From an uncultured Chitinophagaceae bacterium (lineage in GTDB: Bacteria; Bacteroidota; Bacteroidia; Chitinophagales; Chitinophagaceae): a stretch of DNA of 64,000 bases. Positions 1 to 64,000 of the stretch are shown here, in pieces; positions within the stretch are counted from its first letter, which is position 1; each line of letters opens with the position of its first letter. The stretch is from positions 1-64,000 of the forward strand of contig CALJNC010000048.1 in the NCBI GenBank assembly GCA_937981995.1. Direction: 5' to 3'. The position numbers and the translations under genes are program-made. Below the pieces are notes generated by a model that was not told the origin of the DNA, made no database searches, and worked only from the letters and a program-made list of their open reading frames with translations.

Positions 1-1220
1 CGGTCTTGCATTTGCTTATTGATAAACTGTTGTACCCAATCAGCACTTTCGTCAAAGGCTTGTCCGCCAAAGTACTGTTGCAGCTGTGCCTTAACTACTG
101 TTTCTATTTCGTCTCTGGTAACATCAATATCATTTTCTTCTACCAATTTTTTAAGGATAAGCTCCCAACGGATGCCGTGGCTAAAGCTATCATAAGCAGC
201 ATCCACTTCTTCCATAGTTTGGTATTTATCTTCTGATACTAACAACCAACGCTTTAAAAAATCAGTAGGCAATTCAAATTCTGTTTCATGTATAAAGCGC
301 TCATACAATTCGTTATGTAAAAATGTTTTTGCTTGGCTGCTCCAGTAGTTTTCTATATCACCTTTTACTTGTGCTCTAAAATCGTCTTCGGTTTTTACTT
401 CTTGCGTTGGGTAAATTTGCTTAAAGAATTCCTCCGTCATTTCAGGTTTGTCAATCAATCCAATTTTAGTTAGTTTGAAAGTAAACTTCTTGTCTTTGTT
501 TTCCTCTATGGCAGGATCAAGCCCTAAGTCTTTTATTATGGCAGGTAGGACATCCTCATTTACCATATCTTTTATTTTATGGGTAATGCTTTCATCTACT
601 TTTTTACCCATTAGCTCTTTTTGGGCTTTTGGGGTAAAGTATTTAAGTAAGAGTGAGTTTTCTTTAGCCTCTTCTTCAGAACCTTCCTCCGTAATAGAAA
701 TATTTAACACATTGTCTTCTTCCGTAATTGCTTCAACATCTTCCATGTTTCCTGCTTTATAACGGAAACGTTCAACTTCTTCGTTGATCATGTCATCAGT
801 TACTTCCACCTTATGTATGGGCCACTTTTCTTTTTTATCTAAAAGAGTTAGCTTCATATCAGGAACTGCTGCAAATTCGTATTCAAATACATAGTCCTCC
901 GTATTATTCATATCAAGCTTAAGTTGCGCTTGAGATTCAGAAGGTAACGGACGAGCTAAAAACTCTACTTTTTCGGTAAGTAGGTATTTTTCTAATTCGG
1001 CACCTGCCATTTTAAGAACTTCTTCTTGGAAAATACCTGGTCCGTACATTTTTTTAAGCATGCCAGCAGGTACCATTCCTTTTCTAAAACCAGGAAGGTT
1101 TGCTTGTTTCGCCTGTTTTTTTAATGAAGAATTAAAAGCTGGAACATAATCATCCTTGGTTAAGGTAATGATTACTTTTTCATGATGTGTTCCAATGTTT
1201 TCCTGTGCTACTGTAGCCAT
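1..1220 (-). CDS. tig: Trigger factor (ribosome-associated chaperone), 3' end outside window
   Basis: Cytosolic chaperone that docks at the ribosomal exit tunnel and shelters nascent chains. I translated the minus strand from the ATG whose complement ends at 1220: it begins MATVAQENIG and stays open for 406 codons to the window edge, so the C-terminal end is missing. The ribosome-binding signature GFRK lies at residues 44-47, as in known trigger factors, and is followed by acidic, helix-rich sequence typical of the C-terminal cradle domain. A PPIase segment should lie near residues 150-230, but I see no sharp motif there. It is transcribed away from the tRNA-Leu gene. The identity rests on the N-terminal domain and overall composition. 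Confidence 0.9.
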   Translation of the reverse strand, partial: MATVAQENIGTHHEKVIITLTKDDYVPAFNSSLKKQAKQANLPGFRKGMVPAGMLKKMYGPGIFQEEVLKMAGAELEKYLLTEKVEFLARPLPSESQAQLKLDMNNTEDYVFEYEFAAVPDMKLTLLDKKEKWPIHKVEVTDDMINEEVERFRYKAGNMEDVEAITEEDNVLNISITEEGSEEEAKENSLLLKYFTPKAQKELMGKKVDESITHKIKDMVNEDVLPAIIKDLGLDPAIEENKDKKFTFKLTKIGLIDKPEMTEEFFKQIYPTQEVKTEDDFRAQVKGDIENYWSSQAKTFLHNELYERFIHETEFELPTDFLKRWLLVSEDKYQTMEEVDAAYDSFSHGIRWELILKKLVEENDIDVTRDEIETVVKAQLQQYFGGQAFDESADWVQQFINKQMQD

Positions 1221-1291
1221 AATTGATATTTATTTAAACATCAAACGCTGTACGCTCTTCGATTTAACTCAGAGTGACAGCGTTTGATTTG

Positions 1292-1373
1292 TGCGGGTGA
1301 AGGGACTCGAACCCCCAAGCCGTGAAGCACTAGATCCTAAGTCTAGCGTGTCTACCAATTTCACCACACCCGC
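1292..1373 (-). tRNA. tRNA-Leu (anticodon UAG)
   Basis: On the minus strand the acceptor GCGGGTG (from 1373) pairs with CACCCGC (1293-1299), with discriminator A at 1292. The anticodon stem CTAGA/TCTAG encloses the loop CTTAGGA, which gives anticodon TAG. A long variable arm follows, as expected for a class II leucine tRNA, and the T-loop GTTCGAGTC is intact. The 3' CCA is not encoded (ACAAAT follows). Length is 82 nt. It lies just upstream of tig on the same strand. Confidence 0.93.
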
Positions 1374-1388
1374 GTTTTTTTTGTTGGG

Positions 1389-1438
1389 TAGCGTTTCTAC
1401 CAACCTGCCTGCCGGCAGGCAGGTTTCACCACACCCGC
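1389..1438 (-). pseudogene. Partial tRNA-Leu copy (5' half) with an inserted palindrome
   Basis: About 65 bp upstream of the intact tRNA-Leu, the same strand repeats its 5' portion: the acceptor and D-arm bases (window strand tttcaccacacccgc) and the part from the anticodon stem into the D arm (tagcgt, then tctaccaa), with one substitution. The two parts are split by a 20-bp palindrome in the D-loop. The anticodon and everything 3' of it are absent, so this cannot be a functional tRNA. It looks like a local tandem duplication that was later invaded or rearranged. Confidence 0.75.
1402..1425. repeat. 24-bp perfect palindrome (GC-rich) inside the tRNA-Leu fragment
   Basis: The core CCTGCCTGCCGGCAGGCAGG (1404-1423) interrupts the partial tRNA copy between 'ccaa' and 'tttcacc'. 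With the flanking AA/TT it forms a 24-bp perfect inverted repeat. It is far more GC-rich than its surroundings. Removing exactly these 20 bp restores the tRNA D-loop, so it behaves like an inserted unit. I recall such GC-rich palindromes as dispersed elements in Bacteroidota genomes, but could not check that here. Confidence 0.8.
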
Positions 1439-1545
1439 GTTGTAAAGGACGGCAAAGGTATTATTTTTTACTAAAAAAAAAGCTTTTGGTAATTCTATTT
1501 TTGCAAGATGCTATATGCTGTATATTTTCCTTATTTTAGTAATGA

Positions 1546-2037
1546 ATGCACGATGTAAAGCCATTAAATATAGACGAGCTGGAGTTTATCAATCGAAGGT
1601 ACCAGCATGAAAGCAAGCTATACATGAAGGCTATGAATGTATTATTGATATTGGGTACTATTTCTCCTTTGGTTTTTTGTATTATTCTCATATTTATGAA
1701 TGGCGATGCTGATATGCCTTTATCCACCTTATATCATGTGTTTTTTGTAGGATTGTTGTTTATGATGTTATTTGTTGGACTCATAGCTATAGTATCCTAC
1801 CGTGTAAAATTATTGGATTATCATAAGGATAAAACGCACAAACAAAAGGTAGTTGAGTTTACTAATGTGAAACAAAAAAAGTATATGAAGCTAAATGATA
1901 CGTATCATTTTTACCTAGCTAGTCCTACTAAGTATACTATAGAAGTAAGCCCAACTGACTTTGGGAAGTGGCAGTTGGGCGATGAAATTAGTATTGAATA
2001 TGCTCAATACTCAAAAGAATATTTTGGGTATTATTAG
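1546..2037 (+). CDS. Small two-helix membrane protein, unknown function
   Basis: 163 residues. Two hydrophobic segments, at about residues 28-51 and 62-86, are followed by a soluble C-terminal half rich in Lys and Tyr that ends YFGYY. The sequence around NDTYHFYLASPTKYTI suggests a small beta-rich cytoplasmic or periplasmic domain. I recognise no family. The ATG at 1546 was chosen; another at 1542 lies in a different frame. The stop codon overlaps that of the convergent Kelch gene by 4 bp (2034-2037), so no terminator separates them. Coding is plausible from the hydrophobic pattern and full-length opening, but the function is unknown. Confidence 0.65.
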   Translation: MHDVKPLNIDELEFINRRYQHESKLYMKAMNVLLILGTISPLVFCIILIFMNGDADMPLSTLYHVFFVGLLFMMLFVGLIAIVSYRVKLLDYHKDKTHKQKVVEFTNVKQKKYMKLNDTYHFYLASPTKYTIEVSPTDFGKWQLGDEISIEYAQYSKEYFGYY

Positions 2038-3251
2038 TCCTGTTTTACAAATTGTTTTGTGCTAATAGTTCCTTCACTTTCAACTTGTAATAGATAAATA
2101 CCAGCCGCTAAGTTAGTTATATCAATAGTCGCTTTGCTACTAGCAGTTATTTCATAACTAGCTTCTAGTACAGCACCATATATTGTAGTTAGTTTGATTG
2201 ATTTAATTTTTTTATCAATTGAAATAAATAACTCCTCTTGAGCAGGATTAGGATACAGGTTAATATTGTTGTCTTTTACTATATCATTTACAGCTACAGC
2301 AGCAGGTAAATCAAATTTCCATAAATCACTAATATCTATTTGGCTATTGCCAAAACCGGCACCACTTGTTAAGTATACTGTGTTATTAATTACAAAACTA
2401 CCCGGCGCCCAACGCCCTGTACCTGGGTGTGCTGTTTTGCTAGTCCATGCATTAGTTGCTGGGTCATACTCCCACATTTCACCGGTAGCTAAATTTCTAT
2501 GGTCTTCACCTTGACCACTTAATAAATATCCCTTACCACCATAAGCAAATTGTGTACCAGCTACACGCCCTTGGGTAGGTAAACTAGGAATCGCAGTCCA
2601 TGCTTTTGTAACAGCGTTGAACTTAAAAAAGTCTTTATATATGCTTTGACCATTGTGGCCGCAACCTACATAAGCATCATCTCCTATACCAAAAAAGTAA
2701 GGGTGGTGACGCACTGCCGCAGGAAGGTTTGCTTGCTGAGTCCATGTATTTGTTGCGATATCATACTCCCACCAATCGTTTAAGTTGCCGGTTGCACCAT
2801 CTCCACATCCTACATAAACTTTACCCGGGGTAGAAACCATAGCTGGGTGTCTGCGACCTTGGCCAGGACAACTTGCCAATTGTGTCCAAGTGTTATTAGA
2901 AGCATCAAACTCCCATAAATCATTGTAATAGGTTACAGAGGTTGAAGAGGCAACTAGTCCAAAACCTACATAACCTTTACCCCCACTTTCTACGCCATAA
3001 GCAAAACTTCTTGGGCCTCCAGGAAAGTTAGCTAAACGAGTCCATGTATCATTTGAAGGGTCATATTGATAGCAATCACTATTGTAAAAATTACCAGCAC
3101 CAGTAGTTATATAGCCCATTTGACCAATAGAAAATGTAACCGGGTGGTTTCTTGCCTCATAAGTAGCAGGTGGTGTACCAAGCTGTGTCCATGTTTGAGC
3201 TGAAGCTTGTAATGTGCATACGCTCATAAATATTAGTAAAAAGTGTTTCAT
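2034..3251 (-). CDS. Secreted Kelch-repeat protein with T9SS type A sorting tail
   Basis: 405 residues. A signal peptide (MKHFLLIFMSVCTLQASAQ) is followed by about five Kelch units, each with the pattern 'WEYD/F-N-TW' after a Gly-Gly or Gly-Tyr pair (for example YDPSNDTWTRLANFP, FDASNNTWTQLASCP, YDIATNTWTQQANLP). These should form a beta-propeller. The last 80 residues are a type A Por-secretion tail: LYPNPAQEEL near residue 330 and LAAGIYLLQV near the end. By family knowledge it should cross the outer membrane through T9SS and be anchored or released at the surface. The ligand is unknown. It stands alone and converges on the small membrane protein. Confidence 0.88.
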   Translation of the reverse strand: MKHFLLIFMSVCTLQASAQTWTQLGTPPATYEARNHPVTFSIGQMGYITTGAGNFYNSDCYQYDPSNDTWTRLANFPGGPRSFAYGVESGGKGYVGFGLVASSTSVTYYNDLWEFDASNNTWTQLASCPGQGRRHPAMVSTPGKVYVGCGDGATGNLNDWWEYDIATNTWTQQANLPAAVRHHPYFFGIGDDAYVGCGHNGQSIYKDFFKFNAVTKAWTAIPSLPTQGRVAGTQFAYGGKGYLLSGQGEDHRNLATGEMWEYDPATNAWTSKTAHPGTGRWAPGSFVINNTVYLTSGAGFGNSQIDISDLWKFDLPAAVAVNDIVKDNNINLYPNPAQEELFISIDKKIKSIKLTTIYGAVLEASYEITASSKATIDITNLAAGIYLLQVESEGTISTKQFVKQD

Positions 3252-3427
3252 AATAGTTTGTATTTTTTCGAAATACGAAAATAATTATAGCTAAGAGCAA
3301 TAAAGATAAAAGTCTGTCATTTTATTATGACTAAACGATGACAAAAAAACTGTAAGTTGAATAGGGGGTATTTTAAGAGCTGCTAACTATCCACTATTTA
3401 AATTATATTTACCGCAAAATTGTACTT

Positions 3428-4936
3428 ATGAGCACCACACTTCTTCTTAGTTGTGTTATTGGATATTTTATACTGTTGATAATAATTGGTTTTATTACAT
3501 CACGTAAAAGTGATAATAATTCTTTTTTTATAGGAAACCGTAATTCAAACTGGGCACTTGTAGCCTATGGAATGATTGGGGCATCTTTATCGGGTGTAAC
3601 ATTTATTTCGGTTCCTGGTGCTGTAGGTACTGGAGCGTGGAGTTATTTGCAAATGGTGCTGGGTTATGTACTTGGCTATTTAGTTATAGCTAAAGTATTG
3701 CTACCGCTTTATTATAAAATGAACTTAACCTCCATTTATACTTACCTAAAAAATCGTTTTGGTTTTTGGAGTTATAAAACAGGTTCGGTTTATTTTTTAA
3801 TTTCAAGAATTATAGGTGCAAGTTTTCGCTTGTTCCTTGTAGCAATGGTTTTGGATCGTTTTATCCTTAGCCAGTATGGTATATCATTTGAAATGACGGT
3901 GGCTATAACCATATTGCTAATTTGGATTTACTCATTTAAAGGAGGTATTAAAACCATCGTTTGGACAGATACATTACAAACAACTTTTATGCTCGTATCG
4001 GCTATCGCGGTTATCTTTTTTATTGCCTCTGATTTGGATTGGGGTGCAAGCGAAACTATAAAAAAGGTTCTTGCTAGCTCATACTCCAAAACGTTTCACT
4101 GGGACTTTAGTGCCGGCAGTCACTTTGTAAAAATGTTTTTGAGCGGGATGTTAATTACTATTGTAATGACTGGTTTGGATCAAGATATGATGCAAAAAAA
4201 CTTGAGCTGTAAAAACATTGGAGACGCTCAAAAAAATATTTACTGGATGAGCAGTGCCTTGGTAATTGTAAATATTTTATTTCTAGCCTTAGGCGCTATG
4301 TTATATTTATACGCTGAGCAAAAAGGAATTGGTGGGTTAAACTTTGATGCTACCGGTGCCGTAGTTGGAGATTGTAATTTGATGTTGGATGGTGATTGTT
4401 ATAAGAAAGATCAATTGTTTCCATTTTTATCTGTAAATCATTTTCCTCCTTTTGTGGGCGTATGTTTTATATTAGGATTAATGGCAGCGGCTTATTCTAG
4501 TGCTGATTCAGCCTTGACTGCGCTTACCACAAGTTTTTGTGTAGATATTTTACCGCAAGATGAAAGTGAGATTCCTAAAAAGACGCGATACCTGGTTCAT
4601 ATTGGTTTTTCGGTTGTGTTATTGATTGTGATAATTATATTTAAAAACTTAAGCGATGACTCGGTTGTAAACAATTTATTTAAAGCGGCAGGTTATACCT
4701 ATGGTCCTTTATTAGGTATGTTCTTCTTTGGCATTTTTACTAAAATGAAACCTAAGGATGTATTGATTCCAATTATTTGTATAGCAGCACCTATACTTAC
4801 TTACTTTATAGATGCAGCGCTTGCTGCAGGTGGTTTTAAACTTGGCTTCCTTATTTTATTATTAAATGGTTTGCTTACTTGGATTGGCTTATATATTGCT
4901 ACACTTATAAATAATTCAACGCTTGAAGCTAAGTAA
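3428..4936 (+). CDS. Sodium:solute symporter (SSS family)
   Basis: 502 residues with about 13 transmembrane segments. The N-terminus places the characteristic SSS stretch 'GNRNSNWALVAYGMIGASLSG' at about residues 37-57, and a later conserved block reads LGLMAAAYSSADSALTAL near residue 350. These fit the LeuT-fold Na+-coupled symporters of the SSS family. The substrate (sugar, amino acid, carboxylate or other) cannot be read from the sequence. A -7-like TATATTTA lies about 20 bp upstream. The methyltransferase gene begins 15 bp after its stop, so the two are probably co-transcribed. Confidence 0.88.
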   Translation: MSTTLLLSCVIGYFILLIIIGFITSRKSDNNSFFIGNRNSNWALVAYGMIGASLSGVTFISVPGAVGTGAWSYLQMVLGYVLGYLVIAKVLLPLYYKMNLTSIYTYLKNRFGFWSYKTGSVYFLISRIIGASFRLFLVAMVLDRFILSQYGISFEMTVAITILLIWIYSFKGGIKTIVWTDTLQTTFMLVSAIAVIFFIASDLDWGASETIKKVLASSYSKTFHWDFSAGSHFVKMFLSGMLITIVMTGLDQDMMQKNLSCKNIGDAQKNIYWMSSALVIVNILFLALGAMLYLYAEQKGIGGLNFDATGAVVGDCNLMLDGDCYKKDQLFPFLSVNHFPPFVGVCFILGLMAAAYSSADSALTALTTSFCVDILPQDESEIPKKTRYLVHIGFSVVLLIVIIIFKNLSDDSVVNNLFKAAGYTYGPLLGMFFFGIFTKMKPKDVLIPIICIAAPILTYFIDAALAAGGFKLGFLILLLNGLLTWIGLYIATLINNSTLEAK

Positions 4937-4951
4937 ATAAATAATTAAAAA

Positions 4952-5593
4952 ATGCTAAAGGATAATTTAGAAAAAATATACAGCTATGCCGAAGAGCATA
5001 CAACACCTGAGACAAAAAATTTGTATGAGCTTAATAGAAAAACAAATTTAGAAGTTGCAATCCCTCAAATGATCAGTGGTCATTTGCAAGGTGCCTTTTT
5101 AAAATTTATGAGTCAAAGTATCAAGCCAAAATACATTTTGGAGATAGGGACGTATACAGCCTATTCGGCTATTTGTATGGCAAGTGGCTTGCAAGAAGGC
5201 GGCAAACTTATTTCGATAGATAATAATAAATACCTTGAGGATATTCAGAAGGAATTTATCGAACGAGAAAATTTAACAGATCGTATTGAATTGCATTTGG
5301 GTAATGCTATGGAAATTATCCCCACCTTGGATTATGATTTTGACCTTGTATTTATAGATGCTGATAAAATAAATTACACCAATTATTATGATCTAGTAAT
5401 TGACAAAGTGCCCGCCGGTACTACAATAATAGCCGATAATGTACTTTATGAATCAGAAGTACTTACGCCTAGTACAGCTAGTAAAAATGGGAAAGCGCTA
5501 GCGCAGTTCAATACCAAAATACAAAATGATGCACGCGTTGAAAACATGTTGTTACCGCTACGCGATGGTTTGATGCTTATCAGAAAATTGTAA
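4952..5593 (+). CDS. O-methyltransferase, class I SAM-dependent (caffeoyl-CoA OMT-like family)
   Basis: 213 residues, the usual length for this family. The SAM-binding Gly loop is ILEIGTYTAYSAICMA (residues about 67-83); the acidic residue that binds ribose follows in LISIDNNKY, and the metal-binding acidic motif VFIDADKINYTNYY lies near residue 130. DNVLYESEV near residue 160 matches the conserved D-N of cation-dependent OMTs. The methyl acceptor is unknown. It lies in a run with the symporter upstream (15-bp gap) and the glucosaminidase gene downstream, without an evident functional link. Confidence 0.9.
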   Translation: MLKDNLEKIYSYAEEHTTPETKNLYELNRKTNLEVAIPQMISGHLQGAFLKFMSQSIKPKYILEIGTYTAYSAICMASGLQEGGKLISIDNNKYLEDIQKEFIERENLTDRIELHLGNAMEIIPTLDYDFDLVFIDADKINYTNYYDLVIDKVPAGTTIIADNVLYESEVLTPSTASKNGKALAQFNTKIQNDARVENMLLPLRDGLMLIRKL

Positions 5594-5624
5594 TATTTTT
5601 GTGGAACGGCTTACCCATTGTATT

Positions 5625-7310
5625 ATGAAACGACTTTTAGTAATTTTTTCCATTCTTTTTTATTGTACACCACTGCATGCGCAAGATTTTGATACAAAAA
5701 AAATGCGCTATATTGAGCAGTATAAATACTGGGCAATGGATGAGCAAATACGTACGGGAGTGCCTGCAGCAATTAGTATTGCACAAGGTATTTTAGAAAC
5801 TGGCTCAGGTACAAGCGAGTTAAGTGTAAAGGCTAACAATCACTTTGGTATTAAATGTAAAAAAGAATGGACGGGTGAAACATATCTCCATGATGATGAT
5901 AGGAGAAGAGAATGTTTTAGAAAATATAAATCTGCTAAGGATTCTTACATTGACCATTCTAATTTTTTAAAAGAACGCGCGCATTATGGTTCTTTGTTTG
6001 ATTTGGATGTAACTGATTATCAAGCTTGGAGCAAAGGTTTAAAAAAAGCAGGCTATGCCACCAATCCAAAGTATGCAACAAGATTAATTCAACTAATAGA
6101 AAAGTATAATCTGCAAGAGTATACCTACGAAGCAATAGACCTATCTAAAGAAGAAGTAGTGGCTGAGGTGGTACCTGAAAAGGATAAAGCAATAGACGTT
6201 GTACAGCAAAATGAAGTAATAGAATCAGCGCCAATAGTTCCTGTAAATAATACACCTGTTCCTAAAGCTAAAATAGTTTTTGACAAACAGATGGTGAAAA
6301 ATGGGAAGCCTGGTTTTTGGGCACGAAAAGGGGACTATCTATTACCAGAGGCGGTTCAATATAATATGCGTTATGCAAAATTACTGGCTATTAATGATTT
6401 GGAAGATGCGCCACTTAAGGATGATATGTTTATCTATTTGAAAAGAAAAGCAAAAAAAGGTGATAGAGAGTTTCATAAAGTGGCAAATGGTGAGTCAATG
6501 CATAGCATTTCTCAAAAAACAGGTGTTCAATTAAAATACCTATACATTTATAATAACTTGTATGATAGTGAGGAACCGGCAGTGGGTGAACGCATTTATC
6601 TGCGTCAACGCTCAAGCAAAACGCCAAAGTTAAATGGCCAAGTAGCGCAAAGCAATGCGCCTGCGGCAAAAGTAGAAATTATACAACCTATTAAAAGAAC
6701 CGTTCGCGCCGAAAAGAAAGTAGCGCCTACCAAAGTAATTACAGCGAAGAAAAAAATTGAGCTTAAGAAGAATAATATTGCAGAAAAGAAAAAAGAAGTA
6801 CCTCAATTAAAAAAGAAGGATGCCATAGTAGGAGCTAAAAAAATGGCAGATCCGGAGGTTGTAAAAACGAGTATTTCAAAAAAGGAAATTGAACAAGACG
6901 AAAGAATTATATTAAAAAAGGATAAAGTAAAAGTTACGGAATATAGACCAGTAGCTCAAAAAGCTAGCTTGGTAACAAAACAAGCCGTAGGATCTCCTGT
7001 ATTAAATTTAGAGAAGGCCAAAAAAGTAGAACAACTTATGGGCGATGGTAAAAAAGAGATAGAAAAAATTTACTTCAAGAACCAACAAGCGATTAAAGCA
7101 AAAAGAGTTGTGGCAGCGCCTTTGTCAAATAATACAGAATCAAATAATAAAGAACTGATAAAAGAAAAGGCAAAGAAAACGGCGGTTAAAAAAATAGCAG
7201 TAAAGAAAACGGCGGATAAGAAAGTAGAAAAGAAAAATAATAATAAGGTATCGAATGACGTTAAGAACTTAAAGAAGAAGTTTGATAATTTAATTTACGA
7301 CGAAGATTAA
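5625..7310 (+). CDS. Secreted glucosaminidase-domain protein with LysM and Lys-rich tail
   Basis: 561 residues from ATG 5625; an upstream GTG at 5601 would add eight residues ahead of the signal peptide MKRLLVIFSILFYCTPLHAQ, so I prefer 5625. Residues about 35-160 match the Mannosyl_glycoprotein endo-beta-N-acetylglucosaminidase family (SIAQGILETGSGTSELS, NNHFGIKCKKEWTGETY), which cleaves peptidoglycan glycan strands; the E of GILETG is the likely catalytic acid. A LysM-like peptidoglycan-binding unit follows near residues 285-330 (HKVANGESMHSISQKTGV). The last 220 residues are low-complexity and Lys-rich with no visible fold, perhaps binding anionic wall or nucleic acid. hpt begins 5 bp downstream. 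Confidence 0.87.
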   Translation: MKRLLVIFSILFYCTPLHAQDFDTKKMRYIEQYKYWAMDEQIRTGVPAAISIAQGILETGSGTSELSVKANNHFGIKCKKEWTGETYLHDDDRRRECFRKYKSAKDSYIDHSNFLKERAHYGSLFDLDVTDYQAWSKGLKKAGYATNPKYATRLIQLIEKYNLQEYTYEAIDLSKEEVVAEVVPEKDKAIDVVQQNEVIESAPIVPVNNTPVPKAKIVFDKQMVKNGKPGFWARKGDYLLPEAVQYNMRYAKLLAINDLEDAPLKDDMFIYLKRKAKKGDREFHKVANGESMHSISQKTGVQLKYLYIYNNLYDSEEPAVGERIYLRQRSSKTPKLNGQVAQSNAPAAKVEIIQPIKRTVRAEKKVAPTKVITAKKKIELKKNNIAEKKKEVPQLKKKDAIVGAKKMADPEVVKTSISKKEIEQDERIILKKDKVKVTEYRPVAQKASLVTKQAVGSPVLNLEKAKKVEQLMGDGKKEIEKIYFKNQQAIKAKRVVAAPLSNNTESNNKELIKEKAKKTAVKKIAVKKTADKKVEKKNNNKVSNDVKNLKKKFDNLIYDED

Positions 7311-7315
7311 AAATT

Positions 7316-7882
7316 ATGTTGCGTCAATTTAACGGGAAAGAATTTAGAAAAGTAATGCCTTCTGAAGAAATTCAGAAAAGGATTAAGCAATTAGGTGCAG
7401 AAATTACTGAAGACTATAAGGATAAGCAGCCTGTATTCCTTGGGATATTAAATGGTTGTTTCATGTTTGCGGCAGATTTATTTAAATGCTTAGAGCTTGA
7501 TTGTACTATTACTTTCGTAAAACTTGCTTCTTACGATGGAACGAAATCTACCGGTAATGTTGTAACAGCAATTGGGCTTGATCAATCCTTGCACGATAAA
7601 GATGTTATTATAATAGAAGATATAGTTGATACAGGGAACACACTTACTGATTTTATGAAAACCTTAAAAGAGAAAAATCCCAAAAGTGTGCGCATATGTA
7701 CCTTGTTTAGCAAACCAGATGTACATAAAGGAAAATTGCCATTGGATTACGTTGGCTTTGATATCCCAGACAAATTTATCCTTGGGTATGGATTAGATTT
7801 CGATGGATTAGGAAGAAACTTACCTGATTTATATAAAATTGTAACTTCTGATGAAGATACTTATCGTTTTAAAGACGACTAG
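7316..7882 (+). CDS. hpt: Hypoxanthine phosphoribosyltransferase
   Basis: Purine salvage enzyme that joins hypoxanthine (often guanine) to PRPP, giving IMP or GMP. At 188 residues it is a normal length. The PRPP-binding motif [14 protein letters not shown] sits near residues 97-110. Upstream, [15 protein letters not shown] and [10 protein letters not shown] match the conserved N-terminal and flexible-loop regions. [17 protein letters not shown] near the C-terminus is the purine-binding block. It starts 5 bp after the glucosaminidase gene and its stop overlaps that of convergent lipA by 4 bp (CTAG, 7879-7882). Together with guaA downstream it covers guanine and hypoxanthine nucleotide supply. 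Confidence 0.95.
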
Positions 7883-8787
7883 TTTGATTGACTAAGAAAA
7901 TCTTCTCTACCGCTATATAAGTGCTTTTCTGAATGATAAGATGATCTTACCAATGGGCCACTTTCTACATGATCTAAACCAATTTCGTAGCCCACTTTTT
8001 GATATTCCGCGAATTCGTCTGGATGTACAAATCGATTTACAGGTAAATGCTTTGCAGTAGGTTGTAAGTATTGACCAATTGTCACTACATCACACCCATT
8101 GTCTTTAAGGTCATGAAGTGTTTGTATTACTTCTTCTTTTACCTCACCTAAACCAAGCATGATACCACTTTTAGTACGCATGCCCGCCTCTTTCAATACA
8201 CGGATCACTTCCATACTTCTATGATATTTTGCTTGTATTCTTACTTTTTTGGTAAGTCGTTCCACCGTTTCAATATTGTGAGACACCACATCAGGAGCTA
8301 CTTCAGCTACGCGTAATATATTTTCTTTTTCGCCCTTAAAATCTGGGATTAAGGTTTCTAAGGTTGTTTCAGGATTTAAAGCTCTTACAGCTTTTACTGT
8401 ATTGGCCCATATTATACTACCGCCGTCTTTTAATTCATCGCGGTCAACGCTTGTTAAAACAGCATGTTTCACCTTCATAAGATTAATTGCTTCAGCAACT
8501 CGTTGGGGCTCATCCCAATCCACAGGGTCAGGTCGACCAGTTGCTACCGCACAAAAACCACAAGATCGTGTACAGGTATTACCTAAAATCATAAAGGTTG
8601 CTGTACCCGCACCCCAGCATTCGCCCATGTTAGGGCAATTACCACTTTGGCAAATTGTATGCAAGTTATATTGATCTACTAGGGAGCGAACATGCTTATA
8701 GTTTTCGCCTGTAGGTAGTTTTACTCGTAACCAATTCGGTTTTTTATACCTTGGTTTATCGTCTTGTATTGTTGGTCCGCAGCTCAT
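7879..8787 (-). CDS. lipA: Lipoyl synthase (radical SAM)
   Basis: 302 residues. It inserts two sulfurs into octanoyl groups on E2 and GcvH proteins. Both iron-sulfur sites are visible: the auxiliary cluster cysteines in [14 protein letters not shown] (residues about 45-58) and the radical SAM CxxxCxxC in CTRSCGFC (about 72-79). The C-terminal serine that ligates the auxiliary cluster is in [13 protein letters not shown] (near residue 285). [10 protein letters not shown] and TIGQYLQPT are conserved core blocks. It is transcribed convergently with hpt, with overlapping stop codons. lipB is not in the window. Confidence 0.96.
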
Positions 8788-8905
8788 TAACTTTGCAAAA
8801 GTACACCCAAAAAGGACTTAAAAATACGCTGAAAGCTATTTGTAATTTTTTTGTCACAAATTATTAGTCTTGTTAACTTTTCTTTATAATTCCCAATAGA
8901 TACTT

Positions 8906-8913
8906 TATATTTG
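8906..8913 (+). promoter_or_regulatory. Putative -7 element TATATTTG
   Basis: TATATTTG matches the Bacteroidota -7 consensus TAnnTTTG and lies 24 bp before the ATG at 8938. The leader after it is A-rich (AAAATAAATAGAAA) with no Shine-Dalgarno sequence. No clear -33 TTTG sits at the expected distance. Confidence 0.5.
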
Positions 8914-8937
8914 GGAGTACTTTAAAATAAATAGAAA

Positions 8938-10899
8938 ATGAATAAAATACTTTTACTCTTTACCGCATTTTGCTTCGCAGTGAGTTCTGCAGTAGCTCAA
9001 GGTCAGGTAAATCAAACAACTTCTGATTTGATCCCACAAGATCAATATGTGCCAGGCACAATGCCTGCTCCGCCTGCCGGCAAACAACGTGGTGTAGGTG
9101 ATCCTTTCCCTAGTACAATAGGTACTAAAACGGTTATAGGTAAAACTACCTATGATTTACAAACAAATGGTGCTTTACAAAATCGTATCATGGTTACAGG
9201 TGGTAATGAGGTTCATGCTGCATGGACAATGTCACAAGAAACCGGTGTTACTAGTACATCTTCTTTTGCAGATAGAGGTACTGGATATGCTTATCACAAT
9301 GGTACAGCTTGGGGCGCAGCTCCTACTGCTCGTATAGAAGGTGCTACTCGTACTGGTTTTGGTGGTATGGCTGTTAATGGTAGTGGTAATGTTGTATACA
9401 TGGCGCATAGCGGTGCATACGATATCATGCTTAGCGAAAAAGCTAGTGGTACATGGAACACAGTAACAACAGCATTAAACTCTAGCCCAATTCAAGCAAT
9501 TTGGCCTGATGTAGCTACTTCTGGTAACTGGATGTATGTTATTTGTGGTTCTGCTGATTCAAATAGCCGTACAAATGGTATTCGTAATGGTTACTACTTT
9601 TCTCGTTCTAATGATAATGGAGCTACTTGGATAGATAATGTAATTCCTATGCCTTTAATTGATAGTGCTGGTCACTATAGAGGAGGTGGTAATGCATACA
9701 GCATTTCTGCACGTGATTCTATTGTTGCCATCGTATTTGGAGATGTAGCTACTGATTTAACTTTGTTACAATCTAATGACTACGGTGCTACTTGGACTAA
9801 AAAAGTAATTTGGGATTGGCCATTAGAGTATTACAATTTTGGTAGTATGTCTATGACTGATACGAATAGTGATAATATTCCTGATACATTATATACTATT
9901 GATGGTGCATTTGATGTAGCTATTGATAAAGATGGTGAATCTCATATCGCATTCTCTACACTACGTGTATTTAAAGACGGAACGTCTACTGGTTATAGTT
10001 ACTTTATGTTTACTTCTGGTATGAGATATTATAACTCAATAGCTGATTCTGTTGCTGAGGTTGATAATATTTTTAGCCTTCACTATGCTTTATGTAATGG
10101 TGATAGCGTTATGTCTGCGATTCCAAATTATACAACAGCTACTGGAGTGGGCGATGCAAACTACAATACAATCGGATTGCTTACTATGCCTCAGGTATCT
10201 GTAAATGAAACAAACGATGATATTTACTTAACGTATACGGCTATTGCTGATGGTGACCAAACAGAAATTGATATTGCACACCCATATTGGTTTGGTGTAT
10301 CAGGTATCGATGGTCAGCCTTACAGAGAAGTAATGGTATTACCATCTAATAATAAAGGTGCAAGCTTTGGGTATCCAGTAAACGTTTCACGTACTGGTCA
10401 CTATGAAGAAGCATTTGTATCTGTACCAGAAAGAGTTTCAGGTACTGATTTACACTTATTATATCAAGGTGATATTGAGCCAGGAACAATTCTTCAAAAT
10501 GAAGATACATATGATTCTGATTTCGAAAATTACATCATTCACCAACAAGTTACTATCAGTGAAATTTTTGCTGAAAGTTTAAGTATTGGTGCACCATGTA
10601 ACGCATTTGAATTACCTCTTTCAATATCTGATGTAGTAAATTCATTTAACGGAACGGTAAATATTTATCCTAACCCGGCCGTTGATTTTGTAACAGTTGA
10701 ATTGGATTTAGACAAAACAGCTAAGCAAGTTTCTTACGAATTGTTTGATTTGACAGGTCGTTTAATTTCTACTGTAACACATAGTAATATCTCAACTGAT
10801 AATGTTCAGATTAGTGTACAAGACTTAAGTGCTGGTAACTATATTTTAAAAGTAAATGCTGATAATGCATTAAGCACTCATAAAGTAAGTGTAAAATAA
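8938..10899 (+). CDS. Secreted Asp-box (BNR-like) protein with T9SS type A tail
   Basis: 653 residues. The signal peptide (MNKILLLFTAFCFAVSSAVAQ) is followed by a roughly 500-residue body with Asp-box-like motifs, SRSNDNGATW near residue 222 and SNDYGATW near 279, of the kind found at blade turns in sialidase-like beta-propellers. I see no sialidase catalytic Arg triad, so an enzymatic role is not supported. The C-terminus has the type A T9SS tail (VNIYPNPAVDFVTVEL, then LSAGNYILKV). It is a stand-alone transcription unit: a -7 element upstream and a strong hairpin terminator downstream. Probably an abundant secreted or surface protein. Confidence 0.85.
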   Translation: MNKILLLFTAFCFAVSSAVAQGQVNQTTSDLIPQDQYVPGTMPAPPAGKQRGVGDPFPSTIGTKTVIGKTTYDLQTNGALQNRIMVTGGNEVHAAWTMSQETGVTSTSSFADRGTGYAYHNGTAWGAAPTARIEGATRTGFGGMAVNGSGNVVYMAHSGAYDIMLSEKASGTWNTVTTALNSSPIQAIWPDVATSGNWMYVICGSADSNSRTNGIRNGYYFSRSNDNGATWIDNVIPMPLIDSAGHYRGGGNAYSISARDSIVAIVFGDVATDLTLLQSNDYGATWTKKVIWDWPLEYYNFGSMSMTDTNSDNIPDTLYTIDGAFDVAIDKDGESHIAFSTLRVFKDGTSTGYSYFMFTSGMRYYNSIADSVAEVDNIFSLHYALCNGDSVMSAIPNYTTATGVGDANYNTIGLLTMPQVSVNETNDDIYLTYTAIADGDQTEIDIAHPYWFGVSGIDGQPYREVMVLPSNNKGASFGYPVNVSRTGHYEEAFVSVPERVSGTDLHLLYQGDIEPGTILQNEDTYDSDFENYIIHQQVTISEIFAESLSIGAPCNAFELPLSISDVVNSFNGTVNIYPNPAVDFVTVELDLDKTAKQVSYELFDLTGRLISTVTHSNISTDNVQISVQDLSAGNYILKVNADNALSTHKVSVK

Positions 10900-10920
10900 G
10901 TTTACTACTTATCTAATTAT

Positions 10921-10954
10921 AAAGCCCCCACGCAAATGCGTGGGGGCTTTTTTT
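10921..10954. terminator. Intrinsic terminator, bidirectional
   Basis: AAAGCCCCCACGC and GCGTGGGGGCTTT form a 13-bp perfect stem around a 4-nt loop, followed by TTTT. It ends the Asp-box gene on the plus strand and lies just downstream of the PspC gene on the minus strand, so it probably serves both. Confidence 0.92.
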
Positions 10955-10965
10955 ATTCTAGTTTT

Positions 10966-11187
10966 TTAAATCCACTTAATAGGATTCCTTTTATTGAAAA
11001 TATGATAACGACGCATATTGCGCCAAAAGCTTAATATAAAGTATATGATAATAGGCGAACCAAAGGTCAGAAAAGATATATAGATAAACCACATTCTAAT
11101 TTTGGCTATGGATATATTCAGTTTTTCACCAATTGATGTACACACACCAAACAAGGAAAACTCAACTAAATTTCTAACTCTTTTCAT
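10966..11187 (-). CDS. PspC-domain small membrane protein
   Basis: 73 residues from the ATG at 11187. GAGGAG lies 5 nt before this ATG, an unusually clear Shine-Dalgarno for this genome, and it decides the start over a TTG four codons upstream. The protein begins MKRVRNLVEFSLFGVCTSIGEKLNI, the short amphipathic PspC opening (typically 'GVCgGlaey'), followed by one or two membrane segments (IRMWFIYISFL, IIIYFILSFW) and a basic end. PspC proteins act in envelope-stress responses; in Bacteroidota many single-domain copies of unknown role exist. No psp partner gene is adjacent. Confidence 0.75.
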   Translation of the reverse strand: MKRVRNLVEFSLFGVCTSIGEKLNISIAKIRMWFIYISFLTFGSPIIIYFILSFWRNMRRYHIFNKRNPIKWI

Positions 11188-11248
11188 ATTACTCCTCAAA
11201 AATAAGGAATTTTAGGAATACCTAAGTTTTCCTTACTTAAATGCATAG

Positions 11249-11256
11249 TACATTTG
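11249..11256 (+). promoter_or_regulatory. Putative -7 element TACATTTG for the DUF3467-guaA unit
   Basis: TACATTTG matches TAnnTTTG exactly and lies 16 bp before the ATG at 11273, implying a very short leader for the two-gene unit. Confidence 0.5.
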
Positions 11257-11272
11257 CCTAAAATACATTAAA

Positions 11273-11599
11273 ATGGCAGACGAGCAGCAACAACAAGGGC
11301 AAGATCCTAATCAGCTAAACATAGAACTTACAGAAGAAATGGCGGATGGTACGTATAGTAATTTAGCTATCATAACGCATTCTAACTCTGAGTTTATAGT
11401 AGATTTTATAAACGTTATGCCAGGTATTCCCAAGGCAAAAGTTAAGTCAAGAATTGTTTTGACGCCCCAGCACGCTAAGCGCTTAATGAAAGCACTAGCA
11501 GATAATGTACAAAAATTTGAACAAGTAAACGGACCAATTAAAGATACTGAGCCACAAGGTTTACCAATGCAATTTGGAGGTCCTACAGCACAAGCATAG
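11273..11599 (+). CDS. DUF3467-family protein
   Basis: 108 residues. After a Gln-rich start the body (LNIELTEEMADGTYSNLAIITHSNSEF, then FINVMPGIPKAKVKSRIVLTPQHAKRLMKAL) is the conserved DUF3467 fold, a small protein widespread in Bacteroidota and of unknown function. The C-terminal 25 residues are variable and Pro/Gly-rich. It is encoded 3 bp upstream of guaA, so the two are almost certainly co-transcribed, but I know of no established functional link. The -7 element TACATTTG lies just upstream. Confidence 0.85.
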   Translation: MADEQQQQGQDPNQLNIELTEEMADGTYSNLAIITHSNSEFIVDFINVMPGIPKAKVKSRIVLTPQHAKRLMKALADNVQKFEQVNGPIKDTEPQGLPMQFGGPTAQA

Positions 11600-11602
11600 T
11601 AT

Positions 11603-13135
11603 ATGAACGAAAAAATTATTATTCTTGATTTTGGTTCGCAATACACCCAACTTATCGCACGCAATGTTCGTGAGCATAATATCTACTGCGAAATACTTCC
11701 TTTTAGTTCTGAGCTAAAGTTTGATAGCTCTGTAAAGGGTGTGATTTTATCAGGTAGTCCTTGCTCGGTAAACGATGAGGATAATCCCTCGATTGATATC
11801 GAAGCAATTAATGCCAAGGTACCAGTATTGGGGATTTGTTATGGTGCTCAGTTAACTACCAAAAACTTAGGAGGCAAGGTAGAAAAATCATCAACAAGAG
11901 AGTACGGTCGTGCCCAATTAATTGATATTGAAGAAAATCATTTATTGTTCAATGAGGTATCTGCTTCGGAGGTTTGGATGAGTCATGCCGATACAATTAC
12001 GAAATTGCCTGAGGGAATACGCGTGATTGCTAAAACGGATAGCATCCCAATTGCTGCTTTTGAAGTAGAAAATAAACCAAACCCTTGGTATGGAATTCAG
12101 TTTCATCCAGAGGTGACGCATAGTCAAAAAGGGAAACGAATTATTGGTAACTTTTTGGTGGATGTATGCGGTTGCTCGCAAGACTGGACACCAGCATCTT
12201 ACGTAAAAGAAACGGTTGCTGAAATAAAAGAATTAGTAGGAGAGCATAAAGTTGTAATGGCTTTGAGCGGTGGGGTAGATAGTACGGTAGCTGCAACCTT
12301 AATTCATAGAGCAATTGGTGAGCAACTAACCTGCGTATTTGTAGATAATGGACTTTTACGCAAAGATGAATTTAGTCAAGTACTTACAGATTATGAAAAG
12401 CTAGGCTTGAACATTATAGGCGTAAATGCTGCTGATAAATTTTATACTCAATTAAAAGGTAAAAGTGACCCCGAAGAAAAGAGAAAAATTATTGGTGGTG
12501 GCTTTATTGAAATTTTTGATGAAGAAGCAAAAAAAATAGGTGACGTATCTTTTCTTGGACAAGGAACTATATATCCTGATGTTATAGAAAGTGTATCAGT
12601 AAATGGTCCTTCAGTAACTATTAAGTCGCATCATAATGTAGGTGGCTTACCAGAAAAAATGAACTTAAAACTAGTAGAACCTTTGCGTTACCTTTTTAAA
12701 GATGAAGTGCGTAAAATAGGTAAAGAGCTAGGCTTAGATAAAGATTTTGTGCAACGCCATCCTTTCCCAGGTCCTGGTTTAGGTATTCGTATTCTTGGAG
12801 AAGTATCTGCTGAAAAAGCAAAAATGCTTCAAGAAGCAGATCATATTTTTATCCAAGGATTAAAGGATGCTAACTTATACCATCAAGTATGGCAAGCAGG
12901 TGCTATGCTGCTGCCTGTACAAAGTGTGGGTGTAATGGGAGATGAGCGTACCTATGAGTTTACACTAGCCCTTCGTGCTGTAACAAGCGTTGATGGTATG
13001 ACGGCCGATTGGGCCCATTTACCACATAAGTTTTTAGCTAAAGTTTCTAATGATATTATTAATAAAGTACAAGGTATCAACCGTGTGGTTTATGATATTA
13101 GTAGTAAGCCGCCGGCTACCATTGAGTGGGAGTAA
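11603..13135 (+). CDS. guaA: GMP synthase, glutamine-hydrolysing
   Basis: 510 residues. It converts XMP, ATP and glutamine to GMP. The N-terminal class I amidotransferase domain shows the nucleophile in GICYGAQ (Cys near residue 78) and the His-Glu pair in FHPEVTHSQ (near 168). The ATP-pyrophosphatase P-loop is [12 protein letters not shown] (near residues 220-231), and the dimerisation domain ends canonically in PPATIEWE. It is the second gene of a unit with DUF3467 (3-bp gap). Its stop abuts the stop of the convergent VWA gene directly, with no intergenic base. Confidence 0.98.
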
Positions 13136-15214
13136 TTAGTAAGCACCAAATCTTTTACGCAAGAACCATTCAAGAGCTAAAAGGATAAAAATCAAAAAGA
13201 ACAACCATTTCTTATCAATAAGTGGGAAGGTAGTTAACTCACTACGTAAAATAGTTTTTACGTTTTTGTCTGCTTTAATTTTATCATAAAGGCTTGCAAT
13301 ATTATTACTTCCAACAAAGGCTCCACTATTATTTTCCGCCAGCTGCTTAAGCATGCCAAAGTCTGCCGTTGTATTTAAATCTTCAATGTTTTGAGCTACA
13401 ACCTTTAGTTTCCCATATTCACTATATGTTTTACCATTAAATTGAGTATAAGCTTTGTAATTATAGTTTCCTGCACCAAGAGAGCCAATGTTGATAGAGT
13501 AAGAATTACCCTCCTTATTCATTGTATAGTCAATTACTTTTCCTTCACTACTTTTTAATTCAAGTTGTACATCAGGAGTATTAATTAGTTCATAGCCTTC
13601 ATTATAAAGCTCAGCATCAAAGTTGATAGCGTCTGTTTGATTATACAAACTTTTAGAAGTGCTTAATCTAAACTTCCGTTTATCATTTTTTACAGATAAG
13701 AATTGAGCTGTTTTTGTGATAAGTTCTTCTACAATTTTATAATTTTTATGCTGTTTGTAGTCGTACATTTTCCAGCGCCATAAGCCTTCACCTGCTATAA
13801 CGGCTGTTTTAGCACGCGCACCGGTTTGCATTATCCATAAAGGGTAATCGGTACTTACACTTCCTATTCGTTGGTAATACAATGTTTGCGTATTAGGTCC
13901 TGCCTTAAAGTTTCCAAAAGGCGTGCTTAAAGGAGGGAAGTTCAATGTCTTAGGTACGGTCAAGTTGAAATAAGAGAAATTATTATTTCGCTTGGGTAGG
14001 GCATTGCTATGGCTAGCACCTCGAGCAGAAATTTGCAATGCACTTTGTTGCTTGTTTAATAAAGGTAAGGCCGTTTGATGTCCTACAATGTAACAGATAG
14101 AAACACTCGCTTTTTTGGCTTGATTGATTACTGTATTCGCATTAAATCGTGGAGAGGGCAAATTATGTAAAATAATTAAATTGTAATCTGCAGGTCGTAC
14201 AGTTAATTTATCAGCTGTAGCTACCGTTATTTTATAATTTTTATTGATAGATAAAGCCTGCTTCAAAGTTGCAATATCAGGGTGAGGTGCATTGGCAAGA
14301 ATTAGAATTTTTTCTTTATTATCTAATACCTCTACAAAAACATCTTGCACATTATTTGCAATGTTTCGCTCTCCGTTTAATTTACTAATTCTTACAGAGT
14401 ATCTATGTAGTCCGGCTCTGCTAGCATTCACAACAGTTTCAATAGAAGATGCATATCGGTTGCTATTGGCGGTAACACTTTTTGAAGCAACAACGCGTCC
14501 TGCGGTATGACTATAAATACTTATTTGCAAACCTTTGCCCTGGCCTGCAAATACTGATATATCTGAGCGTATAGAAAATTTATCATTTAAATAAACTGTC
14601 TTATTGGCAAAAACTCGTGAAATAGCAGCATCGCGCTGAATGTTAGTATCTCCAACTCCAATGGTATAAATGCTACCCGCAAAGTCCGATGGTTTTAAAG
14701 AAGGATTACTTCCTAAATTATAAATACCATCACTAGCCATAACCACAGCGGCAAGGTTTTCACTATCGTAGGATTGTATTAGATTTTCTAAGCTAGAGGA
14801 AATATCCGTTGCTTTTTGGTTGTATTTATAATCCAAGGTGTCATTAAGATATTCACCAAAATGATAAGGTTTTACATTATAGTCAACTTCTAATTTTGCA
14901 ATTAAATCATTTAAGCCATTTTTATACGTAGCGGCATCTATGTTTTTAAAAGCATGCTTTTGCGACGCTGAATTGTCTATCAAAAAAGCAATCGTTGGTT
15001 TTTCTTCTTTGTTTTGCAGGTTACGAAAAATAGGAGAGAGTAATAAAAAAGCCAAGGTGGATACAGCCAATGTGCGCATAGCCGCTACTAGCCAATAGAT
15101 TCCTTTTTTTTCAAATTTATCTTGCTTTTTGCGATAAAGAAAAATAGCATAAACCACACCAAGCAAAATGCAGAATAAGATAAAAATATATGGATAGGCT
15201 ATTGAAAAGCTCAA
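13136..15214 (-). CDS. VWA-like membrane protein (N- and C-terminal membrane anchors)
   Basis: 692 residues. Two N-terminal membrane helices (residues about 6-28 and 41-62) precede a von Willebrand A-like domain: PTIAFLIDNSASQ near residue 75 is a MIDAS-like D-x-S-x-S and AAVVMASDGIYNLG near residue 155 is the later acidic motif. A long periplasmic beta-rich region follows, including a segment (ILILANAPHPDIATLKQAL, then LIILHNLP) resembling a glutamine-amidotransferase-like alpha/beta domain. One helix near the C-terminus (WLFFLIFILLALEWFL) ends in a basic anchor. This layout is common in uncharacterised Bacteroidota VWA proteins related to BatA/B; no bat-operon partner is adjacent. Function unknown. 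Confidence 0.75.
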   Translation of the reverse strand: MSFSIAYPYIFILFCILLGVVYAIFLYRKKQDKFEKKGIYWLVAAMRTLAVSTLAFLLLSPIFRNLQNKEEKPTIAFLIDNSASQKHAFKNIDAATYKNGLNDLIAKLEVDYNVKPYHFGEYLNDTLDYKYNQKATDISSSLENLIQSYDSENLAAVVMASDGIYNLGSNPSLKPSDFAGSIYTIGVGDTNIQRDAAISRVFANKTVYLNDKFSIRSDISVFAGQGKGLQISIYSHTAGRVVASKSVTANSNRYASSIETVVNASRAGLHRYSVRISKLNGERNIANNVQDVFVEVLDNKEKILILANAPHPDIATLKQALSINKNYKITVATADKLTVRPADYNLIILHNLPSPRFNANTVINQAKKASVSICYIVGHQTALPLLNKQQSALQISARGASHSNALPKRNNNFSYFNLTVPKTLNFPPLSTPFGNFKAGPNTQTLYYQRIGSVSTDYPLWIMQTGARAKTAVIAGEGLWRWKMYDYKQHKNYKIVEELITKTAQFLSVKNDKRKFRLSTSKSLYNQTDAINFDAELYNEGYELINTPDVQLELKSSEGKVIDYTMNKEGNSYSINIGSLGAGNYNYKAYTQFNGKTYSEYGKLKVVAQNIEDLNTTADFGMLKQLAENNSGAFVGSNNIASLYDKIKADKNVKTILRSELTTFPLIDKKWLFFLIFILLALEWFLRKRFGAY

Positions 15215-15291
15215 GCTAGGAATTCTCTAATTGTAAGATATAAAGATAAGCTTCGTGGACGTTATAGAGTTCTTAAAAAGAAAGGAGTTTA

Positions 15292-16281
15292 CTAGTTCAA
15301 CATCTTCCAAAGTTGATCTTTCAACTCATCCAATCCTTGCTGTGCAACAGAGGAAATAAAAATATGCGGTATGTCCTTGGGAAGTGAAGTAGCAATTTCT
15401 TTTTTCAATTCATCATCTAGCATATCACTTTTGCTTATAGCCAGTAAGCGGTCTTTATGAATCAATTCAGGATTATACACTTTCAATTCGTTTAATAGTA
15501 TTTCATACTCCTTAGCATAATCTTCTGCATCAGCAGGGATTAAAAATAGGAGTGCAGCATTACGTTCAATATGCCTAAGGAATCGAAAGCCCAATCCTTT
15601 ACCTTCGCTTGCGCCTTCAATAATACCCGGTAAATCTGCCATACAAAATGACTTATCGCCACGGTAAGGAATCATACCTAATTGAGGAACCAATGTGGTA
15701 AAAGCATAATTGGCAATTTTGGGCTTTGCAGCACTTATAGTTGAAAGTAAGGTTGATTTTCCGGCATTCGGGAAGCCAACTAAACCTACATCTGCCAACA
15801 CTTTTAGTTCAAGGACTTTCCAACCTTCGGCACCTTCCTCGCCCGGTTGTGAGTAATCGGGTGATTGTTTGGTAGCACTTTTAAAGTTTGCATTTCCTAA
15901 TCCGCCTCGACCACCTTTAACCCAAACAACTTCCTGACCATGTTCAAGAATTTCTATTTCCTGTTCGCCGGTTTCCTCATCGCGTGAGATAGTTCCTAGT
16001 GGTACTTCAATAATTATATCTTTACCAGATTTTCCACTGCTATTTCCCTTGTTACCCGGTTTGCCATCTTCGGCTAAAATATTTTTACGATAGCGTAAAT
16101 GAATCAGTGTCCAAAGGTTTTCATTACCTCGTAAAATAATATGCGCACCACGGCCACCGTCGCCACCATCAGGTCCGCCCATGTCTACATGTTTTTCTCT
16201 ATGAAAGTGTCTACTCCCTGCACCGCCCTTACCTGAGCGGCAAAAAACACGAATTAAATCTATGAAATTGCCTTTTTCCAA
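15292..16281 (-). CDS. obgE: Obg/CgtA GTPase
   Basis: 329 residues. A ribosome-associated GTPase acting in 50S maturation and growth control. The Gly-rich Obg domain is present ([16 protein letters not shown] near residue 15; [13 protein letters not shown]). The G domain has G1 GFPNAGKST (near residues 169-177), G3 DLPG (near 217) and the NKxD-equivalent SKSD (near 289). The extra C-terminal OCT domain of some homologues is absent, as is usual in this phylum. It is co-directional with adk, 33 bp downstream of it; the pair is likely one transcript. Confidence 0.96.
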
Positions 16282-16314
16282 AACTAAAAAGCGAAGGTAA
16301 GCCTTATTAATGCC

Positions 16315-16890
16315 TTAGGCTAAGCTATGCTCAATCTTAGCACTAATCGCTTCAAAAATATCTCCGATGCTACCAATACCTTCTACGCTTACTAGCTTAC
16401 CATGTTCTTTATAAAAGTCTGCTACAGGAGCTGTTTTTTCATGGTACTGCTTAATGCGGTTCGTTATTACCTCTTCGGTATCGTCGCTGCGTCCACTATC
16501 AATACCTCGTTGTACTAAACGTTTGATAAGTTCTTCTTCTTTTACCTCAAGGCTAATAACAAGATTGATTGGATTGTTTTTAAACTCTAATAATTTATCT
16601 AAAGCTTCAGCTTGTGCCACAGTACGTGGGAAACCGTCAAATATGAAACCTTTGGCCTCAGGATGAGCATCTAGTTTGCTGCTTATCATACCGATTACTA
16701 CCTCATCTGGTACTAGCTCGCCATTGTCCATATTCTTTTTAGCCTCTACGCCTAATGGGGTTTCTGCGGCCACTTCGGCACGTAGTATATCTCCTGTAGA
16801 AATATGCAACAAACCAAATTGTGATATGATGTTTTCTGATTGCGTTCCTTTTCCACTGCCCGGAGGTCCAAATAATACTAAATTAAACAT
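16315..16890 (-). CDS. adk: Adenylate kinase
   Basis: 191 residues from the ATG at 16890. An in-frame upstream start (16938) would add 16 hydrophobic residues not found in this enzyme, so I take MFNLVLFGPPGSGKGTQ as the N-terminus. The P-loop GPPGSGKGTQ (residues 8-17), the AMP-binding FDGFPRTVAQA and the lid arginine in RGIDSGRSDD are intact. The LID is short and lacks zinc cysteines, the form usual in Bacteroidota. It interconverts ATP, ADP and AMP in the cytosol. Located between the PagL-like gene and obg on the same strand. Confidence 0.96.
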   Translation of the reverse strand: MFNLVLFGPPGSGKGTQSENIISQFGLLHISTGDILRAEVAAETPLGVEAKKNMDNGELVPDEVVIGMISSKLDAHPEAKGFIFDGFPRTVAQAEALDKLLEFKNNPINLVISLEVKEEELIKRLVQRGIDSGRSDDTEEVITNRIKQYHEKTAPVADFYKEHGKLVSVEGIGSIGDIFEAISAKIEHSLA

Positions 16891-16938
16891 AAGGTCTTTT
16901 TTGTTTCTGAGAACTAACAAATATAGTGCGCAAGCCAA

Positions 16939-18045
16939 TTAAAACATAACTCCTGCGCAAAACTCTATATAATCTGCATTTATTTTATTTGATTTTAACA
17001 GTGAGCCTACAAAAAACCTTCGCAGCCATGTTTTATCATTTTTATAGATATAGTATTGAAAACCAAACTTTTGGTACCAAACCGCGTCTTGATTTCTAAT
17101 TTTTTTTGTGTACACGCCTATTTGAAATGGCAAGCCTACTCGGCCGTATAAAAGTTCAGCTCCCGCAAATACGCTTGAGTTGGTAGCTGACCAATCTAAA
17201 TTATCATTTATTAGACTATACTGAAAAGCACTCAACGCTTTGGTATTATAGTTAATATCAGTACCTATAAAAATTCTATGCTTCTTTAATAGTGTAGTAC
17301 CTAGGAAAACACTTTGGGAGTATATAGGATGAAGCGCCCCATTGGGAGTGCCTTGCTCGTTTAATGCAAAACCACTGCGCAAGCCAATGGTATAGCTTCG
17401 TTTTTCTTTTTTAACCGGCTTGGAAACGATTCTTTTTTTCTGTGCTTGCGGGTAATAATTTACTCCAAGGTATCCGCTAAAAAGATTGATTCCAAAATTT
17501 GGAGTACGAAACGCACCATTAGACATATGCGACATGCGTCCACCTACCTGTAGTTCTAGGTTTTTATGAATTGGGTAGTTCACCGCAGTTTGGATACTTG
17601 TAAAATTATTTAGTTTACTTCCTAAGTAATTGTTTAATGTATCCTCGCGTATCCAACTATCCGATGCTATGCCTATGCCACCACCTACTTTAAAGGTCCA
17701 GTTTAATTTTGCTTTGCGCAAAATAGCCCATTCAATACCTGGGTAAAACGAAAATGCATTGCCCAAGTCATCGCCATATTGTGAAAAGCAAAAATTGATT
17801 GATGGTACGGGGCAGTTGTTTTCCCGTTCCCATTTTCGTTTGCCATAAGTGCGGTGCGATATTGAAAGTTCAATTTCAGATGAGTAGGAGGGTGGATCTA
17901 GATATACTTTTTTAGTATGCTTATAAATGGCCCCGCCACAATATTTTAAATCAAAGCTTATTTCATCTATTCCTGGCAAACCTTTTTGCGCATGCGCTAA
18001 AAAGGTAAGGGCGAGGGATAAAATCAGAAATAAAACTTGCTTCAC
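16939..18045 (-). CDS. PagL-like acyloxyacyl hydrolase / lipid A 3-O-deacylase
   Basis: 368 residues if the GTG at 18045 is used, which gives a clean signal peptide (VKQVLFLILSLALTFLAHAQ). An ATG at 18090 would place 15 more hydrophobic residues in front, so the start is uncertain. The body is beta-strand-rich with alternating aromatics, fitting an outer-membrane barrel. GGRMSHMSNGAF (near residue 200) contains the His-x-Ser-Asn signature of PagL-type deacylases, with the catalytic His and Ser visible. By family it would trim an acyl chain from lipid A. The second half is another barrel-like region, longer than classical PagL (about 150-190 residues). Confidence 0.7.
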   Translation of the reverse strand: MKQVLFLILSLALTFLAHAQKGLPGIDEISFDLKYCGGAIYKHTKKVYLDPPSYSSEIELSISHRTYGKRKWERENNCPVPSINFCFSQYGDDLGNAFSFYPGIEWAILRKAKLNWTFKVGGGIGIASDSWIREDTLNNYLGSKLNNFTSIQTAVNYPIHKNLELQVGGRMSHMSNGAFRTPNFGINLFSGYLGVNYYPQAQKKRIVSKPVKKEKRSYTIGLRSGFALNEQGTPNGALHPIYSQSVFLGTTLLKKHRIFIGTDINYNTKALSAFQYSLINDNLDWSATNSSVFAGAELLYGRVGLPFQIGVYTKKIRNQDAVWYQKFGFQYYIYKNDKTWLRRFFVGSLLKSNKINADYIEFCAGVMF

Positions 18046-18149
18046 TAGGCTTAAAAGTAAAAAAAGAATGTGAAATAGGATGCTATTCACAATTCTGTTT
18101 ATAAGTCTATGCTAGAAGTCGGCTTGTCCTGCTACATTCGCATAATTCT

Positions 18150-19640
18150 ATGTCCATGAAACGCAGTTTTCTATTTATTGTAGTTCTTTTATTCGGCTTA
18201 CATCTGCAAGCACAAGATGCACCTTTGCGTGAGTTTAGAGGCGCATGGGTTGCAACCGTAGCTAATATAGATTGGCCAAGCAGTTCCAACTTAAGTGTTG
18301 CGGAGCAAAAAGCCGAAATCGTTTATTATTTTGATTTATTACAGCGCAATAATTTTAATGCGGTTATAGTACAAATTCGTCCTGTAGCTGATGCTTTTTA
18401 TGCATCGCAATATGAGCCTTGGAGCAAATATTTGACCGGCTCGCAGGGTGTAGCTCCGGCTCCCTATTATGACCCCTTGGCTTTTATGATAGAGGAAGCG
18501 CATAAACGTTGTCTTGAGTTTCATGCATGGTTTAATCCATACCGTGCGTTAATGAATAAGTATAAAAACCCAAATCCATTTAATCATGTAACTAAAAAGC
18601 ACCCCGAGTGGTTTGTAAATTATGGTAAGAAAAAATATTTTAACCCTGGCTTACCGGCAGTGCAAGATTATTGTATTAAAATAGTTAGCGATGTAGTTAA
18701 GCGTTATGATATTGATGCCGTGCACATGGATGATTATTTTTATCCTTACAGAATTGGCAAAAGTGAATTCCCTGATTTATTTGCTTACCGTGCATACAAT
18801 ATGAAAAATTTGAATCGTGATGATTGGCGCAGGGATAATGTAAATAAGCTAGTAAAAAGATTAAACATTCGTATCAAGAGTATTAAGCCACATGTAAAAT
18901 TTGGGATTAGTCCTTTTGGTGTTTGGCGTAATGCAGCAAAAGATTCAATACGAGGTAGCAATACTACCGCAGGACAAACAAACTACGATGATTTATTTGC
19001 AGATGTAAGATTATGGCAGCGCATGGGGTGGATTGATTATTGCATGCCGCAGCTGTACTGGGAGTCTGGGCATCCTGCAGTTGACTATGGTACACTTATA
19101 GCTTGGTGGAACAAAAATGCTTATGACCGCCACATGTATATTGGTCATGGAATTTATAAACTAGGTACTGGAAGAAAACCAGCATGGAAAAACTTAGATG
19201 AAATAGAACATCAAATTGATGAAACAAGGCACTTTAAAAAAGTACATGGTAGCGCATTTTATAGTATCAAGTTTTTAAAGCGAAATATTTTTGGGATCAA
19301 TCAAATGTTTAGAGATAAGGTATATAAGTATCCTGCTTTATTGCCTGAGATGAAATGGTTGCCTAAAAAAGTAGATAATGCATTGCCACCAAGGCCACTT
19401 CAAGTACAAATGCAATACGCTACAAATGGTATGAAAATGCTTAAGTGGCGCAATGATAAAAAAGAGCAATACGCTGTGTATGAAATACAAAATACACGAA
19501 GCCGCTATGGCAAAAAAGTATTGGGTATTACACGCGGCGATTATTTTGTAATAGACAAAAAAAATAGTCTTGCAGAATATCAAATTGTAAAACTAGACCG
19601 CTTGCATAACGAAGGGGTAGCTAGTAGCTTGGTACATTAA
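18150..19640 (+). CDS. Secreted GHL10-type glycoside hydrolase (DUF187)
   Basis: 496 residues, with the start at 18150 or 18156 (both give MKRSFLFIVVLLFGLHLQAQ as signal peptide). The core begins REFRGAWVATVANIDWPS (near residue 27), the standard opening of glycosyl-hydrolase-like family 10, and includes VIVQIRPVADAFYAS, EFHAWFNPYRA and DAVHMDDYFYPY, the acidic motif expected at the active site. The TIM barrel runs to about residue 400, with a small beta domain after it. Substrate unknown; relatives are predicted to act on envelope or exopolysaccharide. TACATTCG at 18133 resembles a -7 element. It converges with dnaB, 3 bp apart at the ends. Confidence 0.88.
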   Translation: MSMKRSFLFIVVLLFGLHLQAQDAPLREFRGAWVATVANIDWPSSSNLSVAEQKAEIVYYFDLLQRNNFNAVIVQIRPVADAFYASQYEPWSKYLTGSQGVAPAPYYDPLAFMIEEAHKRCLEFHAWFNPYRALMNKYKNPNPFNHVTKKHPEWFVNYGKKKYFNPGLPAVQDYCIKIVSDVVKRYDIDAVHMDDYFYPYRIGKSEFPDLFAYRAYNMKNLNRDDWRRDNVNKLVKRLNIRIKSIKPHVKFGISPFGVWRNAAKDSIRGSNTTAGQTNYDDLFADVRLWQRMGWIDYCMPQLYWESGHPAVDYGTLIAWWNKNAYDRHMYIGHGIYKLGTGRKPAWKNLDEIEHQIDETRHFKKVHGSAFYSIKFLKRNIFGINQMFRDKVYKYPALLPEMKWLPKKVDNALPPRPLQVQMQYATNGMKMLKWRNDKKEQYAVYEIQNTRSRYGKKVLGITRGDYFVIDKKNSLAEYQIVKLDRLHNEGVASSLVH

Positions 19641-19643
19641 TTT

Positions 19644-21248
19644 TTAAAACGGATGTTCATCATCTTCCTCAGGCTTATCATCATCGTCCTCAAAAGTCAT
19701 ATCATTTGCCTTGCTGCCTAGCTTAGTATATTGTTCATCAATTTCTAATGAACTGCCGCCGCCACCTAGGTGCTTATCGCTTAAGCCTGCATTTGCTTTA
19801 GGGAAACTTTCTCGGTCAATAGCAAAACCACCTTCTTGCCAATCTTCAAAACGTTGGTACTCAAGTTCGGCTTTAATTTTTACCACACCTGTCTTACCAT
19901 TTCTGTGCTTGGCTATACTTACTTCTGTTAATCCATTTGGCGCTTCAGGCATTCCTTCGCCTTGACCTTGCTGGTGATAATACTCTGGGCGGTACATAAA
20001 CATTACCATATCCGCATCTTGCTCAATGGCACCAGACTCACGTAAATCACTCAATTGAGGTGTACGGTTTTCTGTTTTACGGTTTTCTACATTACGATTT
20101 AACTGTGATAAGGCTATGATAGGAATTTGTAACTCTTTTGCTAGTTGTTTTAAATCACGCGATATTTTACTAATCTCTTGCTCACGATTTGTGTTGCCAC
20201 CATCGCCACCGCTCATTAGTTGCAAATAATCAATTATGATCATTCCAATATCATGCTTCTGTTTTAATCGACGAGCCTTAGCGCGTAACTCAAAAATATT
20301 CAATGCTGCCTGATCATCTAAAAAGATAGGAGCAGCTGCTAATTTTTTCATACGCTCATTGAGCATTTGCAAATCTTGATCGCTTAAGTTTCCTTTTGAT
20401 ATTTTGCCCAGCGGTACATCTGTTACTGCGGAAAGCATTCGTTTTACAATTTGCCCCACACTCATCTCCAATGAGAATACTGCAACTGATATAGGCTCAG
20501 GATGCAATGCTGCATTCAAAGCGAGGTTTAACGAGAAAGCAGTTTTACCTACCGCAGGACGCGCTGCTAAAATAATTAAATCCGTTTTTTGCCAGCCGGC
20601 TGTAATTTTATCTAACTCAGTAAATCCAGAAGGAACTCCTGTAAGATCAGATTTGCGTTTTGTTTGTTCTTCAATTTCTTCTAACGTTTTAGAAATGATA
20701 CTACTGATAGAAGAGAAGTTTCTACGCAAGTGCTTATCTGTAATTTCATACAGATTGCTTTCTGCTTTATCTAATAAGTCAAATACATCTGTACCATCTT
20801 CATAGGCATCGCTAATTACTGCGCCGCTCATTCGAATAAGCTCACGCATAATATATTTCTCAACTACAATACGAGAGTGCTCAATAATATTGGCACTACT
20901 AACTACATCTCTTGTAAGATTGGTAACATAAAAACTGCCACCTACTAATTCTAACTCACTAGACTTACGAAGCTCCTCACAAACGGTCATAAAATCAATA
21001 CGTGTTCCTTTATCAAACATGCGTCTAATGGCAGAATAAATACGTTGATTGGCATCGCTATAAAAACAATCAGGTGTTTGACAAACCTCAATTACATCAG
21101 CTAAAGCTTGTGGCTCTAACATAATAGCCCCTAGCACGGCAGCCTCTAATTCAGGTGCTTGCGGAGAAATTTTTCCGTACACCAATGAAGACATATCGCT
21201 GCCTTTCTTTTTTTTGAGGGTATTTATACTTTTGCTGCCTAGTTCCAT
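19644..21248 (-). CDS. dnaB: Replicative DNA helicase
   Basis: 534 residues. Hexameric 5'-3' helicase of the replication fork. The N-terminal domain (PQAPELEAAVLGAIMLEP near residue 30) is followed by the linker and the RecA-like motor with Walker A ARPAVGKTAF (near residue 230), Walker B MIIIDYLQLM (near 335) and SQLNRNVENR (near 385). No intein interrupts the Walker region. The C-terminal 60 residues are acidic and low-complexity (DDDDKPEEDDE). Starts at 21248 and 21194 are both possible; the longer one is kept. It is transcribed away from pheT across a 393-bp gap. Confidence 0.97.
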   Translation of the reverse strand: MELGSKSINTLKKKKGSDMSSLVYGKISPQAPELEAAVLGAIMLEPQALADVIEVCQTPDCFYSDANQRIYSAIRRMFDKGTRIDFMTVCEELRKSSELELVGGSFYVTNLTRDVVSSANIIEHSRIVVEKYIMRELIRMSGAVISDAYEDGTDVFDLLDKAESNLYEITDKHLRRNFSSISSIISKTLEEIEEQTKRKSDLTGVPSGFTELDKITAGWQKTDLIILAARPAVGKTAFSLNLALNAALHPEPISVAVFSLEMSVGQIVKRMLSAVTDVPLGKISKGNLSDQDLQMLNERMKKLAAAPIFLDDQAALNIFELRAKARRLKQKHDIGMIIIDYLQLMSGGDGGNTNREQEISKISRDLKQLAKELQIPIIALSQLNRNVENRKTENRTPQLSDLRESGAIEQDADMVMFMYRPEYYHQQGQGEGMPEAPNGLTEVSIAKHRNGKTGVVKIKAELEYQRFEDWQEGGFAIDRESFPKANAGLSDKHLGGGGSSLEIDEQYTKLGSKANDMTFEDDDDKPEEDDEHPF

Positions 21249-21641
21249 TGAATTTTATGTAGTTTAAGTGGTTTTTCTAATATGGGAAATCGAATGTAAG
21301 CTTAGAAAAGCTATCGTACTATCAGAAATTCACTAAAAGTTTATCAAGCTTAAGATAACACTATTTCACCATTCAATCCACAAGCTTTTTGTTAAACACT
21401 TGGGTTGTTCACATAAAAAGTATGCTTATCCACTAGTTATATTCCAAATTCTATTTTTTCGGTGCAGAAATAATCTTTTGAAATTGTTTGGATTTTGTGG
21501 TGGATTAGGCAGTATTGATTTAGTGATAAGTTTAGATGACTTCGTTCCTTTTAGAGGCTAGAATCATACTAAATACTTACTACTAAGTACTCGCTACTTG
21601 TGACTATTCCCTACTTTTACACCATCAAAATCTAGTTTAGA
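21249..21641. other. Gene-free 393-bp gap between dnaB and pheT
   Basis: Divergent promoter region of dnaB and pheT. AT-rich, with no open frame of note. Four short DnaA-box-like 9-mers can be picked out (for example TTATCCACT near 21427 and TGTGGTGGA near 21497), each at least one base off TTATCCACA, plus imperfect TACTTACTACTAAGTACT repeats at about 21575-21600. TACTTTTA near 21611 could be the pheT -7 element. Nothing else is evident. Confidence 0.4.
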
Positions 21642-24014
21642 ATGAAATTATCATATCAGTGGCTGAAGGAATTTACCAATGAAGAAATCTCTGAAGAAAA
21701 GATGTCTGAAATATTGACGTCTGTAGGTTTAGAGGTAGAGCATATGGAAAAGAAGGAAGCGATCCCAGGTGGATTGGCTGGTGTAGTTATTGGTAAAGTA
21801 TTGACCTGCGAAAAACACCCCAATGCAGATAAATTAAAAGTAACCACAGTAGATTTAGGCGGAGAGGAGCCTGTTCAAATTGTATGCGGCGCACCTAATG
21901 TAGATGCAGGGCAAATAGTTGTAGTGTCTACCGTTGGAAGTACCTTATATCCTAAAGGGGGTGATGCTTTTAAAATAAAGAAAGCAAAGATTCGGGGTGA
22001 GGAAAGTTTTGGAATGATTTGCGCGGAAGATGAATTAGGCTTAGGCGAGAGTCATGATGGAATTATCACCATAGCAGAAGATATAAAAGCAGGAACGCCT
22101 GCGGCAGATTATTATAAATTACCTGAGCCAAGTGTACAATATGAAATTGGTTTAACGCCGAATCATATGGATGCCATGAGCCATATGGGTGCTATGAAAA
22201 ATGTGCTGGCATATCAAAGTAATTTGAATGGCAAGATTGCTATAATGAATGTACCTGCTACGGCATTGCCCACTAAGACTGCAGATTTACCTTTTGAGAT
22301 AGAAATAAAAGATGCTGTAAAATGCCCGCGTTACATGGGTATTAGTATAGCGAATGTGACCATTGGCGCTTCGCCGGACTGGTTACAAGACAAACTTAAA
22401 AGTATAGATATAGCACCCATTAATAATGTAGTGGATATTACCAACTTCGTGTTGCACGAATGTGGGCAACCATTACATGCTTTTGATTATGATAAAATTG
22501 TAGATCATAAAATAGAAATTAGAACGGCTGCAACTGATGAAAAATTTATTACACTAGACGATAAAGAACGCAAATTGCTAAGTGAAGATTTAGTGATAGC
22601 TAATCCACAAGGTGCTATGTGTATAGCAGGTGTTTTTGGTGGAGCAGATAGTGGAGTAAAAAATGAAACAAAAAATATCTTTTTAGAAAGTGCATTTTTT
22701 GAATCAGTAGGTGTGCGCAAAACGTCGGTACATCATAATTTGAGAACAGATGCCTCGGCTCGTTATGAAAAAGGCGCTGATATTTCTAATCTTGAATATG
22801 CATTGAATAGAGCAGCACAATTAATTTGTGAACTAGCTGGTGGAGAAATAGCAAGTGAAGTAATGGATGTATATCCTTCCCCACAAGAGAAAAAAACACT
22901 TACAGTTTCTTATCAGTCAATGAACGAACTGGCTGGTAAGGCCTATGGTAAGGAGCAAGTGAAAACTATTTTGACTTCACTATGTTTTGATATTAAAAAG
23001 GAAGAAGGTGATACGCTAGAATTAGTAATTCCTTTTGCCAAACCAGACATAGAATTTGAAGCAGATATTGTAGAAGAAATTATGCGGATTGATGGGATTG
23101 ATAATATTCCTTTTACAGGCGAAATAAAATATGCCGTAGGCAAAAGCACGTATAAAATAAACGCTAAACAAGAGTTGACTGCTAAGCTTATTGGCAAGGG
23201 TTTTTATGAAATTATAACCAACTCAATTACAAATAGTAAGTACTATCCTGATAATGAAAACTTGGTAAGCATGATGAATAGCTTAACAAGTGAGCTAGAC
23301 GTAATGCGCCCTTCCATGCTTGAAACTGCATTGCAAAGTATTGTTCATAATCATAATCGTAAGAATGAAGATTTAAAGTTTTATGAGTTTGGTAAAACCT
23401 ACATGAATCGTAAAGGACATTATGTTGAAAGTGAACGCCTTTGTTTATATCTAACTGGAACGCAATCTGCTGCCCATTGGAATCAAAAGGCTAAAGCAAT
23501 TGATATATATTACTGTAAAGGTGTTGTAGCTTCTCTTTTGCCCACAGCCGTTTTTGATACAGATGGTTGTATTAAGTTAGGTAAGAAAAAACTAGGAAGT
23601 ATTCAATCTGTTTCTTCTGATAAAAGAAAAGAGTTTGGGATTGATAAAACGGTTTGGTTTATTGATATGGATTGGAAAGCAATTCGTAGTTCAATGGAAC
23701 AAGCCAAAATTAAATTTGCCCCAATTCCTAAATTCCCTGGTACAAATCGTGACTTAGCTTTAGTATTGGATAAAGGTGTACAATACGCTGAGGTAGAAAA
23801 AGCAATTCGCTCAGTAGTTTCTGATAAAATGATCAGTTTAGATGTATTTGATGTTTTTGAAAGTGAAAAGCTTGGAGCCGATAAGAAATCTTATGCAGTA
23901 CGCCTTGAATTTTTGGATACTTCTAAAACAATAGTTGACGCAGATGTAGATGCCGAAATGAGAAAAGTGATTGCTTCTTTGGAGAAAATGGTTGGTGCTG
24001 AGATAAGAGGGTAG
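21642..24014 (+). CDS. pheT: Phenylalanyl-tRNA synthetase beta subunit
   Basis: 790 residues, normal for the bacterial long form. The N-terminal tRNA-binding (EMAP-like) domain covers about residues 40-150 (GVVIGKVLTCEKHPNADKLKV). The B3/B4 editing region follows (NNVVDITNFVLHECGQPLHAFD near 265), then the B5 domain, the catalytic-like core (YEFGKTYMNRKG) and the C-terminal anticodon-binding FDX-ACB domain (PIPKFPGTNRDLALVLD near 690). It pairs with PheS, which is not in the window; separate pheS and pheT are common in Bacteroidota. The unit ends at a strong palindromic terminator. Confidence 0.97.
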   Translation: MKLSYQWLKEFTNEEISEEKMSEILTSVGLEVEHMEKKEAIPGGLAGVVIGKVLTCEKHPNADKLKVTTVDLGGEEPVQIVCGAPNVDAGQIVVVSTVGSTLYPKGGDAFKIKKAKIRGEESFGMICAEDELGLGESHDGIITIAEDIKAGTPAADYYKLPEPSVQYEIGLTPNHMDAMSHMGAMKNVLAYQSNLNGKIAIMNVPATALPTKTADLPFEIEIKDAVKCPRYMGISIANVTIGASPDWLQDKLKSIDIAPINNVVDITNFVLHECGQPLHAFDYDKIVDHKIEIRTAATDEKFITLDDKERKLLSEDLVIANPQGAMCIAGVFGGADSGVKNETKNIFLESAFFESVGVRKTSVHHNLRTDASARYEKGADISNLEYALNRAAQLICELAGGEIASEVMDVYPSPQEKKTLTVSYQSMNELAGKAYGKEQVKTILTSLCFDIKKEEGDTLELVIPFAKPDIEFEADIVEEIMRIDGIDNIPFTGEIKYAVGKSTYKINAKQELTAKLIGKGFYEIITNSITNSKYYPDNENLVSMMNSLTSELDVMRPSMLETALQSIVHNHNRKNEDLKFYEFGKTYMNRKGHYVESERLCLYLTGTQSAAHWNQKAKAIDIYYCKGVVASLLPTAVFDTDGCIKLGKKKLGSIQSVSSDKRKEFGIDKTVWFIDMDWKAIRSSMEQAKIKFAPIPKFPGTNRDLALVLDKGVQYAEVEKAIRSVVSDKMISLDVFDVFESEKLGADKKSYAVRLEFLDTSKTIVDADVDAEMRKVIASLEKMVGAEIRG

Positions 24015-24033
24015 TGACATGAATTTAAAATAT

Positions 24034-24067
24034 AAAAAAGGGCTGTTTTTAAAAACAGCCCTTTTTT
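24034..24067. terminator. Intrinsic terminator, bidirectional
   Basis: AAAAAAGGGCTGTTTTT followed directly by its reverse complement makes a 17-bp perfect palindrome with T-runs on both strands. It separates pheT from the convergent lipoprotein gene. Confidence 0.93.
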
Positions 24068-24089
24068 ATTGTGTTGTATTATGATTTAC

Positions 24090-24818
24090 TTAGAAGCACC
24101 AAGCATGATTTGGGTTACTTACCCTAAGAGGAAATACTTTCCATTCAAAGTCGCATAATATTGGTCCTGGAATATTTGAGAATTGACGATAGAGATAAAA
24201 TTCTGCTCGTACATCGGGATTAGGACAAGAAGGGTGTAGACTTACATTCTGAGGAATTGGAACTACAAACCACCACCACCAAATACCATTAGTGCTGCAT
24301 GATTGAGATGATATTTGTATAGTAATATTTTGTAGCAGTTGGTTAGTTGCATGATCATAACCGCGATAATTTAAATAAAATGTAGCTAAAGAAGATTGTT
24401 GACCATTTGTGTAAGTCCACCATCTATCACCAATTTCAGCTCCAACCCACCAAGGATTGTTTTGCTCAACTACCTTTACCAAGTCGCAACATCCTTTAGC
24501 TTCTTTGGTAAGTTTATCGGTCTTATTTGATGTATTTAAATCTTCGTTTAAAGTAATCTCCATTTCATTAATAAGCTTTTCATGATTGATGTCCGAAAGT
24601 TTGTCAATCTTATCTCTTGTTGCATCATCAACATAGAATTGTGAGTTTTCATCTTTACTTGATTCCTCAAAGTACATAGACTGATTCTCCATTTCGATGT
24701 TGTCATCTTTGGTTTGATTTTGACTGCTGTCTTTTTTACATGAGTAAAAGACTGTTGTAATAATTGCTACAAAGAATAGCATTGTTGCGAATGATAGAAT
24801 TTTTGTTGTTCGTTTCAT
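24090..24818 (-). CDS. Lipoprotein of unknown function
   Basis: 242 residues. The N-terminal hydrophobic segment ends in FYSC-KKD, a lipobox with Cys near residue 27, so it should be a lipid-anchored envelope protein. An acidic, flexible region follows (residues about 30-100), then a compact domain from KGCCDLVKVVEQNNPWWVG onward. That domain has several cysteines and an odd WWWW run near residue 200 (NGIWWWWFVVPIP), and ends NHAWCF. The paired cysteines suggest disulfides. No family recognised. It stands alone between a terminator and a 209-bp gap. Confidence 0.7.
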   Translation of the reverse strand: MKRTTKILSFATMLFFVAIITTVFYSCKKDSSQNQTKDDNIEMENQSMYFEESSKDENSQFYVDDATRDKIDKLSDINHEKLINEMEITLNEDLNTSNKTDKLTKEAKGCCDLVKVVEQNNPWWVGAEIGDRWWTYTNGQQSSLATFYLNYRGYDHATNQLLQNITIQISSQSCSTNGIWWWWFVVPIPQNVSLHPSCPNPDVRAEFYLYRQFSNIPGPILCDFEWKVFPLRVSNPNHAWCF

Positions 24819-25027
24819 AAAATTATAATTTAAATAATACCTACTCTTTTGATAGCTTTTCGGTTTCCGCTTACAGCAAGGTAGAAAGTTTATTTACTAC
24901 TAAGTTACTAGAACTTATTACTGGTTCATTTGAGTTTATAACTGGTGTTTTATCTGAAAAAGGTGGTCAAATCCTTGTTTATGGAGGCCTTTCCTTCCTA
25001 ACTGCTAGGATTAACCCACATTAAACT

Positions 25028-25603
25028 TTGATGTTATTATCCATGTCTTATTTTTACGAGGTGAAGAAATTCATTTTACTTGTTATTCTTACAATTGTCT
25101 TTGCAAATGCAAAAGCCCAGCAGTTATTTCCTATTTATCAGGATACGAATAGAATACAGTTGAACGAAGTGGTTATTGTGGATCAGAATAAGTTTGGAAA
25201 TGATACACTTCGTTACAGATACAATCAAATGAGGCATTATGTAAAAATGATATTGCCTTTTGTAGATAAATCAGTTAAAATGTTTCATGAAATAGAGTTG
25301 GAAACAGCTAATATGAATGCAAGGCAAAGGCGCCGCTTTATTAAAGGTCGCAAGCATGAAATAAAAATCAATTTTGAAGACAAACTACGTTCATTAAATC
25401 GCACGCAGGGTAGTTATTTAGTAAAAGCCATCAATCGCAACTTAGGCACCTCGGTTTACTCGATTCTTAAAAAGTACAATAAGCCCTTAAAAGCGTATTA
25501 CTACAGAGGTTTAGGAGCGGCTAATGGTATAGATTTGGACGAAAAATACCGACCTGAGAATAATAAGAATTTTGAGAAAATCATGCAGCGGTTTGGGTAC
25601 TAA
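25028..25603 (+). CDS. DUF4294-family secreted protein
   Basis: 191 residues from 25028. The GTG at 25061 gives a cleaner signal peptide (VKKFILLVILTIVFANAKAQ) and may be the true start. The mature part has a short beta region (NEVVIVDQ), then a strongly basic helical core: NMNARQRRRFIKGRKHEIK, LNRTQGSYLVKAINRNLG and KPLKAYYYRGL. From memory this pattern is DUF4294, a conserved Bacteroidota family of unknown function. It is upstream of nuoK on the same strand, but a 167-bp AT-rich gap separates them, so co-transcription is doubtful. Confidence 0.7.
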   Translation: MMLLSMSYFYEVKKFILLVILTIVFANAKAQQLFPIYQDTNRIQLNEVVIVDQNKFGNDTLRYRYNQMRHYVKMILPFVDKSVKMFHEIELETANMNARQRRRFIKGRKHEIKINFEDKLRSLNRTQGSYLVKAINRNLGTSVYSILKKYNKPLKAYYYRGLGAANGIDLDEKYRPENNKNFEKIMQRFGY

Positions 25604-25770
25604 AGGATGGTCATTTGTCGCAAGTACATAGGCTTAAGCTTAGATAACGGCATATCGTAAACTAAATACTTGTAACCTACATCTTATTACTTAAGACGAA
25701 CTATCAATTTTCCATTATCAATTGACCATTTTTAATTGTTGCTGCCCTATTTTTGCTGCCACGATACGCA

Positions 25771-26070
25771 ATGCCAATTCAGTATTACTTATACCTGTCA
25801 TTAGCCTTATTTTCCATAGGAATTATGGGAGTTTTGATGCGCCGTAATGCGATTGTAATTTTAATGTGTGTGGAGCTTATGCTTAATGCTGTAAATTTAC
25901 TCTTGGTAGCTTTTTCTACACTATATGGTGATAGTGATGCACAAATATTTGTTTTCTTTATTATGGTAGTAGCTGCAGCCGAAGTAAGTATTGGCTTGGC
26001 AATTATTGTTCTTATGTATCGTAAGGTCCAATCCGTTGACATTAATATCCTAAACCGACTTAAAAACTAA
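25771..26070 (+). CDS. nuoK: NADH-quinone oxidoreductase subunit K
   Basis: 99 residues from the ATG at 25771; a TTG at 25753 would add six. Three membrane helices carry the family signature [21 protein letters not shown] (residues about 29-48), with the conserved membrane Glu of the proton-translocation axis. It is a small antiporter-like subunit of complex I. It begins a four-gene block (K, L, M, N) with 9-bp, overlapping and 1-bp junctions. nuoJ and the rest of the operon are not upstream. Confidence 0.94.
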
Positions 26071-26079
26071 CGAATTAAA

Positions 26080-27990
26080 ATGATTCAGAATATTTGGTTG
26101 GTTCCTTTATTTCCTTTGATTGGCTTTTTAATAGCAGGTCTAGGGCGCAAGCAATTAGGTAATGCGGCTGGTTGGATAGCAAGTGCTGCCGTATTGGCAA
26201 GTTTTATCGTGAGTGTGATGATCTTTTTTGAGGTAAGCGCTGAAGGATTTAAATCAATAGACGTTCATTTATATGACTTTATCAAAGTTGGAAAATTAGA
26301 TATTGCTTTTGAGTTTAGAGTTGATCAACTTTCTAGCTTGTTTTTATTAATTATTACAGGTATTGGCTTTTTGATTCATATTTACTCAATTGGGTATATG
26401 AAAGGTGATGTTGGATTTGGCAAATACTTTGCTTTTTTAAATCTATTTATATTCTCCATGTTGTTGCTTGTATTGGGAAGCAACTTTATCATTATGTTTA
26501 TTGGTTGGGAAGGCGTAGGGCTATGTTCATACCTTCTCATAGGGTTTTGGTATCATAAAAAGGAATACTCCGTTGCAGCGCGTAAAGCTTTTGTAATGAA
26601 TCGAATTGGAGATTTAGGATTCCTAATTGGGATGTTCCTGATTTTTGCTAAAGTGGGCACTTTAGATTTTCAAACCTTAGAAACTCTTTCTTTTAAAGGA
26701 GTAATAGCTGAGCCTGGATATCTTACAGCCATAGCGTTTTGCTTTTTTGTAGGTGCTATGGGTAAGAGTGCTCAAATACCGTTATTTACTTGGTTGCCAG
26801 ACGCAATGGCGGGTCCAACACCAGTAAGTGCTTTAATACATGCTGCTACTATGGTTACAGCGGGTATTTATATGATTACACGAGCACACTTCATATTTAG
26901 TTTTTCTGAAACAGCACAAACTTTTATTTTAATCATTGGTTTGACCACAGCTTTAGTTTCGGCAACCATAGCCATACGGCAAAATGATATTAAAAAAGTA
27001 TTGGCATACTCTACAGTTAGTCAGCTTGGTTTTATGTTTATGGCACTTGGAGTAGGAGCGTATACTACGGCTGTATTTCATGTATTAACGCATGCTTTCT
27101 TTAAAGCTTTATTGTTCTTAGGTAGTGGTTCAGTAATTCATGCAATGAGCAATGAGCAAGATATTAGATTAATGGGTGGCTTAAAAAGTAAAATGCCTAT
27201 TACGCATAGTACGTTTTTAATAGGTTGTTTAGCCATTGCGGGTATTCCTCCATTAAGTGGTTTTTTCTCAAAGGATGAAATCATGATGAACTTATTTATA
27301 CATGGTACCTATGGTAAAGTTTTTTGGGTATTAGGTATGATAGCCGCATTATTGACTGCTTATTATATGTTCCGTTTGTACTTTATTACTTTCCTAGGTG
27401 AGTTTAGAGGAGGAGATAAGTTAAAAAGTCATTTGCACGAAAGTCCTGCATTAATGACCATGCCTTTGATTGTATTAGCTATACTAGCTGCGGCAGGTGG
27501 GTTTTTAGGTATACCTGAAGTATTTGCACATGATGCACATTGGTTACACAATTTCCTTACGCCGGTTATAGAAAAGTCATTGGCATTAGAGCCTACAATA
27601 CATCACCTTAGTCATAGTGCTGAGTATATTATGATGGCCGTGGCTGTATCCGTAGCGATTATAGGAATATTACTAGCTTGGGGTTCTTATAAAAAGTTTG
27701 ATGCTAAAAAAGAGAATAAAGGGATTGAAAAATTCTTTGAAGATAAATGGCATTGGGATGAAGCATATGAAAATGCATTTCAAAAACCATTCATGAAAAT
27801 GAGTGCATTTGCCGAAAAAAATATTGAGCGCAAAGGAATAGACGGAGGTGTAAATGGCATTGGAAAATTAGTAGAATTTGCAAGCGATAAATTACGTCTG
27901 TTACAAAACGGATCAGTTGGGGTGTATCTATTCTTAATGGTTTTAGGAATGATATTATTGTTCATTATACAATTACTAAGCAATGGGTAG
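26080..27990 (+). CDS. nuoL: NADH-quinone oxidoreductase subunit L
   Basis: 636 residues; the largest antiporter-like proton-pumping subunit of complex I. The N-terminal Proton_antipo_N region (FRVDQLSSLFLLIITGIG near residue 80) and the core motif GPTPVSALIHAATMVTAG (near residue 245) are present, with the conserved Lys/Glu/His residues of the half-channels. The C-terminal region (from about residue 540) holds the lateral helix and final anchor. The last 8 bp overlap nuoM, indicating translational coupling. Confidence 0.97.
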   Translation: MIQNIWLVPLFPLIGFLIAGLGRKQLGNAAGWIASAAVLASFIVSVMIFFEVSAEGFKSIDVHLYDFIKVGKLDIAFEFRVDQLSSLFLLIITGIGFLIHIYSIGYMKGDVGFGKYFAFLNLFIFSMLLLVLGSNFIIMFIGWEGVGLCSYLLIGFWYHKKEYSVAARKAFVMNRIGDLGFLIGMFLIFAKVGTLDFQTLETLSFKGVIAEPGYLTAIAFCFFVGAMGKSAQIPLFTWLPDAMAGPTPVSALIHAATMVTAGIYMITRAHFIFSFSETAQTFILIIGLTTALVSATIAIRQNDIKKVLAYSTVSQLGFMFMALGVGAYTTAVFHVLTHAFFKALLFLGSGSVIHAMSNEQDIRLMGGLKSKMPITHSTFLIGCLAIAGIPPLSGFFSKDEIMMNLFIHGTYGKVFWVLGMIAALLTAYYMFRLYFITFLGEFRGGDKLKSHLHESPALMTMPLIVLAILAAAGGFLGIPEVFAHDAHWLHNFLTPVIEKSLALEPTIHHLSHSAEYIMMAVAVSVAIIGILLAWGSYKKFDAKKENKGIEKFFEDKWHWDEAYENAFQKPFMKMSAFAEKNIERKGIDGGVNGIGKLVEFASDKLRLLQNGSVGVYLFLMVLGMILLFIIQLLSNG

Positions 27991-29440
27991 TGAGCTTTTA
28001 GTCATATTATTATTATTGCCTATTGTGGGCGCTTTTATTAGTTTCTTTTTAAAAGGAAATTCTTCGTGGTTTGTAGGAGTTGCTTTTAGTACCTTAACCA
28101 TACTAGTTTCACTATTAGCTTATAAAGCGCTACCTGCTGATGGTTTTTTGCTTTACAAGCAAGAGTGGATTCCAATGATTGGGGCTAACTTTAATTTGTC
28201 TTACCATGCCTTAGCTTTTTTAATGTGCTTACTTACGGGGCTTGTTTTTCTGTTGAGTATGATTTTTGTTGATGTAAAAAACATTGAGAACCCAAGTAAG
28301 TTTTACGGGCTTATGCTATTGTCTCAAGCTGGTTTACTTGGTGTATTCTTAGCAAACGATGCGTTCTTGTTCTATATTTTTTGGGAGTTGGCCTTGATAC
28401 CGGTTTATTTCTTATGCTCCATGTATGGTGGTGAGAACAGAGTAAAAGCAAGTTTCAAATTCTTTATTTACACCTTTGTAGGAAGTTTATTAATGTTGGT
28501 AGGTATTATATATATCCATCAACAAGGTGTTACTCAAAATTTTTCATGGGAGATATTTACCGCAACAGGAAATGGTTTGCCGTTAAACGAGCAAATTATT
28601 CTTTTTGCAATGTTCTTTTTAGCATTTGCTATTAAGATGCCTATTTTCCCATTCCACACATGGCAGCCAGATACTTATGAGCAATCAGCTACTCCCGTTA
28701 CAATTGTACTTAGTGCTGTAATGGTAAAAATGGGGTTGTTTGCTGTAATAACTTGGTTGCTACCTGTACTGCAATTAGCGGCTGACTATTGGCAAGATGC
28801 CATAATGATATTAAGTGTAATAAGTATAGTATATGCAAGTTGCATGGCGTTAGTTCAAACCAATGTAAAAAGATTGGTTGCTTATTCTTCTATTGCTCAT
28901 ATTGGTTTAATGTGTGCTTCTTTGTTCAGTTTTCCTGCTTTAGGAGAAGAGCATATGGGTGCAAGTGCGGTGGTATTACAAATGTTTAATCATGGTATTA
29001 ATATACTAGGTTTATGGTTATTGGTTTATGTAGCAGAAAAACGTTTTGGTACGCAAGACTTACGAGAGATGGGAGGTATTGCTAAGGTGGCACCTATTTT
29101 TACTACAGCATTAGTTATTATTTCTTTTGCCAATATTAGTTTGCCATTGACCAATAGTTTCCCTGCTGAGTTTATGATGTTTACATCCTTATTTACTAGC
29201 GGATCTCAATGGGCTATTGGGCTTACGTTTTTTGCAGGTTTGGGGATTATTTTTGGTGCGATTTATACTTTGCGTATGATACAGCAAGTGGCATTTGGAC
29301 CGGCTAATGAAACGAAGAACAATAACTTTAAGGATTTAGACTGGAGCCAAACAATTGTAATGGCCGTAATCGTAAGTATTATATTGATAGTAGGTTTTTA
29401 TCCAAATATTATTTTTAACCTTTTAAACACGATGCATTAA
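27983..29440 (+). CDS. nuoM: NADH-quinone oxidoreductase subunit M
   Basis: 485 residues, about 14 membrane helices; second antiporter-like subunit of complex I. FYIFWELALIPVYFLCSMYGG (near residues 130-150) contains the key membrane Glu, and FPFHTWQPDTYEQSATPVTI (near 224) is the canonical core motif with its Lys/His neighbours. It starts inside the nuoL stop region (ATGGGTAG) and ends 1 bp before nuoN, so the block is one transcript. Confidence 0.97.
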   Translation: MGSELLVILLLLPIVGAFISFFLKGNSSWFVGVAFSTLTILVSLLAYKALPADGFLLYKQEWIPMIGANFNLSYHALAFLMCLLTGLVFLLSMIFVDVKNIENPSKFYGLMLLSQAGLLGVFLANDAFLFYIFWELALIPVYFLCSMYGGENRVKASFKFFIYTFVGSLLMLVGIIYIHQQGVTQNFSWEIFTATGNGLPLNEQIILFAMFFLAFAIKMPIFPFHTWQPDTYEQSATPVTIVLSAVMVKMGLFAVITWLLPVLQLAADYWQDAIMILSVISIVYASCMALVQTNVKRLVAYSSIAHIGLMCASLFSFPALGEEHMGASAVVLQMFNHGINILGLWLLVYVAEKRFGTQDLREMGGIAKVAPIFTTALVIISFANISLPLTNSFPAEFMMFTSLFTSGSQWAIGLTFFAGLGIIFGAIYTLRMIQQVAFGPANETKNNNFKDLDWSQTIVMAVIVSIILIVGFYPNIIFNLLNTMH

Positions 29441-29441
29441 T

Positions 29442-30824
29442 ATGGGTGGAATGTTAGGTATAGTAGCAGCAGCAATATTGGGTGTCGTAATGATGTTTGT
29501 AGGATTAATATCTCAAAAGTCATCTGTTATTAGAATAGCCGGTGTTGCTTGTTTTCTAATTTTAGTAGGTGTAACGGCTTTTGATTTTAGTGCAATTCAT
29601 GAACAAGGAACACAGCTTTACTTTAATAATATGCTTTCAGTAGGTATAAAGGCTTCATGGTTTAATGTGTTGATTTCAGCTTGTGCTTTTATTTACATCC
29701 TCATTTTCAATAATCACATTACTAAAGTAGGGAAAAACGATGCGGAATATTTTGCCCTTATGCTATTCATAATGGTTGGTGTATTTATGCTTAGTACGTA
29801 TAATCATTTATTGATTTTATTTATTGGTATTGAAATCCTTTCTATTCCACAATATATTTTAGCAGGAAGCGATAAAGAGAATATAAAAAGTAATGAAGCC
29901 AGCTTAAAGTATTTCCTTATGGGAGCTTTTAGTACAGGTATTTTGCTCATGGGTATTACCTTAATTTATGGTTCAGTTGGCTCTTTTGAAATTGGCAATA
30001 TTGCTACAGCTTTTCAAGGAGAAGTAACTGCCTTGCCAATGATTGGTGTAATACTATTAATTATAGCATTTGGCTTTAAAGTATCAGCTGCGCCTATGCA
30101 TTGGTGGACTGCTGACGTTTATGATGGAACACCTACTGCTATAACACCTTTTATGGCTACCATAGTTAAAGTAGCTGCTTTTATAGGTTTTATTAATCTT
30201 TTCCACGGTGCCTTTGGTAATATTCATTACTCTTGGAAATTGACGATTGCGATATTGATTTGTGTAACCTTATTCATAGGTAATATTACAGCAGTATTTC
30301 AGCAGAGTGTAAAGCGTATGTTGGCATACTCTAGTATTGCCCAAGCTGGTTTTATGTTGTTTGCAGTTTTTGCATTAAATGATACTGCAGAGAAATCAAT
30401 CATCTATTACGGAGTATCTTATACGCTAGCGAGTATCGGCGTTTTTGCAGTATTGATTAAATTAAAAGATTATACCTATGAAGGTTTTAATGGTTTAGGG
30501 AAGTCACACCCTTTGTATGCTATTACGGCAACGGTTTGTTTATTATCCTTGGCTGGTATTCCGGTAACCTCTGGTTTCTTTGCTAAGTACTTTGTACTTA
30601 CTGCGGCTATGGAGCAAGGCTTATGGTTAGGAATTATTGTATTTGCTGTACTTATGGCAGCAATTAGTATATACTACTACTTTAGAGTTATACGTGCTAT
30701 GTATTTTACAAGCTCTACCGAGGAGATTACAATTGAAAGTAATCCAATGGAACAAATCTTACTAGTTATAAATGCGGTCTTGGTTGTATTGCTTGGATTG
30801 TTCCCTCAGTTTATTTTGGGGTAA
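29442..30824 (+). CDS. nuoN: NADH-quinone oxidoreductase subunit N
   Basis: 460 residues, third antiporter-like subunit. LLILFIGIEILSIPQYILAGS (near residue 125) carries the conserved membrane Glu, and FKVSAAPMHWWTADVYDGTPTAI (near 212) is the diagnostic NuoN core. It is the last gene of the isolated nuoKLMN block; the downstream hairpin at 30890 is shared with convergent metK. Confidence 0.97.
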   Translation: MGGMLGIVAAAILGVVMMFVGLISQKSSVIRIAGVACFLILVGVTAFDFSAIHEQGTQLYFNNMLSVGIKASWFNVLISACAFIYILIFNNHITKVGKNDAEYFALMLFIMVGVFMLSTYNHLLILFIGIEILSIPQYILAGSDKENIKSNEASLKYFLMGAFSTGILLMGITLIYGSVGSFEIGNIATAFQGEVTALPMIGVILLIIAFGFKVSAAPMHWWTADVYDGTPTAITPFMATIVKVAAFIGFINLFHGAFGNIHYSWKLTIAILICVTLFIGNITAVFQQSVKRMLAYSSIAQAGFMLFAVFALNDTAEKSIIYYGVSYTLASIGVFAVLIKLKDYTYEGFNGLGKSHPLYAITATVCLLSLAGIPVTSGFFAKYFVLTAAMEQGLWLGIIVFAVLMAAISIYYYFRVIRAMYFTSSTEEITIESNPMEQILLVINAVLVVLLGLFPQFILG

Positions 30825-30889
30825 AAGACTTCGTCCATTACATAAAACATTTCAAATTGTCATATTGATATTTCTTGAAGAATAAAAAA

Positions 30890-30913
30890 AAAGGAAGCCA
30901 TCCGGCTTCCTTT
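30890..30913. terminator. Intrinsic terminator between nuoN and metK
   Basis: AAAGGAAGCC and GGCTTCCTTT form a 10-bp stem with a 4-nt loop. On the minus strand it is followed by nine T's, so it is strongest for metK; on the plus strand it could also end the nuo transcript. Confidence 0.9.
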
Positions 30914-30934
30914 AAATTTATTCAAGATTGAGTT

Positions 30935-32215
30935 TTACTTCAATTTAAAGGCTTTCTTAATTTTAGATACAAAATCTAATTTCTCCCAAGTAAACAATTC
31001 AACTGCAACTTTCTTTTCGTTGTCTTTTCCTTTGTTAAATACTTTGGTTACTTTTTTAGGCGTTCGTCCCATGTGGCCATAAGCAGCTGTTTCGCTATAT
31101 ATAGGTGAACGAAGTTTTAAACGTTTTTCAATAGCGTATGGGCGCATGTCAAATATTTTCTCAATTTCTCGAGCAATTTGACCATCGGTCATTCCAACCT
31201 TAGCCGTTCCATACGTATCAATAAATACACCACAAGGTTTAGCCACACCAATTGCATACGATACTTGTACAAGTACTTCATTACACAATCCAGCTGCCAC
31301 CATGTTTTTGGCAATATGACGTGTAGCATAAGCGGCACTTCGATCAACCTTACTAGGGTCTTTACCACTAAAAGCTCCACCACCATGAGCTCCCTTACCA
31401 CCATAAGTATCTACAATGATTTTACGTCCTGTTAAACCCGTATCACCATGCGGTCCACCAATTACAAATTTCCCGGTTGGGTTAATATGAAACGTAATTT
31501 TATTGGTAAATAATTTTTGAAGCTTTGGGCTTAATTGTTTTTTTACTGCTGGGATAATGATTTCAATAATATCCTTTTTGATTTTAGCTAGCATTTTTTT
31601 ATCGGCTGCAAAATCATCATGCTGTGTAGAAACTACAATCGTATCAATACGAATGGGTGTATTATCATCAGTATATTCAATCGTTACCTGACTCTTAGAA
31701 TCCGGACGGAGATACTTCATTTTTTTGCCTTCCTTTCTTACACGTGCCAATTCCTCTAATATTTTATGAGAAAGGTCCAATGCCAAGGGCATATAGTTTT
31801 TTGTTTCTTTGGTTGCATAACCAAACATCATGCCTTGGTCTCCTGCACCTTGTGCATTTGCTAAGGTTTCAAAATCTTTTTTCTTTACCTTACGGTCAAC
31901 TCCTTGATTAATATCAGCGCTTTGCTCATGAATGGCAGAAAGTACGCCACAAGAGTTTCCTTCAAACATATATTCACTTTTGGTATAACCGATACGGTTA
32001 ATTACTTCACGTGTAATGTTTTGAACGTCTAAATATGCTTTGGAATTAACTTCTCCTGCTAATACAACCTGACCTGTAGTAACCAATGTTTCCACGGCAA
32101 CCTTTGAATCTTTGTCGTATGCTAAAAAGTTATCTATGATAGCATCTGATATTTGATCTGATACTTTGTCTGGGTGTCCTTCCGATACTGACTCGGATGT
32201 AAATAAATATGGCAT
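30935..32215 (-). CDS. metK: S-adenosylmethionine synthase
   Basis: 426 residues from the ATG at 32215 ([21 protein letters not shown]); an upstream in-frame ATG at 32248 would add 11 residues outside the family start. It makes SAM from methionine and ATP. The signatures [29 protein letters not shown] and [16 protein letters not shown] are intact. At over 420 residues it is longer than the E. coli enzyme (about 384) through small insertions typical of Bacteroidota. I looked for a SAM riboswitch in the roughly 120-bp leader and saw none. Confidence 0.97.
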
Positions 32216-32301
32216 AGTAATTGAACTTATATTGTAATAATGGCTCACAAATGTACTTCTTGAAACGTTTATCTTAAACGGAATCAGTCATTTATTAGCT
32301 A

Positions 32302-32309
32302 TATATTTG
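32302..32309 (+). promoter_or_regulatory. Putative -7 element TATATTTG for the giant adhesin gene
   Basis: Exact TAnnTTTG match 32 bp before the TTG start at 32342. The leader between them is A/C-rich and contains CCAAACAACC just before the start. Confidence 0.5.
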
Positions 32310-32341
32310 TTAGAACCTAACTAAAACCAAACAACCAACTA

Positions 32342-35300
32342 TTGAAAAAAGCTTTTTACCCCCTTGCAACACTAGTATTTTTATGTCTCGCTGTGGGAGT
32401 AAATGCTCAAACAGCACAAGATTGTTATGGAGCCATACCCGTATGTCAAAATAACTATTCCCAGACTACAGCCTATACGGGCCAAGGCGCTGTGAGCGAT
32501 TTGTCACCTTCTAATCAAGGTTGTTTAACAACGGGCGAAAATAACTCAGTTTGGTATATCGTAAACATTACAACACCCGGCAGTTTTACATTTGATTTAG
32601 TGCCTAATACCGCAACAGATGATTACGACTTTGCTGTTTGGGATTTGACGGATAAGTCTTGTGACGATTTAGTGGCGGGTCAACCACCCATTCGATGTAA
32701 TTATGCTTCCTTGGCTAATTCTTCTCCTGGTGGAAATACAGGTTTAAATACAACTTCCGGTTCGCCGACATTGGGAGCTTCTGGTCCTTCTTACAGTAGT
32801 GCAATTAATGCAACAGTGGGTCAAACTTTTTTAATTTGTGTAAACAATGCTTCTGCATCAACATCTGGCTACAGTGTAAACTTTGGTGGAACGGCTTCGG
32901 TTACAGATAATACAGCGCCGCTTATAAAAGCAGATACGCTTGAAGTAACATGTAACCCGCCGTCCTATATGACACTTTTATTAACAGAAAATATTCAATG
33001 TAATACGTTGGCAACTAACGGGAGTGATTTTACATTAAGCCCTGCTAGTGCTACTATTTCTAGTGCCAATAGTCAGTCCTGCAACAATGGTAGTAGCTTT
33101 AGCAATTTGATACGAGTAAATTTTTCTAACCCATTACCTCCTGGTAATTATACCCTGAGTGTAGTAAACGGGAGTGATGGAAATACCTTAGTAGACAATT
33201 GCAATAATGCCATGCCGCAGAATACCGCTCTAAATTTTGTGGTTCAGCCTCCCGTACAAGTAAGTGTTGCTGTACAATCTGGCTGTGCAAATGTTGCCAA
33301 CGGAATTATAACTGCTAATGGCCAGTTTGGAACAGCGCCCTATCAATATAGATTAAATAATGGAGGGTATACTACTAACAATGTTTTTAGCGGATTAGCC
33401 GTGGGTAGTTATACGATTCGTGTGCAAGATGCCAATGGTTGTATAGATGATACGATTATTAATCTTGCAGCTGCAAATCCTATTTTAATAAGCAATTTAC
33501 AAGTAAACAATCCTTTATGTTTTGGTGCAAATACAGGATCGGTAACGGTTACTGCTTCGGGAGGGAATCCTCCTTTGGAGTATACGGTTAACTCTCAGCC
33601 TTATCAATCTTCTAATACAATCAATGGGTTAGGACCAGGAAATTATTTTGTACGAGTAAGAGATGTAAGTGGTTGTATTGAAGATTCTATTATATTTATT
33701 TCGGCACCTGGTCAACTTTCATTTAATAGTATAAATGTTTCACCTGCAACTTGCGGACTAAATAATGGTTCCATAACTGCTACTGGTTTTGGTGGTACTT
33801 CGCCTCTTCAATTTTCATTAAATAATGGTCCCAATCAGACAAGTGCTAGTTATAATAATCTTGCTTCGGGATCCTATACCTTGCGTTTGCTCGATGCTAA
33901 TGGTTGCTTTATTGATACAGTTTTACAAATTCAACAACAAAATGGGGTGGTCATATCAGCTTTAGCTTTGGTACAACCTACTTGTACTTCAAACTCTGGG
34001 AGTATTACCGTTACTACAAGTGGAGGAGTAGGCCCTATACAATTTTCTATTAATGGTGCAGCTTCAGTTGCCTCCAATGTGTTTTCTAACTTAGGATCTG
34101 GTACGTATACTATCGTAGCAATTGATGCGAACGGTTGTACGGATACCTCTGTAGCTAATTTGATTTCTCCTAGTAATTTATTTTATGCTAGTGCTACAGT
34201 TGTTCAACCTACTTGTACAACATTGGGCAGTATGAGTGTAACCGGTGGTGGAGGTAATCCGCCGCTTACATATGCATTAAATACAGGACCTTATTCAGCA
34301 AATTCTACTTTTACCAATTTAGCAGCAGGTACATATACTGTGCACTTGCAAGATGCTAATAATTGCATACACGATACAATTATAACCTTAAGTCCATCAC
34401 AAGTTCCAAGTTTTACTTCTGTACCTCGTACACAACCTAGTTGTAGTTTTCCCAATGGCGGTAGCATAACTGTAAACGTTTCTGGAGGAACGCCTGCTTA
34501 CTCTTATGTTTTAAATGGAGGAACGCCACAGGCCGGTAATGCATATACCAATTTAGGTGCAGGTGCATATACCATTACCGTTACCGATGCAAACGGGTGT
34601 ACAATAACAAGCTCGGTAAATCTAAGCGCAGCTAATACAGTTGCCTTCTCTCAATTTACAAGTACTAATGTAGGATGTTTTGGAACGCCTTTAGGTTCCA
34701 TTAGTTCAACTGCCAATGGAGGAAATCCTGCTTATCAATATACATTGAATGGAGGTATACCACAAGCAAATGGAAACTTTACAAATTTAGGAGCAGGTGT
34801 ATATAATGTGGTAGCTACTGATGCTAGCGGTTGTACTGTTTCAAGTCAAGTAACGATTGTTAGTTCAGGAACGGTGCAAATTAATTCTTTAAATTCCACA
34901 AACTCTCTTTGTTTTAGCCCTGCCACAGGTACAATTACAGTTTCGGGTACAGTAAGTAATACGCCTATTACCTATTCGCTTACACCGGGTGGAAATAATA
35001 CAAGTGGTAATTTTAATAACCTACCAGGAGGTGTATATGTAGTTACAGTTTCTGATGCGGCGGGCTGCACTGTTACCTCTAGTGTTACAATAACATCTCC
35101 TCCTGCCATGTCTTTTACGAATGTTCAAATTGTATTTCCACCTTGTTATGGAGGAATAGGTAGCATTAGTTTAACCGGCTCTGGCGGTAATCCTCCTTAT
35201 ACTTATAATATTAATAATGGTCCATATGGTAGTACATCTACTTGGAATAATCTAAATGCAGGTTCTTATACCATTGGATTACAAGATGCAAATGGTTGTC

Positions 35301-38300
35301 TACACGATACGACGATTCAATTGTTAGAGCCGCCTCAACTTCAATTTAATGGAATTGTAAGTGTAAATTCATCTTGCAATGTTGCTCAAAGTACTGGCAG
35401 TATTTCTGTAACTGCCTCAGGTGGCACTCCTCCATATATTTATGCTATTAATAATGGTCCTTTTGGTGGAACCAATACTTTTTCAAATCTAGGTGCCGGC
35501 TCTTATGTAATATCAATTCGAGATTCTAATAACTGCCAAGAGGATACCACAATTGTAATACTGGCTAATGGTAATTATGCAATCAACTCAATAAGCCTTA
35601 ACCAACCTAGTTGTAATGGAGGGTCCGATGGCAGTATTTCATTTTCAGTATCAGGAGGCGTAGCTCCATTTCAATACTCTTTAAATTTAGGAACATACCA
35701 AGCAAATAATTCATTTACAGGATTAACGGCTGGCAGTTATAATTTAAGATCTATTGATAATAGTGGATGCTTTGATGATACAGTTATAACGCTTTCACAG
35801 CCAGGTCCTCTTTCTTTTTCTTCGCTTAATTTAAATAACCCTAGTTGCAATGGAGCTTCTAATGGATATGTAGTTGCAACAGGAAGTGGCGGTACACCGA
35901 CCTATACCTATGCTGTTAACAATGGTCCGTTTGGCGCTTCCAGTAATTTGTCCAGCTTAGCTGCGGGTAATAATATAATATCAGTTCGAGATGCAAATAA
36001 TTGTCAGTTTGATACAACCATCACGCTAAGTAATCCTGCAAGTGTGGGTATTACTAACTTATCGGTTATTAACCCTGGTTGCTTAGGAGGAGGTGGTACA
36101 GTTAGTTATGCTGGAATAGGAGGAACGGCTCCTTATACTTACTCGATTGATGGAATTAATTATATCAATACGGGTCTGTTTAGTAATTTGGCTAATGGGT
36201 CTGTTACAATTTATGTGCAAGATGTAAATGGTTGTATTGATGATTCTACATTTATGATTAACGGAACAGCGGCGGTATTAATTAGTTCATTTAGTTTTTC
36301 AAAATATATTTGTCCGGGTCAATCAAATGGTACAATTTCAGTAACGGCTAGTTCTAATAATCCTCCTTTAATTTATAGTATTTTAGGTGGCCCAGGTCAA
36401 GCTTCTGGTAATTTTACTGGTTTAGCGGCTGGCACATATACTATTCGTAGTGAGGATAATCAAGGGTGCTATGTAGATAGTACAGTAACCATTATTCAAG
36501 TCCCTAATACGGTTATTGATTCTGTAGTTACAACTCCGGCTACTTGCTCTTATTCTAATGATGGTTCAATAAGTATTTATGCACGGGGTGGATTATCTCC
36601 ATTGTCTTATCAATTAGGAGCTTCTGGTTATGGTTCCAATTCTGTTTATAATAATCAATTGGGAGGAAATTACATTACCTATGCAAGAGATAGTGCTGGT
36701 TGTATAGTAAGTCAAAATACAGTTGTACCTGCACCTCCAGCAATCGTTGCTGATTCTATTTTAATCCTGCAACCTTTTTGTAGTAGTGCCACTGATGGTC
36801 AGATTAGTATAAACGTACAAGGAGGAGTACCACCATATTTATACGCAATTAATACATCATTGTATACTACAAATAGTGTGTTTAGCAATTTAATTCAAGG
36901 TAGCTACGTTATCCATATTAGAGATGCAAATAATTGCCAACTCGATACTACAATTAATTTAATTGCCAATAACTATATGCAGTTTACTGCCATTAACGTG
37001 CAAGATGTTAGTTGTGCAGGGGGAAGCGATGGTTCTATTTCATTACTAACAATTGGAGGCACGGCACCTTATAATTACACGATTAATAGTATCAATAATG
37101 GAAACTCTGGCACTTTTTCTAATCTAGGAATTGGTCAATACAGCATTGTAGTAACCGACACCCTGGGTTGTCAGCAGGATACAATTTTGACAATATCTGA
37201 ACCGCCCAATGCATTGAACATTACACAAAACTTTATGGTACCTAATTTATGTAAAGGAGATAGCTTAGGTGCGGTTGGTATAATTGCTACAGGAGGTACA
37301 ACGCCATACCAATATTCTTTAGGTGGAGTAAATTATCAAGCAAGCCCAAACTTTAATAATCTGGCAGCTGGTTTTTATCAATTATATGCACAGGATGCAA
37401 ATGGTTGTTTGACTGATTCATTATTTCAAATAACTGAACCAGACACATCAGTACAGTTACAATTATTAGGAATTACGCCCACAAGTTGTATTGGAGTAGA
37501 TGATGGCGAGGTAAGTGTGCAAGCTTTGTACGGTGCACAGCCTTATATTTTTTCATTAAATGGAATAGCACAAGGGACTGATACTTTTTATAATAATTTA
37601 CCACCTGGAAATTATATAGTAGAGGTAGAAGATAACATTGGTTGTAAATCAACTGGGAAATATGTTGTGCCACTCACTCCAATTTCGCCGCTTATAGTAA
37701 TAGATAGTATACGTTATCCGTTTTGTAAAGGTGATGTAGATGGTTATTTGCAATGGAATACGGTAAGTCCGTACACTCCATTTGACTATACTTTTAATGG
37801 AACGAATATTGGGGCTACCAATTCAGTTTCCAATTTAGGTATAGGGCAATATACTATTGAGGTAGAGGATAGTCGTGGTTGTATGGCCGATACTACACTC
37901 ACTTTTGTAGAAGGAAACCCTATAGATTTAAATATTACTACTACACCTGCCGCCTGCGAGGGAGTAGGAGATGATGGAGGTGCACGTGCCATTGTTACAG
38001 GAGGTAATGCGCCGTTTCGATTTGTATGGAGTAGTAATATTGGTATCAATACAGATAGTATTTACCCTGTGAGACAAGGGGCTTATTTTGCAATCGTATT
38101 TGATGATTTAAATTGCTCAGATACTACGGATTACACTATTGAATACGAACCCTGCTGTACCATTAGCTTACCCAATGCCTTTACGCCTAACAATGATGGA
38201 TTAAATGATGTGTTTCGTGTAATAGGTTACGGTCAAATAGAATTAGTAAGTTTTGAAATATTTAATCGTTGGGGCAATAAAGTATTCCGAACAAATATTT

Positions 38301-38434
38301 TGGAGGACAGCTGGGATGGATACTATAAAGGCCTGCCAGCTGAAATAAGTACTTATTTCTATGTAGTGAAGTATAAATGCCATACTACAGGAAATGTTGA
38401 GCAAAAGCAAGGAGATGTGACATTGATAAGATAA
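32342..38434 (+). CDS. Giant SprB-like repeat adhesin with gliding-motility (T9SS type B) C-terminus
   Basis: 2030 residues, starting at a TTG: the next upstream in-frame stop is at 32318 and no ATG lies between, while the signal peptide KKAFYPLATLVFLCLAVGVNAQ begins right after. The N-terminal 280 residues hold a beta-sandwich-like region (CYGAIPVCQ, NSVWYIVNI) and a calcium-site-like segment. I count about 21 SprB-type repeats of roughly 75 residues (consensus 'C-x-G-x-x-x-G-S-I-x-V', 'GGTPPYTYAINNG', 'AGSYTI-x-V-x-DANGC'). The end, LPNAFTPNNDGLNDVFRV to WDGYYKG, is the type B T9SS module. By analogy to SprB it is a mobile surface adhesin or gliding track protein; sprF partners are not adjacent. 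Confidence 0.92.
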   Translation: MKKAFYPLATLVFLCLAVGVNAQTAQDCYGAIPVCQNNYSQTTAYTGQGAVSDLSPSNQGCLTTGENNSVWYIVNITTPGSFTFDLVPNTATDDYDFAVWDLTDKSCDDLVAGQPPIRCNYASLANSSPGGNTGLNTTSGSPTLGASGPSYSSAINATVGQTFLICVNNASASTSGYSVNFGGTASVTDNTAPLIKADTLEVTCNPPSYMTLLLTENIQCNTLATNGSDFTLSPASATISSANSQSCNNGSSFSNLIRVNFSNPLPPGNYTLSVVNGSDGNTLVDNCNNAMPQNTALNFVVQPPVQVSVAVQSGCANVANGIITANGQFGTAPYQYRLNNGGYTTNNVFSGLAVGSYTIRVQDANGCIDDTIINLAAANPILISNLQVNNPLCFGANTGSVTVTASGGNPPLEYTVNSQPYQSSNTINGLGPGNYFVRVRDVSGCIEDSIIFISAPGQLSFNSINVSPATCGLNNGSITATGFGGTSPLQFSLNNGPNQTSASYNNLASGSYTLRLLDANGCFIDTVLQIQQQNGVVISALALVQPTCTSNSGSITVTTSGGVGPIQFSINGAASVASNVFSNLGSGTYTIVAIDANGCTDTSVANLISPSNLFYASATVVQPTCTTLGSMSVTGGGGNPPLTYALNTGPYSANSTFTNLAAGTYTVHLQDANNCIHDTIITLSPSQVPSFTSVPRTQPSCSFPNGGSITVNVSGGTPAYSYVLNGGTPQAGNAYTNLGAGAYTITVTDANGCTITSSVNLSAANTVAFSQFTSTNVGCFGTPLGSISSTANGGNPAYQYTLNGGIPQANGNFTNLGAGVYNVVATDASGCTVSSQVTIVSSGTVQINSLNSTNSLCFSPATGTITVSGTVSNTPITYSLTPGGNNTSGNFNNLPGGVYVVTVSDAAGCTVTSSVTITSPPAMSFTNVQIVFPPCYGGIGSISLTGSGGNPPYTYNINNGPYGSTSTWNNLNAGSYTIGLQDANGCLHDTTIQLLEPPQLQFNGIVSVNSSCNVAQSTGSISVTASGGTPPYIYAINNGPFGGTNTFSNLGAGSYVISIRDSNNCQEDTTIVILANGNYAINSISLNQPSCNGGSDGSISFSVSGGVAPFQYSLNLGTYQANNSFTGLTAGSYNLRSIDNSGCFDDTVITLSQPGPLSFSSLNLNNPSCNGASNGYVVATGSGGTPTYTYAVNNGPFGASSNLSSLAAGNNIISVRDANNCQFDTTITLSNPASVGITNLSVINPGCLGGGGTVSYAGIGGTAPYTYSIDGINYINTGLFSNLANGSVTIYVQDVNGCIDDSTFMINGTAAVLISSFSFSKYICPGQSNGTISVTASSNNPPLIYSILGGPGQASGNFTGLAAGTYTIRSEDNQGCYVDSTVTIIQVPNTVIDSVVTTPATCSYSNDGSISIYARGGLSPLSYQLGASGYGSNSVYNNQLGGNYITYARDSAGCIVSQNTVVPAPPAIVADSILILQPFCSSATDGQISINVQGGVPPYLYAINTSLYTTNSVFSNLIQGSYVIHIRDANNCQLDTTINLIANNYMQFTAINVQDVSCAGGSDGSISLLTIGGTAPYNYTINSINNGNSGTFSNLGIGQYSIVVTDTLGCQQDTILTISEPPNALNITQNFMVPNLCKGDSLGAVGIIATGGTTPYQYSLGGVNYQASPNFNNLAAGFYQLYAQDANGCLTDSLFQITEPDTSVQLQLLGITPTSCIGVDDGEVSVQALYGAQPYIFSLNGIAQGTDTFYNNLPPGNYIVEVEDNIGCKSTGKYVVPLTPISPLIVIDSIRYPFCKGDVDGYLQWNTVSPYTPFDYTFNGTNIGATNSVSNLGIGQYTIEVEDSRGCMADTTLTFVEGNPIDLNITTTPAACEGVGDDGGARAIVTGGNAPFRFVWSSNIGINTDSIYPVRQGAYFAIVFDDLNCSDTTDYTIEYEPCCTISLPNAFTPNNDGLNDVFRVIGYGQIELVSFEIFNRWGNKVFRTNILEDSWDGYYKGLPAEISTYFYVVKYKCHTTGNVEQKQGDVTLIR

Positions 38435-38467
38435 TCTTTTAAGTAAAAGCAATTACTTTTGAACTTA

Positions 38468-39466
38468 ATGAAATATTTGATTGTTTTACTATCAAGCGTA
38501 TTGTTTTCAATTTCTTGTAATCAAAATACTAAAAAGGATACAGCTACCACTGCGGTACCCAAGGAGATTTTACAACTAAATAAAAAAATTGAGAAAGCAC
38601 CGGCTGATGCAAGTTTGCATTTTCAGCGTGCCTATGTTTATCGAGAAATAGGAGAGGATAGTTTAGCATTTTTGGATTTGTTAGCTACCATTAAAATTGA
38701 TTCAACCCAAGCAAAATATTATAGTGCAATCGGAGATTTTTTATTTGATAAAAAAGATATTTCTGGGAGTGTGAAGTGGTTTCAAAAAGCAATTTCTATT
38801 GATCCAAATGATGAAGTATCTCATTTAAAAATGGCGAACCTTTTTTTGTATAGCAAAAAATACCCCAAGGCGTTTGCCGAGATTAATACGGTATTAAAAA
38901 GAAATTTATACAATGCAGAGGCTTACTTTATTAAGGGCATGTGCTATAAGGATATGGGTGACATGGATAAGGCGATTTCAAGTTTTCAAACAGCCGTGCA
39001 AACGGAGCCAAAGTACTTTGATGGTTTTATGCAATTGGGTTTATTGTATAGCAAACAAAAAAATCCTCTTGCCCTGCAATACTTTGATAATGCGATTCGA
39101 TTAGATTCAATGAATTTTGAGTCTCACTACGCTAAAGCAATGTACTACCAATCCCAAGGAGATTATACCAATGCTAAAAAGGTATTTAAAAATGCAATAC
39201 GCACAGATAAAACCTTTGCCGAAGCTTATTATAATATAGGGTTTATGCTACTGCAAGAAGACTCCACTGAGAAGGCCAAAAGAGAGTTTGAGCGCGTGAT
39301 AGCTTACGATCAAGACAATGCAAAAGCTTACTATAATAGAGGGCTTTGCAATGAGATACTTGAAAAGTATCAGGAGGCAAAAGATGATTACGAACAAGCA
39401 ATTATTTTTGACCCAGAGTTTGACTTGCCCACAACCGCATTACAGCGTGTGAAGAAAAAACTATAG
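38468..39466 (+). CDS. TPR-repeat lipoprotein
   Basis: 332 residues from ATG 38468 (an in-frame TTG lies three codons upstream). The lipobox SISC puts the lipidated Cys near residue 17. From residue 45 to the end it is a continuous set of about eight TPR units (for example AEAYFIKGMCYKDMGDMDKAISSF, AKAYYNRGLCNEILEKYQEAKDDY; patterns quoted from separate repeats). TPR lipoproteins serve as scaffolds for envelope complexes. It begins 33 bp after the adhesin gene and is probably on the same transcript, so a role in adhesin export or anchoring is a reasonable guess only. Confidence 0.85.
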   Translation: MKYLIVLLSSVLFSISCNQNTKKDTATTAVPKEILQLNKKIEKAPADASLHFQRAYVYREIGEDSLAFLDLLATIKIDSTQAKYYSAIGDFLFDKKDISGSVKWFQKAISIDPNDEVSHLKMANLFLYSKKYPKAFAEINTVLKRNLYNAEAYFIKGMCYKDMGDMDKAISSFQTAVQTEPKYFDGFMQLGLLYSKQKNPLALQYFDNAIRLDSMNFESHYAKAMYYQSQGDYTNAKKVFKNAIRTDKTFAEAYYNIGFMLLQEDSTEKAKREFERVIAYDQDNAKAYYNRGLCNEILEKYQEAKDDYEQAIIFDPEFDLPTTALQRVKKKL

Positions 39467-39520
39467 TTCTTTAAATGCAATTGAAGAGCTTGTAATACTT
39501 TCGAGTAAATTCTTATCATT

Positions 39521-40168
39521 ATGGCTCTAATTGCACCTTCCATGTTGTCTGCTGATTTTTTAAACCTTTCTCGTGATGTAGAAATGGTTAATGCTTCTGA
39601 AGCAGATTGGTTTCACCTGGATATTATGGATGGTCGTTTTGTACCAAACATTAGCTACGGAATTCCTGTAGTAGCGGCTATGAATCGTGAGGCTAAAAAA
39701 ACATTGGACGTACATTTAATGATAGAAGAACCCGGTAAATACGCCGAAGATTTTCAAAAAGCTGGGGCTGAATATTTAAGTGTTCATATAGAAGCTTGCC
39801 CGCATTTACACCGCAACATTCAACAAATAAAAAATTTAGGCATGAAAGCAGGTGTAGCAATTAATCCGCATACCAATGTAAATCAGATGTTTGATGTTGT
39901 TAAGGACATTGATTTAGTGTGTTTAATGAGTGTAAATCCTGGATTTGGTGGGCAGAAGTTTATACAAAATACATTAAATAAGATTAAACAATTAGTAGAA
40001 GAAAGAGCCCGTCAGGGAGCTAATTTCTTAATAGAAATTGATGGAGGTGTAACGTTAGACAATGCAAGTGAAATTATAGCAGCTGGAGCTGATGTATTGG
40101 TTGCTGGTAGTACAGTATTTAAGTCTGATAATCCTACGCAAACCATTGCTGAGCTAAAAGCGAAATAG
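39521..40168 (+). CDS. rpe: Ribulose-phosphate 3-epimerase
   Basis: 215 residues. Interconverts ribulose-5-phosphate and xylulose-5-phosphate in the pentose phosphate pathway. The TIM-barrel motifs are all visible: APSMLSADF, HLDIMDGRFVPNISYG (near residue 33, catalytic Asp and metal His), VHIEACPHL, LMSVNPGFGGQKF (near 140) and EIDGGV (near 175, second catalytic Asp). A small gap to the TPR gene upstream (54 bp) leaves co-transcription open. It converges with the lipid kinase gene, 6 bp apart. Confidence 0.97.
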   Translation: MALIAPSMLSADFLNLSRDVEMVNASEADWFHLDIMDGRFVPNISYGIPVVAAMNREAKKTLDVHLMIEEPGKYAEDFQKAGAEYLSVHIEACPHLHRNIQQIKNLGMKAGVAINPHTNVNQMFDVVKDIDLVCLMSVNPGFGGQKFIQNTLNKIKQLVEERARQGANFLIEIDGGVTLDNASEIIAAGADVLVAGSTVFKSDNPTQTIAELKAK

Positions 40169-40174
40169 TCGTTT

Positions 40175-41032
40175 TTATACTTTTATAAAACGTACTTTTT
40201 TATCAATTTTAATATTGAGGGTATTTGTGTATTCATATGCTTCTCCGTCAATATGATAGAATGCAGCATTGGTTTCAATACTCACTTTTTTGGCCTTTAG
40301 GTATTCAATATATTTTGAGTCTTTAAGTTTTGCTGTAAATAGCTTGTACAAAAAGCTCGGAAGATTCGTAATTGGAATTTTTTGAATCAAAGCAAGTTCT
40401 AGTAAGCCATCATTAAATTGTGCCTTGGGTGCTATGTAAGCATTATTTCCAAATTGACGAGTATTAGCAATATTGACCATAAAGTATTTGCCCTTAATTT
40501 CTTTATTATCTACAAGCGCATTTACTTCTATGGGTTCATACTTTCTCAGGGCGTTTGCGGTTTCCTTTATGTAGGTTTTTAAGCCGCGTTTTTTGCTTTT
40601 ATCAAATTGATAGGCTACAAATGCATCAAAGCCAATACCGCTCATATTAATGCAGTATTGTTCATTGATTTTTATTAAATCTACTTCTTGCGTAATTCCT
40701 TTTTCTATTGAGGTAATTAAATGATCTAAGTCCTGCTTAAATCCAAGTTCTCTTGATAATCCGTTGCCAGATCCTCCAGGATAAATTGCGTAGGTTACAT
40801 TTAAATGGTGTGTTTGGTTGATAATGCTATTTATGGTACCATCTCCACCGCATATAACTAAGGTCTTATACTTTTGAGTTTCTTGATTTATAAAGCCTTC
40901 AAATTCAATTGCACTATTACTTACGTAATAATTGATTCTTCTTTTTACAAGTTCATGAAGCAGTGGGCTTGATTTTTTACGCCCGCTTGATAAGTTGAGA
41001 ATGAAAAGAGTTTGACTTAAATGAGATTGCAT
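40175..41032 (-). CDS. Diacylglycerol kinase-family lipid kinase (YegS/DagK type)
   Basis: 285 residues. The nucleotide-binding signature CGGDGTINSIINQ (near residue 58) and AIYPGGSGNGLSRELG (near 88) identify the soluble diacylglycerol/sphingosine kinase fold. The C-terminal beta-sandwich has FNDGLLELALIQ and FYHIDGEAYE, the usual conserved Asp-Gly pair. It probably phosphorylates a lipid alcohol at the inner membrane. The exact substrate is unknown, so no gene symbol is given. Confidence 0.88.
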   Translation of the reverse strand: MQSHLSQTLFILNLSSGRKKSSPLLHELVKRRINYYVSNSAIEFEGFINQETQKYKTLVICGGDGTINSIINQTHHLNVTYAIYPGGSGNGLSRELGFKQDLDHLITSIEKGITQEVDLIKINEQYCINMSGIGFDAFVAYQFDKSKKRGLKTYIKETANALRKYEPIEVNALVDNKEIKGKYFMVNIANTRQFGNNAYIAPKAQFNDGLLELALIQKIPITNLPSFLYKLFTAKLKDSKYIEYLKAKKVSIETNAAFYHIDGEAYEYTNTLNIKIDKKVRFIKV

Positions 41033-41117
41033 TTGCTTTTAGTAAATATAATTAAATGCCTTTCTTTTAGAGTAAGCCAGTTGATATTGGGCTAATCACT
41101 ATCAACTACCACTTAAG

Positions 41118-41813
41118 TTAGCGTCTATTCATAAAAAGCATGATGTAATAAAGCAAGGTTGCTAAACTACCAATAGCTGCTACTACATAGGTACGTGCTG
41201 CCCAGTTCAATGCATCTTCTACACCTTCTAGTTCGCCACTTCCGGCGGTTCCACTGCTGCGCAACCAAGCTTTTGCTCTATTAGTTGCATCAAACTCCAC
41301 CGGTAAGGTTATAAATGAAAATAAAGTAGTAATGGCAAACATTACAATTCCTATCAAAAGGATAGTAGGATTGCCGCCACCAAAGCCAAGCATTCCCAAG
41401 CCGGCAAAAATTACCCAATTACCAAACTTTGACCCAAATTGTACCGCAGGTACCATTTTTGATCGCATTTGTAACCAGCTATAAGCGGTAGCATGTTGTA
41501 CAGCATGTCCAACCTCATGTGCAGCTACTGCCGCCGCCGAAACCGAACGTCCATCATGCACGTCAGGACTAAGATTAACCGTTTTGTTAGAAGGATTATA
41601 GTGGTCTGATAAGAAACCAGGTGTACTGATTACCTTAACATCTGTAATTCCATTATCAGCAAGCATTTTTTCGGCAATTTCTTTACCGCTTAGGCCATTC
41701 GCCATGCCCACTTGGGCATATTTTTTAAACTTTGATTTTAACCGATTGCTTACTATCATGCTTACCAAAAACATGACACCTGCAATTACATAATATCCCA
41801 TATACGCTCCCAT
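41118..41813 (-). CDS. Neutral zinc metallopeptidase, YugP family (PF04298-type)
   Basis: 231 residues. An N-terminal membrane helix (GYYVIAGVMFLVSMIVS) is followed by the zinc site AAVAAHEVGHAVQHA (near residue 100, HExxH). Two or three more hydrophobic segments include NWVIFAGLGMLGFGG and ILLIGIVMFAITTLFSF. After these comes a conserved Glu in FVTLPVEFDATNRA-like sequence (here FITLPVEFDATNRAKAWL), probably the third zinc ligand. Members are membrane-embedded proteases of unknown substrate. Transcribed alone, divergent from radA. Confidence 0.87.
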   Translation of the reverse strand: MGAYMGYYVIAGVMFLVSMIVSNRLKSKFKKYAQVGMANGLSGKEIAEKMLADNGITDVKVISTPGFLSDHYNPSNKTVNLSPDVHDGRSVSAAAVAAHEVGHAVQHATAYSWLQMRSKMVPAVQFGSKFGNWVIFAGLGMLGFGGGNPTILLIGIVMFAITTLFSFITLPVEFDATNRAKAWLRSSGTAGSGELEGVEDALNWAARTYVVAAIGSLATLLYYIMLFMNRR

Positions 41814-42032
41814 AATGCTTCTTTACTTTTAGTACATCAAATTTAAGCCCATCCTACGGATTTCAGAAAAAATGACAGAATGACGCATATATTTAACATT
41901 TTGAGAACATTTGGCGGAAGTTTTATCCGAAAATTATGGTTTTAACTTTTTTTCTTTATGAGATTAGCCTCAAATAGTTTGTCATCAGGCTTTTCATATT
42001 TACCTTCGTCTTGAATTTTATGGGTTAGTAAG

Positions 42033-42067
42033 AAAGGGATTATCGAGCAATCGTTAGTCCCTTTTTT
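42033..42067 (+). terminator. Terminator-like hairpin in the radA leader
   Basis: AAAGGGATTA pairs with TAGTCCCTTT (10 bp, one G-T) around a 12-nt loop and is followed by TTTT on the plus strand. No plus-strand gene ends upstream, so it would terminate a transcript starting within 41814-42030. A TACCTTCG near 42000 with TTTG about 19 bp ahead looks like a promoter. It may be an attenuator for radA or the end of a small RNA. Confidence 0.45.
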
Positions 42068-42112
42068 CATTTTATTGAGCCTTAATTATTTACTACATTT
42101 ATTTTTTAAGAA

Positions 42113-43474
42113 ATGGCAAAGCAAAAAACATCCTTTTTCTGTCAAGAATGTGGCGTAGAATCTCCCAAGTGGGTAGGTCAATGCTCATCATGTAAAAAAT
42201 GGAATACCCTAGTTGAAGAAATTGTGGTAAAAGACAAAAAAAATCAAAATACCTGGGTAGAGTCAGGAGATAATAGAAGTAATAGTAAAAAACTTTCTGA
42301 AATACAAGATGAAAACTTAGCACGTATACCTATGCCAGGTAAAGAGCTAAATAGAGTGTTAGGAAATGGATTAGTACGTGGCAGCGTAAGTTTAATTGCC
42401 GGCGAACCCGGTATAGGAAAAAGTACTTTGTTTTTGCAAGTTGCGCTTCGCTTACAAAATACCAAAGTACTTTATATAAGTGGTGAAGAAAGTTTAGAGC
42501 AAATTAAATTACGAGCTGAACGAATAGGATCAAGAAATGAGAATTTATATCTCTTGGCTGAATCTGATACGCAAAAAATTTTTAATGAAATAAAAAAAGT
42601 AAAACCAGAGTTGGTAATTGTAGACTCGGTACAAACTTTAAATACACCTTTTGTAGAAAGTGCTCCAGGTAGTGTTTCTCAAGTAAGAGAAAGCGCTGCC
42701 GAGTTTATCCGTTTTGCCAAAGCAACACAGACGCCTGTTTTTATAATAGGGCACATAAATAAGGATGGCAATATTGCTGGTCCTAAAGTGCTTGAGCATA
42801 TGGTGGATACTGTATTGCAATTTGAAGGAGATAGACACTATACCTATCGAATTTTACGGGCTATAAAAAATCGTTTTGGGAATGCAAGTGAGTTGGGAAT
42901 TTATGAAATGGGAGAAACTGGTTTAAGAGAAATTCATAATCCTTCTGAAATACTTATTTCACAGCGAGATGAAGTGTTGAGTGGTACCGCAATTGCAGCT
43001 ACCATGGAGGGTGCACGCCCTTTGCTTATTGAGGTACAGGCGCTTGTAACGCAAGCTGTTTATGGCACACCGCAGCGCACAGTTACAGGTTTTGATATGC
43101 GTAGGCTGCAATTATTATTGGCGGTATTAGAAAAAAGAGGAGGTTTTCAATTAGGTGTTAAAGATGTATTTCTAAATATTGCAGGTGGCTTAAAAGTGGA
43201 AGATCCTGCCATTGATTTAGCGGTGTTAAGTGCCATACTTTCTAGTTATGAAGACATGCCAGTTAAAACTGATTACTGTTTTGTGGGAGAGGTAGGATTG
43301 AGTGGGGAAATACGTGCTGTAAATAGAATAGAACAGCGAATTAAAGAAGCAGAAAAATTAGGCTTTGAAAGGATATTTATTTCTAAGTATAATAAAAGCG
43401 CGTACCTAAAAGCAGATCATATTGAAATTGTACAATTAGGTAAAGTAGATGAGTTATATAATGCCCTGTTTTAA
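42113..43474 (+). CDS. radA: DNA repair protein RadA
   Basis: 453 residues. Branch-migration ATPase acting with RecA. The N-terminal C4 zinc finger CQECGVESPKWVGQCSSC (near residues 10-27), Walker A GEPGIGKST (near 98), the RadA-specific KNRFG (near 252) and the C-terminal Lon-like domain (VGEVGLSGEIRAVNRIEQRI) are all present. The comF-like gene follows after 3 bp, an arrangement that places two DNA repair/uptake-related genes in one transcript. Confidence 0.97.
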   Translation: MAKQKTSFFCQECGVESPKWVGQCSSCKKWNTLVEEIVVKDKKNQNTWVESGDNRSNSKKLSEIQDENLARIPMPGKELNRVLGNGLVRGSVSLIAGEPGIGKSTLFLQVALRLQNTKVLYISGEESLEQIKLRAERIGSRNENLYLLAESDTQKIFNEIKKVKPELVIVDSVQTLNTPFVESAPGSVSQVRESAAEFIRFAKATQTPVFIIGHINKDGNIAGPKVLEHMVDTVLQFEGDRHYTYRILRAIKNRFGNASELGIYEMGETGLREIHNPSEILISQRDEVLSGTAIAATMEGARPLLIEVQALVTQAVYGTPQRTVTGFDMRRLQLLLAVLEKRGGFQLGVKDVFLNIAGGLKVEDPAIDLAVLSAILSSYEDMPVKTDYCFVGEVGLSGEIRAVNRIEQRIKEAEKLGFERIFISKYNKSAYLKADHIEIVQLGKVDELYNALF

Positions 43475-43477
43475 ATC

Positions 43478-44164
43478 ATGAAAGTAAAAGATTGGTTTAC
43501 TGATATGGGAAAATTACTTTTTCCTAAACTATGTTTTTTATGCAAGGAAGATTTGATTTCTGATGAGGAGCAACTTTGTTCTAGTTGCGTAAATGAATTG
43601 CCATTTACAAATTTTCATGAACATAAGGAAAATGCACTTTGTATTAAATTACAAGGAAGGTTTGAGTTTGAAGCGGCAACTGCCTTATTATACTTTAACA
43701 CTGAGGGCAAGGTGCAAGAAATATTACATGAGATTAAATATCGAGGGAATATTTATTTAGCTCAATACCTAGGTAAGTTAATGGCTTCACGGTTAAAGGA
43801 ATATTATAAAGAAATAGATATTCTAGTACCCATACCATTGCATAAAAAAAGAACAAAAGAAAGAGGCTACAATCAATCAGAAGAAATTGCAAAAGGGATT
43901 AGTGAGTTACTTTCAATTCCTGTAATAAGTAATAGCGCCCTAAGAGTAAAGCATACTGAAACACAAACGCATAAAACTAGAAGTGAACGTGCTCAGAATA
44001 TGCAAGAAGCTTTTCAATGGAATGAAGTGCGCAATAAGCACATTTTGCTTATAGACGATGTAATTACCACTGGCTCTACCTTGGAGAGTTTGGTTAGTGC
44101 GTTGCCTGCAGAATGGAACAATACAATAAGTATTTTGTCTCTTTCTGCTGCCATTGAAGCTTAA
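43478..44164 (+). CDS. ComF-family phosphoribosyltransferase-like protein
   Basis: 228 residues. An N-terminal zinc-ribbon-like segment (PKLCFLCKED, then CSSCVNELP) is followed by the double-zinc-ribbon and the phosphoribosyltransferase domain with HILLIDDVITTGSTLESL (near residue 188) as the PRPP loop. PIPLHKKRTKERGYNQSEEIA is the conserved ComF block. In naturally competent bacteria ComF supports uptake of single-stranded DNA, but most Bacteroidota copies are untested. Its stop TAA is at 44162-44164. Confidence 0.92.
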   Translation: MKVKDWFTDMGKLLFPKLCFLCKEDLISDEEQLCSSCVNELPFTNFHEHKENALCIKLQGRFEFEAATALLYFNTEGKVQEILHEIKYRGNIYLAQYLGKLMASRLKEYYKEIDILVPIPLHKKRTKERGYNQSEEIAKGISELLSIPVISNSALRVKHTETQTHKTRSERAQNMQEAFQWNEVRNKHILLIDDVITTGSTLESLVSALPAEWNNTISILSLSAAIEA

Positions 44165-44286
44165 ATCATTCGCATTTTTTTACAATAAAAACACATATCC
44201 CACGTTTTTAACGGACGAATACGGCTTAAATTTGTCGAAGAGCCATTGGTTTTCTCAAAGGCTAATTTTTGCTTAGGCATCAGAAT

Positions 44287-45699
44287 ATGAAAACACGCGT
44301 AATAATTTTTAGTATATTGATAGGAGGGATCATTCTTTCTCAATTTAGCTCGTGCAAAAAGGACCGTTTATTGACCGAAGGAGGCTTTGTAAGTTTTTCA
44401 ACTGATACGCTTTATTTTGATACGGTTTTTACTGCCGTTGGAAGTGTAACCAAAGAGTTTAAAATTTATAATAGAAACGATCGACCAATAAAAATCAATA
44501 ACATTCGTCTTGAAAATGGGAGTGCTTCTTTTTTTAGGTTAAATGTTGATGGTATTGCTACCAAAAACATAAGCGATGTAGAAGTTGCAGCCAATGATAG
44601 CGTATATGTTTTTGCCGCAGTTACAGTTGACCCCAATGCGGCTACCAATCCTTTCGTGATTAATGATAAAGTATTGGTTCAATTAAATGAGAATGACTTT
44701 GAGGTTCCATTGCAAGCCTATGGTCAAAACGCGCATGTAATACGCGATAGTGTATTATCGATTAATACAACTTGGTCCAATGATTTACCATATGTAATTA
44801 TAAATAGTGCCTTTATAGATTCAGGCTACACGCTTACGATACAAAAAGGGTGTAGAATTTATATGCATGCCAATAGTAAATTGTTTGTGGGCGGCACACT
44901 TAATTGCTTTGGAACAAAAGAAGATAGTATTATTTTTCAAGGTGATCGTTTGGATCGAAATTATTTTGGACAAGATTTTCCGGGGGAATGGCGTGGGTTG
45001 CATTTCTTGCGATCCGGTCGTATGAGCAGCCTAAATTATACTGTGATAAAAAACGGAGGTGCGACTGACGCTGCAGTTTATGTTGAGCCACCTTGGGTGC
45101 CATTTGTAGCTAATAAGTATATGCTTGAAATGAACAAGTGTAAAGTAGAAAATTCATTGGGCTTTGGAATTTTAGCATTCAACACCAAAATCAATTTGAA
45201 TAACTGTTTGGTACATACTTGTGGTCAACAAAATTTCTCAGCTATTGAAGGTGGTGAGTATCGTATAAATTATTGCACATTTGCCACCTATGGAGGTTCT
45301 GGCATAACACATGTAAATCAACCCGTAATGGCTTTATGGAATTATCGTTCTATTTCTGAAACTTCTTATGTAGGTGCAGATTTATTTGTTGAGATTGCTA
45401 ATTCTATAATTTATGGCTCCCAAGAAACCGAGCTTGCATTTTTAAATAAAGGCACCGGTAATTTTGATGTAAAACTAATTAATTGTTTAGTGCGCAGAAA
45501 AGATCCTATTCCTGCCTCAATAGTCAATGTAAATATGATCTTGAATCGAGATCCTCTATTCAATGATCGTGCGGCTTGGGATTATTCGCTTGAAAGTGGG
45601 AGTCCTGCCAAAGGTGCTGCAAGTGCTAATGGTTTTTTTATTGATGATATATGTGATGTGCCACGCTCAGCAACACCTACTATGGGTTGTTATGAGTAA
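44287..45699 (+). CDS. Beta-helix (right-handed) lipoprotein
   Basis: 470 residues from ATG 44287, chosen because the hydrophobic segment and lipobox FSSC-KKD follow directly; an upstream ATG at 44269 adds six residues. After a beta-sandwich-like N-terminal part (STDTLYFDTVFTAVGSVTKEF, common in Bacteroidota lipoproteins) residues about 170-450 show parallel beta-helix character: short repeated Asn/Cys-rich rungs such as NKCKVENSLGFGILAF and NNCLVHTCG. Such folds bind or cleave polysaccharides; no catalytic signature is visible. Function unknown. It stands about 120 bp after comF. Confidence 0.8.
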   Translation: MKTRVIIFSILIGGIILSQFSSCKKDRLLTEGGFVSFSTDTLYFDTVFTAVGSVTKEFKIYNRNDRPIKINNIRLENGSASFFRLNVDGIATKNISDVEVAANDSVYVFAAVTVDPNAATNPFVINDKVLVQLNENDFEVPLQAYGQNAHVIRDSVLSINTTWSNDLPYVIINSAFIDSGYTLTIQKGCRIYMHANSKLFVGGTLNCFGTKEDSIIFQGDRLDRNYFGQDFPGEWRGLHFLRSGRMSSLNYTVIKNGGATDAAVYVEPPWVPFVANKYMLEMNKCKVENSLGFGILAFNTKINLNNCLVHTCGQQNFSAIEGGEYRINYCTFATYGGSGITHVNQPVMALWNYRSISETSYVGADLFVEIANSIIYGSQETELAFLNKGTGNFDVKLINCLVRRKDPIPASIVNVNMILNRDPLFNDRAAWDYSLESGSPAKGAASANGFFIDDICDVPRSATPTMGCYE

Positions 45700-45769
45700 T
45701 TAACGAGCTGTTTACACATTTTGATTTCCAACTAATTTTTTCTATTTTGTTAGCTCAAACAGCAACATT

Positions 45770-46333
45770 ATGAGAATATTAAAAGTTTTTATTGGTTTGA
45801 TCATCTTCGCTCTTATTGGATTATTTATTATTTCTAAAATTGGTCCTAAGGATTATGCGGTAGAGAGATCTATGGAAATTAATGCTTCTGCCGCAGCAGT
45901 TTATGATCAAGTAGTACATTTTTCTAAATGGGAGGCGTGGTCATCCTGGGCAGAAATGGATCCTGGTGCGGAGTACAAAATAATAGGTGCGGATGGAAAG
46001 ATTGGCACGAAACAAACTTGGAAAGGAGATAAATCAGGTGAAGGTAGTATGGAAATTTTGGAAGCTTTGCCGCATGAAATTGTATCGCACAAGTTACTTT
46101 TTACTTCACCCTTCGAAGCCGAAGCTAGAACAAGATTTTCTCTTGAAGTTATAGATTCTACTCATACCAAACTTACTTGGAAAATGACTGGTAATAATGA
46201 TGGAGCATTGTCTCGTATTATGGGCTTTTTCATGCCAATGGATGAAGCCATAGGAAAAGATTTTGAAAGAGGTTTGTTTAAGCTAGATTCAATATTACAA
46301 ACTGCGCCTGCTGTAAGTACAGTGATAGAATAA
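45770..46333 (+). CDS. SRPBCC-family protein (START-like), membrane-anchored
   Basis: 187 residues. One N-terminal membrane helix (VFIGLIIFALIGLFIIS) precedes an SRPBCC/polyketide-cyclase-like domain: RSMEINASAAAVYDQVVHFSKWEAWSSWAEMDP, the standard start, then the beta-grip with YKIIGADGKIGTKQTWKGD and EARTRFSLEV, and a final helix (IGKDFERGLFKLDSIL). These domains enclose hydrophobic ligands; the ligand here is unknown. A hairpin with G-T pairs just downstream (46364) probably ends the unit. Confidence 0.85.
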   Translation: MRILKVFIGLIIFALIGLFIISKIGPKDYAVERSMEINASAAAVYDQVVHFSKWEAWSSWAEMDPGAEYKIIGADGKIGTKQTWKGDKSGEGSMEILEALPHEIVSHKLLFTSPFEAEARTRFSLEVIDSTHTKLTWKMTGNNDGALSRIMGFFMPMDEAIGKDFERGLFKLDSILQTAPAVSTVIE

Positions 46334-46363
46334 TTTTCATTCCCTATCTATGAACATAAAAGT

Positions 46364-46396
46364 AAAGTCTTACCAAAGTGAGGCTTTCTTTTATTT
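46364..46396. terminator. Putative terminator between SRPBCC gene and ruvB
   Basis: AAAGTCTTAC and GTGAGGCTTT form a 10-bp stem with two G-T pairs around CAAA, followed by CTTTTATTT on the plus strand. It lies at the convergent junction and touches the ruvB stop. Confidence 0.6.
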
Positions 46397-47417
46397 AAAA
46401 TAAGGTTCCGCCATTTTTCTTTTGACTTGGCGATACGCCTAAGTGCTTATATGTTTTTTCGGTAGCTTCTCTGCCACGCGGTGTGCGCACTATATAACCT
46501 TCTTGTATTAAAAAAGGCTCATACACTTCTTCAATTGTTCCGCGTTCTTCGCCTACAGCAGTGGCTATATTACTTATGCCTACTGGTCCACCTTTAAATT
46601 TTTCCACTAGGGTTTGTAGGATTTTATTATCCATTTCATCTAAACCATTAGCATCTACCTTAAGGGCTTTTAAGCCATGTTCTGCAATGCCCATATCAAT
46701 CGTTCCGTTACCCAATATTTGAGCAAAGTCACGCATGCGTCGCAATAAACCATTGGCAATACGAGGGGTACCTCTGCTTCGTCTTGAAACTTCTTTAGCA
46801 GCGTCAGATGTTATCTTTACCTCCAATAGTTCAGCACTACGCCAGATAATTTTTGTAAGAATATCCGTATTATAATAATGCAGTCTTGATTTTATACCAA
46901 AGCGAGATAGCAATGGAGCTGTCAATAAACCAGATCGAGTGGTTGCACCAACTAATGTAAAAGGGTTGAGTTCAATTTGAATACTCCGTGCATTGGGACC
47001 GCTATCAATCATGATATCAATTTTGTAATCCTCCATGGCGGCATATAAATATTCTTCTACCACTGTACTTAATCTATGTATTTCATCAATAAAAAGAACG
47101 TCGCGCTTTTCCAAGCTGGTAAGTAGGCCAGCCAAGTCGCCCGGTTTTTCAATTACGGGTCCGCTCGTTTCTTTAATGTTTACGCCTAGCTCATTAGCTA
47201 CAATGCGCGATAAAGTTGTTTTACCTAAGCCGGGAGGTCCGTGGAATAAAATATGGTCTAATGCCTCACCACGTTGATTAGCAGCTTGAATAAAAATTTT
47301 AATATTTTCAATCAATTCTTTCTGACCCGAAAATTCTTCAATGGAACTGGGCCGGATGCTGTTTTCAAATTCTTTATCAGAATTTTCGGCATCACCTTGT
47401 AAGTGTGGGTTAGACAT
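46395..47417 (-). CDS. ruvB: Holliday junction helicase RuvB
   Basis: 340 residues from ATG 47417 ([12 protein letters not shown]); an earlier ATG at 47465 adds 16 residues outside the family. The AAA+ motor has Walker [11 protein letters not shown] (near residue 60), Walker [11 protein letters not shown] (near 110), sensor 1 in [12 protein letters not shown], and the winged-helix C-terminus ([16 protein letters not shown], then [16 protein letters not shown]). RuvA and RuvC are not in the window. Upstream and divergent is the mini-TonB cluster. Confidence 0.97.
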
Positions 47418-47582
47418 CTTGCGTAAAAATAGGTCAAAAGGGTTTTGATTCCTTCTATTGAGCAAAAATTAATCTAGTAAGATTGGTTATATTCGTTTGA
47501 CGGAAACAAATCTATTTATAAATGTTTGGGTTCTTAAAATCCGTTCTTGTTAAGAGATAAAATCCACGGTAAATTATTTAAA

Positions 47583-48026
47583 ATGAAACGCACCTTAATT
47601 CTTATACTACTATTAACCTTTATAGTTAATGCAAGAATCATTGCTCAATCTTATGATATTTATACTCAAACGGAAAAAACAGCTGAATTTCCAGGCGGTG
47701 AAACTGCCTTGCTAGACTACCTAGCTAAAAATGTTTCTTATCCTCGAGTTGCTTCAGAGGCAGGAATCAATGGGATTGTATTTGTAACTTTTGTAGTAAA
47801 TAAAGATGGTAGTACGGAGCAATGGAAAATTGAACGAGATATTGGAGGTGGTTGCGGTGCAGAAGTAATTCGTGTTATAAAAAATATGCCCAATTGGAAT
47901 CCGGCTCAACTTAATTCAAAACCAGTACGAACCCTTTTTACTTTACCCGTTTCTTTTCAATCGGGCGATGATAAACTATCGCGAAAAGAAAGAAAAGCTT
48001 CGAGAAGGGCTAATCGAAAAAAATGA
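47583..48026 (+). CDS. Small secreted TonB_C-domain protein (copy 1 of 3)
   Basis: 147 residues from ATG 47583 (the open frame extends 36 bp further upstream). Signal peptide MKRTLILILLLTFIVNARIIAQ, then a single TonB C-terminal domain: EFPGGETALLDYLAKNVSYPRVASEAG, GIVFVTFVVNKDGS, RDIGGGCGAEVIRVIKNMPNW (each conserved in the family). Unlike classical TonB it has no Pro-rich spacer; whether the N-terminal segment is cleaved decides if it is soluble. It ends in a basic tail (SRKERKASRRANRKK). It overlaps copy 2 by 4 bp (ATGA). Confidence 0.85.
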   Translation: MKRTLILILLLTFIVNARIIAQSYDIYTQTEKTAEFPGGETALLDYLAKNVSYPRVASEAGINGIVFVTFVVNKDGSTEQWKIERDIGGGCGAEVIRVIKNMPNWNPAQLNSKPVRTLFTLPVSFQSGDDKLSRKERKASRRANRKK

Positions 48027-48487
48027 ATGGAATGAACAATTGGATTCTAATTATGCTGTTAACTGTACTAAGTCTTCAAGGAATTGCGCAGGATAGTACA
48101 TCGTATGAAATTTTTGTTCCGGTTGATAAAATGCCAGAGTTTCCTGGTGGAGAAGATTCATTAATGAAATATTTAAGTGAAAATATAATTTATCCAAAAG
48201 GAGCTACAAAATCTGGTATAGAGGGCACGGTTTTTGTGTCGTTTGTTGTATGTGAAGATGGAAAGTTGTGTAAGGTAAAAACAGAAAGAGACATTGGTGG
48301 AGGTTGCGGTGAGGCCGCTGCCCTAGCCGTAAAAGATATGCCTAACTGGAAGCCAGCCTATGAGAATGGTAAACCTGTAAAGGTTGAATTTATGTTACCC
48401 GTGAAATTTGAGATACCCTCAAATAAGTATTCTCCTAAAGAAAGAAAATCAGCTCGCAAGGCTACAAGAATAGAAAGGAAGAAGTGA
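48023..48487 (+). CDS. Small secreted TonB_C-domain protein (copy 2 of 3)
   Basis: 154 residues. Same layout as its neighbours: N-terminal signal segment (WILIMLLTVLSLQGIAQ), one TonB_C domain (MPEFPGGEDSLMKYLSENIIYPK, GTVFVSFVVCEDG, RDIGGGCGEAAALAVKDMPNW) and a basic tail (SPKERKSARKATRIERKK). It overlaps both flanking copies by 4 bp (ATGA and GTGA), so translation is coupled. The sequence is closest to copy 1. Confidence 0.85.
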   Translation: MNGMNNWILIMLLTVLSLQGIAQDSTSYEIFVPVDKMPEFPGGEDSLMKYLSENIIYPKGATKSGIEGTVFVSFVVCEDGKLCKVKTERDIGGGCGEAAALAVKDMPNWKPAYENGKPVKVEFMLPVKFEIPSNKYSPKERKSARKATRIERKK

Positions 48488-48924
48488 AGAATCTAGCAGG
48501 AATATTTTTTTTAATTATAAGTTTACATTTTACTTGCATTGGGCAAAATAACAGGTCTATGCCTATGTTTCCTGGTGGAGAGCAAGCATTAGCTAAATTT
48601 ATTTATACCAATTTGCACTATCCTGACAAGGCTCAGATGTTGGGAATTACTGGATTAGTCAAAGTGAATTTTATGGTGTTGCCCACCGGTAAAATTTTAA
48701 ATGCGCAAATCGTAAAAGAGATAGGCGGAGGTTGTGGTTTAGAGGCCCTTCGTATTGTTAGTTTTATGCCGTCTTGGATACCAGGAACTATAAATGGAAA
48801 ACCTGCAAGTATTTCAGTTACTTTACCAATCGTTTTTGATATGAGGGAAGTAAAAACTAAAAGAAGAAAAGTAAGTAGAAAAGAGCGGAGGAAATTACGA
48901 AAAGAGTCAAAAATGAGGAATTAG
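48484..48924 (+). CDS. Small secreted TonB_C-domain protein (copy 3 of 3)
   Basis: 146 residues, starting at GTG 48484 inside the stop codon of copy 2. Short signal-like segment (NLAGIFFLIISLHFTCIGQ), then PMFPGGEQALAKFIYTNLHYPDKAQ, GLVKVNFMVLPTG, KEIGGGCGLEALRIVSFMPSW and a strongly basic tail (KRRKVSRKERRKLRKE). A Cys in the signal region (FTC-IGQ) could make it a lipoprotein. Its stop overlaps that of the convergent response regulator by 4 bp. Confidence 0.83.
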   Translation: MKNLAGIFFLIISLHFTCIGQNNRSMPMFPGGEQALAKFIYTNLHYPDKAQMLGITGLVKVNFMVLPTGKILNAQIVKEIGGGCGLEALRIVSFMPSWIPGTINGKPASISVTLPIVFDMREVKTKRRKVSRKERRKLRKESKMRN

Positions 48925-49580
48925 TCTTTGATTAAACCAAATTCTAATGCCTTGCGAACCAAGCCAACTGAGTTTTTTACATCAAATTTTAGCAACAAGT
49001 TTTTGCGGTGTGTCATTACGGTATTCGCACTGATAAAAAGTTTTTCAGCAATTTCATTTGTGTTCATCTCTTCTCCAATTAGTAGCAATACATCTTTTTC
49101 CCTATCTGAAATAATAGGTATAATTGGTTTGCGACCACCTTTTTTATCGCCCGTTTCTTCCGCTAGTAAGGATTTAGATATATAATCTCCTATATAGCTT
49201 TCCCCACTATATACTTGACGTATGGCAGTTTCAAGATTTTCAATATCCGTTGCTTTAGAGAGGTAACCTTTGGCTCCAGCTTTCAATAATTTTTTTACAA
49301 TAACGCTTTCTGTGTAAGAGGAAACTCCAATTATTTTTAGGTCTGGATTTAATTTGAGCAATGCGGTTGCACATTCAATTCCCGTCATGTCTTCTAAATC
49401 AATGTCCTGAAGCACTATATCTGGGGATACATTAATTTCCTTTGGGTTTAAGGTTTCTATTGCTTCGCACCCGCTGAGCGCAAAGCCAATTACCTCAATG
49501 TCCTTTAAATACTTAAAGTGATCTGTAAAGGAATCTACCAAAATTTTATGGTCGTCTATTATGAATACTTTTATGCTCAT
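48921..49580 (-). CDS. Response regulator, NarL/LuxR type (system A)
   Basis: 219 residues. The receiver domain has the acidic pocket (FIIDDHKILV), the likely phospho-acceptor Asp in DIVLQDIDL (near residue 55), the conserved Ser in VSSYTE and the Lys in GAKGYLSKA. The DNA-binding HTH follows: SDREKDVLLLIGEEMNTNEIAEKLFISANTVMTHRKNLLLKF, a LuxR-type helix-turn-helix, near residues 155-205. The gene overlaps the kinase by 4 bp and is the last of a likely operon that starts at operator A1. It is the natural candidate to bind the A-type palindromes. Confidence 0.95.
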   Translation of the reverse strand: MSIKVFIIDDHKILVDSFTDHFKYLKDIEVIGFALSGCEAIETLNPKEINVSPDIVLQDIDLEDMTGIECATALLKLNPDLKIIGVSSYTESVIVKKLLKAGAKGYLSKATDIENLETAIRQVYSGESYIGDYISKSLLAEETGDKKGGRKPIIPIISDREKDVLLLIGEEMNTNEIAEKLFISANTVMTHRKNLLLKFDVKNSVGLVRKALEFGLIKD

Positions 49581-51526
49581 GCTATAGGAATCGTAATTTT
49601 AAAGTGGGTGCCACTGTCTTCTATTAATTTTATTTCTCCATTAATATAATTCACACGACTCTTAATTCCATTTAAACCTAAGGTGTTTTTATCATTCCAT
49701 TTTTTATGGGTGATACCTTTTCCATTATCTCGTATTCGCAGCGTCAACACATTTTCTTTTATATTGGAGATTACCGAAACTGTATCTGCACCACTATGTT
49801 TTACAATGTTATTGTAAGCTTCTTGTACAATCCTATAAATATTCAGTTCTAATTTTTTGTCATCTATTCTTTTGAGGGCTTCAATGTTTGCTTTTAGTTC
49901 AATATTATTTTCAGTGAGTTGTGATTCCAATTCTTTTACAGAATCGTGAAGGCCCGCGTGCTCCAAAATTTTTGGTGTCATACGATGGCTTATGCGGCGC
50001 ACTTCTTGAGAGGCACTATTAATCATGCCATCTAGCTCATCTGCTATATTCATTTTTTGGATGGACTCAATTTCTTTTTGGATACTTAAGAACTTCATTT
50101 TAATAGAAGTCATGAGTGTACCAATATTGTCATGCAAGTCTTGCGCTATGCGCTTTCGTTCTTCTTCTTGACCTTCTATAATTGAAGACATAGAGATCAA
50201 TTTATTTTCTTTTTCTAGGTTTTCAATTTTTACATTCTGATTTAAAGCAATCTCTTCATTCAGTCTTTTTTCAAGAGCTACTTTCTTTTTGTAATTATAA
50301 AACAAGAGCCCAGCAATAGCTGCGAGCGCTAACAAACCTAATAGTCCTAAGCCATAATTTCTGATTTTTATTTTTTGCTTATTAATCGTTTCTTGCTTTT
50401 TAGCTACATTGTATTTGCTTTCGATTAAATGAAAGCTGCTATCCCGTTTTGCATTGTTCATGCTATCCTTGGCTTTGTGAAAAATGTCAGAATAAAATAA
50501 TGCTTGTTTGAAATCCTTATCTTTTTTAAAGATTTGGCTTCCAATTTTGCCAATCATTTCTTGCTGCTGCATTGTTCCTTTCTCAATTAAAGAGTTGGCC
50601 TCTTGCAGATACTTCTTTGCTTTATTTAAATCGCCTTGTTTTTCATAAGCCTTTGCTAGTAATACTTTGAGGTAATGATAACTTTTCTCCTGAGATGTCT
50701 TATCAAAACCATTATGCACTTCTTGCATAATATTTAGGGCCTCATTTTCTTTCCCCTGCTTTTGCATTACTTCGGCCAGTGCAATTTGATTATCGAGGTA
50801 GAACATGGCGTAAACTTTGCCCATTTCTCCTGCCTTGGTCATGTGATAGACCGCCGAGTCTAATAAATTTAATCGATTATAAACAACACCTAAATTTCCA
50901 TGAGTTTCAATAATAGTAGGGGCGTAGAACTTATAGTTGATGCTATTCTGGTACATTTCTTTGGCCTTTTCTAATTCATTAGACTCTTGGTAAATGTAGC
51001 CAACACCAAATTGTGCAATGAGTAAGGAATTGGTGTCTTTTATCTCGGCAAAGTAATCACGAGCATCTAATTTTAATTTTAAAGCCTCGTCCTTTTTGCC
51101 TTGATACAGTAACACATCGGCCTTATTATCTTGTAGTTGATAGGCTTGTTTTTTTCTATTAAATTTTTTAGCCAAGGCAATGCCGTTTTCAAAACTGATG
51201 ACAGCCTTGTCTAATTCATTCGTTTGCTGATATATTAATGCATTTAAATTTTGAACCTGTATTAATCCTTTTTTGTAATTAGCTTTTTTGGATAAAACAT
51301 TTGCTTGCTCAGTGAGTTCGAGTACTTCCTCAAATTTATCAATTTTTGTAAAGAAAAGTTCGGTCGCGTAATCTAGAATAGCGTATGCTTTTGAACTATC
51401 ACTTGTAGCATTGTTGACCTTACCCTTTAAGGAGTCTAGTTTAGATTGCGCGTTCGCGCCAAACGTGCAAAGTACAAAGAGAAAGAAAAGGAAGCTTGTT
51501 TTTTTCAATTGGTTTCTATTCATCAC
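49577..51526 (-). CDS. Sensor histidine kinase with TPR sensor domain (system A)
   Basis: 649 residues. Signal peptide ending GANAQ, then TPR repeats from about residue 40 to 370 as a likely periplasmic or outer-side sensor, one membrane helix (GLGLLGLLALAAIAGLLFY near 390-408) and a short coiled coil. The kinase core is HisKA_3: ERKRIAQDLHDNIGTLMTSI (near 455, phospho-His in DLHD), with a HATPase domain whose N-box is IVQEAYNNIVKHS and G-box GKGITHK, then GLNGIKSRV. This is the kinase type paired with NarL/LuxR regulators, and the regulator follows with a 4-bp overlap. Upstream genes 51544 and 52278 are probably on the same transcript (17-bp gap). Confidence 0.95.
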   Translation of the reverse strand: MMNRNQLKKTSFLFFLFVLCTFGANAQSKLDSLKGKVNNATSDSSKAYAILDYATELFFTKIDKFEEVLELTEQANVLSKKANYKKGLIQVQNLNALIYQQTNELDKAVISFENGIALAKKFNRKKQAYQLQDNKADVLLYQGKKDEALKLKLDARDYFAEIKDTNSLLIAQFGVGYIYQESNELEKAKEMYQNSINYKFYAPTIIETHGNLGVVYNRLNLLDSAVYHMTKAGEMGKVYAMFYLDNQIALAEVMQKQGKENEALNIMQEVHNGFDKTSQEKSYHYLKVLLAKAYEKQGDLNKAKKYLQEANSLIEKGTMQQQEMIGKIGSQIFKKDKDFKQALFYSDIFHKAKDSMNNAKRDSSFHLIESKYNVAKKQETINKQKIKIRNYGLGLLGLLALAAIAGLLFYNYKKKVALEKRLNEEIALNQNVKIENLEKENKLISMSSIIEGQEEERKRIAQDLHDNIGTLMTSIKMKFLSIQKEIESIQKMNIADELDGMINSASQEVRRISHRMTPKILEHAGLHDSVKELESQLTENNIELKANIEALKRIDDKKLELNIYRIVQEAYNNIVKHSGADTVSVISNIKENVLTLRIRDNGKGITHKKWNDKNTLGLNGIKSRVNYINGEIKLIEDSGTHFKITIPIA

Positions 51527-51543
51527 AATTTACATAAAATATT

Positions 51544-52266
51544 TTAAGGCATATTAGTAAAAATCATTTTACCATTTTTAATGCTTATAGAATTGTCATA
51601 TTTGTCAAGAGCACCAATTGGATCTTCGTGAACTACTACGTACCAATTTGCATCAATTTGTTGAACACTTCTTAGGGTAAGCCATAGGTTAGGATAGCCC
51701 GCAAAGCTTGTTTTAGGTATTCCGTTATTTGTAAAAAGTGTCATGAGTTTATTTTTATCAAAGTCACCAGTAATATTTTTTAGAAGCACGAGTCTCTCAA
51801 AATACCTAAGTTTATCTACTACACCTTGCTCGGCCGAGGTATACTTAATTGGCACGTTGGCTTCTTTTACAGCTTTTGTTTTATGTAAGCGTTTGGCCGT
51901 TTTGGCAAGTGCTATTTTTAGACGATCTGCTGGTACTGGGTTTTTAAAGATTAATTTATTGTTTTCCATATCAATGGAAATGTTTCCTCTGCCAAGCTCT
52001 ATATAAATATCCCAACGGTGTTTGTTGCCTATGCCAAACCATTTCCCACCTTCCTTGGTGAGTGTGTTTTCTATTTGCATTGCACCAGCACTGGAATAAT
52101 CTGCATATACAAAACCATTAGCAGCAAAGAGCTCTTTTAGCACTTCTCTTGTCAGTTCATTTGGTGCGCCAACCAATTCTACTTTATGTTGCCAGCTAAG
52201 TGTTTGTGCGTTAGTATTAAAGCTTAAAATGCTTAGGCAAAAGAATATTGTTATTATTAGATTCAT
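51544..52266 (-). CDS. Secreted protein with two copies of an unrecognised ~70-residue domain
   Basis: 240 residues. Signal peptide MNLIITIFFCLSILSFNTNAQ. Residues about 36-109 and 166-238 are two diverged copies of one domain that also makes up the next gene upstream: both begin with K/EL-x-x-LF-x-x-NG, contain a central W and end I-x-I/M-x-N-x-K-x-IF-x-N. I know no named family for it. The spacer between copies is basic and helical (LAKTAKRLHKTKAVKEA). The gene is 17 bp upstream of the histidine kinase, so it may be a ligand, accessory sensor or output of system A. Confidence 0.75.
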   Translation of the reverse strand: MNLIITIFFCLSILSFNTNAQTLSWQHKVELVGAPNELTREVLKELFAANGFVYADYSSAGAMQIENTLTKEGGKWFGIGNKHRWDIYIELGRGNISIDMENNKLIFKNPVPADRLKIALAKTAKRLHKTKAVKEANVPIKYTSAEQGVVDKLRYFERLVLLKNITGDFDKNKLMTLFTNNGIPKTSFAGYPNLWLTLRSVQQIDANWYVVVHEDPIGALDKYDNSISIKNGKMIFTNMP

Positions 52267-52277
52267 GATTTGTTTTT

Positions 52278-52658
52278 TTATATTTCCGTTCCACCCATTA
52301 CTATATCTACAAATTCATCGCTACCCATATCGGCGCTACTAAATTCATCTGATCCCATATCAGCACTGTTGAATTGAATTGTTCCATTTGAGAATTGGGA
52401 AAGCTTAGCTTGTTGTTGCTTAGTGGTTGTGAATTGCCACTTACCATTTACTTTTTTTAGAGCATCAATTACAGCATGCATTCCTCCAATTTGGTTGAAC
52501 TCTTGTTGGCTGATTCCATTGTTTAGGAATAGCTTTTTGAGCTTGGCTTTGGAGAAGTTAGGGTCTACATGATGTAAGCGCACTTTTTGTGTTTGAGCCG
52601 TTGCGCTAAATGCGAATAGGCTAAGTGTGATCGTTAGGATTGTGATTAGGTTTTTCAT
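52278..52658 (-). CDS. Secreted protein with one copy of the same ~70-residue domain and an acidic repeat tail
   Basis: 126 residues. Signal peptide MKNLITILTITLSLFAFSATAQ, then the domain at about residues 32-98 (FSKAKLKKLFLNNGISQQEF, NGKWQFTT, NGTIQFNS). The C-terminal tail holds the 9-residue unit SADMGSDEF twice in tandem and then VDIVMGGTEI, acidic and probably flexible. It is first in the putative operon 52278-51544-kinase-regulator, and operator A1 lies 53-68 bp before its ATG. Function unknown. Confidence 0.75.
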   Translation of the reverse strand: MKNLITILTITLSLFAFSATAQTQKVRLHHVDPNFSKAKLKKLFLNNGISQQEFNQIGGMHAVIDALKKVNGKWQFTTTKQQQAKLSQFSNGTIQFNSADMGSDEFSSADMGSDEFVDIVMGGTEI

Positions 52659-52680
52659 ATTGTATTGTTTTATTATACCA

Positions 52681-52726
52681 CAAAATTAGGTTTAGGGTAC
52701 TTGCTGTGTTTCACTATAAATAGTGA
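52681..52726 (-). promoter_or_regulatory. Operator A1 plus -7 element, upstream of the system A operon
   Basis: The palindrome TCACTATAAATAGTGA (52711-52726) is followed, reading towards the minus-strand gene, by exactly 22 bp and then TAATTTTG (52681-52688), a full TAnnTTTG match. The ATG is 23 bp further on. The same layout recurs at 54002 and 54918. Inference: an activator site centred near -42 for the operon that contains the kinase and regulator themselves. Confidence 0.75.
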
Positions 52727-52730
52727 TTTA

Positions 52731-53321
52731 TTAATGTTTGAATTTGAAAGCTTTTTTATAGTAAAAGCTGATGTCACATGCTACATTTTTGTGCGTAGCT
52801 TCTTGAGCACCTTTAAGGCTTAGATCTGGAATGGTGCAGGAGATTTGTCCTTTCATCGTGTTTTTATCTCGTTCTGTAATGACTAACTTGCCGTCCGTAA
52901 TCTCTTTGCCACTATATTTTGTCTTCGCTAGGTCGTCACCATGTACATCCCATTCAATGCGGGTGTAAGCTTCGTTGCTAAATGGATAGGTGCCCGGTGC
53001 TAGCTTATGATCATCTATGTAGAAATGAAAAAAGGTTTCTTCTTGTTCTTTAACATCCTTTGTTCTGAGCAGGACGGAACTTCGATTTTTATCTTCGTAT
53101 TGATATATCGCCATCCAGATTCTTTCTTTTTCGCATATCGCTACATTCCAGTTGAGCGTTTCGCTTTGTAAGCTTGCGGCTGCAAAAGTTTGTTGTCTGG
53201 CGCTGGCTGCTTTTGCAAGGCAGTTATCTACTTCTTGCATAGTATCTATTTCTGTAGTACCGCCGCAAGAAGATAGGCCTGCCAGAATAATAGCGCAGAG
53301 TGTAATTAGTTTTTGTTTCAT
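52731..53321 (-). CDS. Lipoprotein of regulon A, related to its neighbour
   Basis: 196 residues. Lipobox GLSSC-GG puts the lipidated Cys near residue 19. Mostly beta-strand character with FHFYIDDHKLAPGTYPF in the middle. The C-terminal block KGQISCTIPDLSLKGAQE, then THKNV, aligns with the end of the next lipoprotein (KGTASLNIPKLNFNKNGANE, then TSKDV), so the two share a domain. It lies 19 bp after gene 53341 and is probably driven by operator A2. Function unknown. Confidence 0.72.
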   Translation of the reverse strand: MKQKLITLCAIILAGLSSCGGTTEIDTMQEVDNCLAKAASARQQTFAAASLQSETLNWNVAICEKERIWMAIYQYEDKNRSSVLLRTKDVKEQEETFFHFYIDDHKLAPGTYPFSNEAYTRIEWDVHGDDLAKTKYSGKEITDGKLVITERDKNTMKGQISCTIPDLSLKGAQEATHKNVACDISFYYKKAFKFKH

Positions 53322-53340
53322 GATTTTTATTATTTATGGT

Positions 53341-53982
53341 TTAAAGATTCGCGTTATAAAAGCCAAGTTCAACTTTTACGTCTTTGCTCGTAGATTCGTT
53401 GGCACCATTCTTATTGAAATTTAATTTGGGTATATTTAAAGATGCAGTGCCTTTTAGCTTGTTATCATTATTTTCAGATAGTTCTACGGTGCCTTTCACC
53501 CAAGACTCTGCTGAGGTATTTTCATAAGTAGCGCCGTCTTTTTTGTAGGTTTCTATATACATACTCATGCCTTTTACTTCAAAAGTTCCAGTGTCGTTGC
53601 CTTTGTCAAATTCTAAAACAAAGCGTGTTTTGCGCTCATTAAAATTTGATTTGGTCACTAAGGTTATTTGATTTTTGTTTCCTTTTGTTCGTATTTCTAC
53701 TTCGTTATCACTGCTTAGCGAGCTTTGATTTTTTAAGCCTTCGCCCTCAAACTTGACAATGATTGCTTTTCGGCTATCACCATCCTTTACGGTTTTTATT
53801 TTTTGTTGAAGTTTGTCTTGTATGCTAGAACCTGTTGCCTTATGCACTGTTTCAAAAGCTTCTTTTACAGATTGTGTTTTTTCTTTTTTCTTTGTAGTTT
53901 CTTTTGGAGCGCTTGGGTTGTTACTGTTACATGATGTGAATATGAGCAATGCACCTAGTATTAAATAATTTATCGTTTTCAT
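53341..53982 (-). CDS. Lipoprotein of regulon A, related to its neighbour
   Basis: 213 residues from ATG 53982, the start that puts the signal MKTINYLILGALLIFTSC directly at the lipobox; an upstream ATG (54072) would read through the operator and is rejected. A Lys-rich linker follows, then a beta-rich domain (KAIIVKFEGEGLKNQ, TRFVLEFDKGNDTG) ending in the block shared with gene 52731. First gene of a two-gene unit; operator A2 lies about 50 bp upstream. Function unknown. Confidence 0.73.
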   Translation of the reverse strand: MKTINYLILGALLIFTSCNSNNPSAPKETTKKKEKTQSVKEAFETVHKATGSSIQDKLQQKIKTVKDGDSRKAIIVKFEGEGLKNQSSLSSDNEVEIRTKGNKNQITLVTKSNFNERKTRFVLEFDKGNDTGTFEVKGMSMYIETYKKDGATYENTSAESWVKGTVELSENNDNKLKGTASLNIPKLNFNKNGANESTSKDVKVELGFYNANL

Positions 53983-54001
53983 ATGGTTTGTTTTCTTAGA
54001 A

Positions 54002-54048
54002 CAAAGGTGAAATGAAAAAATGGTGCTTTTATCACTAGATATAGTGAT
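54002..54048 (-). promoter_or_regulatory. Operator A2 plus -7 element, upstream of the two lipoprotein genes
   Basis: ATCACTAGATATAGTGAT (54031-54048) is an 18-bp palindrome with a 4-bp centre. From its inner 16-mer there are exactly 22 bp to CACCTTTG (54002-54009), a partial TAnnTTTG match, and the ATG at 53982 is 20 bp further. Layout identical to A1 and A3. Confidence 0.75.
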
Positions 54049-54057
54049 TTTAATAAG

Positions 54058-54084
54058 AAAGCCGCTAAACAACTTAGCGGCTTT
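54058..54084. terminator. Intrinsic terminator after gene 54098
   Basis: AAAGCCGCTAA and TTAGCGGCTTT form an 11-bp stem with a 5-nt loop and T-rich flanks (seven T's on the plus strand, TTTCTTATT on the minus). It sits between the end of gene 54098 and operator A2, insulating the two units. Confidence 0.85.
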
Positions 54085-54097
54085 TTTTTAGACTTTT

Positions 54098-54898
54098 TTA
54101 TCTTCTTTTATTGTTCTGTTTCTTTCCCTTTTTTCTTTGTCCGGAATTGTTTCGGTTTTGGTTCTTTTTTTTCAAATTTAAATTGTTGTTCTTCACAAAG
54201 GTTGGCACAAAGTATATGGTACCCTGATGCATTTCTACTCGGTATTGTAAGGTAGGTGCAGGTTTTCTTTTATTGGGTCTGCCATCAGCTACATAAAAGT
54301 AAAATTTATTTTTACCGTTTACTTTAGACTTTTTGTAATGAGTATAAAAAAAGCCTTCTTGTTTCCAGTTTGTCATACTGGCACGTGACTTCATGTAAGC
54401 TTTTACTGTTTCTTTTTCACTGGGCTTTATTTTAAAAGCTATTGCAGATGCAACTTTACCGGATTTGATATATTTATTTATAATACCCGTTGAAGTACTT
54501 TTTTCATCTTTGTCTTTTTCGTCATCATCTTTATCATCTGATGGCGGGGTGCCGCCACCGCTGTTTCCACCACCATTACCACCGCCGGTTCCTGAGGTAT
54601 CAGCTGTAGGTGGATTAGGATCTGGTTTGGGTTCTTCATCTTCTGGAGGACAAGGAAGAATTTTACAAATCCAGTCGCCACTATATCCGAGGTCCCAATA
54701 GGCATCGTCCTCTACAAAAATTTCTCCTGCTGCACAAGCGGCTTTAGTCATTTCGGGCAAACCCCAATTAGTAACACCAATTGGCGGTTCATCGTCTTCT
54801 GGGAATTGCATTACGCCTTTCTGCGCTTGCATCATTATAGTACTGGTAAGTAGTATAACTACCAGTTTGAGCGTTTTAATTAGTTTTCTTGTTTTCAT
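54098..54898 (-). CDS. Low-complexity secreted protein of regulon A with basic C-terminus
   Basis: 266 residues. An N-terminal hydrophobic signal ends MMQAQ. The first 90 residues are acidic with several Cys and Trp (GYSGDWICKILPCPP). Residues about 95-135 are a disordered linker (a Gly/Asn-rich run, then DDKDDDEKDKDEKS). A folded-looking domain follows (YIKSGKVASAIAFKIKPSE to YRVEMHQGTIYFVPTF), and the last 25 residues are nearly all Lys, Arg, Asn and Gln (RKKGKKQNNKRR). No family recognised. Operator A3 lies 50-66 bp upstream of the ATG, and a terminator follows the gene. Confidence 0.72.
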   Translation of the reverse strand: MKTRKLIKTLKLVVILLTSTIMMQAQKGVMQFPEDDEPPIGVTNWGLPEMTKAACAAGEIFVEDDAYWDLGYSGDWICKILPCPPEDEEPKPDPNPPTADTSGTGGGNGGGNSGGGTPPSDDKDDDEKDKDEKSTSTGIINKYIKSGKVASAIAFKIKPSEKETVKAYMKSRASMTNWKQEGFFYTHYKKSKVNGKNKFYFYVADGRPNKRKPAPTLQYRVEMHQGTIYFVPTFVKNNNLNLKKKNQNRNNSGQRKKGKKQNNKRR

Positions 54899-54917
54899 AT
54901 TATTTGTTTTGAGATTA

Positions 54918-54964
54918 CAAACGTAGAAACCTGCTTGGGGCTTTTAATCACTAGAAATAGTGAT
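54918..54964 (-). promoter_or_regulatory. Operator A3 plus -7 element, upstream of gene 54098
   Basis: ATCACTAGAAATAGTGAT (54947-54964), then 22 bp from the inner 16-mer to TACGTTTG (54918-54925), an exact TAnnTTTG match; the ATG is 20 bp beyond. It also lies about 76 bp upstream of the divergent M1 peptidase start, so a bidirectional effect is possible. Confidence 0.78.
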
Positions 54965-55039
54965 TTTATTTTTTGGTGCGAATACATTTTTTTCTACTTT
55001 ACAAAGGCAGCTTAGGCACTGAACCCTTATTTTTGGCCC

Positions 55040-58000
55040 ATGAAAAAATTGTTGTTTCTAATCGTTGTACTGTTCTCTATTTTTCAAGTGGAGGGTCAGG
55101 ATATTCCGTTTCGTTCCAAAGCCAATCCGCATTATTGGCAAAGTCGTAAACCTTATCCTGGCTATTGGCAGCAAGATGTGCATTATAAAATTAAAGCGGA
55201 TATTAATGAGAATTCTAATATAATAACTGCAAGTGAGGAACTAACATATCATAATAACTCACCGCATACATTGCAAGTAGTTTATTTTCATTTATATCAA
55301 AATGCATTTACCAAAGGTAGTTATCTCGCTCAGCTACATGAGGGGAGTGGTCAGCCCGTTACAAGGTTAGGTAAATATCAACGAGCGGGTTTAGGTACGG
55401 TAATAGAAAATCTTAGAGTAAATGGCAAGAAGGTGAAAACCGAACTGGATAATACAATATTAAAAGTTTATCTAAATAGTCCTTTGGTTACAGGAGCCTC
55501 AATTAATATTAGCATGAATTTTCTAACCTTTTTTGAAAGTGAAGGGTTTAGAAGAAGAATGGCGGTTTATAAAAATTGGGGGTTTAACCATTTTAATGGA
55601 GTGCATTGGTACCCGCGTATAAGTGTATATGATAGCAAGAAAGGTTGGGATTTAGATCAACATTTAAACAAAGAACTATATGGTGATTATGGTCGTTTTG
55701 ATGTGGAGCTAACATTTGCTGATAACTATGTAGTAGAGGCAACGGGTAAGCTTATGAATCCGCAGGAGGTATTTCCTGGAGACTTGCGTGAGCGCTTAGA
55801 TATTAAAAATTTTAAAGATAAAAAGTGGGGTGAGAAACCTTCAATAATCACTCCGTATGAAGCGGGTAAAAGAAAAACGTGGAAGTATACTGGCGTTAAT
55901 GTGCATGATTTTGCCTTTACGGCTGACCCTGCCTATCGTTTAGGAGAGGCTACTTGGAATGGAGTTCAATGCGTAGCAATTGTAGATGAAAGCCATTGTA
56001 GTGGTTGGCAAAAAACACCTGATTACATGACTAAGATTATCAAAACATTTAGTGAAGATTTTGGCATGTATGAGTATCCAAAAATTGTTGCTGCTGATGC
56101 GCGCGATGGTATGGAGTATCCTATGCTAACACTTGATGGAGGTAAAGATCCAGATAATCGCGGACTACTGGTACATGAAATTGCGCATAATTGGTTTTAT
56201 GGAATGATCGGTAATAATGAAACCTATAGAGCTGCACTAGATGAAGGCTTTACTCAATTTTTAACCTCATGGGGCTTGGAAAAAATTGATGGAAAAACGA
56301 TGGTAAATACACCACCCAAAAGTAAGTATCTTCAAAAGCATAAAAAGCCAGTAGAAGCAAGAGAGCGTTCTGTTTTTTATAGATATGTAAATGATATGCT
56401 TCGTGGTAGCGATCATGCATTGAATACACACTCAAATGATTTTCACTCTGCGATTGGCCATGGTGGTGGATATAGTTTAGTTTATTACAAAACGGCTGCT
56501 ATGCTTTATAATTTACAATATGTTTTAGGAGATGACTTATTTCAAAAAGCAATGAAAAATTATGTTGCGCAATGGAAGTTTGCACATCCCTACTTTGATG
56601 ATTTTAGAAAGTCAATTGTAAACTATACACACCAAGATTTAGATTGGTTTTTTGATCAATTTTTAGAAACAACAAAAGACTTGGACTATAGTGTAGAAAA
56701 AATTAAAGAAACAAAAGTTACTGATAAGTATGAGATTACGCTAGCGCGAAAAGGAGAGATGCAAATGCCAATTGATGTACGAGTAGTATCTAATAGAGGA
56801 GAGGTATTAGATTTTTATATTCCTAATCAACCCTACGCTAAAAAAACAGATGCTAAAATTTTACCTAAGTGGTATGGGTGGGATGTAATCAATAAAGAGT
56901 ATTCTTTCAAGGCAAAAGTGCCAGGCGGCATAAAATCAGTAGAGATTGACCCTACACATCGATTACCAGATATGAACCCAATGGATAATAGCAAAATGCC
57001 GGGTAAATTATTAAACAAAGGAGTAAATCTAGAATTAGATAGAGGGCTTTATCAATTTCCAAATAGAAAACAATATGTGGCTACATGGCGCCCCGACTTT
57101 TGGTGGAACCCCGTTGATGGAATTAAGGCAGGATTGCATGTTGAAGGAAGTTATTTAAATTTTTCCAAAAAATTTAATGCGTCTGTATGGTATAATACAC
57201 ATGTGCTACAAGGCGATGATTATTTAGTAAATAGTGGTGATGGTTTTTATAGTAAACACAGAATGTTTGACTATACAGTAAATTATTCAACTCCGATACG
57301 TGCTACGAACAATAATGTGGAATGGGGTCTTGGAAGTAGAATGATGGAAGGATTTGCTAAGCATTACATTTTTGGAGCCTATAAACCTAATAAGAAAAAC
57401 ACTATTCGTTTAGGTTTGAACTCTTTATACCGCTTCGGTAATTTTAATAGAGATTATTTATTTTTTCCTAATGAGTGGAGTAGTGATGTAAGTGATAATG
57501 GCAATGGAAGAACAAATACTTATGTACAAGCAGATTGGTTTAAGAACTATCGCAGAGTAAAATCAGTAGGTACATTTAGAACAAGCGTAAGATTACCTAT
57601 TCCTACTCGATCTAAAATTGATAATTATAATTATACCTACCTTGAAGGTGAATTAAAGCACAATACATTCTGGAAAAAATTTGATATTAAAACAAGATTA
57701 TTTGCACGCTTTGGAATGGGCGCCTTAGCACCAACTGAAAGTGCCTTATACTTGCAGGGAGCTAACCCTGAAGAATTAATGGAAAACAAGTACACCCGTA
57801 CACATGGGATTGTGCCAAGCGATTTAGGTGGTTTTTCTACAACAGGATTTGCCAATATGCATGCCGGTGGAGGTTTAAACTTACGAGGTTACAATGGTTA
57901 CTATGCAGTAGATGATAATGACAATGGCGAGATTTTTATAAACTACAAAGGCTTGAGTGGTGCAAGTGCAAGTATTGAAGTTGAGTTTGATCGTTTCTTT

Positions 58001-58312
58001 AAAAAAGTAAGACCAAAGAAATTTGGAAATTGGTTACATTTTGATCCTTACTTGTTTGCCGATGGCGGTCTTATGACTAGAGGTGAATACAATCCATTGG
58101 ATATTACTGAAAATAATCCTACCACACAATGGAGTAAGTTTAGAATGGATGCTGGAATTGGTCTTGCAGCTACTATTAAAAAATGGGGTGTTTTTCAAAA
58201 GGTAAAACCTTTAACGGTTCGATTTGATGTACCTTTCTTCTTAAGTGCTCCTCCTTTCGGACAAGAGTATCTTGATTTCCGTTGGGTAATTGGTGTGAAT
58301 AGAGCATTTTAA
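55040..58312 (+). CDS. M1 family metallopeptidase with outer-membrane-barrel-like C-terminal half
   Basis: 1090 residues, about twice a minimal M1 catalytic unit. Signal peptide MKKLLFLIVVLFSIFQVEGQ. The M1 N-terminal domain and catalytic core are clear: HEIAH at residues 379-383 gives two zinc ligands and E380, and the third ligand Glu is 19 residues after the second His (LDEGF, E402); EYPMLTLDGG precedes it. Residues from about 650 on are rich in aromatic-alternating strands. They contain GGGLNLRGYNGYY near residue 948, resembling the L6 'RGY' of Omp85-type barrels, and end in Phe. It may be an outer-membrane-anchored aminopeptidase. Divergent from gene 54098 across operator A3. Confidence 0.9.
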   Translation: MKKLLFLIVVLFSIFQVEGQDIPFRSKANPHYWQSRKPYPGYWQQDVHYKIKADINENSNIITASEELTYHNNSPHTLQVVYFHLYQNAFTKGSYLAQLHEGSGQPVTRLGKYQRAGLGTVIENLRVNGKKVKTELDNTILKVYLNSPLVTGASINISMNFLTFFESEGFRRRMAVYKNWGFNHFNGVHWYPRISVYDSKKGWDLDQHLNKELYGDYGRFDVELTFADNYVVEATGKLMNPQEVFPGDLRERLDIKNFKDKKWGEKPSIITPYEAGKRKTWKYTGVNVHDFAFTADPAYRLGEATWNGVQCVAIVDESHCSGWQKTPDYMTKIIKTFSEDFGMYEYPKIVAADARDGMEYPMLTLDGGKDPDNRGLLVHEIAHNWFYGMIGNNETYRAALDEGFTQFLTSWGLEKIDGKTMVNTPPKSKYLQKHKKPVEARERSVFYRYVNDMLRGSDHALNTHSNDFHSAIGHGGGYSLVYYKTAAMLYNLQYVLGDDLFQKAMKNYVAQWKFAHPYFDDFRKSIVNYTHQDLDWFFDQFLETTKDLDYSVEKIKETKVTDKYEITLARKGEMQMPIDVRVVSNRGEVLDFYIPNQPYAKKTDAKILPKWYGWDVINKEYSFKAKVPGGIKSVEIDPTHRLPDMNPMDNSKMPGKLLNKGVNLELDRGLYQFPNRKQYVATWRPDFWWNPVDGIKAGLHVEGSYLNFSKKFNASVWYNTHVLQGDDYLVNSGDGFYSKHRMFDYTVNYSTPIRATNNNVEWGLGSRMMEGFAKHYIFGAYKPNKKNTIRLGLNSLYRFGNFNRDYLFFPNEWSSDVSDNGNGRTNTYVQADWFKNYRRVKSVGTFRTSVRLPIPTRSKIDNYNYTYLEGELKHNTFWKKFDIKTRLFARFGMGALAPTESALYLQGANPEELMENKYTRTHGIVPSDLGGFSTTGFANMHAGGGLNLRGYNGYYAVDDNDNGEIFINYKGLSGASASIEVEFDRFFKKVRPKKFGNWLHFDPYLFADGGLMTRGEYNPLDITENNPTTQWSKFRMDAGIGLAATIKKWGVFQKVKPLTVRFDVPFFLSAPPFGQEYLDFRWVIGVNRAF

Positions 58313-58375
58313 TTATTTGTATTAATTTTATAGTCCATATTCCACGCTTGGCGTGACAAACTAAACCAAACAACC

Positions 58376-59005
58376 GTGACAACAATATTAATATACGAAG
58401 ACAATATTGACTATGCTCAAAGTCTTTCTGCCTTTTTTGATATGGAGAAAGACCTAAAGGTAATTGGTCATTATGAAAACCCTAGTGAAGTAGCTACGCA
58501 GATTAAGGAAATCAATCCTGACGTGGTGATCATGGATATTGATATGCCCAAAATGAATGGCATAGAAGCGCTCAAAGAAATTCGAAAAACGGACTCCGAA
58601 GCTTTAGTCTTAATGCTTACAGTTTTTGATGACGAGGATCGGATTTTTGAAAGTATACAAAGTGGTGCAAATGGCTTCTTACTGAAAGAAAGTAAACCGA
58701 AAAAAATTATTGATGCGATACGTGATGTGGTAGACGGTGGAGCTCCCATGACAGGTTCAGTGGCGCGGAAAGTTTTGAACCAGTTTAATGTAATAAAGCC
58801 CAAAGAGGAGACTATTGATTTATCTAAACGTGAAAAAGAGATACTTAGTTTTTTAGTAAATGGAATGAGTTATAAAATGATTGCGAGTGCATGCGCTATT
58901 TCTTATCATACTGTAAATGCACATATTCGTAAAATTTACGATAAGCTGCATGTGAGCTCTGCTACGGAAGCTGTAGCTAAAGCTATGAAAAATAGATTAA
59001 TATAA
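58376..59005 (+). CDS. Response regulator, NarL/LuxR type (system B)
   Basis: 209 residues from GTG 58376; the leader CTAAACCAAACAACC precedes it and there is no in-frame ATG nearby. Receiver domain: ILIYEDNIDYAQSL (acidic pair), VVIMDIDMPKMNGIEAL (phospho-Asp near residue 55), MLTVFDDE and LLKESKP (Lys). LuxR HTH near 145-200: LSKREKEILSFLVNGMSYKMIASACAISYHTVNAHIRKIYDKL. Two histidine kinases of the matching HisKA_3 type are encoded about 2-5 kb away on the other strand, without a regulator of their own in the window. Confidence 0.94.
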   Translation: MTTILIYEDNIDYAQSLSAFFDMEKDLKVIGHYENPSEVATQIKEINPDVVIMDIDMPKMNGIEALKEIRKTDSEALVLMLTVFDDEDRIFESIQSGANGFLLKESKPKKIIDAIRDVVDGGAPMTGSVARKVLNQFNVIKPKEETIDLSKREKEILSFLVNGMSYKMIASACAISYHTVNAHIRKIYDKLHVSSATEAVAKAMKNRLI

Positions 59006-59009
59006 AAAA

Positions 59010-59029
59010 GCGTCCTTAATTAAGGACGC
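59010..59029. terminator. Intrinsic terminator between system B regulator and gene 59055
   Basis: GCGTCCTTAATTAAGGACGC is a 20-nt perfect palindrome. On the minus strand it is followed by six T's, so it mainly ends gene 59055; on the plus strand the T-run is broken (CTTTGCTTTT). Confidence 0.85.
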
Positions 59030-59054
59030 CTTTGCTTTTAATGAAAAGGACTAC

Positions 59055-59870
59055 CTAGTTAATTTTATAACCAGTAAAATGATTGTAACCACCGTTGCTG
59101 CCAAAATTTAATGTACCCGCAGTATAAATTCTAGGTTTTACAACATCACCTTGAGACAATTTGATTGTCATTGCACATTTGCCTGACCAAGCTGTGCTAG
59201 ATGATGGTGTAGACCAATTCATTTCTGTGTTCGTGTTAATAAAGAAACCTACACTAGTTTGTGCAGGAGTAGACATTGACGCAAAAACTACAGATACGTT
59301 AAATACATACACTCCGTCTTCAGGAACTGTAAACTCTCCAGTAGTTGGATTATAGTTATTACCATCATCATGAACCTGACTAGAGAATATTGGAGATGTC
59401 CCGGATGTTACGCTACCTGAACTGGGAGAGCCTTCAGCCCTAAATGAAATAACTTGCTTAGGTGCTACTTCTTTAGCATATAAGGCAAATGGAACACTAA
59501 GCAATTGAGTTCGGCCTACATCTGTAAATGTACTACCACCGTTTGGGTCAATGCGTACTTGTAGGTATTTATCGCCATTGCTCCAATCAATATTAGAAAA
59601 GGTATTACTTATAGGCGTTCCGTCACCTACTTTTACATTATAAAGTCCATACGTATTAGTGGTTACGGAATGATCTTCGGTGTATAGGACACTTCCGGTT
59701 GAACTTCCTTGTCGCATTACTAGGCGTAATTTAATTGCTTGTCCAGATAAGGCTTGCCCCGATGCATTACGTGCAACCCCTTGGTAGTTAAATAAATCAG
59801 GTGCTTGTGCAAATAAAGTACTCATGCTTAAAAAGAAAGCTACGGCTGCTAATAAAATTTGTTTTTTCAT
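59055..59870 (-). CDS. Secreted C1q/TNF-like protein of regulon B
   Basis: 271 residues. Signal peptide MKKQILLAAVAFFLSMSTLFAQ. Residues 25-135 are the domain often found at the start of Bacteroidota fibre-like proteins (FNYQGVARNASGQALSGQ, YTEDHSVTTNTYGLYNVKVGDG, LQVRIDPNGGSTF, then QLLSVPFALYAKEV). Residues about 145-271 look like a C1q/TNF jelly-roll: IFSSQVHDDGNNYNPTTGEFTVPEDGVYVFNVSVVF. Such domains trimerise and bind ligands. The gene starts 25 bp after gene 59896 and is probably in the same unit, under operator B1. Confidence 0.82.
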   Translation of the reverse strand: MKKQILLAAVAFFLSMSTLFAQAPDLFNYQGVARNASGQALSGQAIKLRLVMRQGSSTGSVLYTEDHSVTTNTYGLYNVKVGDGTPISNTFSNIDWSNGDKYLQVRIDPNGGSTFTDVGRTQLLSVPFALYAKEVAPKQVISFRAEGSPSSGSVTSGTSPIFSSQVHDDGNNYNPTTGEFTVPEDGVYVFNVSVVFASMSTPAQTSVGFFINTNTEMNWSTPSSSTAWSGKCAMTIKLSQGDVVKPRIYTAGTLNFGSNGGYNHFTGYKIN

Positions 59871-59895
59871 GATTTTTGTTTTTAAATTGATTTGG

Positions 59896-60399
59896 TTAGT
59901 TGTTTTTTTGAATTTTATAAGTGTTTCTTGAAGTTGTTTTGTTATTTGTAAAATGTACGTTTAGTAGATAGTTGCCAACGGAAAAGCCGCTAATATCAAT
60001 TTGCTGTTTTTCTGTACCAGAAGTCAAAACACACTCTTTACGAATTAATGTTTTACCGGTAGCATCAATCAATAAAAGTTGCATTTGTCCTCCCGTAGTA
60101 AATTGTGGTTGAAGGTTAAGTATAGCAGCTGTTGGATTAGGGTAAATACTTAATTGATCTTGTGAGATAATTATATCTTCGGTGCTCGTTGCAAATTTTT
60201 CTTCAGGCTGTAATAATCCTTGTGTGATCACAATTGCAGTGCTCGTTTCGGTAGATACCAAGGTCATCTCACCTATGGAATAATCAAAGGAATTGCTTCC
60301 AATAGTACCACCTCCGCCACTAGCATTTAAGGTGCTTTGGGCATACAAGCTACCGCTGCAAAGCAGCAGGCCCAGAATAGTTATTTTTAGTTTTTTCAT
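59896..60399 (-). CDS. Short secreted protein with T9SS type A tail (regulon B)
   Basis: 167 residues from ATG 60399, which puts MKKLKITILGLLLCSGSLYAQ as signal peptide; an upstream ATG at 60495 is rejected as it reads through the leader. The N-terminal part is short (about 60 residues: GGTIGSNSFDYSIGEMTLVS) and the rest is the type A sorting domain (SIYPNPTAAILNL, then VGNYLLNVHF), so most of the protein is export signal. It leads the unit with gene 59055. Operator B1 lies about 98 bp upstream, with a 68-nt leader after the -7 element. Confidence 0.82.
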   Translation of the reverse strand: MKKLKITILGLLLCSGSLYAQSTLNASGGGGTIGSNSFDYSIGEMTLVSTETSTAIVITQGLLQPEEKFATSTEDIIISQDQLSIYPNPTAAILNLQPQFTTGGQMQLLLIDATGKTLIRKECVLTSGTEKQQIDISGFSVGNYLLNVHFTNNKTTSRNTYKIQKNN

Positions 60400-60466
60400 A
60401 ATTTTAATTTGTTTTTTTGGTTTTACTTGCCACGCTAAAGGTGTGGTTTTGTGTTTATTTATAATA

Positions 60467-60514
60467 CAAAGGTGCGGTGCGTATTTACTTCTCACAATAG
60501 CGAATATTCGCTAT
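60467..60514 (-). promoter_or_regulatory. Operator B1 plus -7 element, upstream of gene 59896
   Basis: ATAGCGAATATTCGCTAT (60497-60514) is a perfect 18-bp palindrome. Exactly 22 bp later (minus-strand reading) comes CACCTTTG (60467-60474). The intervening bases GCACCGCACC and the TGTG just after the palindrome are shared with B2. The leader downstream contains an imperfect CCACGC/GTGTGG inverted repeat. Confidence 0.78.
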
Positions 60515-60544
60515 GCGGTAAATGATGGTCGATTGCAAAATTGA

Positions 60545-60952
60545 CTACTGTCTGGTTAACTCAATTTGTTCCGTTAAGCCTAAAGTGTTAGCTCCTACAG
60601 TCCCTTTATTTTTACTTGTGAACTTAATAGGGAACTCCATGGATCCTGCGCAGGGATAGCTAAATGAAGTTGAATCTGAGAAGGTTAGATTAATATTGTC
60701 ATTGGTGCCGTTATTCGTTATTTCCCAATTGAATGTTAGAATAGGGCCAATTAAAGTGCCATTAAGCTCACCACAGTCAAAAGCGAAGAAGTCTGAATTC
60801 ATGCTCGCACCCGTGCCATCCGAATTTAGAGTCAAGGTGCCGCCGTCTGAGGTATTCCATATGCCAGGCGCAGTTTCAAAAGCATCTTTTTTACAAGATG
60901 TAATTGTAATGATAATTAATAGTGCGAGTGTTGTGATTTTAAATAGTTTCAT
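60545..60952 (-). CDS. Small lipoprotein of regulon B (lipocalin-like)
   Basis: 135 residues. Lipobox TITSC-KKD with Cys near residue 20. The body is a short beta barrel or sandwich candidate: GIWNTSDGGTLTLNSDGTG, LTFNWEITNNGTNDNI and the final LGLTEQIELTRQ fit small lipocalin-like lipoproteins of Bacteroidota. Operator B2 starts 54 bp before the ATG. A single-gene unit, with operator B1 of the next unit between its end and gene 59896. Confidence 0.78.
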   Translation of the reverse strand: MKLFKITTLALLIIITITSCKKDAFETAPGIWNTSDGGTLTLNSDGTGASMNSDFFAFDCGELNGTLIGPILTFNWEITNNGTNDNINLTFSDSTSFSYPCAGSMEFPIKFTSKNKGTVGANTLGLTEQIELTRQ

Positions 60953-60975
60953 ATTGATTTGTTTTATTTATAACA

Positions 60976-61023
60976 CAAAGGTGGCGTGCGTAATTTTCCC
61001 CCACAATAGCGAATATTCGCTAT
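60976..61023 (-). promoter_or_regulatory. Operator B2 plus -7 element, upstream of gene 60545
   Basis: ATAGCGAATATTCGCTAT (61006-61023), identical to B1, then exactly 22 bp to CACCTTTG (60976-60983); the ATG at 60952 is 24 bp beyond. It lies at the 3' end of the broken kinase gene, whose stop is at 61058. Confidence 0.78.
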
Positions 61024-61057
61024 AGGGTGTCCTGAAACGATCTTGCCCGTTTAGGCC

Positions 61058-62032
61058 TTATAATGGAAATGAAAGATTGACGATAAACTGTTTGTTTTTC
61101 TGCGTCAAATTTAATTGGCCGCCTATATCGTCTGTTCTTTTTTTGATGTTGCTCAAGCCCAAGCCGCTTGCTTCGCTTGTATTTATTTGTTGCGCCGTAT
61201 CGTTTCGGATTTGTAGTTTGAGTGCATCTTTTTCTTTTTGTAAGGAAGCCATAACGACTTCGCCTGTGCCATATTTTGTGGCATTGGTAATGGCTTCTTT
61301 AAAAATCAAGAAAATAGTTTGTCGCAGTTCGGCAGCTACTTTTTCATCTTTGCTTTCTATATTATGCTCTAGTTGAAACTCTACATCCTTAGCGCCTAGC
61401 ATATCTTCGGCAAAGTCAATCATGCGGTACGCAAGATCCATTACATTATCCTTGCGGGAGTCAATTGCCCAAACGGTGTCTCGCATTCTTCGGGTAGCAT
61501 CTCGGCTCATGGAGGCAATTTTGCCTACGGAACCTTTAAGCTCTTTGCTGGCTTTCATTTCCAACAGTTCGGATTGCATAGATAGGCTGGTGAGCAAGGT
61601 GCCTACATCATCGTGTAGGTCGCTACTCATTTTGGTTCTAAAGGTTTTGTCGCGTTCTTCTTGTTCTTTTATGTTGCGGTATTTTATACGTTTTATTATA
61701 AAGTATATAGAGGACAGTAAACCCGCTAAAATTAAAAAGAATATTATTTTATTTCTATTGGCTGTAGCCGCCACAATTTTTTTGTCGGCATTTAGTTGAA
61801 TGATTTTTTTTTCTTTTTCGATATTACTTATCCTAACTAGATAACGTTGTGTAGCGTTGGTATTTTCTTTTCTATATTTTCTATTAGTCAGCGTCATTAA
61901 TTCTTTTTGGTGCTGATACGCTTGTGAGTAATTGTTTCTTGAGTCAAAAAACTTGACAAACGCTTTATTCAGATTTATTTTAAAATCTAAATCATCAGAT
62001 TTTTCTGCAATGGCATTAGACCGTTTAAGCAT
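61058..62032 (-). CDS. C-terminal fragment of the broken kinase: membrane helix, HisKA_3, HATPase
   Basis: 324 residues from ATG 62032 as it stands. Membrane helix KIIFFLILAGLLSSIYFI (near residue 95), phospho-His block MSSDLHDDVGTLLTSLSMQ (near 133), the N-box IFKEAITNATKYGTG and the Gly-rich end GLGLSNIKKRTDDIGG are complete. It could be made as an internal product if translated from 62032, but would lack the sensor. Closely similar over the whole kinase part to the gene at 62942. Confidence 0.8.
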   Translation of the reverse strand: MLKRSNAIAEKSDDLDFKINLNKAFVKFFDSRNNYSQAYQHQKELMTLTNRKYRKENTNATQRYLVRISNIEKEKKIIQLNADKKIVAATANRNKIIFFLILAGLLSSIYFIIKRIKYRNIKEQEERDKTFRTKMSSDLHDDVGTLLTSLSMQSELLEMKASKELKGSVGKIASMSRDATRRMRDTVWAIDSRKDNVMDLAYRMIDFAEDMLGAKDVEFQLEHNIESKDEKVAAELRQTIFLIFKEAITNATKYGTGEVVMASLQKEKDALKLQIRNDTAQQINTSEASGLGLSNIKKRTDDIGGQLNLTQKNKQFIVNLSFPL

Positions 62033-62194
62033 TTGATGAATCTCATTGATGCTTACTTTGCCAGCAAATGTTCTTGGATCATTTTTTTTGCCAATCTAGG
62101 TAGGTATGCACTAATTCTGGGATAACCCAACCTACCGAAGATATACCATCATTATTCTCGAATAGTGAGAGTGATATTTTCAGGTGTTGTTCAC

Positions 62195-62860
62195 TCAGGA
62201 TGTATTTTTTCTGATCTTTATACAAGGAGCCCAAATTGAACTCAGCAACTGCCTGAAGCCTAAACTGCTTGAATTTTTTTGCCTGATTAATGCATTGTAC
62301 AAAGTATAATTTAGCACTGTCTTTTTTTCTAACCTATAGTAAGCATCGCCCAGGTTATTAATATTGTGGGTAGTTAGTTTTGGTCGACCAATTTTTTCAG
62401 CCAGATCAATCACTCTGTGATTGGTTTTAATGGCTTCAATAGCAGGTAACATCCAAGTTCTTTGGGTAAGTGCTTTAATTAACCCCATTGTGTCTTTCAG
62501 ATTGACATACGTTTTTTCTGCTAAACTATTGTATTCTATAAAATGGAAATTGTCATGTCGTTTCCGGTAAATGGTAGCTATTTTAACATAGGAATCTGCT
62601 TCTTTTTTGACTTCATTTAGCTTCTTATAAATTTTGCTTGATAAGATTAAATACTTTTTAGACGAATCATATTCATCGGTTTTGAAAAAATAATATGAAC
62701 CTATTTTGAATAGTTGGTTGGCTTGCTCTAACGGATCTTTTTGATTTTTTAATTCGTTTTTATAAATTGTAATGCTATCCTTTTCTTGTGCGTATAAGCT
62801 TTTACTCAAGAAGAAAAGAATTGCCAATACCAAAAATGAAAAGGATACTTTTGAACTCAT
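62195..62860 (-). CDS. N-terminal fragment of the broken kinase: signal peptide and TPR repeats
   Basis: 221 residues, of which the first about 179 are in the proper frame: signal peptide ending SLYAQ, then TPR-like helices (QANQLFKIGSYYFFKTDEYDSSKKYL, ADSYVKIATIYRKRHDN). The last 40 residues (from TVLNYTLYNALI) are out of frame after the A7 run. The ATG lies only 7 bp from the -7-like TACCTTTA of operator B3, so the message would be nearly leaderless. Confidence 0.7.
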   Translation of the reverse strand: MSSKVSFSFLVLAILFFLSKSLYAQEKDSITIYKNELKNQKDPLEQANQLFKIGSYYFFKTDEYDSSKKYLILSSKIYKKLNEVKKEADSYVKIATIYRKRHDNFHFIEYNSLAEKTYVNLKDTMGLIKALTQRTWMLPAIEAIKTNHRVIDLAEKIGRPKLTTHNINNLGDAYYRLEKKTVLNYTLYNALIRQKNSSSLGFRQLLSSIWAPCIKIRKNTS

Positions 62861-62866
62861 TGTAGG

Positions 62867-62914
62867 TAAAGGTAATTCTCTCGCTTCTAGGATACAATAG
62901 CGAATGTTGGCTTT
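62867..62914 (-). promoter_or_regulatory. Operator B3 (decayed) plus -7-like element, upstream of the broken kinase
   Basis: Reading the minus strand, AAAGCCAACATTCGCTAT (62897-62914) keeps one intact half (ATTCGCTAT) of the B palindrome and six of nine bases in the other. Exactly 22 bp later is TACCTTTA (62867-62874), one base off TAnnTTTG, and the shared TGT follows the palindrome. The spacing match to B1 and B2 is what makes this more than chance. Confidence 0.6.
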
Positions 62915-62941
62915 TGACTTTGCAGTCTTTCTAATAAAGGA

Positions 62942-64000
62942 TTAGAGCGAGAAAGAAAGTTGGATTTTAAAGCTGTTGTCCTTATGCTCAAAAGAGAAAC
63001 TTCCATTGAGGTCAGTTGCACGCTTTTTGATATTACTCATACCAAGGCCACTAACTTCTTCTAAATTGACAGTCGATTCGGTTTGATTAGAAACAGATAA
63101 GTTCAACTTGTCGTTTTCTTTGTTAAGAGAAGCTGTTACTAAATCACCACTACCGTATTTAGCAGCATTGGTAATAGCTTCTTTAAAGATTAGGAAAATG
63201 TTTTGACGAAGCTCCGCAGAAATTTTATCATCTTTATTTTGAATATTATGTTCTAATTGAAATTCTACATCCTTTGAATCAAGTATATCATTAGCAAAGT
63301 CTATCATACGATAGGCAAGGTCCATGACATTATCCTTGCGGGAGTCAATAGCCCATACAGTGTCACGCATGCGACGAGTAGCGTCTCTACTCATGTCGGC
63401 GATCCTTCCCACTGTTCCTTTGTTACCATCTGTTGTTTTCATTTCTAGGAGTTCGGATTGCATGGAAAGACTAGTAAGTATAGTACCTACATCGTCGTGT
63501 AGGTCGCTACTTAGTTTGGTTCTGAATTTTTTATCGCGATCTTCTTGTTCTTTTAAGTTTTTATATTTTATTCGTTTTACTATAAAGTAAATTGATGATA
63601 GTAAACCCAAGAGAATTAGGAAGAAAATTATTTTGTTTCTATTAGCTGTAGCGCTAGCAATTTTTTTATCTGCATTGAGTTGAATGATTTCTTTTTCTTT
63701 GTCTGCCGTTTTCAGTTCTTCAGAAAATTTGGCGGCAGCTTTGATTTGTTCATCTTCATATTGACTCTCTTTTAAAGCCATCAACTTTTGTTGATAGCTA
63801 ATAACGGAATCTTTATTATTTTTAGATTTGTAGTAGGCTATGAATCCATTAATCACAGCCTGTTTTGAGGAAAATGCTTGTGTTTCATTGGCCAATTGCT
63901 CAGCCTCAGTAAGTAAAGTAAATTTATCAATAGAACCCATCTGCGCCTTACACTCGTTAGGGTTTGCTTTCTCCCATACGTCTGCCAGTAAAATAATACT
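62942..64000 (-). CDS. Sensor histidine kinase (system B, copy 2), 5' end outside window
   Basis: At least 353 codons, open to the window edge (the reading continues upstream of ATG 63940 as ADVWEKANPNECKAQ), so the TPR sensor start is missing. Membrane helix KIIFFLILLGLLSSIYFI, phospho-His block LSSDLHDDVGTILTSLSMQ, N-box IFKEAITNAAKYGSG and end motif GLGMSNIKKRATDLNG are intact. Nearly the same as the kinase part of the broken gene just downstream, so the two are a tandem duplication. Probably pairs with the regulator at 58376. Confidence 0.92.
   Translation of the reverse strand, partial: SIILLADVWEKANPNECKAQMGSIDKFTLLTEAEQLANETQAFSSKQAVINGFIAYYKSKNNKDSVISYQQKLMALKESQYEDEQIKAAAKFSEELKTADKEKEIIQLNADKKIASATANRNKIIFFLILLGLLSSIYFIVKRIKYKNLKEQEDRDKKFRTKLSSDLHDDVGTILTSLSMQSELLEMKTTDGNKGTVGRIADMSRDATRRMRDTVWAIDSRKDNVMDLAYRMIDFANDILDSKDVEFQLEHNIQNKDDKISAELRQNIFLIFKEAITNAAKYGSGDLVTASLNKENDKLNLSVSNQTESTVNLEEVSGLGMSNIKKRATDLNGSFSFEHKDNSFKIQLSFSL

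Follow-up and report, generated by a model that had tools for sequence, protein, structure and literature searches.

Two-component systems are abundant in Bacteroidota, and binding sites are known for few of them. Among the described systems that come closest to the one analysed here, PorX falls outside the GerE-domain regulators and regulates the T9SS secretion machinery. The operators of NarL are 7-2-7 inverted heptamers (TACYYMT), and the class II activators CRP and FNR are centred at -41.5. For Porphyromonas gingivalis, passages in two papers describe FimS as a periplasmic-TPR sensor kinase and FimR as the regulator that activates fimbrial surface-protein genes (PMC5706477, PMC1974823). 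Neither a palindrome nor a fixed spacing is named in these passages of PMC5706477 and PMC1974823.

We analysed a second palindromic operator (operator B) and its regulon in the window, i.e. the whole stretch of 64,000 nucleotides from an uncultured Chitinophagaceae bacterium. The regulon B circuit appears to resemble FimS/FimR most among the known Bacteroidota systems. The TPR part of the kinase of a sister species matched the NCBIfam FimS model at 1.8e-9 with partial coverage; with 36.5 bits against a cut-off of 600, this kinase is not a FimS equivalog. The FimS model was not among the matches of the kinase in the analysed genome itself. The targets are also different, as they are proteins with a T9SS tail or a fibre-like appearance and a lipoprotein.

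The likeness to NarL, NarP and VraR extends over the full length of the regulator (receiver and GerE domain). The operator, however, does not fit the NarL heptamer class: it consists of hexamers around a 4-nt centre, with variable half-sites, and the promoters are of the Bacteroidota -33/-7 type. With CRP and FNR at class II promoters, the system shares an operator directly next to the -35/-33 region, with a fixed centre that is predicted to lie near -43.5, but the DNA-binding family and the sigma factor are different and activation is proposed. PorX/PorY-SigP likewise connects a two-component system of Bacteroidota with T9SS biology, but the genes found here encode cargo proteins, whereas PorX controls the machinery. 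The PorX model matched the regulator through the receiver only (47 bits, cut-off 300). A NarL-type two-component system is in itself of a known kind; the relation between recognition helix and operator is the newest and most testable part.

Operator B and its genes

The features are listed with their positions in the window:

58376-59005, plus strand: NarL/FixJ-type response regulator (Response_reg + GerE) with the recognition helix SYHTVNAHIRKIY; proposed binder of operator B
59055-59870, minus strand: C1q-domain protein; second gene of the transcription unit of operator copy 1
59896-60399, minus strand: small exported protein, T9SS sorting domain (Por_Secre_tail); the first of the genes behind copy 1
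60467-60474, minus strand: -7 box of operator copy 1, CACCTTTG, gap 22 nt
60497-60514, minus strand: operator B copy 1, ATAGCGAATATTCGCTAT; upstream of the T9SS-tail gene
60545-60952, minus strand: lipoprotein, lipobox ITSC; target of copy 2; the sister-species orthologue also has the operator
60976-60983, minus strand: -7 box of operator copy 2, CACCTTTG, gap 22 nt
61006-61023, minus strand: operator B copy 2, perfect; upstream of the lipoprotein gene
61058-62860, minus strand: frameshifted copy of a TPR-HisKA_3 sensor kinase; its two frameshifts lie about 240 bp from each other and compensate
62867-62874, minus strand: -7-like box of the decayed operator, TACCTTTA, gap 22 nt
62897-62914, minus strand: decayed operator B, three mismatches, all in the promoter-distal half; upstream of the broken kinase
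62942-64000 (continuing to 64768), minus strand: intact TPR-HisKA_3 sensor kinase, 608 aa; operator B at 64901-64918, box TATCTTTG

The regulator at 58376-59005 is of the NarL/FixJ type, with matches to PF00072 (7.1e-25) and PF00196 (1.6e-16) that are both over the cut-off. Its closest PDB relatives are VraR (1.4e-28) and NarL (2.3e-24), both matched over the full length. The genome contains five GerE hits, and this regulator is the only one with its helix type; the other GerE proteins (a membrane protein, the C11 regulator and regulator A) have different helices. The regulator's own gene has no operator B site in this genus.

An earlier note had placed two perfect 18-bp copies at 60497 and 61006 and a decayed copy at 62897, each 22 bp before a promoter box. 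Both the positions (60497-60514, 61006-61023 and, with three mismatches, 62897-62914) and the gap were reproduced on the minus strand, with the boxes CACCTTTG, CACCTTTG and TACCTTTA for 60497, 61006 and 62897, respectively. A genome-wide palindrome search strengthened the observation. Four perfect copies were found (60497, 61006, 64901 on the same contig past the end of the window, and C35:668), all of them intergenic and with a 22-nt gap to a Bacteroidota -7 box. For 64901 and C35:668, the boxes at exactly 22 nt are TATCTTTG and TACTTTTG, respectively; these two fit the TAnnTTTG consensus, and the two other boxes are one base off.

At up to three mismatches, 0.06 chance matches were expected from shuffled windows, and the genome-wide pattern search gave no control matches at the perfect level. 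One 3-mismatch match, C38:41461, has no -7 box at the 22-nt spacing and was rejected as probably due to chance. When the proximal half, the spacing and the box were searched together, the five known sites were recovered at 0-1 mismatches. The remaining matches needed two mismatches, some were reversed, and the control yielded a similar number. As the looser search adds nothing beyond the five sites above the control, regulon B is small: four live promoters and one decayed.

The copies at 60497 and 61006 are not independent, because their promoter regions (60454-60519 and 60963-61028) are 83% identical over 66 nt. This similarity points to a local promoter duplication.

The target list of the earlier note was upheld in part. 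The T9SS protein with its C1q-like partner and the lipoprotein remain on it, but the kinase behind 62897 is frameshifted and the intact kinase is served by the site at 64901. The protein at 59896-60399 is T9SS cargo by its match to PF18962 (8.1e-11, over the cut-off). Site 61006 would drive the lipoprotein, and the kinase at 61058-62860, next to this site, is the frameshifted copy with the decayed site 62897 of its own. This kinase and the operator at 62897 seem to have degenerated in parallel, although the frameshifts in the gene could also stem from an assembly error. The intact kinase (62942-64768) has HisKA_3 over the cut-off, as befits the partner of a NarL/FixJ-type regulator, and its TPR matches are below the Pfam cut-offs.

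The site C35:668 fronts a second pair, a small T9SS-tail-like protein and a protein of 895 residues. The latter had no Pfam match, and its N-terminus resembles the C1q protein; in this pair, the T9SS-tail and fibre-like resemblances were judged by eye only. The N-terminus of the C1q protein itself showed a weak match to a Bdellovibrio mosaic adhesive trimer fibre domain (2.7e-9, below the cut-off). Targets at other homologue loci also looked fibre-like by eye.

In the sister species (G001, same genus), the regulator is 86% identical and five operator B promoters were found, all with the 22-nt spacing. One of them precedes a fibre-like/T9SS pair adjoining the regulator and one the orthologue of the lipoprotein; the other three stand before a TPR kinase, an exported protein of 792 residues and an FG-GAP protein that carries a T9SS tail. 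The proximal half ATTCGCTATTG is invariant at all five sites, and all differences are in the distal half. Regulator and palindrome thus co-occur in the analysed genome (G000) and in G001, and neither was found in the third genus member (G002, 70% complete). In all 97 other related genomes searched, the palindrome was absent at up to one mismatch. The nominal chance of the exact spacing at nine live sites in two genomes is about 6e-17; as duplicates are included among these promoters, this value is too favourable. At locus L045 of G001, the TPR kinase 7828-9627 has no upstream operator B and its paralogue 2586-4424 has one; the tandem kinases may be wired differently.

Operator A (TCACTA-N4-TAGTGA) was found at 52711, 54032, 54948 and C82:12116 with the same 22-nt gap, and a second pair of regulator and kinase (48921-49580 and 49577-51526) is encoded nearby. 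The fourth copy (G000:C82:12116-12161) is on another contig, 22 nt from CAACTTTG. Neither of the other two genus members yielded a copy of operator A. The geometry had been described as the same for A and B. This holds for the gap, whereas the centre-to-box distance is 30 for A and 31 for B, equal within 1 bp. As the two regulators share 27% identity, the circuits look parallel. The proposal of a separate regulon parallel to A was borne out by the non-dispersed palindrome, its retention with the regulator in the sister species and the helix-tracking palindromes in about 210 homologues. These sequence comparisons give good support to the regulator at 58376-59005 as the one that runs regulon B.

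Operator position in homologues

The survey of homologues comprised about 210 regulators, of which 135 made up the discovery set and 75 were held out. At each distance from 10 to 64 nt upstream of the -7 box, 6-4-6 palindromes were counted. At 98 loci of distant homologues, 13 palindromes had a centre-to-box distance of 31, compared to 1.9 (sd 1.6) elsewhere. In the regulator's own promoter, the discovery set had 38 of 135 at 31 and 7 of 135 at 30, against 1.1 (sd 1.05) per other offset. The held-out set gave 17 of 75 at 31 and 14 of 75 at 30, against 0.71 (sd 0.86) elsewhere. A loosened -7 box raised the background (56 at offset 31 versus 28), so the stricter promoter-restricted counts were used.

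While the position is fixed, the half-sites vary: TCACAT-N4-ATGTGA, CTACAT-N4-ATGTAG, TCCCAT-N4-ATGGGA, CTACCA-N4-TGGTAG, TCACTA-N4-TAGTGA, TCATTG-N4-CAATGA and TAGCGA-N4-TCGCTA were all found. The next gene was often preceded by the same half-site, and its product usually had a signal peptide or lipobox (by eye). For 80 of the 98 homologous regulators, a related kinase was present within 3.5 kb.

A detectable site was absent from the own promoter of most homologues, and the more distant homologues followed the own-promoter rule at 3 of 25 loci only. For this reason, the rule is not claimed phylum-wide. No account of this operator rule was found in the literature searched, which took in little of the subscription journals.

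Recognition helix and half-site

The distance between half-sites correlated with the distance at four recognition-helix positions among the 77 regulators with an operator (partial Mantel r=0.46, 0 of 5000 permutations, receiver identity allowed for). With identical helix residues, the half-sites differed by 0-0.75 mismatches of 6, even at 30-50% receiver identity. Four differing helix residues corresponded to about 3.2-3.7 mismatches of 6. Recurrent pairings were I..TVRS with ATGTGA, TVRF with ATGTAG and ETVRT with ATGGGA, and a tyrosine at helix position 177 paired with a proximal triplet other than ATG.

The helix of the regulator studied here (SYHTVNAHIRKIY) is of the TVN[AN] class, which pairs with GCTA-ended operators (xxGCTA). 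TAGC-N8-GCTA occurred at the right spacing in 5 of 9 TVN[AN] loci compared to 1 of 200 others (Fisher 2.3e-7), and the single exception outside the class has a TVCN helix. The predicted motif was missing from 4 of the 9 TVN[AN] loci. One of the five positives, the Dyadobacter locus L119, had not been used in forming the rule; a long reading frame directly behind its site was not found. In other genomes, GCTA-ended operators at the rule spacing stood before genes at L227 (1808), L260 (1792) and L280 (1679); for L227 and L280, the gene products are long exported proteins.

In a column-by-column scan, the helix residues 178, 181, 177 and 185 were near the top, and the receiver residue Y13 was first. 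The receiver columns Y13 and L81 covary with the operator as strongly as the helix does, which means that part of the covariation is owed to shared ancestry. For pairs of low receiver identity, a crude comparison of helix class and half-site gave only 71 of 2000 permutations. The association tests weakened once homologues were collapsed into few clusters, and the tests with clusters at 50% identity were without power. Both the crude and the cluster-level tests were superseded by the partial Mantel test, which used the larger set. In the alignment to NarL, the covarying helix positions correspond to 184, 185, 188, 189 and 192, among which are base contacts of NarL.

We consider it somewhat probable that there is a large Bacteroidota family of NarL-type regulators that keep a fixed, stereospecific operator position on sigma-A -33/-7 promoters and have the half-site rewritten by few helix residues.

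Proposed mechanism and meaning

We regard it as quite probable that operator B is a site for the NarL-type regulator near -43.5, from which the exported proteins and the system's own TPR kinase would be activated in the class II manner. This reading builds on the observed sites, their spacing and conservation in the sister species, the position shared by homologues and the covariation of half-site and helix. In one mapped Flavobacterium, the sigma-A box spans -12 to -5 (PMC9723704), which puts the operator centre near -43.5. With a start site placed in this way, the fixed centre, at 30-31 nt upstream of the -7 box, abuts the -35/-33 region, as in class II activation.

The TPR kinase at 62942-64768 would sense an envelope or extracellular signal and phosphorylate the regulator. 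A regulator dimer would then read both half-sites of the palindrome and, bound at about -52 to -35 beside the -33 region, could contact RNA polymerase. Polymerase would thus be recruited to weak -7 promoters. The predicted targets are the T9SS-tail protein with its C1q/fibre-like partner, the lipoprotein and the C35 pair; the kinase gene itself would be a target too, which would give positive feedback.

The same regulator could instead act as a repressor, its site blocking RNA polymerase until a signal releases it. A bound dimer next to the -33 region could indeed hinder the polymerase, and two boxes are one base off the consensus (but two match it). A centre near -43.5 is, however, the classic position of a class II activator, and the exact spacing over many promoters and species suggests a stereospecific contact with the polymerase that simple repression does not need. 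Repression is therefore unlikely. It is less likely still that another DNA-binding protein reads the palindrome and the nearby regulator is a coincidence. The pairing of regulator and palindrome was deduced from sequence, and one target set is on a separate contig. Nevertheless, regulator and palindrome co-occur in the genus, homologous regulators carry positioned and helix-matching palindromes in their own promoters, and the remaining GerE proteins of the genome have different helices.

An upstream gene ends ahead of every copy of the palindrome, and the copies at 60497 and 61006 share 66 nt of similar sequence, as might be expected of an upstream-gene terminator or a dispersed repeat. A dispersed repeat would lie inside coding regions or downstream of genes, but there are only four perfect copies, none in coding sequence, and they are intergenic, promoter-proximal and at one spacing. 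A T-run does not follow, and the distance to the -7 box is fixed although the spacer sequences differ. Both readings were rejected on position and spacing, and we consider them highly improbable.

A fixed position together with a helix-to-half-site relation would make regulons predictable from sequence, and for many uncharacterised sensors it may become possible to predict the targets in this way. The analysis links TPR sensor kinases to the control of T9SS cargo, fibre-like proteins and lipoproteins. Operators A and B in one genome belong to a natural series in which a change of regulator specificity without crosstalk could be studied, and matched regulator-promoter parts could serve as genetic tools in Bacteroidota. 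If true, the relation would be a natural code that can be read, and hundreds of orphan surface-protein systems would have their operators and targets assigned by it.
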